Source of the DNA: Eucommia ulmoides
Lineage: Eukaryota; Streptophyta; Magnoliopsida; Garryales; Eucommiaceae
Direction of reading: 5' to 3'
Assembly: GCA_016647705.1 (NCBI GenBank)
Contig: CM028327.1
Location: 7,821,726 to 7,885,725 of the forward strand
Length of the DNA stretch: 64,000 bases
The notes under the pieces were generated by a model. That model did not search any database. It saw only the letters and a list, made by a program, of their open reading frames with translations, and was not told the DNA's origin. The first letter of the stretch is position 1, and each line of letters begins with the position of its first letter. The translations under genes and the position numbers were made by a program. Of the stretch, positions 1 through 64,000 are shown piece after piece.

Positions 1-461
1 TCCACTCCTAAATTTCTAATTTTTCCCTTTTCAAGGACCATTGACTTTTTGACTAGCCCAAAACCCCCACGAAAATGAGATTTTCGATTTTGCCCTTTAG
101 AAGATTTGTAATTTACAAAAGAATGCCATCCCCCTACAACCGCTACTCCCGCCGCACAACGTCACCAGACGCGACAGCTAGAGCACGACGCGACCCTTGC
201 GCGCACGCCTGCACGACCTTCCCGCCCTCGTCATCATCAATCCCTACAACATTATCGTCATGATCAATCCCAACTTCCGCCATTTTCACGCAACAGAACT
301 CCCGTAAACCCTAGATATCCAACGGATGATTTTCGTCGATTGTCGTCGATTTCCACCGATTTTCACCATAAAATTGGAAGCGATCGGTGCCTACAAACAG
401 AACGAACTACAAAACCCTTAGACATTGAAACGTGGTCACGCCGAAAACCATAAGAAGAAGA

Positions 462-3400
462 ATGGTGGTCACGCGGTCTTCAGAGAAGAAAAAAAACCAT
501 ATTAAAATGTCAGGTTCGAAACAGTCCAAACCATCATCAAAGAGGGCAATGGAACCACAACATTCAGCAGAGAGAGGGAAGGAGAAGGAACAAGACAAAG
601 ACTACAAAGAAGAGGTTGAGCAAGAAGGTGAGCAGGACATATACTAGTCGTTTTATTCGAAATTTTTAAGTGAATATCATCTCAATATACTGTTGATATA
701 GTACAAATGTAAGTGGATATCCTCTAAATATACTCTGGATTGGATATCATCTACTATCATCATGATTACATCTCATAGGGAGAATGTGTGGGATATGAAA
801 ACTCATGAACTGTTGAATTAGTTTAGAAAAAAGGTTTAGTCAATTTCAGTTGATTTGTGAAACTGTGTCGTGCAATATTAAGTGGATATCCTCTGAGAAA
901 AACTGTATATTCAGTTGATATCATCTGAATGTTAACCTATCAACATGTGTTTTTTCAGTATATGTTTCATCAGCTTGTCTTGAAAATAATAAAGATGTAT
1001 TGCATTCATGTTGTATACAATTTCAGTAGATATCAACTTAAAGATGTACTGCATACAACTGAAATGTTCAAGGGATATCTACTGAAAAAATGTACAGTAG
1101 ATATCAACTTAAATGTTCAGTAGATATCTACTTAAAAATATGCATGTGTACTGCATACATGCTGTTTTAGTACATATAAACTGAAAATAAACATGTGTAA
1201 TGGAAACCTACTTGAAAGTATACATCTTTAGTGATATCTACTAAACACCAGTGGATATCTACTTGAAAATACTAAAGAAGTACTGAATACATGTTGTGTA
1301 CGTTTTCAGTAGATATCTACTGAACATTTTCAGTAGATATCTACTAAAAATGTTCAGTACATGCTGTTTTAGTACATATCAACTGATAATACACATATGT
1401 AATGGAAACCTACTTGAAAATATACATCTTTAGTGATATATACTAAACACCAGTGGATATCTACTTGATTAATGTTTGGAAGTGTACTGCTCTGTTTTGT
1501 TGTTCAGATTTGGTGTTCAGTGTGTTTGTATCTACTGTTTTGGTAGTTGGTCAGTTAACCTATGAAGATGTGTATTTTCAGTATATGTGTCGTCTTAATG
1601 TTAACCTATCGACATGTGTATTTTTAGTATATGTGTCTGACAGTGACTTCGATGATGCCCCTGTGAAAAGAACCCGAAAGCGGACAAAAAATGAAAGGAA
1701 GACTACAACAGAAACAAGCTGGAGAGTAGGTAAATTTTACCTATAATACAGATCATCGTTGAAGCTTGTCTACGAGTTGCTTGACACGATTGTGCTGACA
1801 AGAAAACACACTGAATTGCTGCAATTTACGCCATTCTGGCCAATTTTTGATTCAATTTTGAAGAAGAGAGTGACATTGGAGATGATCAAGAAATTGGACG
1901 ACAACATCGTCGAAATACTGAAGACCTGGAACGAAGAAACAGAGTCTTTCAAAATTAGAGGTGTTGATTTGAAGTTTGCTGTTTCGGATGTTAGACTGAT
2001 TTTTGGACGGAAATGTGGCGAGAAAGCCATCAATTTCTCGTATGGCAAGCTGGAAAGTGAATATTTGGCCAGTATTTGCAAATACTGGAAGCGATTATCG
2101 ACAGTTGACATCAAAACTGCAATCATGGAGTCGGTGCAAAGTGACAACGATGAAGACGTTCGGCATGTTGTGAGTTTGCTGTGCTTGTATCTGCTTGGCA
2201 CGTGTTTGCTGGCCAACAGTGGAGTGTTTGTGGCATTTGGGCTATACAAGTATGTTGAAAATATTGAGCAAATGCACACCTATGCTTGGCATCACGCAAT
2301 TCATAGCCTGTTAATCACATCAATTCAGCAAAACTCCTGTCAGCCTGGGAAGGTGAAAGAGTGTGTTCTTGCATTGCTGGTATGACCCGTCCAAACTTAT
2401 TTGAAGCTGTTAATAATTGAATAATTACTAATAAACTATTCATTTTGTGTATTATTGGTTTTGCGAGCATGTCAATGTCATCAAGGAAGATAATGAGGCA
2501 GCATCCCCATGGTTTGTCAAGTGGGATCTCTCAAAATTGACAACGGACACACTAAAAAATGCACTGAACGAGGAACATAATGCCCCAGATATCAGGGTTA
2601 GTGGATATAAACTGTTTTATAGTTTTTTCGGTTCATTTTTTGTTCCTCTCAAACAATGTATGTAATGCATACATTACAAATCTAGTAGATATCTACATGA
2701 AATTGCAAATCTGTTTACTAGATATCATCTGAAAAATACACATATGTAATGTATATTTACTTGAAATTACAAATCTGTTTAGTTGATAGTGGATATCTAG
2801 TTCAAAATACTAAAGATCTACTGCATACATGTTGTATTATTTTTCAGTAGATATCAACTTAAAGATGTACTGCATACATGCGGTTCAGTAGATATCTACT
2901 GAATAGCATTGATATATACTGAAAAATACACATCTTTAATGATATGTACTGTATCTTTACTGGATATCCACTTCAAAATACACATATGTGCTGCATACAT
3001 GCATATATATCTGCTGAACAAACGCCATATTGACAGGTTAATCCAAAAACCCCGAAAATGACAAGGACGGAGACAAAAATGATCACACACGCTCATGATT
3101 TTAAAAATAAGCGTGCTGGAAAAGGAAAGAAATTTGATCGAAAGAAGGACGATGAAGAAGGATCATGGACTGAGGAAGGTGGACAAGACGAGGACGGGGA
3201 CGAAGGAGAACCGGAGCCTATGGAAACCCCCCACGGTACTCCTTTCAGTCACGGCATTCCGGACAGTCCGACAAGGATGACTACGCCTTATTTCACCCCA
3301 CAAAATTGGACAGCATCAAAAAGCAGAGCTGAAGAAGGTGAAATAGGAAAAGAAACTGAGGAACTCCAAGCCAAAATTGAGAGCTTGGAGAGCGAGAATG

Positions 3401-5385
3401 CAAAACTGAAGAAAAAAAATATCAAACTGAGAGGAAAAAATAAGGCATAAGGAGAGAAAATTACGAAGCTCAAGCTGGAATTGGCTGAGCTGAAAAGGAC
3501 AAGACATGAGCCGAAAGAAGAAGGTAATGAAAAAATAAAAGAATTGGCAGAACAAATGGCTCGACAGAAGAAGGACATGGACAACCAGTTCAAGAATTTG
3601 ATGCTACTTTTAGCTCAAAGAGAGAATGATCTCAAACAGGCCAAAAACAGTCCTCCTCCAGACCCTGTTGCTGGAGAAGAAGCTGAAAAGCGTGCCGAAG
3701 AAATCTACGCAGAGACGGGGCCCAGAGAAGCTGAAGAAATGAAAAAAAAGAAGAGAAAATTGACAGAAAAATCAGGCCAAAGCTCAATGGTTAAAAGGCT
3801 GAAACAGAGAGATCGAGCACAGAAAAAGAAGGAAGACGATTTTGAATATTTAGACATCAAAAAATGCAGAAAGGATAAAGGAACGCATGAAGAAACGGTC
3901 GATCTAGACACATATCAGGCCCCAACACAAAAAAAAAAAAAAAAATAGGTTGCCAAACTACCGAAGAGGCATCAAAGTGAAGTAGCAACTTCATTATCCG
4001 ATGAGGATTGGCAAAAGATAACAACCATATTCAAAACCGAAGGGCCGAGGTAACACAAAATACACATCTTAAAGATATTTTTACATATTCTGGTTGTATA
4101 AAAACGCATGAAAGAAATTTTAACCATCTCTTATTAATACACAGCGCAATTGTATACAATAGGGAATATAGTGCTGTATCTCTTCTAGATATCATTTCAC
4201 TTCTGAACGGTAGAGAACTAAGCAACTTTGTAAGTGAATATATTAAAAAACATCACACATATGAATATAAAAAAAAACGTGAACTAATAATGAAAATTGA
4301 TTGCAGGTCGTAGATAGCTACACAGAGTTCTTAAGGGACAACAATGCGAAATTAGAAAAAAAAATTGAAAAAGGAGAGAATTGTTGTCGGTGACCGCTCA
4401 TACTTCATCACAAGCTATTGCTGGGTATGTTTGGGTACATTTATACGTCTGTTTTATACGTTTGTTTGATGTATTAAAAAACAGTACGTTCATCTACTGA
4501 ATAAATGAACTAAATTCTACAATTTATTCAGTGGATATCTACTGAATAAATTAAATTATTTTATGACTATTAACTAAATTATATATTGTCTCCATCTTTT
4601 ACAGAATTGGGTAAAGGGCAGGTCGACACTGTCAATAGAATTTTTTTTGAATACCCAACTCATTGAAGCATTGTAGGGCGGCTATCGACGCATTCACTTT
4701 CCCATAAACACAATGGATAACGGTCCGAATCATTGGACGCTGCTTGTGTTTGACACAAGTGAGGCAGAATGGAGACACTATAACTCGCTCCAACCAAGAA
4801 TCGGCATCGGAGATCCATACTTGAAAGATGCAATGTTGATGGTAATAAAACTCATGCTTTGTTTCCATTCCTAACTTAAATGTTACATAATAAAACTTTA
4901 ATTTAAAATTTTGTTTATTTTGTAGAGAAAATATGTACTTGATATGATCAAAGATCTCCGCGTAGATGGTGAAGAGTTGGCAATACCGCAGACTGAAACT
5001 CATCTAACAAGCGTACAGGACAGCCCACAACAAATACTCGGATCGTAAGTATTAACGTCATTACACATTTTTTCATGAAATGTAAAATCTATATATAGAC
5101 TCAAATGCATGAACTTTGAATGTTAGGTTGGATTGTGGGACAATGATTTTGTTTATAATGGACCAAACAGCCCAGGGCGTGCCAATTGTGCCATTCGAAA
5201 ATGAGAAAGCGGTGAAAGAAGCAATGATCAAATATCGAGCAAAAATTGTGAATGTATTTTTGAATGATAAGGCCAAATCATGGAGCCTCAAAAGTTTGAG
5301 TCAACGAAAAAAAGTGAAAGAGGAGGACACAGTGCTGACCCTACACCATCTTGATGTGGAAACTGTTATTAAGATTGGCTGTTAA
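462..5385 (+). pseudogene. ULP1-like C48 cysteine protease gene of the MULE, decayed
   Basis: Likely exons: 462-627 (basic, Lys/Glu-rich N-terminus; donor GTGAGC), ~1643-1726, ~1754-2374 (DUF1985-like domain), ~2447-2596, ~3040-4050 (long Lys/Glu-rich coiled coil), ~4307-4432 (motif VGDRSYFITSY), ~4605-4841, 4926-5044 and 5127-5385. The protease core is in the last three exons: His-Trp at 4731, Asn at 4782 where ULP1 has its catalytic Asp, and a Gln-rich segment followed by Asp-Cys-Gly with the nucleophile Cys at 5134. The Ser codon split by the last intron joins in frame. In-frame stops lie at 3448-3450, 3946-3948 (after an 18-A run) and 4674-4676, and the frame shifts near 4378. The family cleaves SUMO-type conjugates; what it does for the transposon is unknown. 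Exon borders before 2600 are approximate. Confidence 0.8.
660..1450. repeat. Palindrome-rich spacer / first intron of the ULP-like gene
   Basis: This AT-rich, non-coding stretch is filled with degenerate copies of AGTAGATATCTACTGAA. One exact 20-bp palindrome TTCAGTAGATATCTACTGAA lies at 1305-1324. It falls between the first two predicted exons of the ULP-like gene. Further copies lie in the later introns, at about 2690-2960 (exact copy 2884-2903) and 4500-4545. Confidence 0.75.
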
Positions 5386-6640
5386 TTAGTGTGTTTGTAT
5401 ATAATGTACCTGACACATATTCAGTAGATATCATCGTATGTCAAACATTTCACATTGGCAGTGTTTATATGTGCAGAAACAATGTGTTTGTATATATATT
5501 GCTCTTATTTAGATTGGCTGTTAGATTGTCTGTTAATCAGTGTGTTTGTATATATACTGCTCTTATTAATTGTTCACATTGGTAGTGTTTGTATGTGCAT
5601 AAACAGCGTATGTCGAACATTTCAGTAACCATTTCAGTAGATATCTACTCATATTTACACATCCTGTTAAAAAATTCAGTAGATACCTGAATAGCCTATT
5701 TGAAGAATTTGAGTCGATATCTACTGAAGCTGACACATATTCAGTGGACATCTACTAAAAAATACTAGTATTGGGATCAAAACAAAGCATTTAGAAGAAT
5801 ACATTCTCTATGTGGATACACATAAATAGCATATTTGGTGCCTTAGCATCCTGTTTGAAACAGTTCAGTAGATATCTACTGAACCTCATACATATTCAGT
5901 GGATATCTACTGAAACTGAGTGATATCTACTGAATTATACTCAATGGGAAGATCCTCTTGTATTGGGATCAAATCAAAGCATTTGAGACTAGTATTGGGA
6001 TCAAAACAAAGCATTTAGCAGAATACATTCTCTATGTGGATACACATAAACAACATATTTGGTGCCTCAACATCCTGTTTGAAACAGTTCAGTAGATATC
6101 TACTGAAGCTCACACATATTCAGTGGATATCTACTGAAACTGAGTGATATCTACTGAATTATACTCAATGGGAAGATCCTCTTGTATTGGGATCAAATCG
6201 AAGCATTTCAGACTAGTATTGGGATCAAAACAAAGCATTTAGCAAAATGCATTCTCTATGTGGATACACATAAACAACATATTTCGTGCCAAAACAGTCT
6301 GTTTGATACAGTTCAGTAGATATCTACTGAAGCTGACACATATTCAGTGGATATCTACTGAAACTGAGTGATATCTACTGAATATAGTACTTGGGAAGAT
6401 CCTCATATTTAGTACCTAACAACCTGTTGGAAACATTTTAGTAGATATCTTCTGAACAGAATGATTTGGTACATAAAACAGCATAATTCAAATTTTGTTG
6501 ACCAAATATATCATGAAAAACGGCATATATTAAAATTTCAGTAGACATCTATTGAAAAAATACATCTTCACCATATATAGCATGTATATAACAACATATA
6601 TTAAAATTCCAGCACACATCTACTGAAAAAATACATATCG
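5386..6640. repeat. 224-bp tandem repeat block between the two MULE genes
   Basis: The stretch between the 3' ends of the convergent ULP-like and transposase genes has no coding capacity. Three direct units of 224 bp start at 5781, 6005 and 6229. Each contains AACAAAGCATTTA, a stretch reading TCTATGTGGATACACATAAA, an exact 20-bp palindrome (5864, 6088, 6312) and a one-mismatch palindrome (TTCAGTGGATATCTACTGAA). Related units fill the transposase intron at 7914-9113. Confidence 0.85.
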
Positions 6641-6850
6641 TTGTTGGATATTGTTTTCCAAAAATATACAGCCTTGCAAATATATACATTGCAGCCTTCC
6701 AAAAAATATACAGCCTTACAAAAATATACATTGCAGCCTTGCAAAAACTATACAGCCTTGCAAAAATATACATTGCAGCCTTGCAAAAATATACAGCCTT
6801 GCAAAAATATACAGCCACACAAAAATATACATTACAAAAATCTGAAAAAA
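6640..6850. repeat. 42-bp minisatellite (AGCCTTGCAAAAATATACA type)
   Basis: Short direct repeats with the core CAGCCTTGCAAAAATATACA alternate between a TTGCAG and a plain junction, giving a 42-bp higher unit starting near 6686, 6728 and 6770. The block lies about 100 bases past the stop of the minus-strand transposase, in its likely 3' UTR. Open frames across it on both strands are repeat artefacts. Confidence 0.8.
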
Positions 6851-6943
6851 TATACAGTGTGCAACCTGTTATTCAAATTGCAGCCTTGCACGTCTTCCGA
6901 TTGTGGTTCGCATATTGCTTGCACCGACTACACCGAATTTTCT

Positions 6944-9900
6944 TTACTTTTTCCCCTTTTGATGCAATCCGCTTCTTCTTTGGATGCTCAGCTGGTCGGC
7001 GTGTTTGCGGCGGTAACACAATAGCTGTTGCGCTGTCATTACTGGTCTTCCAAGGGTAAGGACAGACAAAATACCCTCCAAATACGTACTACGATACAAA
7101 TCAACACGGAAGAAATCTTCAACATAGTCATACAAATTCCCCCCCGATTTTTGAATGGCGGCGCAAGCATGTGCACACGGGAAACCTTTCAATTGCCATT
7201 GGAAACATGAACAAGTACGATTAATAATATCTACTGAGACTGATGGGTGGCAATGCACTTCAAATTTTCCTTCAGAGCATAAACCCACCAACCACGTCCT
7301 ACCGCTCTCAACATATTCTAATAACTTTTTATCCCAAAACGGGCAAATGACACCAGACATCTTATTCGAAAGAAGTCTTCGACTCGATATGTGGTCCATG
7401 AGCTGTACTCTAATCATATCAATGCATTCCATTATGGGGAGGTGTCGGACTTTAACAATCCAAGCGTTAAACGATTCGACAAGATTTGAATACATCTCGC
7501 CGTATCGTTGTCCAACAAAAAAGGCATTAGTCCAATTCTCAGGAGGTAACTCATTCAAGAATGAAATAACCCTTGGCCCACCTTCAACAATAAGTCTATT
7601 TCTATGAATGGCAAACCCCTCAACAGTTGGTGCAAACGCACATTGATCAAGTCTATGAAGCAGATTTTTTTTTTCAGCACATTATCCCTCCCACTTAGTT
7701 TATCTCTTAGGTTACACTTCAAATGATGTAAGCAAAATGCATGGGGGGAGTTCGGGAAAACAGTACGTACAGCTTGAATCAAACCTGGTTGTCGATCCGA
7801 AATGAATGTAATGCGCCGCTCATCAAAAACAATAATCGACAATTGTTGTGCAAACCACATCCAATTGTCGTCGTTCTCCACATTAACAATAACAAAAGCC
7901 AATGGAAACATTCCTGAACATGTAAAAAATCAGAATACAGCTTGTTTGGTGCCTAAACAAAGCATTTACCAGAATACATTCTCTATGTGGATACACATAA
8001 ACAGTATATTTGGTGCCTAAACATCCTGTTTGAAACAGTTCAGTAGATATCTACTGAATCTGACACATATTCAGTGGATATGTACTGAAACTGAGTGATA
8101 TCTTCTGAAATATACTCAATGGAAAGATCCTCATGTATTGGGATCAAATCAAAGCATTTGAGACTCAATTGGAGAAAATAAAGCATTTACCAGAATACAT
8201 TTCTATGTGGATACACATAAACAACATATTTGGTGCCAAAACACCCTGTTTGAAACATTTAAGTAGATATCTACTGAAACTGAGTGATATCTACTGAAAT
8301 ATACTCAATGGGAAGATCCTCATGTATTGGGATCAAATCGAAGCATTTGAGACTCAATTGGAGAAAACAAAGCATTTACCAGAATACATTCTCTATGTGC
8401 ATACACATAAATAGCATTTTTGGTGCCTGAACATCCTGTTTGAAACAATTCAGTAGATATCTACTGAATTTGACACATATTCAGTGGATATCTACTGAAA
8501 CTGAGTGATATCTACTGAAATATACTCAATGGGAAGATCCTCATGTATTGGGATCAAATCAAAGCATTTGAGACTCAATTGGAGAAAACAAAGCATTTAT
8601 CAGAATACATTTCTATGTGGATACACAAAAAACAACATATTTGGTGCCAAAACACCCTGTTTGAAACATTTCAGTAGATATCTACTGAAACTGAGTGATA
8701 TCTACTGAAATATACTCAATGGGAAGATCCTCATGTATTGGGATCAAATCGAAGCATTTGAGACTCAATTGGAGAAAACAAAGCATTTACCAGAATACAT
8801 TCTCTATGTGCATACACATAAACAACATTTTTGGTGCCTAAACATCCTGTTTGAAACAGTTCAGTAGATATCTACTGAATCTGACACATATTCAGTAGAT
8901 ATCTACTGAAACTGAGTGATATCTACTGAAATATACTCAGTGGGAAGATCCTCATGTATTGGGATCAAATCAAAGCATTTGAGAATCAATTGGAGAAAAC
9001 AAAACATTTACCAGAACATGTAAAAAATCAGAAAACATTCAAGTTGAAAACACAATAAACATCATTAAAAATAGAAACAAAAGCTGCAATCGAAAAATAA
9101 AACGTAATATAACCTTCATTCCCGTCCTTCGCAGACGCAGCAAGCAACGTTCCCTTATACCGACTCTTGAGGAATGTTCTGTCTATAAACAACATAGGCC
9201 GGCAAAACTTGAAGCCTTTAATGCACGCATTAAAGGACACAAAAATTCTCTTAAAATGACCAAACTCTTGGTTATACTCCAAATAAAAGTGGCTGCCTGG
9301 GTTTGTCGATTGGCAAACACTAATATACCACCTCAATAAGTCGTATGATGCCATATAATCACCATTTAATTAATTCTGAGCCTTCTCTACCCCTAGCCAT
9401 GCATGATTGTATGTTATTTCTAATCCATACGTGTTCTTGAAATCAGAAACAACATCAACAGGACGTTTTAGTGGATTTCCACGAATCTCAACTGTCAACT
9501 CACTTGCAATGACATTGGAACTCATCCTTTCATTTTTGCATGACCGAAATGATGCACCACAAGTATGTACGTTATCCAACTTTCTGATTACAAAAATCCC
9601 AGTAACAGTGTCAGCTCTAGCATGGACATTCCACTTACAGGAAGTCAAATCCCTATGACAACATGCAGTAGTGACTCGAACGCTGTCATTCTTCAAATAA
9701 TCGAAATGAAACCCAACCTCAATTGAATACTTGACTAGATCACTACGAAATTGATCTGCTCCCCCATCAAATTGTTGACCCACCTCTCTAATAAGGGTGA
9801 ACCACGACTTAGAACGGTGATTTGTCGTATGGTCGACACAATAAGACCCAAGAAAATCTATCGCTTCATCATGTGGGGGGGTGTGACATCTCTCATCATC

Positions 9901-10191
9901 TTCTCCCCCGTCTCTACAATTTTCATCGACAATCTATTTCACAACAACGTTCAAGTATCCCAAATTTAACAACTTCACTAAATCTAATAAAGCTGAAAAG
10001 TCTTTTTGATCATTCAAAATACAATTTGACTGTCCCACGATTGAATATGATATGCGCAATGAGTAACGTTGCAACACATTCCATTGCTCAATCAACTTAT
10101 CAACTAACACATCATATGTATATCTTTCATCATCAATTTTTATCAAACACGTTTCCTCCCCATACGTACACACCATGATTAATCCTCCCAT
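6944..10191 (-). pseudogene. MuDR-type MULE transposase, two exons, decayed
   Basis: Exon 1 runs from an ATG at 10191 (MGGLIMV) down to 9114, and exon 2 from 7913 to 6944. The 1,200-bp intron 7914-9113 has GT-AG ends and restores a Gly codon in the motif NEGMFPLAF. Domains in order: N-terminal PB1-like region, MuDR DNA-binding domain (9370-9783, with CCHRDLTSCKW), DDE core with LFIDRTF (first Asp), FISDRQPG (second Asp) and NLVESFNAW (Glu), then a SWIM zinc finger (CSCFQWQLKGFPCAHAC). The family cuts and pastes its own element at the ends. In-frame stops lie at 9934-9936 and 9370-9372, and the frame shifts at the ten-T run 7665-7674. All three catalytic residues remain visible. A poor copy of a once complete transposase; family assignment is firm. 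Confidence 0.9.
7914..9113 (-). repeat. Transposase intron made of alternating 221/190-bp repeats
   Basis: Units begin at 7956, 8177, 8366, 8587, 8777 and 8998, so spacings alternate 221, 189, 221, 190, 221. The long unit has an extra segment reading TGACACATATTCAGTGGATATC that the short one lacks, giving a ~411-bp higher-order dimer. Exact 20-bp palindromes lie at 8039, 8449, 8670, 8860 and 8891. The array is bounded exactly by the splice sites of the transposase gene and is related to the block at 5781-6420 in the same orientation. Confidence 0.88.
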
Positions 10192-10587
10192 TGTCAAAAA
10201 CAAAACTGCAAATTCATAAAATAAAAACATAATATTACATTCAGTAAAAACATCTATTCAAAAAATGTATTTGTATACAAACAGCATAATTCAAAATGTA
10301 AGTAGATATCTATTGAGAAATACACATCCTTAGTGGATATCTTCTGAACAGAACCTCAGTTGACAAACATGAAACAGTGGCAGATTATTTATTCATGATT
10401 TCGGTTGACAAACAATAAACATGAAACTTAGTTTATCTATTGCGAACAGAACAGAACCCCATGCATAAACTGCAAATGAACTGCAAATGAAATGTGGCAC
10501 GAAAAATAGAAACGAATAACAGAAACAAAGAAATGTAGAATCCGAACACTGAAGAGGTAGAAACGAATAACAGAAACGAAACGAGTA

Positions 10588-10905
10588 GAATCCAAACACT
10601 CACCAGGGCAATCCGAAGTCGAAAATCACTCAGCCAATCAAAGAAATCAACCCTTCGAATTCGTAGTGCAAAGGCAATCCGAAGTCGAAGAATTGCAATC
10701 CGAACTCAAAAATTTTGTTACAGAGCTCAGTAGAATCCGAACACTCAGTAGAATCCGAACACTCACCAGGGCAATCCAAAGTCGAAAATCACTCAGCCAA
10801 TCAAAGAAATCAACCCTCCGAATTCGTAGTGGAAAGGCAATCCGAAGTCGAAGAATTGCAATCCGAACTCGAAAATTTTGTTACAGAGCTCATTTACATC
10901 TGTGT
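10588..10905. repeat. 163-bp tandem duplication upstream of the transposase
   Basis: Two direct copies, each containing CACCAGGGCAATCC, ACTCAGCCAATCAAAG, GGCAATCCGAAGTCGAAGA and TTTGTTACAGAGCTCA, start near 10601 and 10764. Only scattered substitutions separate them. They lie in the 5' flank of the minus-strand transposase, where promoter or 5' UTR is expected. An additional short GTAGAATCCGAACACTCA repeat sits at the junction (10727-10762). Confidence 0.85.
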
Positions 10906-11282
10906 ACTCAAAACCTCCATTTGTATACATATGAAGGGCAAAAATGTGATTATCAACTTCAAAAATCTGGCGCGAAAATTGTTTACATGGCTGGCCCCTA
11001 TTTCTGAAATGATTTTCCTACTGACTGTTCTTCCTATTGACTACGCTTCTTCCATGTAGGAACTGACTGTTCTATAGGGGTGCTGGTCTAAACTGATTCT
11101 TCTATATAAAATAGGGGGTAAGGGCAAAAATGGAAACAAAATTTCATGGTCAAGTCAGCAAAACACTTATGGAGACAAAAGACTTGAACTTGGGAGTTTT
11201 CACATGAAAGGGATTTTGGTGGGATCTAAAAAGTTGTCTCAACTCAAAATGGGACTTTTGGAAGAAAAACTCTAAAATTTTT

Positions 11283-12074
11283 GGTAGTGTTTGAATGATT
11301 TTTACCTTATCGTATTGCCCTTATTGAGAATGATATTAATATGATTTGTGGGCATATATGTGTGTGTCTATCTATATCTATATATATATATATTTTGTTA
11401 AAAAATTGAGATAATTAATTAGGGATATATATTTCTTAAAGTAAAACAATCAATTGAGAGATAATTGGTCACTAGTCTCCATTAAAGAGTATAATTTATA
11501 ATTTATCATATTTTTAAGTTGAGTATAAATCTTTTAATTATATCTTGTCTTGTATTTTAGTCTTACGATCAATGTTTTCTTATATTTCCAATCAATTTCA
11601 ATTAAGATTTACATCGTTAGTTGCCAAGACGACCTTCCGTCATTTCCCATCGCCATCTACCGTTGAACTTCAGGCCTCTGGTCTTTGAAGCACGGCCAAC
11701 AGCTGTTGAATTTTTTTTTAGTTACATATGACTAATTTTTAGTGTATTTTTTAGTTATAGCCAAAATTTTAGTATATTTTTAATGTATTTTTTAGTTAAT
11801 TTTTAGTCATATTTTCGCATATTTTTTAATTACATTTTAGTGTATTTTTAAATTACATTAATGTTATATTTTGGCAACTAAAAAATTAGTTAAATGAAAC
11901 TAAAAAACTAATAAAAATTGTTACTAAAATTTAATTGAATGTAACTTAAAAAAATCTGGCGATCGGTGACTGGGATATAGTTGATTGGTAATGACCGACA
12001 TCTGGCAGTTGGAGTTTGGTGACCATCGTCTGTAGCGGTTGACGATACAACCCTAATTTAAAAATTAGTGTTTT
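11283..12074. other. Gene-free AT-rich stretch with a possible fold-back element
   Basis: No coding capacity is seen. At about 11705-11960 the ends TTTTTTTAGTTACAT and ATGTAACTTAAAAAA are inverted and the interior repeats TTTTTAGTGTATTTT, suggesting a degraded ~250-bp MITE. No target duplication was identified. Confidence 0.4.
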
Positions 12075-12082
12075 CATAAACT

Positions 12083-12880
12083 TAGGGGTGTGCAATTACC
12101 CCGGAGACCCGACTCACCTATGTAAACCGCCCGACCCGAGCCCGAAATGATCGGGTAATGGGTTGAATGGGTCGAAATTCAGGTGAGAAGGATATTTTCA
12201 GGTTCGCGGGTCGGTCGACGGGTTTAATCCACGCCCATCCGAATAAACTCGACCTGTCCGCATAACTCACTTAAATTGGATTTTTTCTAGGGTTTTCGTT
12301 CATTTTCATTGCGTTTTCGTCGTCGTCTCTCTTCGGATTGTTCGTCTCTTTACGTGATAATCGTCTGTTCGGTGTCTTCGTTTTTCGTCTCTTACATGAT
12401 AATCGTCTAGATCTCGCTGCGATTCTAATCCAAAGCATCGATTCATCCTCTTGTGGCGACCTGACGGTAAGAGACAATAGCGACAACGAGAGTCTTCTTC
12501 TTCTCTCTCACTCTCTGTTATACTGAAAATCTGTGATTTAGTATGCGCGAAAATATGATGTTTAGTGTTTATTTGTGCCTTGATTTATACAATTATGTTG
12601 GATTCATACTGGATCATTACTTTGATTTTCTCAAAACCTAGTTTAGTGTATTTATAATTTTATACTTTGATTTGAACTAGATTAGTACTCGATTCAGTTC
12701 ACTCGAATGAGAACCGAACATCACCCGAGTTGCGACCGATCCACCGGAATCCGAACAACCCGCGAAATAGCGATTTCCTACTATACTTCAGTTGGCAACG
12801 GGTCTTCAATTTCAGACCCTGGACGAGTCGGGTCTTGAGTCCAGCAAAAAATAAGCCTACTCGACCTGTGCACACCCCTA
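12083..12880. mobile_element. Non-autonomous hAT-like element (798 bp)
   Basis: The ends are inverted: TAGGGGTGTGCA at 12083 and its complement TGCACACCCCTA ending at 12880. The flanking 8-mers CATAAACT (12075-12082) and TACAAACT (12881-12888) match at 6 of 8 positions, as expected for an aged hAT target duplication. Subterminal regions are rich in CGGGTCGGG-type motifs, like the autonomous hAT element at 18606-22889 with the same TIR. No transposase is inside; the small open frames at 12271-12526 look incidental. Confidence 0.75.
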
Positions 12881-13039
12881 TACAAACTCTGATAGTTTTC
12901 TTAATTTAATTTGGACATTCCACCAATTATCTCTTTGGGTGGAGCAAATACATATTTTTTTTAAAAAGTGCCATTATTTAAAAAAAAATGATAATTTTTT
13001 TTCTTCTAAAATTTTTGATAATTTATTTAGGACATTTAA

Positions 13040-13225
13040 AAAAAAAGAGAGTAAAATAATGATTTTTTGTCAACAATTCACAAAATTAAAATTTTAACCC
13101 ATATGCTATAGTAATATTTTTAGAAGTTTAAAGTTATTATCAAAAATCCAAAAATTACAGTATATCATCATAAAAGAAGTTATAATTTTTTACATAGAAA
13201 AATGACAACTTTTATGTTGTTGGCC
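13040..13225. mobile_element. Short MITE-like repeat, family A
   Basis: This AT-rich segment (AAATTAAAATTTTAACCCAT, then AAAAATTACAGTATATCATC) resembles segments at 50760-51012 and 59775-60008. Those copies have long inverted ends; here the right arm is incomplete. The surrounding 12889-14750 stretch holds no gene that I can recognise. Confidence 0.5.
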
Positions 13226-13699
13226 CAAAGAGTTACCCAAGAAGGGAATAATTGGGTAGTTTCGAAAATTTAAAAATTAAATACTTAAACACAAATAATT
13301 AGGTTGTGTTTGGGTAAATGATTTGGAGGAGGGATTTCAAAATCATTTTTTAACAAATCCCTTTTTTGGGTATTGAGTAGAAATGATTTTTTCAAGTGTC
13401 AAATAGTGTGAAAGAAAAGATTTAGAAATTATTTTGAAATAGGTGGAATTTAACAAATCCTTTTAAGAGAGGATTTTATCAATCCTATTCATCAGTCTTC
13501 TCAAATTCTCCTTCGCGCTACTTTTTCGTCGATTCCTTCTTTGTCCACCTTAAGAAGTAGCTTGCTTGTTTTACGGGTTTGGTTTTGTCGTGTGATATTG
13601 TTTGCTTCTTCATGGTTTGGAAAAGAATTGTTTTGTGACATTGTAAGATAGGAATGATTCGGCAAACGTTTGGGCAGAGGAAGAAAATGGAAAACAAGA

Positions 13700-13700
<1 letters not shown>

Positions 13701-13754
<54 letters not shown>
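13701..13754. repeat. (TA)n(TG)n microsatellite
   Basis: About 12 TA repeats run directly into about 15 TG repeats. No gene is near. Confidence 0.95.
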
Positions 13755-13755
<1 letters not shown>

Positions 13756-14754
13756 TGCTCATTGGAGTTTTGTTATTATTGTTGTTGTTGAGGCATTGAC
13801 CACTTAGCCGTTACTTATGACTTGGAATCGATTCTTACTTCTAAGAACATTGGTTTTAGCCAACGTGGTTACAATGTATTAATGAGAATCTTTGATAGAA
13901 GTCTAATTGCACTTTTTACCCTACTAGTTTGGGTATTTTTACACATTGATCTTTACTGTTTACTTTTTCACTAATTACTTATTTAAGTTTTAATCTTTTT
14001 TTTTTCTTCAGAAAACTGCTAATTGTATCACGATACCCTGCTTTGTGTGATTCAAAAATCAAAAAAATCATTGCATAAAGTGTGATTGAGTTTAAAGTTC
14101 AGGGATGAATAGTGTAATTTATGCTCTTTCTTTATTGTTTGATTACCCCTTCTGTTCATGTTTTGCATATTGCCTCTCTTGTTTCCCCTAAACAAGTAAT
14201 ATTTGGAAGCCATGCATAAACATAAAAAGCTTTGGACACAAAATTAAATTATACCGAAAGTTTAGAGATAAATGTGTAATTTATGTATAAGTTGCTGTTA
14301 GTCTCCTTTGGAGACTTTTGGTTGCACGTGGATTCTTTTCTTATTAGGAAGGAATTATTTATGGATTTTTGGACTCTCTATCTTGACTCTTTTGGTTGAT
14401 TCTTTTATACTATAGTTTTTGTTGAATATATAGTAAATTAGTATTAATAAAATTAAAGAAAAATGATAATAAGATTCCTAAAGAACATTAGTTGAACATG
14501 AAACTAGCCTTTTTATGTACTTTTCTGTAAAAATTATTATATAATATGAATCTCTTATGCATCATGATTGTCTAAGATTTACCTATTATTTGAGAAAATG
14601 TTATGTAAATGTCAATTTTTGACTGAATATATATTTTGATGGTAAACTTTATGTTCATGATTTTAATTATTTTTGTGAAGTCCGTGCTACTTATGATATA
14701 CATTAGAATAATTTACGGTAATTAATTTAATATAATGTTAATGGCATCTTATAT

Positions 14755-15150
14755 CCTTTGTGATTTGATCGAATTGCACTTTACACACTTGTGGTATTTT
14801 CATCAAGACTTATTCTCCTATGGTTTAGACTTAAGTGCAACGGTTATATTTTTCATTAAAGTTAACGAATCTCAAAAAATTAAAATTAATAAATTATTTA
14901 ATATTAATTGATATTTATAACTTGCGTTGGGTTGGGTAAGATAATATCCATTGTCTCTTTTTTTTTTTCTTTCCTTTATTTCTCCTTGTTCATCGGATCC
15001 GGTATAAGGGTGTATTTATCATTTTACTAAATTATGTTAATCATTTAACCGTTGCTCTTAAATTTGAATCACTTGGGAGTAAGTGCTGACAAAAATACCA
15101 TAAGGGTTTAAACTGTAATTTGGTCAAAATACGGGGACAAAATGTAATTG
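14755..15150. mobile_element. MITE with ~90-bp inverted ends
   Basis: The left arm (CTTTGTGATTTGATCGAATT ... AAGTGCAACGGTTA) is matched imperfectly in inverse by the right arm (TAACCGTTGCTCTTAAATTT ... GGTCAAAATACGGGG). The centre is AT-rich with no open frame. Exact ends and target duplication are not resolved. Confidence 0.6.
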
Positions 15151-15342
15151 ACCATTAATTTTAGGTTAAATTTATAATTTAAATTTTATATAAATATTTT
15201 TTGTCAAAATAATATTAGGAGGTGACTTTAAGCACTAGTAATTAGTCCCAACCCGACACCAATTCAAACCAATTTTTTAGCCATTTGCATCTTCCTTAGT
15301 TTAACAACTCTTCTTTTGTTTTTTCAGACTCAAAGATTAATA

Positions 15343-16237
15343 ACACTAACATTTGGTTGGACGGAATGGAATGAAAGAAGTAATGGAATGAGAGAAGGAA
15401 TGAAATTGAATTGTCAATAGAATCACTATTTCATTCACTTGTTTGGTTGGTATGAAATGAGGGAAAAAATAGAATAGCAGAATATAATAAAATTTCCATT
15501 ATGCGCTTATAATAAAATTTTATTATATTTCACTGTTCCATTCCTTCCCTCATTTTATTATATTTCAATATTGCATTCAATTTTCAGTTTCTGTTCTCTA
15601 ATTTCTGTTATCAATTTTTAGTTTTTGCTCTCTAATTTCTATTTCTGTTCTCAATTTTCAGTTTGTGTTCTCATTTTTCAGTTTTTGTTCTCAATTTTTT
15701 GTTCTCTAATTTTTTGTTCTCAATTTTTCTGTTCTCTAACTTTTTTGTTTTTTTTCTTAATTTTCAGTTCTCTAATTTTCTATTTTTATTCTCAATTTTC
15801 AGTTATCTAATTTTCAGTTTCTATTCTCAATTTTCTGTTTCTGTTCTTAATTTTCTATTTCTGTTCTTTAATTTTCTGTTCTCAATTTTCTATCTCTGTT
15901 CTCAATTTTTTGTTTCTATTCTAAATTTTCTATTCTCAATTTTCTGTTTTTGTTATCAATTTTTTGTTTATGTTCTAAATTTTCTGTTTTTTAATTTCTA
16001 TTTCTATACTCTAATTTCTAGATTGGGCTAGATCAACGATAATTTTTTTTGTAATTTTAGTTTTAATTTTATTGGGTTAGATTTGATTCCATCTCATTTC
16101 AAATAGAATTCCATTTCCTTGATTTTCATTCCAATGGAATCACAAAAGTGATTCTATTGGAGAACCAAACAATAGAATAGGAATCAAGGGCAGAATGCGA
16201 TTCTATTTCGCCTCCGATTCCGTCCAACCAAACATGC
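15343..16237. mobile_element. Fold-back/MITE-like element (~0.9 kb)
   Basis: The ends are inverted: CATTTGGTTGGACGGAATGG at the left and ATTCCGTCCAACCAAACATG at the right. Inner regions repeat GGAATGAAAG/CATTCCATT motifs in inverse. The interior 15590-16020 is a degenerate array of TCTGTTCTCAATTTTC units, thymine-rich on +, which creates long Phe/Leu-rich open frames that are not genes. It resembles Harbinger-like MITEs by general shape only; I cannot assign a superfamily. Confidence 0.65.
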
Positions 16238-17089
16238 CGTAAGTTCCTTCCTATTGATTTCGCTTCTGTGGAGAATACCCTTTCAGGATAAATGTCGATT
16301 TCAGTTCTCTCATCATCAGGTTGGTGTAGAGTTTGCCAACCGCTGCTCTTGAAAGCCATTTTTTTTCCACGTTTACCTATTTTTCAACTCTCCTCTATTT
16401 ACGTCCAGAATTTGCCAACTCCAGAATTTCCAAGAAGTGTTTACACTTCTCTTTATTTTCTTTTAAATCCTAGACTATATATATAAATGCCAATCATTTG
16501 ACTAAATATGTAAATGTCGTTCTTCAATCCCACCGCTAAGCCGTCACTATTCTTCAATTTCACCGCTGTCGTCGTTGGCCATTGCCATTGCCGTGCCGTG
16601 CTCGTTCTTTAGTGCTTAGGGTTTTCAATGGTGGTGGTGATCCTATAGGTTACATCAGTATAGAAGTGGATGCTGCATGCTTATTTCCTTTGACGTTCTG
16701 ATTTGATATTGAGGTAGTAGTGCTAAAGGCGTCGAGAACTACAAAGGTGATTCACTTAGAGATCGATTGGGACAAAGATCTGGAAGGGGTGAGGCCAGGA
16801 AGTTTGCTGTCGAATGTTGCTTTATCGATTTCTTCCTCATCACTCTCTCTAAATTCCAATACTTCTGCTGTTTTTGTAGATTTGCTTCTCTTGATCTAGT
16901 GAATCACCGTTGCCATCGTTGGCCATTTTTTCTCGTTTTTCATTTTTAGATTTTGTTTTCCATTTTTTAGATCTTATTCTAGATCTGAATGCTTGATTGA
17001 ATTTTTCATATCTGTTTAAGATCTTGAATGTTCGTGTGATTGAATTTTTTCAAATCTAGAATGTTCATGTGACTTTTTTTTTTGTGTGA
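16238..17089. other. Gene-free stretch
   Basis: No gene, repeat or RNA is recognised. Segments around 16555-16600 (CCGTCGTCGTTGGCCATTGCC-like) resemble transcribed leader sequence of plant genes, and similar wording recurs at 16905-16930, but no open frame with a known domain follows. Confidence 0.35.
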
Positions 17090-17372
17090 ATATTTGCAGT
17101 TTTTCAGACCATTCTTGATTTTTGGGGGAGTTGAATCAATTTCATTTCATTGTGAATATTCTTTTTGATGATTTCTCAGTGAATGTTTTGAATTGTATCT
17201 CTTTCATTTTCATATTCAATCACATACAAGGTGTGTGTATATATATATAGGTTGATTCTAGACATAAATTCCTACCAACAAGCTATCATATCTCTAATTA
17301 CCCCAATTCCACCCTTAATCAAATATCTAAAACAGAAAGGAAAAAATTGTTAGCATTATTCAACACTCATCC

Positions 17373-18597
17373 TCAAGTTGGTACATGGTTGTCCCACATA
17401 CCTAACGTGTCTAAAAACTTTGTGAATACCCAATTTGAGACTGCTTTGGTGAGGATGTCAGCCAACTGATCTTCTGATAGAATCTTAGGCAATTCCACAA
17501 TCTTTTCATCCATATTTTCCTTTATGAAAAATCTGTCGACCTCGATGTGCTGTGTGTGGTCACGTTGAACTAGATTATGCACGCTGTCACATACTACTTT
17601 ATTGTTGCAAAAGAACATGATAGGTTGTTTCGATAGATAACCCAAATCCTGCAAAATAAATTTTATCCATAATGTCTCACATAGTACATTTGCCAAATCT
17701 CTGAATTCAGCTTCTGCACTTGAGCGAACGACAACATTTTATTTTTTACTTTTCTATGTCACAAGGTTACCTTCTAGAAAGGTAAAGTATCCAAACGTAG
17801 ACTGCTTGTCACCCATATCACCAGCCCAATCAGTATCAATATAGGCTTCTATACTTTGATAGTCTGTGTTTTTAGTGAATAATACTCCTTTTCCTGGAGT
17901 AGAATTTAGATACCTCAAAATGCGAATAACAACATTCATATGTTGTTCTCTAAGATTATGCATAAACTGGTTGACAATACTCAAAGCATGAGCCAAATTT
18001 GGTCTGGTATAAGATATATACAACAATCTTCCTATAAATCTTTGGTATCTCCATTTGTCAACTGGTACCTAGTTGGACTCAACATATAGTTTTATACTTT
18101 CTTCAACTGGTGTATCAACTGGTTGACATGCTGACATAACAGTCTCTCAAAATAGATCAAGAGCATATTTTTTTTGAGACAAAACCATTCTTTTTTAAGA
18201 TAGGGATACTTCAATCCAAAGAAAATATTTCAAAAGGCTCAGATCTTTCATTTCAAATTCTTTGGACAAGTAATTCTGCAAGGCCTTCCTTTTATTTGGA
18301 TCATTCCCTGTAAACACCATATCATCCACATATACAATGAGTGTAGTTATCTTATTTTGGTCCTTTTTGAGGAAAAAAATATGATCTGAGGTGCTTTGAT
18401 AGTAGCCTAAGGTTATCATAGATTTGGTGAACCTTTCAAACCATGCCCTAGAAGACTGCTTTAATCTATACAATGATTTCGTTAGTTTGCAAACCTTCCA
18501 GCTGTGTTTTTTTGGGTATCATGCATCCTGGTGGGATATCTATGTAGACTTCTTCAGATAATTCACTATGCAAAAAATGCATTTTTCACATCAAATT
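17373..18597 (-). pseudogene. Copia RT core and RNase H
   Basis: Read from 18597 down, the fragment shows the RT motif region QFDVKNAF at the hAT junction, MYRLKQSSRAWFERF, the catalytic YVDDM box (18195-18473), the SQKKYALDL region, then RNase H with YIDTDWAGD, GNLVT and RSSAEAEF, ending with ILTKAV near 17420. Catalytic Asp pairs are present. Several stops interrupt it, notably TAG at 17754-17756 where the family has Trp, and TAA soon after where it has Gln, plus a frame break near 18195 and one near 18560. Confidence 0.9.
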
Positions 18598-18605
18598 GTT
18601 GTGAG

Positions 18606-18790
18606 TAGGGGTGTGCGGCGGTCGGATTGGGGCGGTTTGGGCTAAAACCGCAGACCAAACCGTTACTATGCGGTTTGCATTACTTTAAACCGTTGACCGC
18701 CCACTAGTGTGCGGGTTGGGGCGGGTTGAAATGTGCGGTTTGACGACTTCAAACCGTAAACCGCCCAATAGTATGCGGTTTGAGATTAAT
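18606..18790. promoter_or_regulatory. hAT subterminal repeats (left end)
   Basis: The left end carries repeated TGCGGTTTG and AAACCGC motifs in both orientations. The right end (22690-22889) carries related AACCCGC/GCGGGT motifs. In hAT elements such clusters are where the transposase binds; that role is inferred here from position. Confidence 0.55.
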
Positions 18791-19171
18791 TATGGTTTGA
18801 GTTAATAAATATTATTAAAAGACAAACAAATCATCACATTACTAAAACTTGCAAAAAAAAATAATCATAAAATTACAATAACAAAAAACATAGAAAAAAA
18901 AATTACAAACGTAAAAAATAACATCTAAAAATGTAAGCTTACTATTACAATCCAATTAATAATTAACTAAACAACTAAATATAGCTACCGAAACAAGAAT
19001 TAAAAAAATGAAATACAAAGACAAACTTAACCACGTGGTCTGCATCATCAACAAATAGTAATAGTGCTTGATCGTCCACTTGTTGAACTTGAAGCCGATT
19101 GATCGAGAACTTGTCAAAAATTAAATCAAATAATTAGTAAATCCCATTTCAATATTATGAATAATAAAAAA

Positions 19172-21295
19172 TTAAATTATATAAAATAAAAAACTTAAAT
19201 AATACAAACCTGGTTCGATATCTTTTTCAAATTCCTCGACCTCATCCATTATATTGCGAAGAGATATTGGCACTGAAGATAACAACCAATTTTGTGCACA
19301 AACAAGACGCTCAACCATTTGAGGGGACAATGAACTACGAAATGGATCCAGTATTCGCCCCCCCATACTAAATGCAGACTCTGACGCCACAGTTGACACA
19401 GGAACAACCAATACATCACGAGCAACCAAAGCCAACACTTTATATCTACTACAGTTAACCTTCCACCAATCCAAAATATCAAAGTTTTCATCCTTAGTTC
19501 TTTCAGGTAATTCGCTTAAATATTTTTCTACTTCAGACCCACCCCCCATATCTATTTTTCCTTCCATAAAACTCTCAAATTGGGATGCAATCAACATATG
19601 TGGATTTTCATCCATAATATCTAAATCCATAATTGACGTAGAAGTCACATCCCCACTCCCACTCTCATTTGGGCCACTCTCACCCCTAGTTTCAACATGC
19701 GTACTCATTAACTCCATAGAAGAATAGCATTCATACAATCGATTTATTGCAAACTTCACATTGTCAATCAATAAATTTGCAATCTCAGTAGTATACATTT
19801 TCGAAAAACAAAATTGGAGATATGAAAGCTTCTTCCTTGGATCTAACAAAACAGCTACATACAAAATAACATTAATCTTGTCCCCATTTCCCCAGTACTT
19901 GTCAAATTTTGATTTCATATTCATCGCCATTTTAGCCACCCCATTATCTTGAACCAAGATCAAACGATCAATTGCGCTTCGAATTATAAAAATTTCATCG
20001 AAAAATGAGTTCGAAGTAACATACAAGGTACCAGAGAAACGTTTCGTCGCCTCATAAAACAGTTTCAAAAATTTAACAAACGCACGACATCTTACCCAAT
20101 CTTCATCATTCGGAGGAGATCCAGTTATATCACTCATGTCTTTTTCAAGAAAATAAGCACGAAATCTAGGATCCTCAACGTCTAATCTTTCAAATGCTTT
20201 TTCAAACTTTCCAGCAGAATCTAACATTTTGTAGGTGGAATTCCACCTTGTTGGCACATCAAGGCACAAAAGACTCTTAGACTCAATTTTCAACATATTA
20301 ACGCATTTCAAAAAAGATTGAAATCGACTAGGCGAAGATTTTACATATCTTACTGCTCCACGAACCCTTTGAATAGAATCATCTAAGTCTTTTAACCCTT
20401 CCACAACTATCAAATTTAAGATGTGAGCACAACATCTCATATGTAAAAGCTCGTGACCTAAAATTGTGCCTTTCCAATTTTTTGTCACCTTTTGTAAAAA
20501 TTTAATGGTAAGATTATTTGAACTAGCATTATCCACCGTTAAAGTGAAAAACCCCTCAATTCCTCATTCAAGCAAACATTGTTCAATCTTCTTACCAATA
20601 GTCTCCCCTTTATGATCGTTAACAATGCAAAAATTCAATATTCTTTTTTCAAGTTTCCAATCATCATTTACGAAATGACATGTCAAACACATATAATTTA
20701 AATTCTGAATGGACGTCCATGTGTCTGTAGTCAAACATATCCTACGACCTTTCAAAAGTTTTCTCAAATTTTCTCTTTCTACATCAAAAATCTTCATTAT
20801 ATCACGAGCAATTGTGTATCGAGAAATATTTAACCATTTCGGTTGCAAAGCAATACAAAACCTCCTAAACCCATAATTTTCCACAAATCTAAAAGGCAAT
20901 TCATCAATTATGATCATCTCTGCAAGAGCCTTTCTAGCATCTTCTTGATTAAAACTTAATGTAACAAGTTGACCACCCTCTTCTCCAATTTTTTTAGGTT
21001 TAAAACCCAATGTTGCTTGCCCCTTAAGTTGTTCTTTATACGGATATTTAGGACAACTATGCAAATGATTTCTTAAAGTACTTGTACCGTGACGCTTTGA
21101 ATTAGCACGATAAATTTTTTTACAATATAAACATGATGCTTTCGGTTCACCCTCTATTTGAAATTCTTCAAAATGCTCCCACACATCAGATTTTTTTCTT
21201 TTACATACCGTACTTTTAGGGGGAAGCTGTCCAGTCGAAGCAATATTCCCATTCAGATTGTTCACTTTCACTTCATTCGTTACCGCAGTATCCAT
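19172..21295 (-). pseudogene. hAT transposase (BED finger, hATC), one nonsense codon
   Basis: One reading frame runs from ATG at 21295 (MDTAVTNEV) to 19172, about 707 codons, broken only by TGA at 20564-20566 in CLLE*GIEGFF, where relatives have Trp. Domains: BED zinc finger (SDVWEHF, CLYCKKIY, H-C pair in HLHSC), the hAT core with TTDTWTS (Asp) and TVDNASSN (Asp), DUF4413-like middle, and C-terminal hATC dimerisation region (LDWWK, VASESAFSMGGRILD). The last residues after EKDIEPG may be read-through of a GT donor near 19207, with a short Ser-rich last exon near 19105. The protein would cut and paste the 18606-22889 element. A Trp-to-stop change is a single base, so this is a very young pseudogene. 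Confidence 0.93.
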
Positions 21296-21309
21296 CACTA
21301 AAAGAATAT

Positions 21310-22250
21310 ATAAACCATGATAAGTAAAATAACAAATAAAAATAGAAACACGAAACAGAAACATGAAACATGAAACAGAAACACGAAACAGAAACATGAA
21401 CATGAAACTGATAGGAATTGACTAAAACTTGTCTTTTAATCATTAAATTACCTTAGACACCTTAAAATTAAACACGAAACAGAAACAGAAACATGAAACA
21501 GAAACACGAAACAGAAACAGAAACATGAAACAGAAACACGAAACAGAAACAGAAACAGAAACAGAAACAGAAACAGAAACATGAACATGAAACTGATAGG
21601 AATTGACTAAAACTTGTCTTTTAATCATTAAATTACCTTAGACACCTTAAAATTAAACACGAAACAGAAACAGAAACATGAAACAGAAACACGAAACAGA
21701 AACAGAAACATGAAACAGAAACACCGAACAGAAACAGAAACAGAAACATGAACATGAAACTGATAGGAATTGACTAAAACTTGTCTTTTAATCATTAAAT
21801 TACCTTAGACACCTTAAAATTAAACATGAAACAGAAACAGAAACATGAAACAGAAACACGAAACAGAAACAGAAACAGAAACATGAACATGAAACTGATA
21901 GAAATTGACTAAAACTTGTCTTTTAATCATTAAATTACCTTAGACACCTTAAAATTAAACATGAAACAGAAACAGAAACAGAAACATGAAACAGAAACAC
22001 GAAACAGAAGCAGAAACATGAAACAGAAACACGAAACAGAAACAGAAACATGAACATGAACATGAAACTGATAGGAATTGACTAAAACTTGTCTTTTAAT
22101 CATTAAATTACCTTAGACACCTTAAAATTAAACATGAAACAGAAACAGAAACATGAAACAGAAACACGAAACAGAAACAGAAACACGAAATAGAAACACG
22201 AAACAGAAACAGAAACATGAAACAAAAATATGAAACTAATAGGTTCAGAA
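21310..22250. repeat. (GAAACA)n-containing tandem array in the hAT 5' region
   Basis: Five units start at GATAGGAATTGACTAAAACT (21410, 21595, 21762, 21897, 22070; spacing 185, 167, 135, 173). Each has a conserved ~80-bp core (TTGTCTTTTAATCATTAAAT ... CTTAGACACC) and a variable run of AGAAAC/ATGAAAC hexamers that explains the length differences. It lies upstream of the transposase ATG, within the likely promoter or 5' UTR. Confidence 0.92.
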
Positions 22251-22897
22251 ACATGAAAATCATAAGAGGGAAAATTATACATACCTATGCAAAATCGAGA
22301 GCGAAATCGCCAAATCGGAATCGGAATGGAAAACGCCAAATCGGAGTACAGTGTGTACACGATTCGAAGTCCAAATCGGAGTAAATCAACCTCTCCGTCT
22401 TTGAAATCGAAATCGAGATTGGAAATCCAACTCAAAATCACTTTCGTCTTCGTCTTCACCATTGTATTATATAGATGGAGAAATTGAAAGTTTCAAAACA
22501 TATTTTCCATAATCGAATTAGGAAATCGAAAACTTTTGGAAAGTATTACACAATCCGGTCTTCGATTTGGGGATGAAAAAGGAAAGGGGAGATTGGGAGC
22601 CCTAGTCGTCGACGGTGGAACGGGAAGAAACGATGAACGGATGAAGAGAAGTCTGAAAAAGGGGGGGTGTATAGATCCAGGCCTAAACGACGTCGTTTAG
22701 GCCTGTTTTCGGGCGGGCGGGTCAACCCGCCAAAGAAACCCCCAAACCCGCGAGCCGACCCGAACAGTAACGGGCTGGGTCAGTTCAGCCCGCGCAACTC
22801 GCGGGTCTGTTCGGGCTGGTCTAATTTCGGACGGTTTTTGAACGGTTTGGGTTGGTTTAACGGGTTAATCCGCCCGCTGCACACCCCTAGTTGTGAG

Positions 22898-23391
22898 GGC
22901 CAATCCAAGTTTGCAGCTAAAGACAATATAACATGAATTGTGTTGATTTTGGCTATAGGTAAAAATGATTCTGTGTAATCAATCCCCGTAGGTTTAAGTA
23001 TATCATTTTACTACCAGTCTTGCCTTAAAGCGTTCAATTGTGCCATTAGCCTTGTACTTCACTGTGTAAATCCACCAAGATCCAACTGGTTTATTTCTTG
23101 GTGGAAGATTAACTAGTTCCTATGTTTCATTTTTTTTCCTAGAGATTTCATCTTCTTGTTCATAGCTATTTTCCACTAGGATCAAATAAGGCTTCTTGCA
23201 TACTGTTACGAATAGATACAACAAATAATTAATTCACAAATGACATTTAATTCTGACAAATAATGGTTAGTGACATAATGACTCATGAGATATTTTACTT
23301 TACTAGAGAGTTTAGGTTCATATGTGGATTTAGGAATACCTCGTGTGTGGCGTTGTGGTAACTGTCTTCTGTGTGGGTCAAGAACATTTTC
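22898..23391 (-). pseudogene. Copia RT N-terminus and linker
   Basis: The minus strand reads RRQLPQRHTRGIPKSTYEP and KYLMSHYVTNHYLSEL (23206-23390), the usual segment between integrase and RT of copia elements, followed toward lower coordinates by degenerate RT N-terminal sequence up to the hAT junction (AANLDWP). It is cut on its upper side by the solo LTR at 23392; the reading continues at 25969. Confidence 0.85.
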
Positions 23392-25963
23392 TGTCACAGC
23401 CCGTCCCGGACACCCGTCATCCCGAGACTGGCATGACTACAACATGACATCACCAATCCCTAAATTTCCAAAAGAATGACAATATACACCCCCTGTATAA
23501 TATAAACATCTACTATGAAGGACATACCCATCCCGAAATTATACTGGCTAAAAGTAGTTATTCGTGAATCTTTTATTTTTTTATTCCCTTTGATAGCTTT
23601 TGTCAATCGTCTATACGACTCCATCATGTAGCTCTATCTAGTGCCAGTAGGGGACCGACTCCTAGCTGTTGTACCTGCGAGTGTACTGCCTTCTTAGTAA
23701 AATATTTTTAAAATATTAATACGTTCTAAATATTTCCACAATTTAGTATGGATCAAGCACAAGTATATAAGCAATAACAATAAAACGATATAGATAAGTT
23801 CCATCTAGTATAAAATCCTACCAATCATCATAATAAATAATATCAAATCAACCGATATACGTAAAACACCACATCTCAAGCACCAATCTCAACACACACC
23901 TCCAACACACACATACTGGCCAGCCCTAGTGATCGTTTTAACCTCACGATCGGGAGTTGCAACGGTACCGTAACATTCGTAGAAATGCCTTCCTACGAAA
24001 TATCCACACTCTTTTTTGGGGAGAAATATAATCCGTACCCCTTACGGGGATAAACATAATCCACACCTCTTATGGGGAGAAATAACTATGTCATCGTCAA
24101 AATCAAATACAGCATCATTGAATCACAACTCAATAAATATCGTCTATTCAACATCATCAAATTACCACATCTATCTCTTTTCTCAACACCAACATTTAAA
24201 TCCAAAAATCATATTTCATACCTTCTTTTAAAGAAAACGTCTAATTTTATCACAATCACTTTTTTCCTCTTTTTACTTATAGAATACCCGATATTTTTAG
24301 AAAAATAGATATTTTCTATTCTCCGTTAGAAAAAAAAAACACCGTCTGATTTCACCGAAACCAACAAAAATTTATTTTCAACTTCTTTCTGAAAATCATC
24401 GAAATCTTCCGAAAAATCCAGTTTACCCACTCACTCAAATACTGCTTGATCCATATCATTTATAAATTCATACAGTTTAAATAATCATATGTTTCATCAT
24501 GTATATTCATAGAAAATAGTTTGGTAAGAAGACAGTGCACTCACCTGAATATCCATTTTTGTAGACTTAACCGCTTATTCCCTACCAGTACTTCGGTGCC
24601 CGCGAACCTAATAGCGACAGAGTTTAAATTAATATTTTATGTAAAATAACCAAATCATGCAATGCAGGCCCTAAATTCCGTAATTCTCCCCGTACCCACT
24701 TTTTATTACGAATAATTGATATTTGGTAAATTTCGTTTCGTTAATAATTACTGTACGCGTTTGTTAATAGGGATGGTGACAAAAATTAGTAAAATTAACG
24801 ACTCTAAATTGTAATCCTGTTTGCTACTATTTCAATTTAACAATAATGGTAATTGATTTAGATTTTACCTGCTTCGAATTGTCTGTTGGTCGTGAGAAGG
24901 ATATTTGGATTTTTATTGGGGGGGTTTATGTAAATTTTTTCTTTTTCTTCTTCTCTTTTTTTTTTTCTCTCTTTCCTGGTTTGTATTCATGCTTCCTGTT
25001 ACGCAATCCTGCCGCCGTCGATGACATCTCGCCGTCGCGCCGCCGCCGCCGACGTCTCACCGTCGATCAAGCCTCGCCGTCCCACCGACCGGACACACGC
25101 ACCATCAATCGAACAACCCACACCCTTCCATGCACTACCGACCGTCCCACCAACCATGCACGTACGGCTCTCTCTCTCTCTCTCTCTAATTTTCCGACGA
25201 AAACTCCGGCGACCTCCATGCGCCCACAACACGCACACACACGTCAACCCAGCTCACCACCGTCGGCTGCTGAAAAGCCCACCGCCGAACTGACCGATGG
25301 CAACCTCCGACGAAACCATGACAATCACCCTATCGACATTCCACACCATCGGCAATGAACGGGACCTCACACCGTCGACACCACTGACGATTGATCAACG
25401 ACCGAACGAATCGCTCTCACCTACGCTCGTCAGATCTCACCACCCCCTGACCGCCGGACCTCCCATCTCTCTCTCCTCTGTTTCCAGTTTCGGGTCTTCT
25501 TTCCTTCCTTCGTTTGAAGATCATGATTCCATGTTTTCAAAGATCACAATTACATGTTTTAAGTGGATCAGTTAATTCCTAGCTTGCCACGTCAATGAAT
25601 CTCGATCCTTCCCCTCTCTGTTCCGGTTGTTCTCTCTTCACCCATATCATATGCGTATATATATATAAAAAAAAATCTTTTATTCTAATTACACTTTTCT
25701 CCCCCAAATTTCTTTAATTCTTATTTTAGCCCAATTCACCATTTATAATTTCCTTCAAATGGTAATTTCACCCCTAAAAGTTTACATGTTATCAATTGAA
25801 AGACAATTTGAATCCTAAAGGTTGGATTTAATGTATACAAATTTAAAATTTGCCCCCCTAAACTTTTAATTCGGATAATGATTAATTCAATTCTACTCCA
25901 CATTTTTCCCAATTGCTCCAAAATATAACTAAAATGACGTTCGTGCTAAGTCGGGGTCTTACA
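23392..25963. mobile_element. Solo LTR, 2,572 bp
   Basis: It starts TGTCACAGCC and ends GGGGTCTTACA, and TTTTC is duplicated exactly on both sides (23387-23391, 25964-25968). The flanks join the copia linker. It contains no coding domain, a pyrimidine run at 24930-24975 followed by a CCG-rich stretch, and three copies of a GGGGAGAAATATAATCC unit at ~24000-24090. A related LTR lies at 28209-30964. Large size suggests a big gypsy parent, but the parent is not in the window. Open frames inside (24846-25575) are incidental. Confidence 0.88.
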
Positions 25964-25968
25964 TTTTC

Positions 25969-27300
25969 AGTAGACGATTCGTATGATATGTCGATCGGGG
26001 ATGGAACCATATTTTCTAGAACCTTGGTTTTTGGCTGAGTTGGAGATAAATCTACCTCTTCAGTTATTGGGTGTTCATCACTTACTTCTTTGGTTATTCG
26101 GTGCTCATCACCATTTTGATCCAATGTCATACCACTTAAATTTAACTAACCCATTTTCTCATTTATTCTAGTCTGTGAGTCATCACCATTGGAATCTAAT
26201 GTCATACCAGTTATATCCAAGTTTCCCACATCTTAGTTATCATATTCGAGACTTTGAATTTCCTTTTGGAACTCCCCTTGAAATTTAGGTTTGGAGAAGT
26301 ACATTGTATCTTCATAGAAAACAACATCCATCGTGATAAATAATCGACATGTTGGAGAATGATAACACCAATATCTTTTTTGATGAGTGACATAACCAAC
26401 AAAAACATATCTCAATCTTGAGAAGTTAATTTGGTATGTTGATACTTGTGTAGATGTATAAACACCACACATTCAAAGACATGATGAGTTAAACTTGAGA
26501 CAGTTGGAGCCACAATCCCATTTTTAAGAGTTTGGAATGGTTTTTTGAAATTGAAGGTATTGAAGAATACCCGATTGAATAAATAAGTTACTGAAATTAA
26601 AACTTCTCCCTAATAAGATAAAGGCATATGGGCTTCGATAGCAAAGCTCGAACAACTGCCAACAAGTGTCAATTTTTTCACTCAGCCACCTTGTTTTGTT
26701 GAGATGTAGTGGAGCTAGTTGTGTGATAGATCATTCTTTGTACTTCTAAATAATGTTGAAATTCAGTACTCTGATATTCTCCACCATTGTCACTGCGAAA
26801 AACTTAAATATTTCTATTGTATTGAGTTTCGATCATTTTAGGAAACTTTTGGAATATCGAGTTCACTTCACTTTTGGATTTCATTAAGTAAAACCATGTC
26901 ATCCTGGTATAATCATCAATAAACATTACAATCCAACGTGACCCACCCAAAGTTGTGACTTTCAATGGACCCTAAACGTCAGAATAAATATTCATAAACA
27001 TTAGTGAACTTTTATTCAATTGTAATGGAAACAAAGCACGATGGTTTTTTACAAGTTCACAAGTATCAGAGTGAAAACTAGAAACATTGACTCTTGTAAA
27101 TAAACTGGGAAATAACCTTTTGAGATACCTAAAGGAAGCATGCCCAAACTAGCTATGTCGTAACCATGTTTCGTTCATTTTTTTTTATCTTTAGAACTAC
27201 CCATTGTCAGAGCTTGTCGTAGGCTTTCGGTATTTTTTGATTCAAAGTCCAAATAATACAGTTTCTCTCGTCTAATACTGATGTTGCCAAAATTTACCTG
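25969..27300 (-). pseudogene. Copia GAG-pre-integrase, integrase and post-integrase region
   Basis: Read from 27300 down: NFGNISIRREKLYYLDFE (GAG-pre-integrase start), then ETWLRHSLGMLP, integrase core with MFIDDYTR (first Asp), RSDNGGEYQS (second Asp), a later degenerate Glu region, and RYVFVGYVTHQKRYWCYH / LFITMDVVFYED (26233-26472), then an acidic linker (25982-26130). Multiple stops and frame breaks. The fragment ends at ~27300 where gypsy LTR sequence starts. Confidence 0.85.
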
Positions 27301-28863
27301 GTACGTGTTTCAAGGCCTTACGTGCCGAAAACCTTCACAACTCGTAACCTGACATGCAAAACCAGTTAGTTTTATCGGGACACATCGGTGTGGTATTGAC
27401 CAAAGAACCTCCAGTGTGAGAATAAGGTCAAATTGCTTTGAGAAGAGAATAATCAATTGATAGTATATTAGAGTAATATTGAGAGAGTTGTTCCGTTTTG
27501 ATCCATATTTTCCCTATATATGTCCATGCTAATTTCCCTTGGTACCGTTTTATCTATGATCCTTTCCACGTTCCAAACCTAGCTACTGTGATTGTTGCTT
27601 GTGCACCCATTTAGGGATGGAGAGCTAATCACGTCTGTGCATGGGTGAAAGAGTAGGTGAGGCAATGGTTATCGTTGACCTACCATGCTTGGGTCTGATT
27701 TTTGCGCCTTTGTTAGAGGCTATATTTCGTATCCGGTCAGTCTGCTTACGCAGCTAGGCCTTTTTGGCAGACCAAGTGCTTCATTCCTAAGGTCACCAGT
27801 ACTGGCGGCCCATGACCATTTGTTAGGTTGCAGATCAGTTCTATCGGGCTGGATTCTATCCATTGACCCGACTTGCTTTCTTGACTCCGACTCTATTATT
27901 CACACGTGAAAATTTTTCCTACATCATTTGCCCTCCTGACTTTCATGGTGATTTGTCGAAGCGAGATGGAAGATTCTTCTTCTTCTTCCTTAGTTTCTTA
28001 GTGTGTATTTTTTTGATTGTGCCCAACATAGTTTTGATTAGGGTTAGCCTAATCCTGACCAAGTTAGGTTTAGTGTTTGGACGAGATCAGTTCAAATCTG
28101 ACCAGGCTCACACCCCAACCATCGGATCAGTACTAGTGCAACTGACCTTCGAGTCACACCTCTCCCAAACAGTGTAGATCAGCTAGGCACAATTTGATTA
28201 ATTGGCTGTGTCATACCCCACCCCGGGCGCCAGTCACCCATGGGGCCAGCGTGACGCTGACACGACAACCCCCGGCGACATCAACAAAACCAGAAAGCGA
28301 CAGGAAGCATTCATCATTTTTTTTTTTTTTTTGTACAATCACAAAATCAGGTCATAAAGCGGTTTCTTCTACTAGGGACACACCCGTCCCTGAGATTCTA
28401 AATACAGCAAGAGGAAAAACGACAATGAACCTCTGCTAGGTTCGCCTCCGACCGCACCTCCAAAAATACCCCCAGTCTGCTAAACCGCCGACAGATTCTA
28501 CCCAGTGCCAGCAGGGGACCGACTCCTAGCTACTTCGCCTGCGAGTGTACTGCCTTCTTTTAGTAAAAAATTCTCATATAATAAAAATATACCGTAAAAA
28601 GAAAACATTTAAGCACAAACATCTAGATATATATATGGTGGAAATAAAGCAATTGTTTATAGGTTTCATTGCAGAATTACCCATTATAAATATCCTACTG
28701 ACCATTATCATAAAGTAATAAAACATCCAGTACGAATAAATACCACATTCCAAACCACCACACACGCACACTGGCTAGCCATAGTGATCGTTTTAACCTC
28801 ACGATCGGGAGTTGCAACGGTACCGTAACATTCATAGGAATGCCTTCCTACGAAATATCCACA

Positions 28864-28972
28864 CCCCTTTTTGGGGAGAAATACAATCCACACCCCTTAC
28901 GGGGAGAAATATAATCCACACTCCTTTCGGGGAGAAATATAATCCACACCCCTTTCGGGGAGAACAGCCATG
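28864..28972. repeat. 27-bp hairpin-forming repeats in the solo LTR
   Basis: Four direct units of the form CACCCCTTTCGGGGAGAAAT with ATAATC spacers. Each unit contains a CCCC-TTNC-GGGG inverted repeat. Three homologous units occur in the other solo LTR at about 23995-24090. Confidence 0.85.
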
Positions 28973-30041
28973 ACATCGTCAAAATCAAATACAATATCAT
29001 CGAATCGCAACTTAATAAATATCGCTTACTCAAAATCGTCAACCCACCACGTCTACCACTTTTCTCAAACCAGCTTTTAAATTCAAAAATCATACTTTAT
29101 ATCTTCTTTTAAAGAAACCGTCTGATTTTATCAATTCCACTTTTTCACCATTTATTTTTAGAAAATCAGGCATTTTTAGAAAAATAGATGTTTCTTATTC
29201 TCTTTTGAAAAACGCCGTCTAATTTCACCAAATCCAGCGGAAATTCATTTTCAGCTCCTTTTCGGAAACTATCGAAATTCAGTTTACCACCTTATTCAAA
29301 TCGTGCGTGATCCACATCATTTATAAATTCATACAATTTAAATATTCACATATTTCATCATATACATTCGTAGAAAAATAGTTTGGCAAGAAGACAGTAC
29401 ACTCACCTCTCTTCTTGTGCTACCGTAACTGCACCGTCCAAAGCCTTCTGGGATGCTAGCGTTTGCGAACCTAGTAACGATAGGGTCTAAATTAATATTT
29501 TAAAATAACCTAACATACAATGCAGACCATTATTTCCATATTTCTCATTCCCCGAATTAATTATACCAAACTGTTATCTATACCCCTTTTCCTGTATTTA
29601 TATTAACTGTACGATATTACTAGGATTAGTGGTTACGAAATTATCGTAACAAATATAAAATTTACTGCCAACAATTTACTTAGATGGGGATAATAATTAA
29701 TGATTTAAGATATTAATCCATGAAGTCATTATTTATTCCGAATCACTCACCGGTCCCTAATTGGGTTTCTGATTTTTCTGCTGGGGTGGTTTGTGTAATT
29801 AGTTCTTTTTTTTCTTTTTTTTTTCTTTTTTTTTTTTTTTTTTTTTTTTTTTTCTCTTCTTCTTCGTTCTTTTTTTTTTTTTTTTTTGTGCTTTGTTCCA
29901 GACTCCCCCCGTCCCCACCGCCGACGACACCGTCCCTGCCTCACCAGCCCCCTTCGCCGGCGACTCGCCATCCACAAACAGTGGACGGCCCACACACCCG
30001 AAGCCCCTACACCAACGGCGAACGGCCAAACCACCCGGCAT

Positions 30042-30080
<39 letters not shown>
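30042..30080. repeat. (CA)n microsatellite
   Basis: About 19 CA repeats inside the solo LTR. Confidence 0.95.
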
Positions 30081-30083
<3 letters not shown>

Positions 30084-31154
30084 CCGTCAACGTAACATCG
30101 CCGCAGCTCCGGCCACCACTATCGTCTACAGCTGTCGCCGGCGACCCGAACAGACATGCACATACAGTCCCCTCCCGCATACACACACTCCGTCGGCGAC
30201 CCAACAATGCCGCTGACGACCCTACATGTCTACCCACCTAATGGCCCATGCACCCCCTGCCCATTTAACCTCTGTCGACCGGCAACCAAGGGCCGATCAC
30301 CTACTGGAAAAAAATAGAAATAGAATACTTATAAGGACTTACCAAACGATGAAGCCGAACGGCGATCGATCACGCCGTTGACGAACTCCCCCTTTTCCAT
30401 GGCCGCCGCAACAAACCACCGGGAATTCCACACGATCGTTCTCACAGCAGTGGCCACAGGAACATACCCAGGCCGTCACGGGACACACGCCCTGCCTTCT
30501 CACCGGCGGCACGTCAATCACGGAGTTCCGACGTTTTCCTCCTCCTCTCTCTCTCTCTAGATTTTCGAATTTCCCTTTCCTTTCTTCCCTGAATTCTCAC
30601 CTCAGCACACGAAAGGGGCAATTTAATGCATGGATCTAGTGGTTTAGACTAATTTGAGCCTGCCACGTTGCCCCTCGATCGTCGCTCCTCGCCGGTGAGT
30701 TGCCGTCGATGTGCCGGGTGTTGGTGCACGTATATATATAAAAAAAATAAAAAAAAATAAATTACACTCTCCTCCCCTTGTTTTTTTTAGGATTTTTGGT
30801 TTAGTATATTTTGATTTAAAACAAATTCCAAAATTATAATCCTTGCCCCTAACATTTTTGTTACATTTTCTTTTTCGTAATTTAATAATTTATTTACCCT
30901 AAAATTCTCTAACGTCCTGTAATGCAGTTATTTATGACGTATGTTCTACAACTCGTGTTTTACAGGCCGTCCTGTCCACTTTTGGTCTTATCGGTAGTGT
31001 AATCATGACGCTTTGGTTTTTATGATATGCCTTAAGCTCCTGCCTTACTTTGATCTGGGAAATCGTCACTTTTTCCTCGATATTTGCTACTTCTGTTTCG
31101 TTATAAACAACCCTACGATTGGGTTTTCCCCCTTCCCGTCGCTTCATAATAATT

Positions 31155-31178
31155 GGTTTGGCTATTTAAAGCCAAACC
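31155..31178. promoter_or_regulatory. Perfect 9-bp hairpin with TATTTAA loop before the antisense ORF
   Basis: GGTTTGGCT and AGCCAAACC flank the loop ATTTAA. CTATTTAAA is also a plausible plant TATA box on +, about 95 bases before the ATG of the antisense ORF at 31262. Promoter function is inferred. Confidence 0.5.
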
Positions 31179-31261
31179 TTCCCAAGACTTTTTCTTAATT
31201 TTCCTTTTTGATTCCTCTTTCTTTTTTTCTTTCCTATTTTTTATTCTGTTTTATCTCGAAT

Positions 31262-31740
31262 ATGGATTTATCGTTGTCTACTTCTGATATTTTGGACGCC
31301 GTTCAAGTCAAAAGGAAGAAGAAGGTCAAGCAAGGGTACCTCTTTCGTTAACTCATGATGAGGGCAAAGACCTTTAATGAAAAACATCCCAGGCTTCGAG
31401 CTATCGAGGAAGCCACTATCCTTTAGGATTCCTACAATGCTGCTTATTTTTGTGTGATATCCCAACTCCACGAACTCCGTGGTCAATTGTAGGTGGTGGA
31501 GAAACAAACTGAGGAACTACGAGCTCAAGTGAAACTCCATAAAACCCATAATGATGCACTGAAGGCGGAGAGAGAGAAGTTTCTGGACAAGAACAAGGAG
31601 AAGAAGGAGAAGATACACTCCTTGTCCCTGGCGCTGAGCCAGTACAAGGCGGGCAACTCCTATCGCTTGAGTTCGGACTCCGAAGATTCACATTCTTTGC
31701 CTTCTTTGGGGGAAGAAGTAGTTTTTTTTTTTGGTAAAAA
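31262..31740 (+). pseudogene. Antisense ORF of the gypsy element (coiled coil), decayed
   Basis: From ATG at 31262 (MDLSLSTSDIL) one frame continues for about 160 codons through three stops: TAA 31349-31351, TAG 31424-31426 and TAG 31490-31492. The frame is basic (VKRKKKVKQ) at the start and a Lys/Glu-rich coiled coil after 31493 (EKQTEELRAQVKLHKTHND), with a Ser/Asp-rich tail (SSDSEDSHSLPSLGEE). Its orientation is opposite to pol. Tat-lineage gypsy elements carry such antisense ORFs of unknown function. The fact that the frame stays readable across three stops argues that it was once coding. Product function is not known. Confidence 0.65.
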
Positions 31741-32599
31741 AACCTTAAGAGCATTTTTTGAACAGTACGGGCTTATTAGTTACCAAATAAGCTCATATAT
31801 GTTTAAAAAAGCCTCAAGAGCATTTTTTATGGTATAATTCTCTTTTCCAGTCCGAACTCCATTGTAAGAAGTGATAAGTTCAAGGCTGGAAATGAAAAAT
31901 ATTTCAAGTAGGATTCTTGACATGATTAAATGTAATTATATCTATTATGTATTGACTATGTGGTAAGAATTGACAAGTTCAAGAACATGTTATATATTTT
32001 GGATGATAATGATAAGTTCGTTGTTTGTTGAAAACTGTTGAACTTTATGTGTCGTGTGTTGAATAATTTTCCCGAATAGATCTTATGTTCAAATATCATT
32101 CATGCACATAGTATGGGTTGCCAAATCTCACGTTTTAAAAACAAGTCATGTTTGGGATAACAAAAATATTTCCAGCCATAACTTCTAATGAGGATAAGGA
32201 TTGAAACTGCAAAATAAGAAATGTATTTCAGTTCTCCCATTTTCTGTTCCCCTCTATATCAAGTTCAATAGAAATAGGCATTTTAAAACAAAAATTTAAT
32301 AAATGTGGTGTGGATTGTATGAGTGTCAACAAAAAATGTGTTTTTTATTATTCCATCATCTACTCTCCTCCATATCGAGTTTAAGTAATAAACACGATGT
32401 GGAGTGTATGAGTCTCGACAGATACATAAATAATATGCTTGTTGGCCTGAAATTTAGTAATTTGTCACACGTCTGTTGTCGAATGTGTCGTTGTAAATCG
32501 TTCAGCTCCCTTGTTGAATTAGTTTGGGCAGCTTAGGACGTGTAGCTTAGTTGGTACGTCATGCTGACCTGAGCAACTTTGGTTGTATAGAGCAAATTG
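31741..32599. other. Non-coding part of gypsy 3' region
   Basis: No coding domain or repeat is recognised between the antisense ORF and the 92-bp array. The text is AT-rich with two similar short phrases around 32240-32300 and 32370-32420 (CTCTATATCAAGTT and CTCCATATCGAGTT), which suggests an old local duplication. Confidence 0.4.
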
Positions 32600-33175
32600 C
32601 TGGTGGGTTGACCTTGTTACCTTTAGGATGAACTGAACTCGGTATTTTATTTGACCATTGGGCTGGTCTTGGTAGAGCTTTTGCTTTTGACGAACTTGGA
32701 TAGGCAGTTTGGTTTATACGTGAAGTGGGCTGGGCAGTTACGTACTGATTTGGGTTGGCCTTGGCATCCCAATCAATTTTGACGAAGTAGACTAGGCAGT
32801 TCAGTCTGTATGTGAACTGGGTTGGTCAGTTATGTATTGATTTGAGCTGGCCTTGGCAACTTAGCTAATTTTGACAAATTAGGTTGGGCAGTTCGGTTTA
32901 TACGTGAATTGGGCTAGGCACTTACGTACTGATTTGGGTTGGCTTTGGCAGCTCAACCAATTTTGACGAACTGGACTAGGTAGTTTGGTCTGTACGTGAA
33001 TTAGGTTGGGCAGTTACGTACTGATTTAGACTGGCCTTGGTAGCTCAGCCAATTTTGATAAACTGGACTAGGCAATTTGATCTGTATGTAAACTGGGCTA
33101 GGCGGTACGTATTGATTTGAGCTGGCCTTGGCAACTCAGTTAGTGGGTGAGCTGATCTTGGCAACCTACTTTCAG
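32600..33175. repeat. 92-bp tandem repeat array in gypsy 3' region
   Basis: Units containing TTTTGACGAACTGGACTAGG, CAGTTACGTACTGATTT and GGCCTTGGCAGCTCA start near 32695, 32777, 32869, 32961 and 33053; the last three intervals are exactly 92 bp. Copies differ at many positions. The array lies between the pol 3' end and the antisense ORF. Confidence 0.9.
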
Positions 33176-33356
33176 TTCTCTTCATTTTTTAAGTATAGGG
33201 ATGGTTTTCGTTGAAGCCTTTATTGAATATAAGTAGCTATGACTACTCATTAAAAGGTTTAGAACTGAAATAACAACCAACTTTTCTTTAAATCTAATAT
33301 GACAAATATTTTGGGACCCACACAAAGTATTTTCGTAAATGTGCAATATTCCATGG

Positions 33357-35480
33357 TCAAGGAATTGGAACACCATCCAGATCTTCCAACCAGTACGTCT
33401 CGGGTCTGTTTACCCTGATCACCTTGTACGGTCCTTCCCAAGTTAGGGCTAGTTTTCCTAATTGAGCTTCTGGGCAGTGTGGCATTACCTTCCGAAGTAC
33501 TAGCTTTATTACCATGAAATGTGTTAGGCGAACTGCATGGTTGAATATCCTGGTCATTTTTGATTTATAGGCTGCCATCCTTATCGCTGTCTAGTCCTGT
33601 TTTTCCTCTAGGTGGTCTAACTCTTGGTGTATTGCTCCCTAATTTTCTACGAGATTGATTGTGTTATCTCGCCTTAAAGGCAGACTGATCTCTACTAAGA
33701 CTATTGCCTCCATGCCACACTTCATAAAGTAAGGTATTTCCCCCGTGGTTGTACTCGAAGTGGTATGGTAAGTCCACAAGATTGCAGACAGCTCTTCCAC
33801 ACATTTGCCTTTGGCATCGTCCAACCATTTTTTTAGGGCTTCTTTGATTGATCTGTTTGTCATATCTGCTTTCCCATTCTCTTGTGGATAAACTGGGCTT
33901 GACGTTCGATGTTGTATTTTTAATTCGTTGTACGTCCAAGCAACTTTTCCCCCGATAAATAGGGTTCCATTATCCGATATCAGTACTGTTAGGATGCCAA
34001 AACAACATATTACCTACTTCCAAACGAAGTTCTTGACTTCAGTCTTGCCTAATGTCACAAAAGCCTCAACTTCTACCCATTTGGTGAATTAATTAATCAC
34101 CATCAATAAATACTTCTTGTTCCCAAGTGTCGGTGTAATGGTCCTAGGATATCCATTCCCCACTGAGCAAAGGGCCATGGACTATAGATGGGTGTTTGTA
34201 CTTGAGAAGGAGCTCGGATGTCCTTCGAGGACAGTCGATATTTCTCGTACTTCCTGACATACTCCCTCGTATCGCTGCGCATGGTCGGCCAGTAATTCTC
34301 AATTGTGAGTGTCGTGTATGCCAAGTTCTTCCTCCTAGATGGTTTCCACAAATTCCCTTATGAATTTCTTGCATCACATTCTTTGGCCCCAAGTAGAGCA
34401 GCAAAAGTTACGTGAATGATCTTCGGTATAACTTATTGTCCATCATAATGTATCTCGATACCTTGTATAAGATCTTCCGAGCTGCCATCTTATCATCTGG
34501 TAACGTTCATTTGTTCAACTAACGCACCAAAAGAGTTCTCCTATCTTAATCTCGTCCCAGCTCTCCTATGCATGCATATGATTTGGTTTAAGCTGATATG
34601 GACGACTGCTCCAAGTAGTCCACCATCTTGAATTGCTAATCTAGGCCAAAGGACGACGCTAGTACTGACAGCGTATCGGCTTTCTCAGTCGCAGTTCTTT
34701 GAATAGCTTCAACTTTGCAACTATCAAAGGCATTCGTTGTCTCATCCATCTTATCGACGTAGCGGCGTAATCTCTATTCGTTGACCGTGTAAGCCTCGTT
34801 TATTTGGTTGACTATGAGTTATGAATTTGATCTGACCTTCACATCGTGAGCCCTTAGCTCCTTTGCTAAGGTCAGGCCTAGGATTATAGTCTCGTACTCT
34901 GTCTCGTTGTTGGATGCTCTGAATTCAAGTTGTACAGCGTTTTCGAGTTGATCACCCTCTGGGGTTTCCAGAACTATGCCAACTCCACATTCTCGTGAGT
35001 TTGATTCTCCGTTAACCCATAATTTCCAAGGTCTCACCAGAGTTATCGAACATTCCCCGTCTTTTATGGTCACCCCTTCTAAGTTTGTAGGTTACATGGA
35101 ATTCTCCCATCTCTACCGCTTACTTCATGAGGCACCCAGAAGCCTCTGGTCTGTGCATCACTGCCTTGAGCGGGTACGAGGTCAGAACGTTGATCACATG
35201 CGCTTAGAAGTAAGGTCACAGCTTCTGAGCTGCAGTTATTAGAGATAAGGTTAGATTCTCGAGTTCAGTGTAGCGGGTCTCTGCTGGTACCAATGATTTT
35301 CTTACATAGAAAATTGGCCTCTGCCCTCTTGTGCATTCTTTCACCAAAGTTGCGTTGATCACAACAGTGGTAACTGCCAGGTATAGCTATAGATCATCTT
35401 TGAGCCCAACCTTGGCTAAAGTCTCGACAGAGCCCAAGTAATCCTTGATAGACTACAAGGCACGCTTGCTCTTTTCATTG
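33357..35480 (-). pseudogene. Gypsy pol fragment: RT end, RNase H, integrase
   Basis: Read from 35480 down: RT/RNase H end (QRPIFYVRKSL, AETRYTELE), a second RNase H of Tat type (34819-35073, LWVNGESNSRECGVGIVLE, RASNNETEYE), integrase zinc-finger region (34260-34400), integrase core (YSPWPFAQWGMDILGP at about 34160; FTKWVEVEAF near 34075; later fragment with SIKEALKKWLDDAKG at 33800), and the C-terminal GKLALTWEGPYKVIRV near 33430. Stops and frame breaks are frequent, so no functional enzyme remains. Confidence 0.85.
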
Positions 35481-35552
35481 TACTAAAAATGTATTTTCCA
35501 TTTTAAGATTTTAGTGGAGCTAACTGAGAAAAGAAATTGGTTAAAGGGGCAA

Positions 35553-36926
35553 TGGTAGTGGAATATTACGTCGTTAACTTACACCGCAAGTATACGGGTC
35601 AAGTTTTAGTATCGATGGGGAGAGTAGGGGTATCGTGTTCACAGGGATTGGTTGAGACTATTATCGAATACCGCAATTATCATAATCTAATTGTATCTAG
35701 GAGGTAAAAATGTAATTTAATTAATAAATACTAAATTAAAATACTAATTTATCTAACTATACTATAAATATTATATTGAGATTGTTTTGAGAGAATAGAT
35801 TGTCTAGGGATTAACTTTGTTTACAAATGTATGTTCGGTCTCGTTTTAGTTTATGTTAACGGTGTTCGACTTATCCGACAATCTCTGTTCGTAAACTCAT
35901 TAGCCACCTCTCCCGAGTGTAAGACGAGTGAATATGTGACTTCACGTCAATGAAGAAGTTCCCATCAACATCTTAACGATATTACGTCACATGAGTCTCG
36001 CCCCAACGTCATTGATTGCACACTTTCCAACTCCCTCCCGGGTTATTGGATCGTCGCTTTGTGTTTACCCTAATCCGAATTTGGGGTTACCTCTCCCGAG
36101 TGTCAAACTCTGTATTCTCTAATTATCTAAACAAGCACAATATCAAAGAATAACGGTAAACACAATCAAAATAGCGAAGAATAACCAATAACGAAACACA
36201 AACTCAAACAAACAACAATTTCATAAAATATATTAATCCCTAGACAAAATCCGTTTAACTCATGACCATAACCGTTTATACAATGAAAAAGGAGCTAAAC
36301 ATGCTCAACTAACTACAGAATTTAAGAAAATAAAGAAGAAACGAAAGAAACTTAGCTGTAGTCTGAAGATTTATCGCTAAAAACGCTTCGGGATCGCTTC
36401 TCCTTCTTCGTAACGTATTCTTCTCATTCGGAATTGGTTGAACACTCCCAAAACTCTCTCTAAAATATCCTAAGCCCTAAGGGGTCTCTAATAGCCGGAG
36501 GAGAGAAGATGAGAAGAAATAGGGAACAAAAAATATCTAAAAATATCCTAAATCTAGTACAGAGTGACTGCCGCGGCGGTGGGCATGTCTGCAGTATGTT
36601 CGCCGCAACGGTGGATGTAAGATCCTTTTTGCAGTTTTACCACTGCAGCGGTGAGTTTCCAGCAACTACAGGCCCCTCTCTATATATTCATCGTCGCGGC
36701 GATGGTCTGGACGCCGCGGCGGTGGGCTGCTTTTTAGAATATTGCCCTCGTGTTTGTTTTCCCATCGTTCTTGATTTGATTTGATCGTTATTGATTCATT
36801 TTCATGCATTTTCACCTCAAACACCTGATTTATACAAAAACACATAAAAACGTATTAAAACGTAATAAACCTACTTGAAAACTAACAAGTTCGGTTTGGA
36901 AATAGATAGGTAATTTACACTTATCA
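35553..36926 (-). repeat. LTR (3' LTR on the minus strand)
   Basis: Contains CACCGCAAGTATACGGGTC near the outer end, CTCTCCCGAGTGT twice, and a cluster of GCCGCGGCGGTG inverted repeats at 36560-36730. After its inner end the interior starts AATACCTCCAAACTCGG, which is a purine-rich tract on the minus strand. Confidence 0.9.
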
Positions 36927-38478
36927 AATACCTCCAAACTCGGAATTTTGCTAGTCCTCGAGCAAAACACCCATACAATACAAGAAAATATAACAACTAA
37001 TTATGAAATTAAAAACTAAAAAGAAAAAACACTAAAAATAATAATGTGCAAGTTTTGATTATCATCTAACGGCCAAATGATTTTTCCCTCATTGGCCCCC
37101 AATCTTATCGAGTTCAAGCATCAAACACACTATGTGGTGTTCTATAATTTTAATATTCAATAATAGTAAGTGCCATTCTAGATCCTGTCAGAGTGTGTGT
37201 GATTAAACTCAAATATACAATTATCCGTTGATTAGATGAGATTATCTCTCATAAAGTTCATGACTTAAACCATTAAGGTATAGGGAATCCATACGCCTGA
37301 CCCGGGTTCTATTCTCCACTAATGTAGGCTTGGAGGTTCAAAAAGATCAATAGGTCTTGGTTCGGTTAAGGAACATGGCCAAGGGTAAATTGGAAGAAAA
37401 AATGGGTTAACATTGTTAACTTAACGTTACCCAAGGCACATAGCTTGACACACTCACACTCGAAACCCCACAGTTAAATTGGAAACAACCCTGAACATAC
37501 GTTAAGAACGTCGTACTCAATTGTCAAATAAAAACGGAAATAAAACTATATTTACATAGTTTTTTTTTTTTAAACAAACACACCACCAAACTTATTTGAT
37601 TTTTACAATTTAAGGAGTGTGTGAAAACGAAAGAAAAGCTATAAGTGAGTACTCGTATACCGAACCAATCCGAAGTTCGCCCTAAACCCAACTGCTCACA
37701 TCAAGCAGCATATTGGAATGCTAACTTGATTCACTCAAATTGTGTCTTTTATTCAGCGATATAGGTTTCAAAAAAGATCAATTAGCCAGTGTATTTGTTC
37801 ATGTGTTCAGAATTGAAATGTCAATTAGGCTTCAACAGGGTAACAAGCGACAATGATATATCAAGGTAAGCTTAAAAGGCTCAAGCGACAAAATAACTGC
37901 CTAAATCATATCTCCTGAATTGCCTCGCCTAGGATTTTGACTCGAATTTCCCCCAAATCAAGTTCTAGAGTCCCTATTGTCATGAATTTGAGTGAAAGAT
38001 AATTGTTTTCAAATCAATTAGACAGTTCTATATTGAGTTTATGTGCTCGTGCATTTAGGATCCACAATAACTTTTATTAAAATGATACGTCAAACACACA
38101 GAACACACATGAATGAGCTTTACGCTCGACTTCAATAAACAACCAGGGGATAGACTCATTATTGGGTAATGGCCCAGATAAAGTCAAAACTCAGCACATA
38201 ACAATAACTATCCTAAACAAATATGCACACGATAAAAACAATAAAACATTAACTACAACTAAAACATACTACACATCACAACCAACTTAACACAGGCAAT
38301 GCCCAAAACGACCTGTCAATGATCCCAATGACATCATATAGCATGATAATGAAGATGGGGGTTTAAAACACGTACCTGGGAGGCGAGAGAATCTTGCCTC
38401 CAAATCAAGTCGACGGAGATGGATCTAACTTATTTTTTTCCTTAGGTTGCCTCCCAAGAAGTGCTTGGTTTATGGTCG
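36927..38478. other. Non-coding interior of the gag-only element
   Basis: No open frame with a recognisable domain. It contains the purine tract of the minus strand next to the LTR and otherwise ordinary AT-rich sequence. Confidence 0.5.
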
Positions 38479-39462
38479 TCAGCCTGACATGCTGAAGTGT
38501 TCGTCAAAGAGCGGCTTTCGCCCGTAGTACGTGTCAAATAATACCACGTACGAGTCTTGGTTTGATACGCCCTCAAGACTAGCGAGATATTTCTCTGAAT
38601 GACTCGATCTTTCAACATCACACCTCACCGGCTCATGTACTTGGTGGGCATGAAAGGACGTTGCTAATAGTGGCGAATGAAAAGTGAGCCACATCGGATC
38701 CTCGTAGATGTGATCGTCTTGGATCGACTGCGGCGTCACGAGCTGGAATTTAAATGGTGAAAATTCACAACGATTAATATATGAATTTTTATCGCCGCTC
38801 CACACTTGGGTTCTATCTTTTTTAATTTCATCAATGAATTCTCCCAAGCTCCTCTTGCTGGATTCCTGTTCCTCGTGGTGGCTTTCGATGAATGTGGCTT
38901 ATGTATTTCCCAGTGTCACCACGTTTGACTCAGTCTCATTCAAGCATATTAGCTGACCGATTTGCGTCTGCAAAGACGTTACAGTTGTATCGATGTCGGC
39001 GCAGACTGTCTTGATATAATCAAGACGATCCTCGTGCACGTTGATCCGATCATGCGTCTTTCTCAAGAATCTCTGAGTTTCCCCCATGTAGCGAACATGT
39101 CTTCTAAGGTAGGGGAAGACTCCTTATCTTGATTTGGAATGTTAATCCATGGCGCGGTTGTGTTGAAACTTTGATAATCAAAGGCCTCCATGTCTTCCCG
39201 CAACCAATAGGCTTCATTTGCGATTAGTTGGTCAAAAGAGGTGGTACCATTCCCTCTTTCAACCCATATTTTGGTTACAGCTAGTAACCCATCGAGGAAG
39301 TTCAGTAGTTGACACTCTCTCGGGGAACGATGGTTTCGGAAACCGAAATAGCAATTCCTTGTAACGATCCCAAGCACTATAAATCGCCTCGAAATTTCGT
39401 TGAAAGAACTGCAATAGTACTTGTCGATCTAACATATTTAAGCACCCTGCAAGAAAAAACAA
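38479..39462 (-). pseudogene. Gag remnant of the LTR element
   Basis: The minus strand reads SAWDRYKELLFRF, then after a frame change near 39355 RECQLLNFLDGLLAVTKIWV and TTSFDQLIANEAYWLREDM, matching the retrotransposon gag pattern of plant gypsy (Athila-like) elements, and later TSLQTQIGQLICLNE. A stop at 39063 and another frame change precede the segment at 38479-38847, which I do not recognise. No zinc knuckle is visible. Confidence 0.65.
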
Positions 39463-39578
39463 AAAAACTACAAAACAAAAATTATAAACAAAAGAAATGC
39501 CTAAAGTAAAATCAGGTCATTTACTCACAATATCTATAATAATCTAAAAACCAATCCGCGACAATGGTGGAAAAAACT

Positions 39579-40981
39579 TGGTAGCAGAATATTAGGTCGC
39601 TAACTTACACCGCAAGTATACGGGTCAAGTTTGAGTATAGATGGGAAGAGTAGAGGTATTGTTTTCACATGGATTGATTGAGATTATTATCGAATACTGC
39701 GATTATTATAACCTAATTTTATCTAGGCGGTAAAAATGTAATTTAATTAATAAATACTAAATTAAAATACTAATTTATCTAACTATACTATAAATATTAT
39801 ATTGAGATTGTTTTGAGAGAATAGATTACCTAGGGATTAACTTTGTTTACAAATACTTGTTCGGTCATGTTTTAGTTTAGGTTAACAGCGTTCGACTTGT
39901 CTGACAATCTCGGTTCGTAAACTCACTCGCCACCTCTCCCGAGTGTAAAACGAGTGAATATGCGATTTTGCCTTAATGAAGAAACCCTCCTCAATATTTT
40001 AACAACACTACGTCACATGAGTCTCGCCCTAACGTCATTGATTGCACACTTTCCAACTCCCTCACGGGTTATTGGATCGTCGCGTTGTGTTTACTCTAGT
40101 CCGAATTCGGGGTTACCTCTCCCGAGTGTCAAATCCTATATTCTCTAATTATCTAAACAAGCATTATATCAAAGAATAACGGTAAACAAATTCAAAATAG
40201 CGAAGAACAACCATAAACGAAACACAAACTCAAGTAAAAAATAATTTCATAAAATATATTAATCCCCAGACAATCCGTTTAGCTCATGCCCATAACCGTT
40301 TATACAATGAAAAAGGAGCTAAACGTACTCAACTAACTACCGAAGTTAAGAAAATAAAGAAGAAACAAAAGAAACTTACCCGTAGTCCAAAGATTTGCCG
40401 CTAAAAATGCTTTGGGATCGCTTCTCTTTCGCAATGTGTTCTTCTCCTTCCAAATTGATTGAACACTCCCAAAACTCTATCTAAAATATCCTAAGCCTTA
40501 AGAGGTCTCTAATGACTAGAGGAGAGGAGATGAGAAGAAATAGAGAGCAAAAACTATCTAAAAATATCCAAAATCTAGTATAGAGTGACCGCAGCGGCGG
40601 TAGGCATGTCGGCAGTGTGTTCACCATAGTGGTAGAGACGACAGTGGGTGTAGGATCTTTTCTGTAGTTTCACCACCACGGTGGTAGATATCACCTCTGC
40701 GGCGGTGAGTTTCTAGCAACTTCAAGCCCTTTTCTGCATATTCAACGCCGCGACGGTGGTCTGGATGCCGCGGCGGTGTACTGTTTTTCAGAATATTTCC
40801 ATCGTGCTTGTTTTCCCACCGTTTGTCCACCGTTCTTGATCCGATTTGATCGTTCTTGATCCATTTTCATGCATTTTTACCTCAAACACCTGATTTATAC
40901 AAAAACACATAAAAACGTAATAAATATACTCGAAAACTAACAAGTTCGATTTGGAAATAGATAGGTATTTTACACCTATCA
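39579..40981 (-). repeat. LTR (5' LTR on the minus strand)
   Basis: Homologous along its whole length to 35553-36926, including the CCGCGGCGGT cluster (40580-40780). No clear tRNA-complementary primer site is visible directly inside it (39550-39578). Confidence 0.9.
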
Positions 40982-42730
40982 GGCGAAAACGTCAAAGAAA
41001 TTGAATGAAAGTGAATTAAGGAGAGGTGTTCGAGCAATGATCGGTCGACAGGTAAGTTGACCTGTGTTTATAAGGCAAGTTCCCTAAATTGTTTGGTCGA
41101 CAAGTAAGTTGACTTATGCTTTAAAGTGGAACTCTCTAAATTAGTCGATCGACAAGTAGATCGACCTGTGGCCAAAAGAGGAACTCTCTGGATGTCTAAG
41201 TCGACAGATAGGTCGACTTGTAAAACTCTTTGAATCGTTCAGTCGACAGATGAATATGGGTGGTCGATCGATGGATGAAGAGTTTTTGGCTTGGGCTACA
41301 TTTTGAATCGGGTGGTCGACAGATGGGCCTTAGTCGGTCGACAGATGGAGCTGTTTCAGGATTTATGGAATTTCAGATTTTATTCAAAAAGTAGCCATTA
41401 CTAGCCATTTTATGGTTAAGATATGCGAGATATCTTAGGGATCTAATATACTTTGAGTTATTTAATTAATATTTAATTATCCTTATAGATATGGTTTAAG
41501 TAGTTTTAATATTTCTCAATTTGGTATATGTAATTCTTTTTTTCTTATGTAATTGAGTTTGAGTAAAAGATGGAGGGACTTAATTGAATATTTTAAGAGA
41601 TATTTTAAGTGAATTATACCAGGAATGAATTATTATGATATAGAGAGTTTATTGGTGTAATTAAATGTCATAATTTATAGGAACTAGCCGTTATAGGGCT
41701 TGTTTCAAGTGACCTTAAATAGACATGCAGATTTCACATGTTAATATGCATAAATTAAGAGAATCCAAACCATTCTGAGTTATTCAGCTCTCGTGTTTTC
41801 TAAGAGTAATTATACTGAGTCTATTGCGAGATCTTTCTTGAGATTTGTTCTTAAGAAATATTTGTTGTGGATTATTGCTACTACTGATCTGAAGTGTCAT
41901 TACTATTCTAATCATTATTTTTTTTTTCGTGGAATCCTGGTGAGATCATTCCAAATTACTTACTATTAATTGTTGTTTGATTCTATTATTTATTATTTGA
42001 AATTGTTTTTCGGATTTTTTTATTGAAAATTATTTTTGAAACAATTTCTTGAGAAAATCTGATTACGTGCTTAACTGCTTGCTACCCATCTTTATTTGAA
42101 ATCATATTTTGAAATTCTCACTTTTCTATCATTAGTATTGGGACATTAATCGAGTTTGAATTTATGTAGGGTGGTAGAAGCTCCGAGTGAAAAAATCACT
42201 TATCAATTATTTGTAATTGGTGAGTTGAGTGTAGGATTAGATACTATTGGGAGTGTCTAATCAAGAATAACTGGTTTCAATCTCTTTCGGTAAAGAGATT
42301 GATGTTTTGATCTTTGCCTAGAGGATAAAAAAATTATGTTTTAATTCTTCATTATAGAATTGTGAGTGAATTGTAATGATTCAATCCTTACCGGATAAAA
42401 GGATATTTGAAGCGTATTTGTGTGAGGTTTAATTCTTGAGCCTAAGGTACAAAAAGGACTAGGTTGTGATTCTCCCTATAATAGAATTAGATTAATTTTT
42501 CGTCTGGTAAAAAAATAGAGGTTATTCCTTAGCCTGTGAAATGAAATTGTAAATGTTGATTTTGAGCCTGTAAAAAGAACTTTTGTCAGAGTTTGGTTCC
42601 TACCTTTAAAGGAATCTTGAGTTTAATGGGTGCGACTCTCCGCGGAGCTCGGGGGACTGGATTAGCCAAGAGTAGCTTAGTGAACTAGTATAAATTTCTG
42701 TGTACTGCATTATTTATATTTTTTATATTT
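40982..42730 (+). mobile_element. LTR-like fragment flanking the gag-only element
   Basis: The stretch has no open frame. Its right part (GGGGGACTGGATTAGCCAAG ... GTGAACTAGTATAAATTTCT) resembles the end of LTRs of large copia elements of the SIRE/Maximus kind by memory of that pattern. Its left end continues the purine-rich text before 35553, so the gag-only element probably inserted into it. Ends are not resolved. Confidence 0.4.
41040..41345. repeat. Cluster of GTCGAC / GGTCGACAG motifs
   Basis: About ten occurrences of TCGAC in GTCGAC or near-GTCGAC context within 300 bases, often as mirrored pairs such as GGTCGACAGGTAAGTTGACC, spaced 35-60 bases. Confidence 0.75.
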
Positions 42731-42760
42731 TGTTATTTGGGTGTACACTTAATTGATAAT

Positions 42761-44151
42761 TGATAGGTTGAAAATAACTATCTATTTCTAAGACGAATTT
42801 GGTAGTTTTTGAGTATTTTAGTAATATTTCATTGCGTTTTTGTTTATTTTTATGTAAATCAGGTGTAGGGACGTAATCAAGTGATAAACAAGCGAAGCGA
42901 TAAAAAAAATGGTGAAAGAAATAAGGTTTCAGAACAACAAATTCACCGCCGTGGCGGTCAGGTCACTGCCGAGGCGGTGGAGATGCAGGGATAATTGTGC
43001 AAAACTCACCGTCGAGGCGGTAAAAGTCCAGAGACCTTAGGTTTTGTTTCACCGCCGCAATGGTCATTCACCACCGAGGCAGTGAAAGTACAGAGAGTTT
43101 AGATTTTGGTTCATCGTCGCAGCGATGAAGTTAACCGACTTAACTCACCGCCGCGGCGGTCTATCCGTGTAGAAAATATCTATTTTCTATAGATATTTTG
43201 AAGCCTTATATTTAAGTCCCTTTTCCCCCCATTTGTTAAAGATGTTCCACACTTGATATATATGATCTTAGGCATTTATTGAGAGCTCAAAGTGGAGATT
43301 TAACATTTGGAGAAGATGAGTCATTTCAGGATCGATCTTTGGCGACAGTGGACCACTCCACTCTAAGATTTGATCATTCTTCCTTTGTTTCTATCTTTGT
43401 AACTTAACTTTTCATATCAAATGATGATGAATCCTTCTTGTTTTAATATTTGTATGGTTAAGATCATATTTGATTGAATATATGTTACTTTAACGGTTAT
43501 TTGTCTAAATCCGATTGTGTTTACCGTTTTATTACAATTTTAATATGCTTGTTAAGGTATTAGGGTTGGTTTTGAGAATACGGGGTTTGACACTTGAGAG
43601 AGGTAACTCCAGATTCGGACTAGGGTGAAACACATCATGACAGTCTAACGACCTGGGAGGACGTTAGAAAGTGTGCAATACATGAGGTTGGTTCAAAACT
43701 CATGTGACTATGTGTTATATAAAACGCTAGAGGAAGATTTCGGCGTTAACGGGAAGTCATATAATCACTCATTTTACACTCGGGAGAGGTAATGAGCGAG
43801 TTTGAGATACGTAGATTGTCGAATAGGATAAACACTGTTATTGTTAATTAAACGAAGTCAAACATGTATTAAGTGAATGAAATCAATCCTTAAGTAATCC
43901 ATTTAATTAGAATTAACCCAATAGTTGTTAGTTTAACTTGGTTTTTAAATATTCAAACTCAAATATTGCTTGAACCGTCGAGATAATATAAGACTATGCA
44001 AATCGCGGTATTCAATTAATCAAACACGTTTCCCAGAAGACGATAACTGATCGAAGTGTCTACTATATTAAAATTTGACCTCGTACACTTGCGAGTATAT
44101 TAAGACGTGAAAAAAAATTAGTCGCGTCTAATAACACATATCCGCTACTAT
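42761..44151 (+). mobile_element. Solo LTR of the gag-only family, inverted
   Basis: Starts TGATAGGTTGAAAATAACTA and ends ATATCCGCTACTA on +, which is the complement arrangement of the LTRs at 35553 and 39579. It has the CACCGCCGNGGCGGT cluster (42945-43165) and the CTCGGGAGAGGTAA segment. No clear target duplication was found. Confidence 0.8.
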
Positions 44152-45392
44152 AGAAGTTAATAATTAATTTTAGGATACAATTAATTGTTTAATTTTTGAA
44201 GTGTTATATTCTGATAATTTCTTAATACTACCCAATTCACCTCCCTTCTTGGGTAGCTCACTGGGCCAACACCGGAATATATAAAGGGTCATCCATTGCT
44301 ATGTTGTCATACTATTCGAAGCTCCATCATACTTTTCCATGGTAGGTCCATCCGATTTCTTTAAGCTTTGCAAAACACCTTGTAGCTGTTTATTGATATC
44401 ATCACTTTTCATCTTCTTCTGACACTTAGCTTTTGAAGAAAAAGGTACAAAATCACCCTCCAAGTTAATTTGTACTTGTCTGATAGATTGAGATGTTGAT
44501 GAGTACTAGACATCATCGGAAGATAATCCTATCCTAGACGGACCCCATGATGCTTCCTCCGTCTCTGTTACACCATCAAACAATGCCTTCATTTCATCAG
44601 CATATTGTAGACCGACATCAAAATTGTTTGTCTTCGGGACTGTCTTGTAAGGCATCACATTTTTATTTATAAGTCATTATTTTACTATGTAATTTAAATA
44701 TATATTTGACAAATAATATTGCACTTCATTTTATCTTTAAGTATGCGTTCCATGGGTCGGCACTCCAATTCTTTTTGTTTGTCACTGGATCATCTCCATG
44801 ATCGGTATTTTTTATTAATTTGGCCCATGTTTGATATTTCTTCTTCATATAGTCCCATTGATTTTTCATTTGTTTTTGAGTTAGGACAATATTTTTTTTT
44901 TTTCAACAATCTTCTTCACTATATTATCCCAGATTATTTTTGGGAGTGAAACCTAAGAATGTATCATTACATGTTTTATAATGTATATTGTGAAATCATG
45001 GCGATCGGAATGCATGGAAACACACCTCAAATATGCAAATTGTTTATAACAAATTAGATTTTGAGCACAGTTTGTTTATAACTAATGCTATTGTTTTCCG
45101 CCATGGTATCTCTCTTGCTCTCTATCTAGAAACCCTTGAGTAGAAGCATAATAGCGATGGAAGTGCAAGGAGCTCTAGAAAATCTGTAGCCTCATCACGA
45201 CCTATTCATGCCGATTCTCTCTCTATATATAATGCAACGATCGATATACAAGTAGAGTTAATGAACATGTCTCTCTCTCCTCTTTCTCTCTCTATATCTC
45301 ACCACATTGTGGCACGTGTATGCATGCCTATTGGAATTAATTGCGGTCACACCCCCTACTATTTGACCAAAAAATACAGATACCCTTATTAT
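44152..45392. other. Spacer around the SANT-like remnant
   Basis: Outside the SANT-like remnant I see no gene. 45060-45350 is pyrimidine-rich (CTCTCTCTATAT runs) without a coding frame. Confidence 0.4.
44300..44935 (-). pseudogene. Myb/SANT-like DNA-binding protein remnant
   Basis: The minus strand reads KQMKNQWDYMKKKYQTWAKL (about 44890-44830) and NKKNWSADPWNAY near 44745, the pattern of plant Myb/SANT-like domains, then after a gap (intron-like, 44655-44740) MPYKTVPKTNNFDVGLQYAD, an acidic Ser-rich stretch and a basic KAKCQKKMKSDD tail with a stop near 44505. Such proteins are encoded both by host genes and by PIF/Harbinger transposons; nothing nearby settles which. It looks partial and broken. 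Confidence 0.5.
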
Positions 45393-46083
45393 TTTTAGGG
45401 TTTTTCTTCTAAAAGTCCCATTTTGAGTTGAGACAACTTTTTAGGTCCTACCAAGATCCCTTTCATGTGAAAACTCTCAAGTTTAAGTGTTTTGCCTCCA
45501 AAAATGTTTTGTTGACTTGGCAAGGAAACTTTGTTTCCATTTTTGCCCTTACTCTATATTTCATATAGATATAGGAAGAAGAACCGTAAGTATAGGAAGA
45601 AGGTCAGTTCATAAGAAGAAGTCAGTAGGAAGAAGGTCAGTTTCAGTAGGGAAATCAATGTCTAAGGGTTTTGCAGTTCGTTCTGTTTGTAGCCACCGAT
45701 CGCTTCCAATTTTACGGTGAAAATCGGTGGAAACCGACGAAAATCGTCCATTGGATATCCAGGGTTTACGGAAGTTCTGTTGCGTGAAAATGGCAAAAAT
45801 TGGGATTGATCATAACGATAGTGTTGTAGGGATTGATGATGACGAGGGCGGGAAGGTCGTGCAGGCGTGCGCAGGGGTCGCGTCGTGCTCTAGTAGTTGC
45901 GTCTGGTGATGTTGTGCGGTGGGTGTAGCGAGTGTAGGGGGATGGCATTCTTTTGTAAATTAGAAATCTTCTGAGGGACAAAATCGGCAATCTCATTTTC
46001 GTGGGGGTTTTGGGCTGGTCAAAAAGTCCATGGTCCTTGAAAAGGGAAAAATGGGAAATTTAGGAGTGCAGAAAATTTTTCCC
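45393..46083. mobile_element. Deletion derivative of the Kaonashi-type MULE, inverted
   Basis: Reverse-complemented, this ~690-bp element matches 1-420 of the window almost throughout and then 11050-11282, so it keeps both ends of the 11-kb MULE and lacks the interior. Its middle holds a small TAGGAAGAAG repeat (45566-45640). It therefore fixes the ends of the big element. The right flank is a T-run (46084-46099). A target duplication is not clear. No gene; the open frames at 45487-45996 mirror those at 75-263. Confidence 0.88.
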
Positions 46084-46099
46084 TTTTTTTTTTTTTTTA

Positions 46100-47307
46100 A
46101 AGTAGCATCACATTGATGACACCAACAAACATACAATTTCATATGCTAATTTAAATTTTTTCCTCTTTTGTCAAGTTTTAAATAATCAATAAATAGAATA
46201 AAGACTTCTAGTAGATAATATAATTTTTTCTCTTCTAACTCTTCTTTACTGGAGATATAATTCTGATTTAACTAAATTTATATCGTTGACAGTGTGAAAA
46301 ATACAATGACAAATAATGGCGACATCATTATAAAAGACTTATTGATAATTGTAATCATGGCGATAACCATAATCTTATGGATCTTAATCTGTATTATTTC
46401 AATTTATTTGTTAATACTCATGTAAAATCCCGAAACTGTGTTGGTGGAAGTGGAGGTGGTAGATTTTTAACCACACAACACCCGAGTCGACCCGTTGTTA
46501 GATCAATTAATTTTGCGGTTGTAGCGTCAAACAAGAACTGCAATAAGAACAAAACTAGTATGTGTCCATGCCCTAAGCTAGGTTTTTATATTATTTTGAT
46601 AAAAATTAATTAACTAATTATTTTAAATAACTAATTTTATATTATAAATTAGAATGATGTAAGAGTGGACAATAGAAAATCTAGAATCTCTCTAAATATA
46701 TAATCCAATGGATGAAGATATCTCTTCAATTTAATGGTTGAGATTTAGTCTACGTCGTTTTGATTTATAATATACCTAAAAATATAGTCCGTGCTTGAAG
46801 ACAATACCAAAAGAAATAACCGTAATTTGAAAAAAAAAATGACTTTAATATTTAACCAATGAAACAAAAAGATCAAATATAATGTTCAACAAAATTTTAT
46901 AAACAAAATATGTTTTTAGAATGTAATTTGAATCTATACTCTTTCATATTCTATAATATAGATATGTAATAAATTATTTTATTACTTGTTAATGGAAAAT
47001 TAATCACTATACATTAATTGTTTTGCAATTTCTTAGAAAAAAAAATGATAATTATAAAACTACATGCAAATAATTGTAAAAAAACAAATATAAAGTAGAG
47101 ACGGTATTTGGTGTGCTGAATCTAAATTAAAAGAATAATGGCAATCCTATTTTGAAGTTCTTTATTCAACTTTTTACTTTTTTCCCAGCCATTTTAAACC
47201 AAATTATTTTTTAATTTTTCTCAACTTACTTTTAGTCCTGTTTGGTATTAAACTTATGAATTTAAAATTAGTTGACATTAACTGAAAAGTTTAGTAATTA
47301 ATTAATA
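46100..47307. other. Gene-free AT-rich stretch
   Basis: No gene or clear repeat seen. The open frame at 46377-46613 shows no recognisable domain. Confidence 0.4.
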
Positions 47308-47812
47308 TAGTTTATGCCATTGATCTTTCATGTCATGTTGCACTATACCAGATATTTCTCCTGTCATTTTATAAATACCAGAGATCTCCCATGTCTTTTT
47401 GCTAAAACACCACTTACCTCCCTTATTGATTCAAAAATAATAAATTTTTTTATTATAATACCAATTTTACCTTTGACTATTTAAAAATAATTAAATAATA
47501 AAAATCTAAAATACATAAAGTTATTTAAAAAGTTGGGCGGTGGCGGTGGCGGTGGCGGTGGGAGTTGGATGGTGGTGAGAGGTAAATCTAATTATTTAAA
47601 AAGTTAAGGATACAAAATATAATTTTAAAAATATAGAGGTGCTAATGATTTTTTTAAAAAAAAAATAATATAAGGGCAATTTTGTCCAAATGGATGTAAG
47701 TGGTGTTTAAGTAAAAAGACATGGGAGGTCTCTGATATTTGTAAAATGACAGGAGAAATATCTGATATAATACAAAATGATAGAGGAGGTCAATGACATA
47801 TACCCTAATTAA
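47308..47812. mobile_element. MITE with ~105-bp inverted ends
   Basis: Left arm AGTTTATGCCATTGATC ... AACACCACTTAC is mirrored by right arm GTAAGTGGTGTTTAAG ... CAATGACATATACCCT with few mismatches over about 105 bases. A GTGGCG triplet run lies in the middle (47533-47570). No open frame. Superfamily not assigned. Confidence 0.8.
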
Positions 47813-49139
47813 TATTAACTTAAAGATTACCAAATAAAGAAGAAAAAAATATTTGAAGAATATTAAATAAAATGTCTAATTTTATTAACTAAAAAAGAAA
47901 GGGAGAGTTTCAATACTTGTTCGATAAAGATAGAGATAGGAAAATAAAAAAAATAAAGACACCTTATTTTTGTTTGGATGAGAATTTAATATTAATCTCA
48001 CATTCAATTACTATTTTTTTTTTTTTTAAATCTAATGGCTAATAATGCCTGTTTCCTATTTTTAAATCCTTTAACTCTGAGTTTAAAATTTATTTTATTT
48101 TGAAAAAACATTTATCCAATTTTAAAATTTTGAATAAATTCCAATGGCCTCCCGATCATCAATACGTCATGTCCGATCATCAATACGTCATGTACAGTTG
48201 AGGGTGTCTAATGATATAACCAACATAACCTCTCATAAGCACGCTATAACTGATAGTAGGGGCATGTTTAATTAACCCTTGTGCATTTTTTTTATTAAAT
48301 TAAATCAAGTGTGTGCTTATTATGGTAGGAATTTTTATAATATAATTAAGATACTACTTTGAAAAAATAAACATTTAAAAAAATCTGCATTAAAATTTAT
48401 ATTAAAATTTTAAATAGTTGATCCCTTACATGTTGAAGTTGAAGATTTTTTTTTTTTACAAAATACCTACTTGTTTCTGGAGAAAGCCAAACCGACATAT
48501 AAGATAAACAGAGGAAAGACCCTTGTTTCGTAGCGCTTGGGAAACACAAGTTTGATCGAGATTTTTGGAAAATAGGAGACTAAACATACAACCAATTTTC
48601 TCTTAAAAAAAAAAAAAAAGCAAGCAAACATACGAACAGAGAAAAAAAAAACCCGCATATAAAATACCCATAGAAGCAAACGTGAGAAAATGTTATATAA
48701 TTCAAGTGGAAAGTGTTACAAGAGGTAAATGTATGAGGAGACGACCTTGAAATCGATTGAGGTCGCACTGAGTCTAAAACTATCTGTATAGCGCAAATGA
48801 ATTTATATAGTTGATCCTATTCAAGTACAACAAAAATTGTTGTTATTTTTTTGTATAGATAATGGAAGGTGGAGGTTTCCAGTGTGGTTGGGGAAATGTT
48901 GTTAACACTAAGAAAGAGGCAAACAGAAAAGTAATTCGAGGTCAAGGTGTAGTGATTGGTTAAACTTGAGAATCTGACCTATTTATATTGGGGTTGAATC
49001 TAAATTTTAAATTTTAAAATTAATCTCCACTCTCCAAATTGAGTTTTTTTCTGGGAAGTTCCTACAAATTTTATAATATTAGTTAATTTATTGAAAAATA
49101 GTAAATATTTTGTACTTGTAAGTCTACTTTAATTTTAGA
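47813..49139. other. Gene-free AT-rich stretch
   Basis: Nothing recognisable as coding. A short direct duplication CGATCATCAATACGTCATGT lies at about 48155-48195. Confidence 0.45.
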
Positions 49140-50759
49140 AAGTAATATACATAATAAACCCCATCTATCACTAATTTAAAAACATCAAACAAAATAAAAA
49201 CTAAGTGCCCTAAGGGCAGGTGATTCTGATGTAAAATTTTTGTGCACACCTATTTTTTTGTCGGTTTTTCAATTCTCTCGGAACTCTCCTTCTATCTTTG
49301 ATAAACTTAGATGTTCTCTTGTTGTTTCTTTCTCCTATTATGCTTTTCCTTTGTCCCTAGAAAATGCATTGATTACATCCTTCTTCCTTATTTGATATCA
49401 ACAGCGCTTTCTCGAAAGCAATAAGTGCTATATATTCAAACCTCTCTACCCCTCGCAGTCTAGGCCTGACAATGAATTCCTGATAGATAACTAATCTACC
49501 CCTCTCAGTGAATTACTTACTTTCACATATATTTTAGACCACATTATCAAAATTAACCGCTCAATCAACACATTTCACTTCTCCAGAACCATAGGCCTGA
49601 ACATTCTCCAAAATATTACCCAAATTAAACCAAAAGTAGACTACATGAAAACAACCACACTCCAAATATGCCAAAAAACTATGTACACTATTAAATCCAT
49701 CTTGACACAAAACTTCCAATTAAACACCAATCAAAATAATCGCAGTGCAATATCAAGGTGACAAAACAAAAGAAAACAAAATTATTTTTAGAAACTTTCT
49801 GTTTGAACTCCAAATCTTTGAGCTTTACTAGAAGGCCTAGCCTTCTCTCAATCTCTATCATTTTAATTATTCTCGAAAAAATATTTCTGAAATAAATACT
49901 AATATTTATATTATAAATATTGTGTGGCTCAATAAAATAACTAAGGTCATGAATACGAAAGTTAAAATCTATCGAAATCAAGGAAGCACAACATTTGCAG
50001 GACGGTCGTTGTACGAGTGTTCTACGCGTGTCAGATATGGGTGAGTACGTGATGGACATGGCGGGACACATATAGAGAATTAAAAATTTAAATTTCAAAT
50101 CGGACACATCGCAGATATTACATGATAATATTCAATATTTAATTTAAAAACCTACAGGTAACAAATATATATACGTACGCTTTTATTCAATGATTCATTT
50201 ACTAGTTTTGTCTAACATTTGATTTATGAAATTTGTTGGTTTTTTAAATCATTTACGTAATAATAATTTTTTAAAATATGCATAAAATATAATAATAACC
50301 AAATAAAAATATGCATAAAAAATAATAATATGTTGTCGTATGCAAACAACCCTAAAGAATCAATAGTCAAAATATGGCATTATCCGTTCCACATCTTTTT
50401 TATTAGATTTCAACCGTTTTATTGATATATGCATATAATCAACACAATCTCGATTTATGATATAGATATTCATGCATGCATCGGACGTTTCCTATACACT
50501 TATTTTTATGAAAAAATATATATAAAAAATTAGGTTTTGAAAAAAGTATAATATGCTCTAAAATTTTCTCCCATGTAAACGAGGGAATATAAAATTCTAT
50601 TAGTTTTTAAATCTTTTCACGTTGAATTGTGTGTGTGTGTAAGTATTATTCAATAAAAGGCTACTTCAAACTAATGTTCTTTTGGAATATTAATTATTAT
50701 CATTTTTCTTTAATTTTATTTATACTAATTTACTATATATCCATGACCCTATTAAAATT

Positions 50760-51012
50760 TAGGATATTTTAGTAAATAGTCCATGAAATTAAAATTTTAG
50801 CTGATGCAGTTCATACACTACAATAATTTTTACAAAATTTCAAAATTACTGTTAAAAGTTCAAAAATTATTGTATGCCATAAAATTACTGTCATTTTTTA
50901 TAAGGAAAAATTAAACTTTATCGTATTTTGGTAGTATTGAATTTCTGAAAAAATTACTGTAACATCTACACTATATGAGTTAAAATTTTAATTTTGTGGA
51001 CCATTCACCAAT
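50760..51012. mobile_element. MITE-like repeat, family A
   Basis: About 70-bp inverted ends: ATAGTCCATGAAATTAAAATTTTAG at the left, and TTAAAATTTTAATTTTGTGG with ACCATTCACCAATAATTCC at the right. Related copies at 59775-60008 (the duplicated segment) and 13040-13225. Confidence 0.65.
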
Positions 51013-51022
51013 AATTCCAACT

Positions 51023-51029
<7 letters not shown>

Positions 51030-51073
<44 letters not shown>
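51030..51073. repeat. (AT)n microsatellite
   Basis: About 22 AT repeats, 390 bases before the PUP start codon. Confidence 0.95.
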
Positions 51074-51077
<4 letters not shown>

Positions 51078-51460
51078 ATCAACCAAAAGAGTCAAAAAAA
51101 AAAAACCATAAATAATTCTCTTCTAGAAAAATAGTTCCGTTCTAATTAGAAAAGAATCCAACGTGCAACCACCGTTGCAATGAGAGAACAATTTTTCACT
51201 CTTTCCCGGAAACTTCCATCTCTCTCTCTCTCTGTTGACTGCTTTCAGTCTCCGCCCTCCAGTCTACTACATACAGTGGTCAGGGTCTCCAAAAGAGACT
51301 ATATGGTCCATTCCTCTACAACAATAATAGAAACCCCCGCAAGGGGTAGCACCTATATATACCATCTGTGTTTTGCATGGTACCTTAAGCACAAGTCTCT
51401 ACTCTTGTATGCAATTTTCATCCTTTGCCCAAACATTTGCCAAATCATTCCTATCTCACA

Positions 51461-52981
51461 ATGTCACAAATCAATGTTATTCCAAACCATGAAGAAGCAA
51501 ACAATGTCATACAACAAAATCAAAGCCGCAAAACTAGCAAGCTACTTCTTATATTTTTCAATTTCATTTTAGTGGCGGTAGGTCAAGTTGGGGGCGCTTT
51601 ACTCACCAGAATCTACTTCTTGCACGGCGGCAAGAGTAGGTGGTTGGGTGCTTGGCTACTGACGGCAGGTTTTCCTCTCATGATCGTCCCCATCGCCATT
51701 TCTTACACTGGAGGTCGAGCAAAGGCAAACCTCGCTAGGCTTCTGGCATCGAAAAAACTTGTGATTGCCAATGCCTTCTTGGGACTCGTGCTTGGCATAG
51801 AGAGCTATTTGTACACCGTTGGCATCTCTTATCTCCCTGTCTCAGTTTTCGCTCTCCTCAGCACCACTCAACTTGCATTTATTGCAATTTTTGCTTTTCT
51901 CGTGATTAGACACAGGTTAGTTCAATGGTAAAGGTAGTTGACCTGAGTGGGTACAAGAACCCTACTGAATGGCTACCAAAATAAAAAAACATGAACTCTA
52001 CTGAATTTATTTTCTTTTATCATTTTATAAATGTTTTACAGTATAAATTTGAATAGACTTTACCAAAATAATTTATGAGTTTTCATAAATTATTGAAAAA
52101 ATAAAATTGCAAGATGAAGTTAATGTTTTAGTCAAGAAAGTTTGGATTTCTGAAAATAATTTTGTTTTTGTCATTGTTGCACAGGTTCACGCATTACTCA
52201 ATAAATGCAGTGGTTCTTATGGCCATGGGATCAATTGTCTTGGGGGTTCACATGAACGGGGATAAGCCGAATGGAGAATCTAACCGAAAATACATGTTGG
52301 GATTCATAATGACAATTTCGGCCGCAGCGCTGCACGGTTTATTCATGTCTGGAGTAGAGTATAGCAATCAAAAATCAAAAATTCCAGTGACCTTTGATCT
52401 TCTCATGCAAGTACAACTTGTGGTGTCAATATTTGCCACACTATTTTGCACCGTTCCCATGATTATTAACGGAGATTTTCAGGTACATAGAAAAACATAA
52501 AAGCTAGATCTATAGATTTTGCCTCACAATTTAACCATTTTAACATCAATTTATTAAATTACACTTTGTATCCTTTAAATTTATACTAGATTAAAATTCG
52601 CACAGTAGATTTTTAATATATTTATTATATTAATATGCAGGCTATTCCGAAAGAGGCAGCCGCATTTGAACTTGGGGCGACAAAGTACTATATGGTATTG
52701 ATTTTAGCAGCAGTAGCACTTCAATTCATGGTAATAGGGAATATTGGGTTGATTTTCTGCTCCTCTTCACTTTCGGTGGCATAGTCTCGGCCCTTTTAGT
52801 TCCAGTACAACAGATCTTTGCCGTCATTGTTTTACCAGAGAGTTTCAATGCAGATAAGGGCGTGGCTTTGGCCTTGTGCTTGTGGGGTTTTGCCTCTTAC
52901 TTGTACGGGGAATATAAGATTGACCATAAGAAGCCAGAGGCAAAACTTGAAGAGCAACAACAAGCACATGCGGAGGTTTGA
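51461..52981 (+). pseudogene. Purine permease (PUP family), frameshifted in exon 3
   Basis: Three exons: 51461-51915, 52185-52482 and 52641-52981. All junctions are GT-AG and join in frame (an Arg codon is split at the first, phase 0 at the second). ATG 51461 begins MSQINVIPN. The protein has a polar N-terminus and about ten membrane helices; diagnostic stretches are IYFLHGGKSRWLGAWLLTAG, ESYLYTVGISYLPVS and LLSTTQLAFIAIF, then KGVALALCLWGFASYLYGEY near the end. PUPs are plant drug/metabolite-type carriers for adenine, cytokinins and related bases. In exon 3 the frame meets TAG at 52782; the family sequence continues one base out of frame from the three-T run at 52771-52773, so one T is missing. 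Otherwise about 364 residues, the usual length. Either a recent pseudogene or an assembly error. Confidence 0.9.
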
Positions 52982-53674
52982 ACAAGGGCGACATCAAAAC
53001 TATTTCATAGAAATTGAAAATTAGTTATTCTTTTAAATGTGTCCAAAGTAAACTTCACTTTAAATTGTAATTGCAATTTTTAAGGTGATTGCATGTGATA
53101 TATTTGTTTCTTGATATTTTGTACAAACGATGAGCAAAACTTAAGATCAAAATGAAGATTATATAGATTGTTCCTCGCAATTTGACCATTTTCATACCAC
53201 TATTTTGTAAATTACAGTTTTTACCTTTAAATTTACAATGATTACAATTTAACCATAAAAAATTTAATACTTATAAGGAAAAAGAACTGTGTTACCGACC
53301 CTTATCTCTCTTAGTCATACTAGAGGCACATTTTAATATTATTTTAATAAAAAATTATTTTGTACAATCTAAACTGTAAATTTAAAATATAATTAGTAAA
53401 TTAATTAATTATCTTAAATTGTCTAGTCTAGTAATAATTTTTTTTTTCTTTGATAACCACTGTTTATATAAATAAGGTCTCCCTTATTGCACAACACAAC
53501 CCTACCTTGTAATCCACAAGACTCCCACCACCAATCAAAATACATAGTTTGTACATACCACAAACCCAAGAAAGAGACCAATTGTCCCAAATAGGGGAAC
53601 CCACTCACTGTCAACATCACTAAGCATCCCTAGGGACTTGGATTACACACTAGATGCAAAATACACTCCCAATA
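52982..53674. other. 3' flank of the PUP gene
   Basis: Likely 3' UTR followed by AT-rich spacer; no further gene is seen. Confidence 0.5.
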
Positions 53675-54257
53675 TAGTAGACCCCATCTATAATTAATTT
53701 ACAGAACGCCAAACAAAATAAGAAACTAATTATATTGTTATAAGGGCAAGTGATTCTGGTGTGAAATTCTAGTGCACACCCATTTTGTTGCCGATTTTTT
53801 ATTTCTCCAGGAACTCTCCATCTCCCTTCGATTAACTAGGAAGTTCACTTGTTGTTCCTTTCTCCTGTTATGCTTTTCTTTTGTCTCTAGAAAAGGCATT
53901 GATTTCATCCTCCTTCTTTATTCGACATCAACATCTCTTCTCAAAAGCAATAAGTATTATACATCATAACCTCTCTACTCTTCTTAGTCCAGGCTTGGCA
54001 TTGAATTCGTAATAGCAAACCTCACTACCCCTCCTAGGCTTGGCAATGAATTCCTTAGTTTTACATCCTTCTTAAACTATCGCATCATAATAAACCACTC
54101 AATCATCACGTTTCACTTCCCCAGAACCATAGGCTTGGATATTCTCTAAAATTTCATTCAAATCAAATCAAAAGTAGACTACATGAAAATAAGAATATAT
54201 TGTTTTATGCTAGTCGTACTCGTATCTTAAGAACAACCCAAAACAGTGCAAAATATG

Positions 54258-57200
54258 CACTACAAGAAAAAATGTGTTTTATCACGGTTAAAAACCGTGA
54301 TAAAAAGCTTTTTATCACAATATTTGGTCTCAAAACTGAACGTAATAGATGGAGGCGTGATTAAAATTTAGCCTTTTATTACAGTTAAAAACTGAGATGA
54401 TCGACTTTTTATCACAGTTAAAAATCGAAATGCTTAGTCCATATAATCTCAGTTTTTAAATGTGATTAAAATATTATATATATGTGATGAAATTAAAAAA
54501 AAAAAAAATGATTCTTTGGATAATATTTATCTCAGTTTTGTATCAAACCGAGATGATTATCCTATTTTCTATCACATTTAAAACTGTGATAGTTTCTTAT
54601 ATATATACTAAAAACAAAAAAAAAAACCACAATTTTATAAAAAATAACTAAAAAATAATTTTACATGACAAAAGAATTCTACATCAACATGAAAAATACA
54701 AGTAACATTATTTTTCAATACAATAATCATAAACTTGAATTTTCTATTATGTACAAATGTCTAAAAATGGTCATCCAATCACAAATAAAACATCATTACC
54801 CACATCATCAACTTCATTCTTCATTTTCTTTTTCATCAACTTCATCAAGTCAAAACAATATAAAGTACATCGATATCAAATTCATAAAGCATGAAGTTTA
54901 AGAACCTTGAACTTGCAGTTTGTTGTTCAACAATAGCCTTTCCCTGGCTCCTCTTCCTAAAAGTAGTTGTAATATTGGGTTCGCTATTTGACAAACTGAA
55001 GCATAGAAGGACCCAAATAAAACTTCAAATATATAACTTCAAAGGATGAATTAATATTGAAGATCACTGGATCTGAACATTACGGATCTATTATCACCTC
55101 ATTCTTCTGTCAATAGAGGTGGAAGGTTGTAACATCCTATTCCTTAAAGAATGCCCAGGAACATTGGAAGATGCTTCTAATCTCTGCTCGTACCGGAGGT
55201 TGTCATCTTTCTTAGCACTACGGCACACAAAAAGCAGTATACCTACCTTATCAACTTTATAGTGAATGAATCACACACGATCTATCATTTCAGATATAAG
55301 AAATAAAACAAAAATCAAATCTTAGGTGCTTATAGTACAGTTGCAAAGTAATACTAAGAACCAAGTCCAAAATATATGATTGAAACAACCAAAGTATTAT
55401 TATCTAACCTCTCTGAAGGCTTTGCTAGGGCGATGATGATGGTGATGGAGAAATCTCAGCGATTTTGAGAGAGAGAGAGGTTTCAGTGGTTAACAATCAA
55501 ATGTGTCTCCCTCCACCCCCCTATTGCTAGTACATCCATATTATTCCAATTACTCCATTATGCAAAGGATAATTTATAGAGCACATTTCGCATAACCGTC
55601 ATCATGAATTTCAGTTATTCAAGTCTAATAATTCATATTTAGCCTTCTCACCAGAAGGTAACCTTCTAATTATCTCTGGCTTGTAAAATGCATAATGCTA
55701 GTTAACTAGTAGTGACTAGTCAGAATTGTATTTGGTGCTTAAGACAAATTCGTATCATATGATTTAATAGAAACTATAAGAAGAAAACAATGAAATTTCA
55801 GATGAAGCACAACTCACCAGGTCTTGAGATGATCCTTCTAATTTAGACAATATAGCGACTGAATATCCCATTCTCCTCTAATGGGACAATTAAAAACCTA
55901 GAATTTGTGGGTAGTGTGAAAAAAGGAAATCACTTTACAAAAACAATACATAAAATGTTGCAACAGAAACTACTACATTTGAGTATTAAAAAGGATAGCA
56001 TAAAGTGAAAGTAGCATGCTATCGCAAAACCAGCAAAAATCAGCCCACTATCAACAACATCCCCGTCCAAACTTCTAGTTTCACTAACCATAAAGCAATT
56101 TACGAAGAAAAAAAAAACAATTATAACTTAAATATTTAACAAAAGGAGCAGTACCAGTGAGATTCATATCTCTTCACCCACACACACCCATGCACAAACG
56201 AAAGAAATAGAGAGGCCATTTGAGGTAGTCGTTAAACAAGTTGACCTTCAAAGAAATCTAGAACACGACAAATTCAAAAACTGCCTTTAAATGACTTTAG
56301 CTATTTTCAGCAATGTAAACCTAATAATATGGAAGTCTTCAAGCAAATGCTAAATGGATACATAAAAAGTGAGATTTTCACAATCACCTGTAATGGTTAA
56401 GAAAGGAACAGCCGAGACCAAAATTAACAAAAACTTAGGAAATTAACATCTGTATATACATATAGTAGCCCTTGATTCAGTAGAGCTTACGCCATAGGTT
56501 AATTTGTCTAGTGGCCCCTAAAGCTTATAGTTAGTAATAAATTGATCCTTAATGATGGAATATAGACAAGTCCAAGTAATTCGTGCATTGTACTTATTCA
56601 TTTTACCCCCACTTACTCCTTGTCTACATTTTCTCCTCCACCCCACCCCCTTCTCCAAGGCAAATACCTCTCAAATTATAAGCCTGACATCCGTAACCCA
56701 TCAACCCTACTGGCAATCTATTCATTAAGGAAAAAACAAAAAAGAAACAACTTCAATGTTGCAAACCTGCTGGGATATTGAATTACGAATGAAAGCAAGG
56801 CTCTTAGAAAGTTGTTGAATCTTATAAAGTTGGGATATGTCATAAGGGCTAAGAGATAATATTGAATTATCTATGGCTTGTAAAATAAAAAGTCAATCAC
56901 CATCTAAAAAACAATACAAACTGGGACTAAATAGGCATACCCTAAGAACATAATTAAATACAAAATACACAATCACGTATGCTTTGACCAAGTATAAAAT
57001 CGATAATTACATCTTGAATTTTTTTTTTCATTGCTTTTTTACTCCATTTGTTTTTTTTTTTTTTTAGATTTCGATGGCTAGGGTTTACTTCCTATGTGAA
57101 TTCTAGTCTACAAATACAAAATTGAGAATACAATGCAAGTAGGGATTACTTTCTGGAATTCATAAACAATTTCTTCATCAGTTTCTTGTTATTTCAAAAA

Positions 57201-58353
57201 TTAAAAAAATGAAATCCTCCTAGAATTCTAAAAATCAAGAAGTAAATATGAACAACAAAGGACCAATAAGAGAAATATGAACAAAATCATCAAAAATCAA
57301 AGGAAAACAAGAAGAAAGCAAGAGAGGACAAAAGATTGGCATACCTAGCAGTGAGAATTGAGTAGGGACCAGGGGAATGGAGAGCGATTCTGCGTTTAGA
57401 GAGATAACTTAGAACATTCTTGATTCTGATTACCAATAGAATGCTTGGGATGAACGCTTGGCAGACACTCCAAGATTCGAGGGATCAATAGCACATACCC
57501 TATTCAATCGGACTAACCTGTTAAAATGTCCAAAAAAACATCATATAAAAAGCTTATTGATAGTGAGAAACCTCATAATACAAAAAAGAAAAACATACAT
57601 CTGGATTGAACCATGAAGCTCGAACTACAGCGGATCTGAGGTAGCATCTAGAGAAGACGACGATAGTGATAGTCGGAGAAGAGAGAAAGAAGTAAAGGTT
57701 GAAGACGACGATGGCGATGAAGGTTGAAGGCTTCTCTGTGGCGTTGACGACGGTGATGGAGAAATCCCAGTGATTTTGATGAAAGAAAGTTGAATGAAGA
57801 AATCTCAACGATTTTGATGAAGGAATGTTGAATCAAGAAATCTCAGTGATTTCGAGATCGAGAGAGGCTTCGATTGAAATGGGCATAGCGAGTGCTAGGG
57901 TTGATGAAGTACGATGGAAGCAACAAATCTTAGAGATTTCGAGATCCAAAGAGACATCGAGAGAGAGCGGCTTCAATCACGAGAAAGAGAGAGGCTGCTA
58001 GGGGTTGGCGTCTGCTAGGACTGAAGAAGAATAAATTCAAGAAGGGTATTTCGATTTTCGATGGGGAGCGGGAACACGAAAATTTCTAATTTCTAGGGCC
58101 TTTTTTTTTTTTTTAAGTTTAGCAAAAATTTAGGTTCAAGATCAATTAATCTTTATTATAAATATTAACTGTGATAAAACCAATAACTTATTATCACAGT
58201 TTATTAAAATAGTGAGATAAAAAATATTTGTTATCACATAATAAATTTTAAGTGAGATTGTTTCTCATTCATATAGTTACAATCATGGTTTATTCAAAAA
58301 ACGAGATGAATTATATTTACTAAGTGTGATTAAAAAGCCTTTTTCTTGTAGTG
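54258..58353. mobile_element. Non-autonomous CACTA transposon, 4,096 bp
   Basis: It starts CACTACAAGAAAAA and ends TTTTTCTTGTAGTG, with ATG duplicated on both sides (54255-54257, 58354-58356), which is the CACTA 3-bp rule. The paralogous site at 50374-50376 has a single ATG and no insertion. Subterminal regions hold many ATCACRGTTWAAAA motifs in both orientations, including a 13-bp-stem hairpin at 54279-54307. No TNP2-type transposase is inside. The minus frame at 57554-57836 and fragments near 54900-55000 have no recognised domain. Confidence 0.93.
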
Positions 58354-58520
58354 ATGGCATTATTCATTCCACGTGTCTTTCACTAGATTTCAGTCGTTTT
58401 ATTAATATAAGCATGGAATCAACACAATCTTGATTTATGATATAAATATTCACGCATGCATTGCATGTGTCTAGTACACATATTTTTAAGAAAAAAAATA
58501 TATAAAAAAAATGTTAGGTT

Positions 58521-59501
58521 TGTTGGTGTCAAAATACATCTCGAGTTGATCCAGTCAGAGGGCACGTAGACTTTTCTAGCTGAGGTGGAGGTGATGTGTT
58601 CTGAGTGTTGTTGTCGGAAATCGGTAATCTTTGGGCACTTTGAATTCCAGAGTCGCTTCTGTACGATCCGAGCTGGATTTCCGAACTTGTACCTGCACAA
58701 GGATCCACCAATGTTATGGTCTATCAAGTCCCTCCGGCATAAGAGTAAGATCTCGGATTAAAGGCTTCTAAGATGCTTCAAAGGTAGTTGAGCATTTTCT
58801 GGGGCGTTGAGTGCATGAGTATTTATTGACGAAGAGCTCGATTATCGCCGCAGAGTTAAGGAACTGAGCTCGGTTAATTACCGTAAATCGACACGTGACC
58901 AATGAGTGGGAGCGTGGGGATATTAAACTTTTGGGCCTGCCCTTTTGGCCCATCAAGGAGAGCCCGGGGGCCGGCCCAATATTACTAAGGAGAACGGGCC
59001 TACCCCACGACGATGGTACTACTAAGACGGATCGTTTTCATTTTATGTAATGATCTTGGGGCGAGAATCTTTTTCGGAATGCGACCACAGAACAACAAGG
59101 GTCTTTGTAGGTGTCTCAACTGATTAGCGAGTGTTCGGCGGAGGGAGCTTGGGCTCCTGAGCTTGATTCCGCCTTCCAAGGCTTCCAGCAGTACTAATTT
59201 GACCAGGGGGGTCCTCAGAGAACCCTGCTAGGTCGGTGGTCTCCTCTTGGCCTTTCCCCAGCTCGGCAAGGATGTTAGGCGCCCCTATAATGACGATGCT
59301 GACTTGAGATAGCACGAGAGCTTAGTTCAAGACTTGGGGACGGGATGCTCAACTTGGGCGAGGATTAAAGGTCTCCCTTTTAGTGAAACCGACTAGAGGC
59401 AACTCGGAGAGCAATTGGTCAGACGGGTGCCATGGGTATTCTTTTTTGGCGAAAACCGACTAGAGGCAACTAGAAGGGATGACCAGATCTCCCCCACATA
59501 A
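58521..59501. mobile_element. ~1-kb insertion, probable solo LTR
   Basis: A GC-richer block with AGGTT on both sides (58516-58520, 59502-59506) interrupts the duplicated segment; copy 1 has the uninterrupted site near 50525. It starts TGTTGGTGTC and carries CCCCCACA three bases before the right duplication, so TG...CA ends are nearly but not exactly met. A repeated phrase AACCGACTAGAGGCAACT occurs at 59388 and 59455. No coding domain. Confidence 0.65.
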
Positions 59502-59774
59502 AGGTTTTAAAACAAAATATAAAGAGTGGAATACAATTCTAAAATTCTCTTCCATGTGAACAAGAGAATATAAAATTCTAGCAAATTCTAAATCTTTACA
59601 CCGATTAATTGAATTATGTGGGTATAAGTATCATTCAATAAAAAGGCTACTTCATGTTCAACTAATGTTCTTTGGAATCCTAGTTATTATCATTTTTCTT
59701 TAATTTTATTTATACTAATTTCTTTAACTTTATTTATACTAATTTAGTATATATCCAAAACCATTAAAAATATA

Positions 59775-60008
59775 ATTTTTTTTTTCTCAAAATTAAAATT
59801 TTAACCCATTCAGTTTATGCATTACAATAATTTTTTTAAAATTCAAAATTTAAAATTAACTGTCAGAAGTTCAAAAGTCGTTGTCTGCCATAAAATTTAT
59901 TGTAATTTTTTATACAGGAAAACTACAATAACTTTGTACTTTTAAAAAAATTACTGTAGTGCGTCGATTGGATGGGTTAAAATTTTTATTTGTCATTAAT
60001 AACCCGAA
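59775..60008. mobile_element. MITE-like repeat, family A (copy 2 segment)
   Basis: Paralogue of 50760-51012 inside the duplicated segment, so it was there before the duplication. Confidence 0.6.
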
Positions 60009-60157
60009 AATATATATATATATATAACGAAGAAACCAAAGTAGTGCAAATATATAGTCAAAAAAACCATAAATAATTCACAATTCTTGAAAAAAATAAT
60101 TCCGTACTAGTTAGAAAAGAATCCAACGTGCAACCAACAATGCAATGAGATAACAAT

Positions 60158-60158
<1 letters not shown>

Positions 60159-60193
<35 letters not shown>
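60159..60193. repeat. (CT)n microsatellite
   Basis: About 17 CT repeats in the leader-equivalent position of PUP; copy 1 has a shorter CTCTCTCTCTC run at 51220. Confidence 0.95.
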
Positions 60194-60194
<1 letters not shown>

Positions 60195-60449
60195 ACTCTG
60201 TGTTGACTGCTCAGTCTCCGCCCTCCATTCTACTACCTGCAGCAGTCAGGGTCTCCAAAAGAGACTAACAACAATTCATACAATAATTACACATTTCATC
60301 CCTAAAGTTTCAGTATAACTTCATTTTGTGTCCTTTTCTTTTTATACTTTTGTGTTGCTTCTCTAAACTTTATACTTGATCATTTTCCTCCAAGTCCAAC
60401 ATAGCAACCTATTTGATCATTTTCCTCCAAGTCCAACATAGCAACTTGT

Positions 60450-62640
60450 TCATATCAAATAATTTAAAACTAATAAATTCATAAATATTAAAATTATATA
60501 TGAAAGTGTTAAACATTGTAAATTTGATACATACGTGGGATTTAAACCAATCATGAAAACTGTCATTTCGAATCCGCTCAATCTCTCTTTCTTGCAGTCT
60601 TGAATTTCGATTCTTTCTCTTAATAACCGTAAAGTGTTCCCTGCATAAGCAATTCCAGTGTAACTTATTTGTGAAGATAAACTAATCCAATCATTGAAAT
60701 AATATTTACTCAAGAAATGGGGTAGGGGGATCAAAGTTGAAAAACACATATCTATGTGCTTGTATCTTTGTAATCTCATTCAACACAACTATTTCTGACT
60801 TCCCTAACGGTCGACCTATTTGCGAAAAAATAGATTGCATTTGTTTCATTTCACTATCATTTTCTTCATAATTTCTTGTAGACCGACTTAATTTTGACTC
60901 TACACCATTGAGATATCTTGAACAAAAAATCAATCATTCTTCTGTCAAATACCTTTCCGTAATAGAACCATCTGGATAAGCCCTATTCCACACATATGAT
61001 TTTAGAGTAAAAAGGAACTTGGAGATCCACAAAAATTCATTGCATATTAGATATTCAAATCTTAAATATAATTGAGAAAAAAAAAACATATTAAAACAAT
61101 GTAATTTTATTTAACATACCTCTCAACTCCATACATCCATCGATAATGTACAGACTCAACAACCTTTGCCTCTAATGGGAAATGAATAGCCAAATGAACC
61201 ATTACGTCAAAAAAACATGGGGGGAAAATCATTTCCAAATTTGATAAAATCAATGCAATCTTGTGTTTTAGTTGTTCCATCTTGGGTACACTTATCATTT
61301 TGCAGCATAATATTTTGAAAAAATCACAAATTTCTTTCAAAACAGAGCTCACTTCTTTTGGTAGCGCTCTATGCAAAGCCAAAGGAAGTAATTGTTCCAT
61401 CAAAATGTGATTGTTGTGACTCTTAAGCCCAACTATTTTGCATTGCGTTTCTTGTACACATCTTGATACATTCCCTGAATATCCATCTAGAACCTTTACA
61501 TTTTTCAACACTTTACAAAATCTATCCTTCTCACTTGGCAACATTGAGAAACAAGTAGGCGACAAATAAATTTTATTGCCTCTTTGTTGTGGGTGAAGAT
61601 CATCTCTAATTTTCATATCCACAAAGTCATGACGAGCCTTTATACCATCCTTTGTTTTTCCTTCAATATTTAGAGGTGTCCCCAAGATGTTATCATATAT
61701 GTTCTTCTCTATGTGCATCACATCCAAATTATGACGCAATAAGTTATTCTCCCAGTATGGTAATTTAAAAAATATATTTTTCTTCTTCCAATTATAAGGC
61801 GGACTCTTATCTGTGTTTTCTTCAGTTTCTCATCTTTTTCTTTTACTTTTTTTTGGGATATAATGTATTTTTTCAAGAGTAAAAACAAAAATCTGCAACT
61901 GAGCCAATACCTCGGACGCACATGGAGGAACATTGGGCTAAACTTCGTTCTTACTTTCCATCAAAAGACCTCTTGTCATATCTATACTTGTGGTTGATAC
62001 CTAGAAAATGTCGATGACCCATGTAACAATGTTTCTTACTATTGTTTATCCATTTGGACTGAGTATATTTGTTACAAGTAGGACATTCCATTTCACCCTT
62101 AGTGCTCCACCTAGATAAGTTTCCACAAGTTAGAAAATCATTTATTGTCCATAATAATGTCGCCTGCATCTGAAAATTTTGCTTAGTTGAGATGTCATAA
62201 GTGCGAAATCCACATTCCCACAACTAGTTGAGCTTATCTATCAAGGGTTGTAAATACACATCAATCATATTTCCACGAGCAGTAGAATCTAGTTAAGTAG
62301 AGATAATATATATGAATAAAGGTTGTTTCATACATAACTGAGGCGACAAGTTGTAAGGCATTAAAATAACATGCCAAGTACTATGCTTTATGCTCATTCT
62401 TCTGTAGGTATTAAAGCCATCACTTTCCAACTCAAGTCTCACATTACGAGGGTCAGAGGAGAATGACAGATATCTTGAATCAAAATCTTTCCATACTATT
62501 GAATTTGCAGGACGCCTTAAAAGCCCATCCTTTGTACGGTGTTCATCATATCATCTCATCAACGAAGCCGTCTTTGATGACATAAAGAGCCTTTGCAACC
62601 TAGGACAAGTCAGTGTATGAAAGTTTTCTTCAATCACAAC
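60450..62640 (-). pseudogene. CACTA (En/Spm) TNP2-type transposase remnant
   Basis: Read from 62640 down: degenerate N-terminal part with WKDFDSRYLSFSSDPRNVRL (62440-62510), then QATLLWTINDFLTCGNLSRW (about 62100-62160) of the Transposase_21 domain, then LDVMHIEKNIYDNILGTPLN and FFDVMVHLAIHFPLEAKVVE in the DUF4218 region (61107-61739), and after a probable intron IFCSRYLNGVESKLSR (60880-60930). These are in the expected order. Stops (for example near 62222) and frame breaks disrupt it. It is not within visible CACTA ends; the 54258-58353 element is a separate insertion without transposase. Confidence 0.85.
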
Positions 62641-62869
62641 TAGCCTAGGTCAGCGTTATAACGTTATCCACTTTGCAGGTTTCGGAGTTGAAGAAGAAAC
62701 AAGATACTCAATGTTAATGTATTATATGGGCTTGGCCCACATGACCCATTAGAGCAAAACTCTAGCCCCCACTTCCCCTATAAATATGTGTATATTGTTG
62801 TATTATAATTATATTACTTTTCATAATATTAATTCATGATTCTTCTCCCACTTCTCAATTATCTTAACT

Positions 62870-62882
62870 TGGTATCAAGAGC
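62870..62882 (+). other. Primer binding site (initiator Met tRNA type)
   Basis: TGGTATCAAGAGC differs from the usual TGGTATCAGAGC by one inserted base. It directly follows the LTR end, as expected. Confidence 0.7.
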
Positions 62883-63269
62883 AAGTTTTTTCTGGACGTG
62901 TTCTATTTGTTTTTTTTTTGAAACCCTAAAGCTTCCGTCGCCTCCGTCGTCTCTTTTCTCCCGCGGATGTCGTCACTGCTATAGGCTTCACCACCACTCA
63001 GGTATAAACAACCACCGCACCACCAACTTCCTCCTGCAGAGACGAACACAATGCCACCAAAATCACCGCCATCAGAGTATTAACGCCCTCACAAGCGCCA
63101 CCAACAGCCTGCAGTAACTACTAGCCGCGCCGTCTCGAATTTTTGGCTCTACTGCCTTAACCAGGGCTCCAAATTCACTCCACAATATACCAACGGAACC
63201 GTCTCGACAAGACAATTCCAAAACCATAAATTTTATCTCCGGAAACTTCCGCATGCGCTCGCACACGTC

Positions 63270-63545
63270 GCCCATCTGTGGCGTGTCAGATCTATTCGCA
63301 GCCTAGCCAATCGGCAACCCAGTCAGCGCTACCTCAGCACCCAGTTAGCACCACATCATCGTTGACCCATGCCACATCAGCATTGACCAACTGCCATGTT
63401 AGTGCCACCTCAGCACCGCGTCGGCACCACCTCAACCCCCATAAACACCACGTCATCGTTGACCGTGCCACATCAACGTTGACTGTCTACCACGTTGGCA
63501 TTGACTGACACATAAGCACCTTACTGTCTCGTCAACTTCTACCAC
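63270..63545 (+). repeat. Degenerate CCACGTCAGC...TTGAC repeats in the copia leader
   Basis: About a dozen loose copies of CCACRTCAGCAYTGACC-type phrases in direct orientation, 15-25 bases apart. Confidence 0.6.
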
Positions 63546-63760
63546 GTCATCGGTATATTCTTTGTCCCGGTTCAGGCCTTTGTTTATCGGTTTTCTGTAA
63601 ACTTGGACCGATTCCTGGGGTTTTTTCGACGTTCTGATTCTGTTTTTGGTCTTCGTTTTGTGATTTGAGGCTCACAGTATATACTTTTATCTATATTCGC
63701 ATGGTTTCTACGCCGGTTCACCTGTTTCTCGCCCGGTTCTTGGAGATTTAATATCGATTC

Positions 63761-63997
63761 ATGGATAGTTTTGGCATTCTGAATCCATCCATGACAACAG
63801 CTTCCCCAGGTTCAACAGCAATGTCTGTGGGTTCTTCACTCATTATTAATGCCAAAGAGGGTTTAGATCCTACCTCCTCTACTGTCACCATGTCTATTGC
63901 AGATTTGACCCCATTTCTCATTCATATCTTCTCCAAAATTGGTATTAGTACAAATCTTTCCCTTGCTCTATCACTTACTACAGGTAATTCCTTTTAG
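63761..63997 (+). CDS. Possible N-terminus of copia gag
   Basis: An ATG at 63761 opens a 78-codon frame rich in Ser and Thr (MDSFGILNPSMTTASPG), ending with TAG at 63995. Position about 890 bases after the primer site fits a gag start, but no gag domain is reached before the window ends. The stop may be a nonsense codon, or the frame may be chance. Confidence 0.3.
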   Translation: MDSFGILNPSMTTASPGSTAMSVGSSLIINAKEGLDPTSSTVTMSIADLTPFLIHIFSKIGISTNLSLALSLTTGNSF

Positions 63998-64000
63998 TTC

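Follow-up and report, generated by a model that had tools for sequence, protein, structure and literature searches.

A perfect 20-bp palindrome as the putative target of a VANC-like protein in a Eucommia ulmoides MULE

Introduction

The 64-kb stretch of Eucommia ulmoides DNA analysed here (the window) raises a simple question: what is the role of a perfect 20-bp palindrome that recurs throughout the non-coding DNA of a single MULE? An earlier note on this DNA had suggested an internal transposase-binding site or RNA hairpins formed in introns. Our analysis favours a different answer, to which we assign a probability of about 0.7: the palindrome is the putative target of a DUF1985 (VANC-like) protein encoded by the element itself, and this protein would counter silencing through binding and demethylation. 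The anatomy of VANC systems, as set out in PMC5735166, comprises DUF1985 proteins, short motifs in intronic, intergenic and terminal non-coding DNA, and tandem repeats.

Results

The palindrome TTCAGTAGATATCTACTGAA is present in ten exact copies, each at the coordinate given in the earlier note (starts at 1305, 2884, 5864, 6088, 6312, 8039, 8449, 8670, 8860 and 8891), together with sites at one mismatch (8), two mismatches (7) and three mismatches (4), and matches were absent from 100 dinucleotide shuffles. The element, its putative genes and its motif groups are arranged as follows.

-12 to 11272: MULE copy that begins 13 bases ahead of the window; edges from comparison with a relative on C14
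1022..1348: motif cluster 5' of the DUF1985 exon, exact copy at 1305-1324
1636..2385, + strand: DUF1985 (VANC-like) domain exon, PF09331; part tested, 1747-2385
2843..2903: motif pair 3' of the DUF1985 exon, exact copy at 2884-2903
3034..3948, + strand: lysine/glutamate-rich part of the DUF1985 gene; open frames, one in-frame stop near 3450
4005..5385, + strand: putative Ulp1-protease-like exons; open frames, named from the earlier note and from residues typical of such proteases
4527..4546: lone motif with one mismatch, between exons; shared with the C14 relative
5764..6404: spacer array with a 224-bp unit, exact motifs at 5864, 6088 and 6312
6944..7929, - strand: transposase, SWIM finger and remainder of the MULE domain, in two open frames that overlap
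7955..9016: tandem array lying between transposase exons, with exact motifs at 8039, 8449, 8670, 8860 and 8891
9028..9369, - strand: transposase, first part of the MULE catalytic domain, PF10551, E 0.078 (weak)
9370..9933, - strand: transposase, MuDR DNA-binding domain, PF03108, E 3.9e-11
11273..11281: right copy of the target-site duplication TAAAATTTT; left copy in L035

All 29 sites with up to three mismatches (19 of them inexact) are confined to positions 910-8910 and thus to the element, which bears out the statement that the palindrome is missing from the rest of the window. The near-copies said to run from 660 to 10330 are partly confirmed: those with two mismatches or fewer extend over 1022-8910, whereas the outer ones, at about 700-930 and 10298-10330, carry three to nine mismatches. 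The exclusion of the palindrome from exons also holds, with none of the 29 sites in putative coding DNA (4,937 of 11,272 bp, its limits drawn by eye from open frames); the corresponding p = 5.5e-8 assumes independence of sites, which is untrue of array copies. The ten exact copies are not ten independent events and the majority sit in tandem arrays, the longer of which (7955-9016) has periods of 190, 221 and 411 bp. No clear helical phase of 10-11 bp was found in the spacing of the sites.

The host of the palindrome is a MULE with a SWIM-finger transposase (PF10551, PF04434, PF03108), in which PF10551 matches 7555-7929 (E 1.2e-11) and PF04434 matches 6944-7681 (E 1.8e-7); the transposase frame is broken in the window copy, since two open frames overlap at 6944..7929. 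The element is bordered on both sides by a perfect 9-bp target-site duplication, and such perfect duplications were found around two elements. Long terminal inverted repeats are lacking: the ends match one another no better than shuffled sequence (best end-to-end match 14, shuffle mean 14.9, in a comparison that left out the first 13 bases of the left end). Both features, the 9-bp duplication and the absence of a terminal inverted repeat beyond shuffle level, are VANDAL-like; according to PMC6446971, the terminal inverted repeats of VANDALs are absent or short and degenerate. The C14 relative holds two DUF1985 genes in tandem, A and B, of which the window element is a chimera by BLAST.

The start of the DUF1985 exon (1636) is the point where similarity to a relative sets in. 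Within this exon PF09331 is matched with E 3.7e-7 and 30.6 bits, below the Pfam cut-off of 35.1, while the best DUF1985 copy of the genome scores 39.8 bits, above it; the DUF1985-like exon of L051 gave no Pfam match. An AF2 model of the window DUF1985 region (pLDDT 78.5, pTM 0.82) has as its top PDB match 9lnj, which is VANC21 with its target DNA (prob 1.00, E 7e-3, TMq 0.55). The fold match is modest, at 13% identity, and the next PDB match has E 0.66 and prob 0.05. The region is thus predicted to fold like DNA-bound VANC21, a protein that sequence searches of the PDB did not find. A low-confidence model (pLDDT 64) of the DUF1985 protein from the TGTTGAATGTAACA clade matched neither VANC21 nor any other structure.

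Downstream, we read the lysine/glutamate-rich region as a coiled coil; its Pfam matches are weak and below cut-off, and are to shugoshin and bZIP coiled coils. The following exons are putatively Ulp1-protease-like, judging from residues typical of such proteases, and a C48 (Ulp1) Pfam match was absent from the exon pieces tested, which were searched singly and unjoined. KIU/Kaonashi elements, according to a review (PMC13317346), carry a VANC-type gene with an Ulp1 domain that acts on the motifs of its own group; a likeness to them would lie in these putative exons.

Across the 947 Mb genome TTCAGTAGATATCTACTGAA occurs 1,824 times exactly, and its reversed control 0 times. Of 150 listed loci the 30 main-clade ones with the best scores were examined, and every one has the motif next to its DUF1985 exon. 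Exact copies in a main-clade locus of 3.6 kb number between 1 and 9. Neither outcome named beforehand as fatal to the earlier note's proposal, a common unrelated satellite or homologous MULE copies lacking the 20-mer, was observed in that form. The motif regions expand as tandem repeats and the copies differ. The unit has nonetheless grown to a very long array, of roughly 0.13 Mb, inside one family member.

Such expansion could mean that the palindrome is a neutral hitchhiker of growing minisatellites, common merely through the repeats that carry it. Many copies do lie in tandem arrays, the 0.13-Mb array among them, and single-linkage clustering of flanks put 517 of 530 sites into one group, in part because neighbouring sites fall within each other's flanks. 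A stricter flank rule, however, left nine mutually unrelated contexts, of which four include an exact copy; single sites exist, such as that at 4527 in the window; and other groups of DUF1985 genes have different motifs next to the same exon. We therefore regard neutral spread as quite unlikely.

The motif carried by an element shifts in class along with the clade of its DUF1985 (VANC-like) protein. Sites with up to two mismatches number 4-14 in each of the 30 main-clade loci and 0 in all nine diverged loci, which carry instead exact TGTTACATGTAACA (L055 and L059), exact TGTTGAATGTAACA (six loci, among which L053 and L060 have a single exact copy apiece) or half-sites of the form TTAGTTACAT (L051). 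By this count two motif classes share a locus in 0 of 39 cases. A tree of DUF1985 was built from 23 rows, namely 14 main-clade loci (out of the 30) and the nine diverged ones, and carries a long-branch warning. In it the main clade has support of 100/100 and the motif changes three times, the minimum possible; equally few changes arose in 0 of 200 shuffles. The sites flank the exon without entering it: in 29 main-clade loci 237 lie upstream, 0 inside and 246 downstream, and in eight diverged loci the motif lies upstream in 8/8, downstream in 6/8 and inside in none.

Some listed sites tell against this association. For two sister motifs on C1, the 100 listed places of TGTTGAATGTAACA (0.49-15.3 Mb) and the 50 of ATGTTACATGTAACAT (1.5-24.3 Mb) include none near a listed DUF1985 match, in a comparison made by eye with 150 of 2,024 and 150 of 2,606 candidate matches. 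Clusters of the sister motifs M2 and M3 without a listed DUF1985 exist, and DUF1985 is absent from the 3 kb of the sister-motif cluster L061. A further palindrome, TTAAGTAGATATCTACTTAA, has 50 listed places, of which 28 lie no more than 15 kb from a listed family protein (random expectation 0.6%) and 22 do not. Among neighbouring listed pairs of TGTTGAATGTAACA on C1, both members have the same strand in 57 of 70; for the palindrome TTCAGTAGATATCTACTGAA such an orientation has no definition.

Clade tracking does not single out the DUF1985 protein, because the transposase is inherited with its gene. The palindrome might be an internal binding site at which the transposase, or another protein of the element, achieves synapsis or cutting, given that the sites are symmetric and repeated, and in some cases lie between transposase exons. 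The ends of the element argue otherwise: sites with up to three mismatches are missing from the leftmost 0.9 kb and the rightmost 2.3 kb of the window copy, and from about 0.9 kb at each end of the C14 relative. Site number also varies among main-clade loci, and the sites flank the DUF1985 exon. Of the transposase-site proposal, the symmetric, dispersed, non-coding site stands, but with site-free ends we consider the binding role unlikely.

Conservation over 935 sites is mirror-symmetric, at 0.67/0.69 for positions 3/18, 0.67/0.72 for 7/14 and at least 0.88 elsewhere. A perfect palindrome is able to fold in RNA, and compensatory changes had been proposed as the check on intron hairpins. With G-U counted as paired on the sense strand, the arms are unpaired in 161 of 483 sites at pair 7/14 and in 176 of 483 at pair 3/18, against 34 and 22 two-sided changes that keep the pair; in the 935-site pair table a limit of five mismatches disfavours double changes. 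Arm pairing is thus not kept, exact copies occur also between the two genes (5864-6331), and a role as RNA hairpin is hardly credible.

Host factors that act as dimers typically recognise palindromic sites, and the form of the motif would suit a host transcription or chromatin factor exploited by the element. This is very improbable, as a single host genome contains different motif classes for different DUF1985 groups.

Discussion

Based on the above data, this element is best read as an anti-silencing MULE of the VANC type whose putative target is two-fold symmetric. Its DUF1985 protein would bind many palindrome sites along the element and, probably as a dimer because the site is two-fold symmetric, would cause local loss of DNA methylation, the effect that VANC21 and VANC6 have in Arabidopsis. 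This loss would permit expression of the element's genes, and the element could then move while unrelated transposons stay silent.

The resemblance to VANC21/VANDAL21 (Hiun) and VANC6/VANDAL6, as these are described in PMC5735166, lies in a MULE with a transposase and a DUF1985 protein, in a dense short motif that occupies introns and intergenic DNA and expands by tandem repeats, and in related families that differ in motif. The targets themselves are unlike. According to PMC5735166, the VANC21 motif YAGTATTAY is nine bases long and forms single-orientation arrays, in contrast to the 20-bp perfect palindrome found here, and the VANC6 motifs are AGTTGTCC and AGTTGTAC; the window element contains none of these three. 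The tandem pair of DUF1985 genes in the C14 relative is a further difference. A likeness of the half-site to YAGTATTAY and AGTTGTMC was discarded, as random 10-mers equal it in 16-61% of draws.

A VANC-type anti-silencing MULE is a known kind of element; the palindromic target, the presence of four classes of motif in a single genome and the array of about 0.13 Mb in one element look new. Tentatively, and with somewhat less than even confidence, we propose that VANC-type proteins of this lineage read two-fold-symmetric sites as dimers and that the class of site changes with the protein, including a change from the asymmetric TGTTGAATGTAACA to the perfect palindrome TGTTACATGTAACA inside one clade, with at least four such pairs in one genome and a target array of about 0.13 Mb in one element. 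If true, the targets of VANC-type anti-silencing would extend to long symmetric sites, and proteins of this type could become sequence-specific demethylation tools with 14-20-bp sites.

Results

Within the window, the palindromic site is confined to the putative non-coding DNA of one element

The ten exact copies of the 20-bp sequence lie where the earlier note had placed them, and the sequence is a true palindrome. Copies with 0, 1, 2 and 3 mismatches number 10, 8, 7 and 4 in the window (C3:7821726-7885725 of a 947-Mb genome in 391 contigs), and all of them fall inside one MULE, the confinement that the note had described; shuffled window sequence gave zero matches. The claim that exons are free of the motif also holds, with 0 of 29 sites within the 4,937 putative coding bases of the 11,272 (exon limits by eye). 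Most exact copies belong to tandem arrays at 5764-6404 and 7955-9016. Further tandem arrays occur in the window outside the MULE:

21340-22243, AAACAG-rich array with longer higher units
32685-33138, array of 92/184-bp units

The element encodes a DUF1985 protein and, on the minus strand, a transposase with a MuDR DNA-binding domain, a MULE domain and a SWIM finger.

1747-2385, plus strand, DUF1985-matching exon (profile E 3.7e-7, under the Pfam cut-off)

Comparison with a relative on contig C14 defines the ends of both copies (11,285 bp in the window versus 17,420 bp in the relative), each bordered by perfect 9-bp duplications. In the relative, two DUF1985 genes (A and B) share a strand, and the transposase is encoded on the opposite one; DUF1985 matches paired about 5 kb apart are common among the matches listed, and for some elements a single match is listed. 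Since the window copy matches gene A (96%) up to about 3002 and gene B (91%) from about 2721, the alignment indicates that the window element is an A/B chimera with its junction in the motif-bearing non-coding stretch 2721-3002, as if repeats had recombined there.

Listed genomic copies of the site accompany the family

A genome-wide count, the check proposed in the earlier note, gave 1,824 exact copies against 0 for the reversed control. The places listed, on contig C1 up to 12.34 Mb, form three groups, at 0.27, 8.90-8.91 and 12.30-12.34 Mb. Each of the 14 places in the first two has a listed family protein no more than 15 kb away; the third adjoins two DUF1985 matches at its start and continues as a long array ending near a transposase match at 12.443 Mb. 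This array, flanked by DUF1985 genes (12296726, 12301788) and a transposase (12442759), looks like part of a single element with them, its length being about 0.13 Mb judging from samples at three places. The stretches sampled in C1:12.306-12.440 Mb (L041, L049, L050) are filled by a MULE spacer unit of ~219 bp, motif included. Copies preceded by GTTT lay within 10 kb of a family match in 19 of 19 cases, compared by eye in a biased sample, the context deriving from the DUF1985 gene. The window DUF1985 exon has at least 150 relatives (150 of 2,363 candidates scored).

The motif is conserved as a site

A survey of 204,886 bases of family DNA, with 12 overlapping, flanking or non-family loci left out, gave 935 sites with up to 5 mismatches, 258 of them distinct. 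Conservation is symmetric about the centre of the site, with positions 3/18 and 7/14 free to vary and the remainder conserved at 0.88-1.00 (all sites) or 0.81-1.00 (distinct sites). An RNA hairpin, for which compensatory changes would be expected, is unlikely, as pairing between the arms is not maintained: when the sense strand is scored with G-U as a pair, 161 of 483 sites fail to pair at 7/14 and 176 of 483 do so at 3/18, with 34 and 22 pair-keeping two-sided changes, respectively. The element motif is a site, not a stem. Of the sites that retain one intact half, 292 of 350 and 326 of 404 have at most 2 mismatches in the opposite half; in the remainder, that half mostly has at least 5. Flanks are mutually unrelated around 9 of 530 sites with up to 2 mismatches (4 of the 9 exact); single-linkage grouping by flanks, in contrast, places 517 of the 530 in one group. 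The family loci also hold 13 copies of another perfect palindrome, TTAAGTAGATATCTACTTAA, for which the genome-wide count is 210 (control 0).

Motif class follows the DUF1985 group

The diverged sample comprised 3-kb stretches at eight DUF1985 exons, 27-36% identical to the window exon, and a ninth locus of 20 kb around a transposase with ~50% identity; this locus also contains a DUF1985-like exon (36% identical), for which a Pfam search returned no match. The window motif (up to 2 mismatches) is present in 0 of the 9. Instead, L055 and L059 carry TGTTACATGTAACA, and L053, L054, L056, L057, L058 and L060 carry TGTTGAATGTAACA (in L053 and L060 a single exact copy each, with five or six within one mismatch). 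L051, a long branch of unsure placement in the DUF1985 tree, carries TTAGTTACAT half-sites; a 174-bp array lying upstream of the exon has them in inverted arrangement in its consensus. In that tree the perfect palindrome TGTTACATGTAACA is nested within the asymmetric class, adjoining L058 (fork support 84/73). Genome counts are 5,381 for ATGTTACATGTAACAT (control 0) and 8,425 plus and 8,487 minus for TGTTGAATGTAACA (control 7 and 8). Across the loci compared, each motif goes with the DUF1985 group of its element. Because the transposase is inherited together with DUF1985, this tracking does not single out the reader of the site.

For the two sister motifs, the clusters listed on C1 have no listed DUF1985 match nearby; such clusters may represent non-autonomous copies, further portions of large elements, or repeats unrelated to the family. 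Within the 3 kb sampled from one such cluster, L061 (C1:24322200-24325199), the TGTTACATGTAACA palindrome occurs seven times without mismatch and a DUF1985 exon is absent; the cluster is perhaps a non-autonomous element. The TGTTGAATGTAACA-bearing DUF1985 group of L056 (C9:28906700-28909699) has many copies >90% identical among the matches listed, several with stop-free, open 234-codon frames, which suggests recent activity. At positions 234-485 of L060, a further short symmetric word, CGCCTAGGC / CCGCCTAGGCGG, appears in about five places.

Discussion

An AF2 model of the window DUF1985 region (20-row alignment, pLDDT 78.5) has a single clear PDB match, 9lnj, a complex of the Arabidopsis anti-silencing factor VANC21 and its DNA target (prob 1.00, E 7e-3, TMq 0.55; next match, prob 0.05), and the region is predicted to have the VANC21 fold. 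A weaker model of another DUF1985 clade gave no VANC21-type PDB match, and sequence searches did not find VANC21. Hosaka 2017 (PMC5735166) describes DUF1985 and DUF287 domains in VANC proteins, VANC21 sitting on short motifs in introns and in intergenic and terminal non-coding DNA, tandem-repeat turnover, and family-specific targets; a 2026 review (PMC13317346) notes Ulp1 in some VANC genes (KIU), which act on motifs of their own group. The anatomy of our element is much the same. Palindromic VANC targets were not found in the portions of the literature searched, Sasaki 2022 lying outside that scope.

Based on the above, we propose that the DUF1985 protein of the element would bind the dispersed symmetric site, which lies outside putative coding DNA and is matched to the element's DUF1985 group. 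Binding would be as a dimer, a proposal made because the site is symmetric; a probable coiled coil is encoded after the DUF1985 exon. Methylation would then be lost locally, and the element would be expressed and would move. For VANDALs, escape from RNA-directed methylation by rapid array change has been proposed (PMC10398659); by analogy, rapid change of the arrays could let each family escape such methylation.
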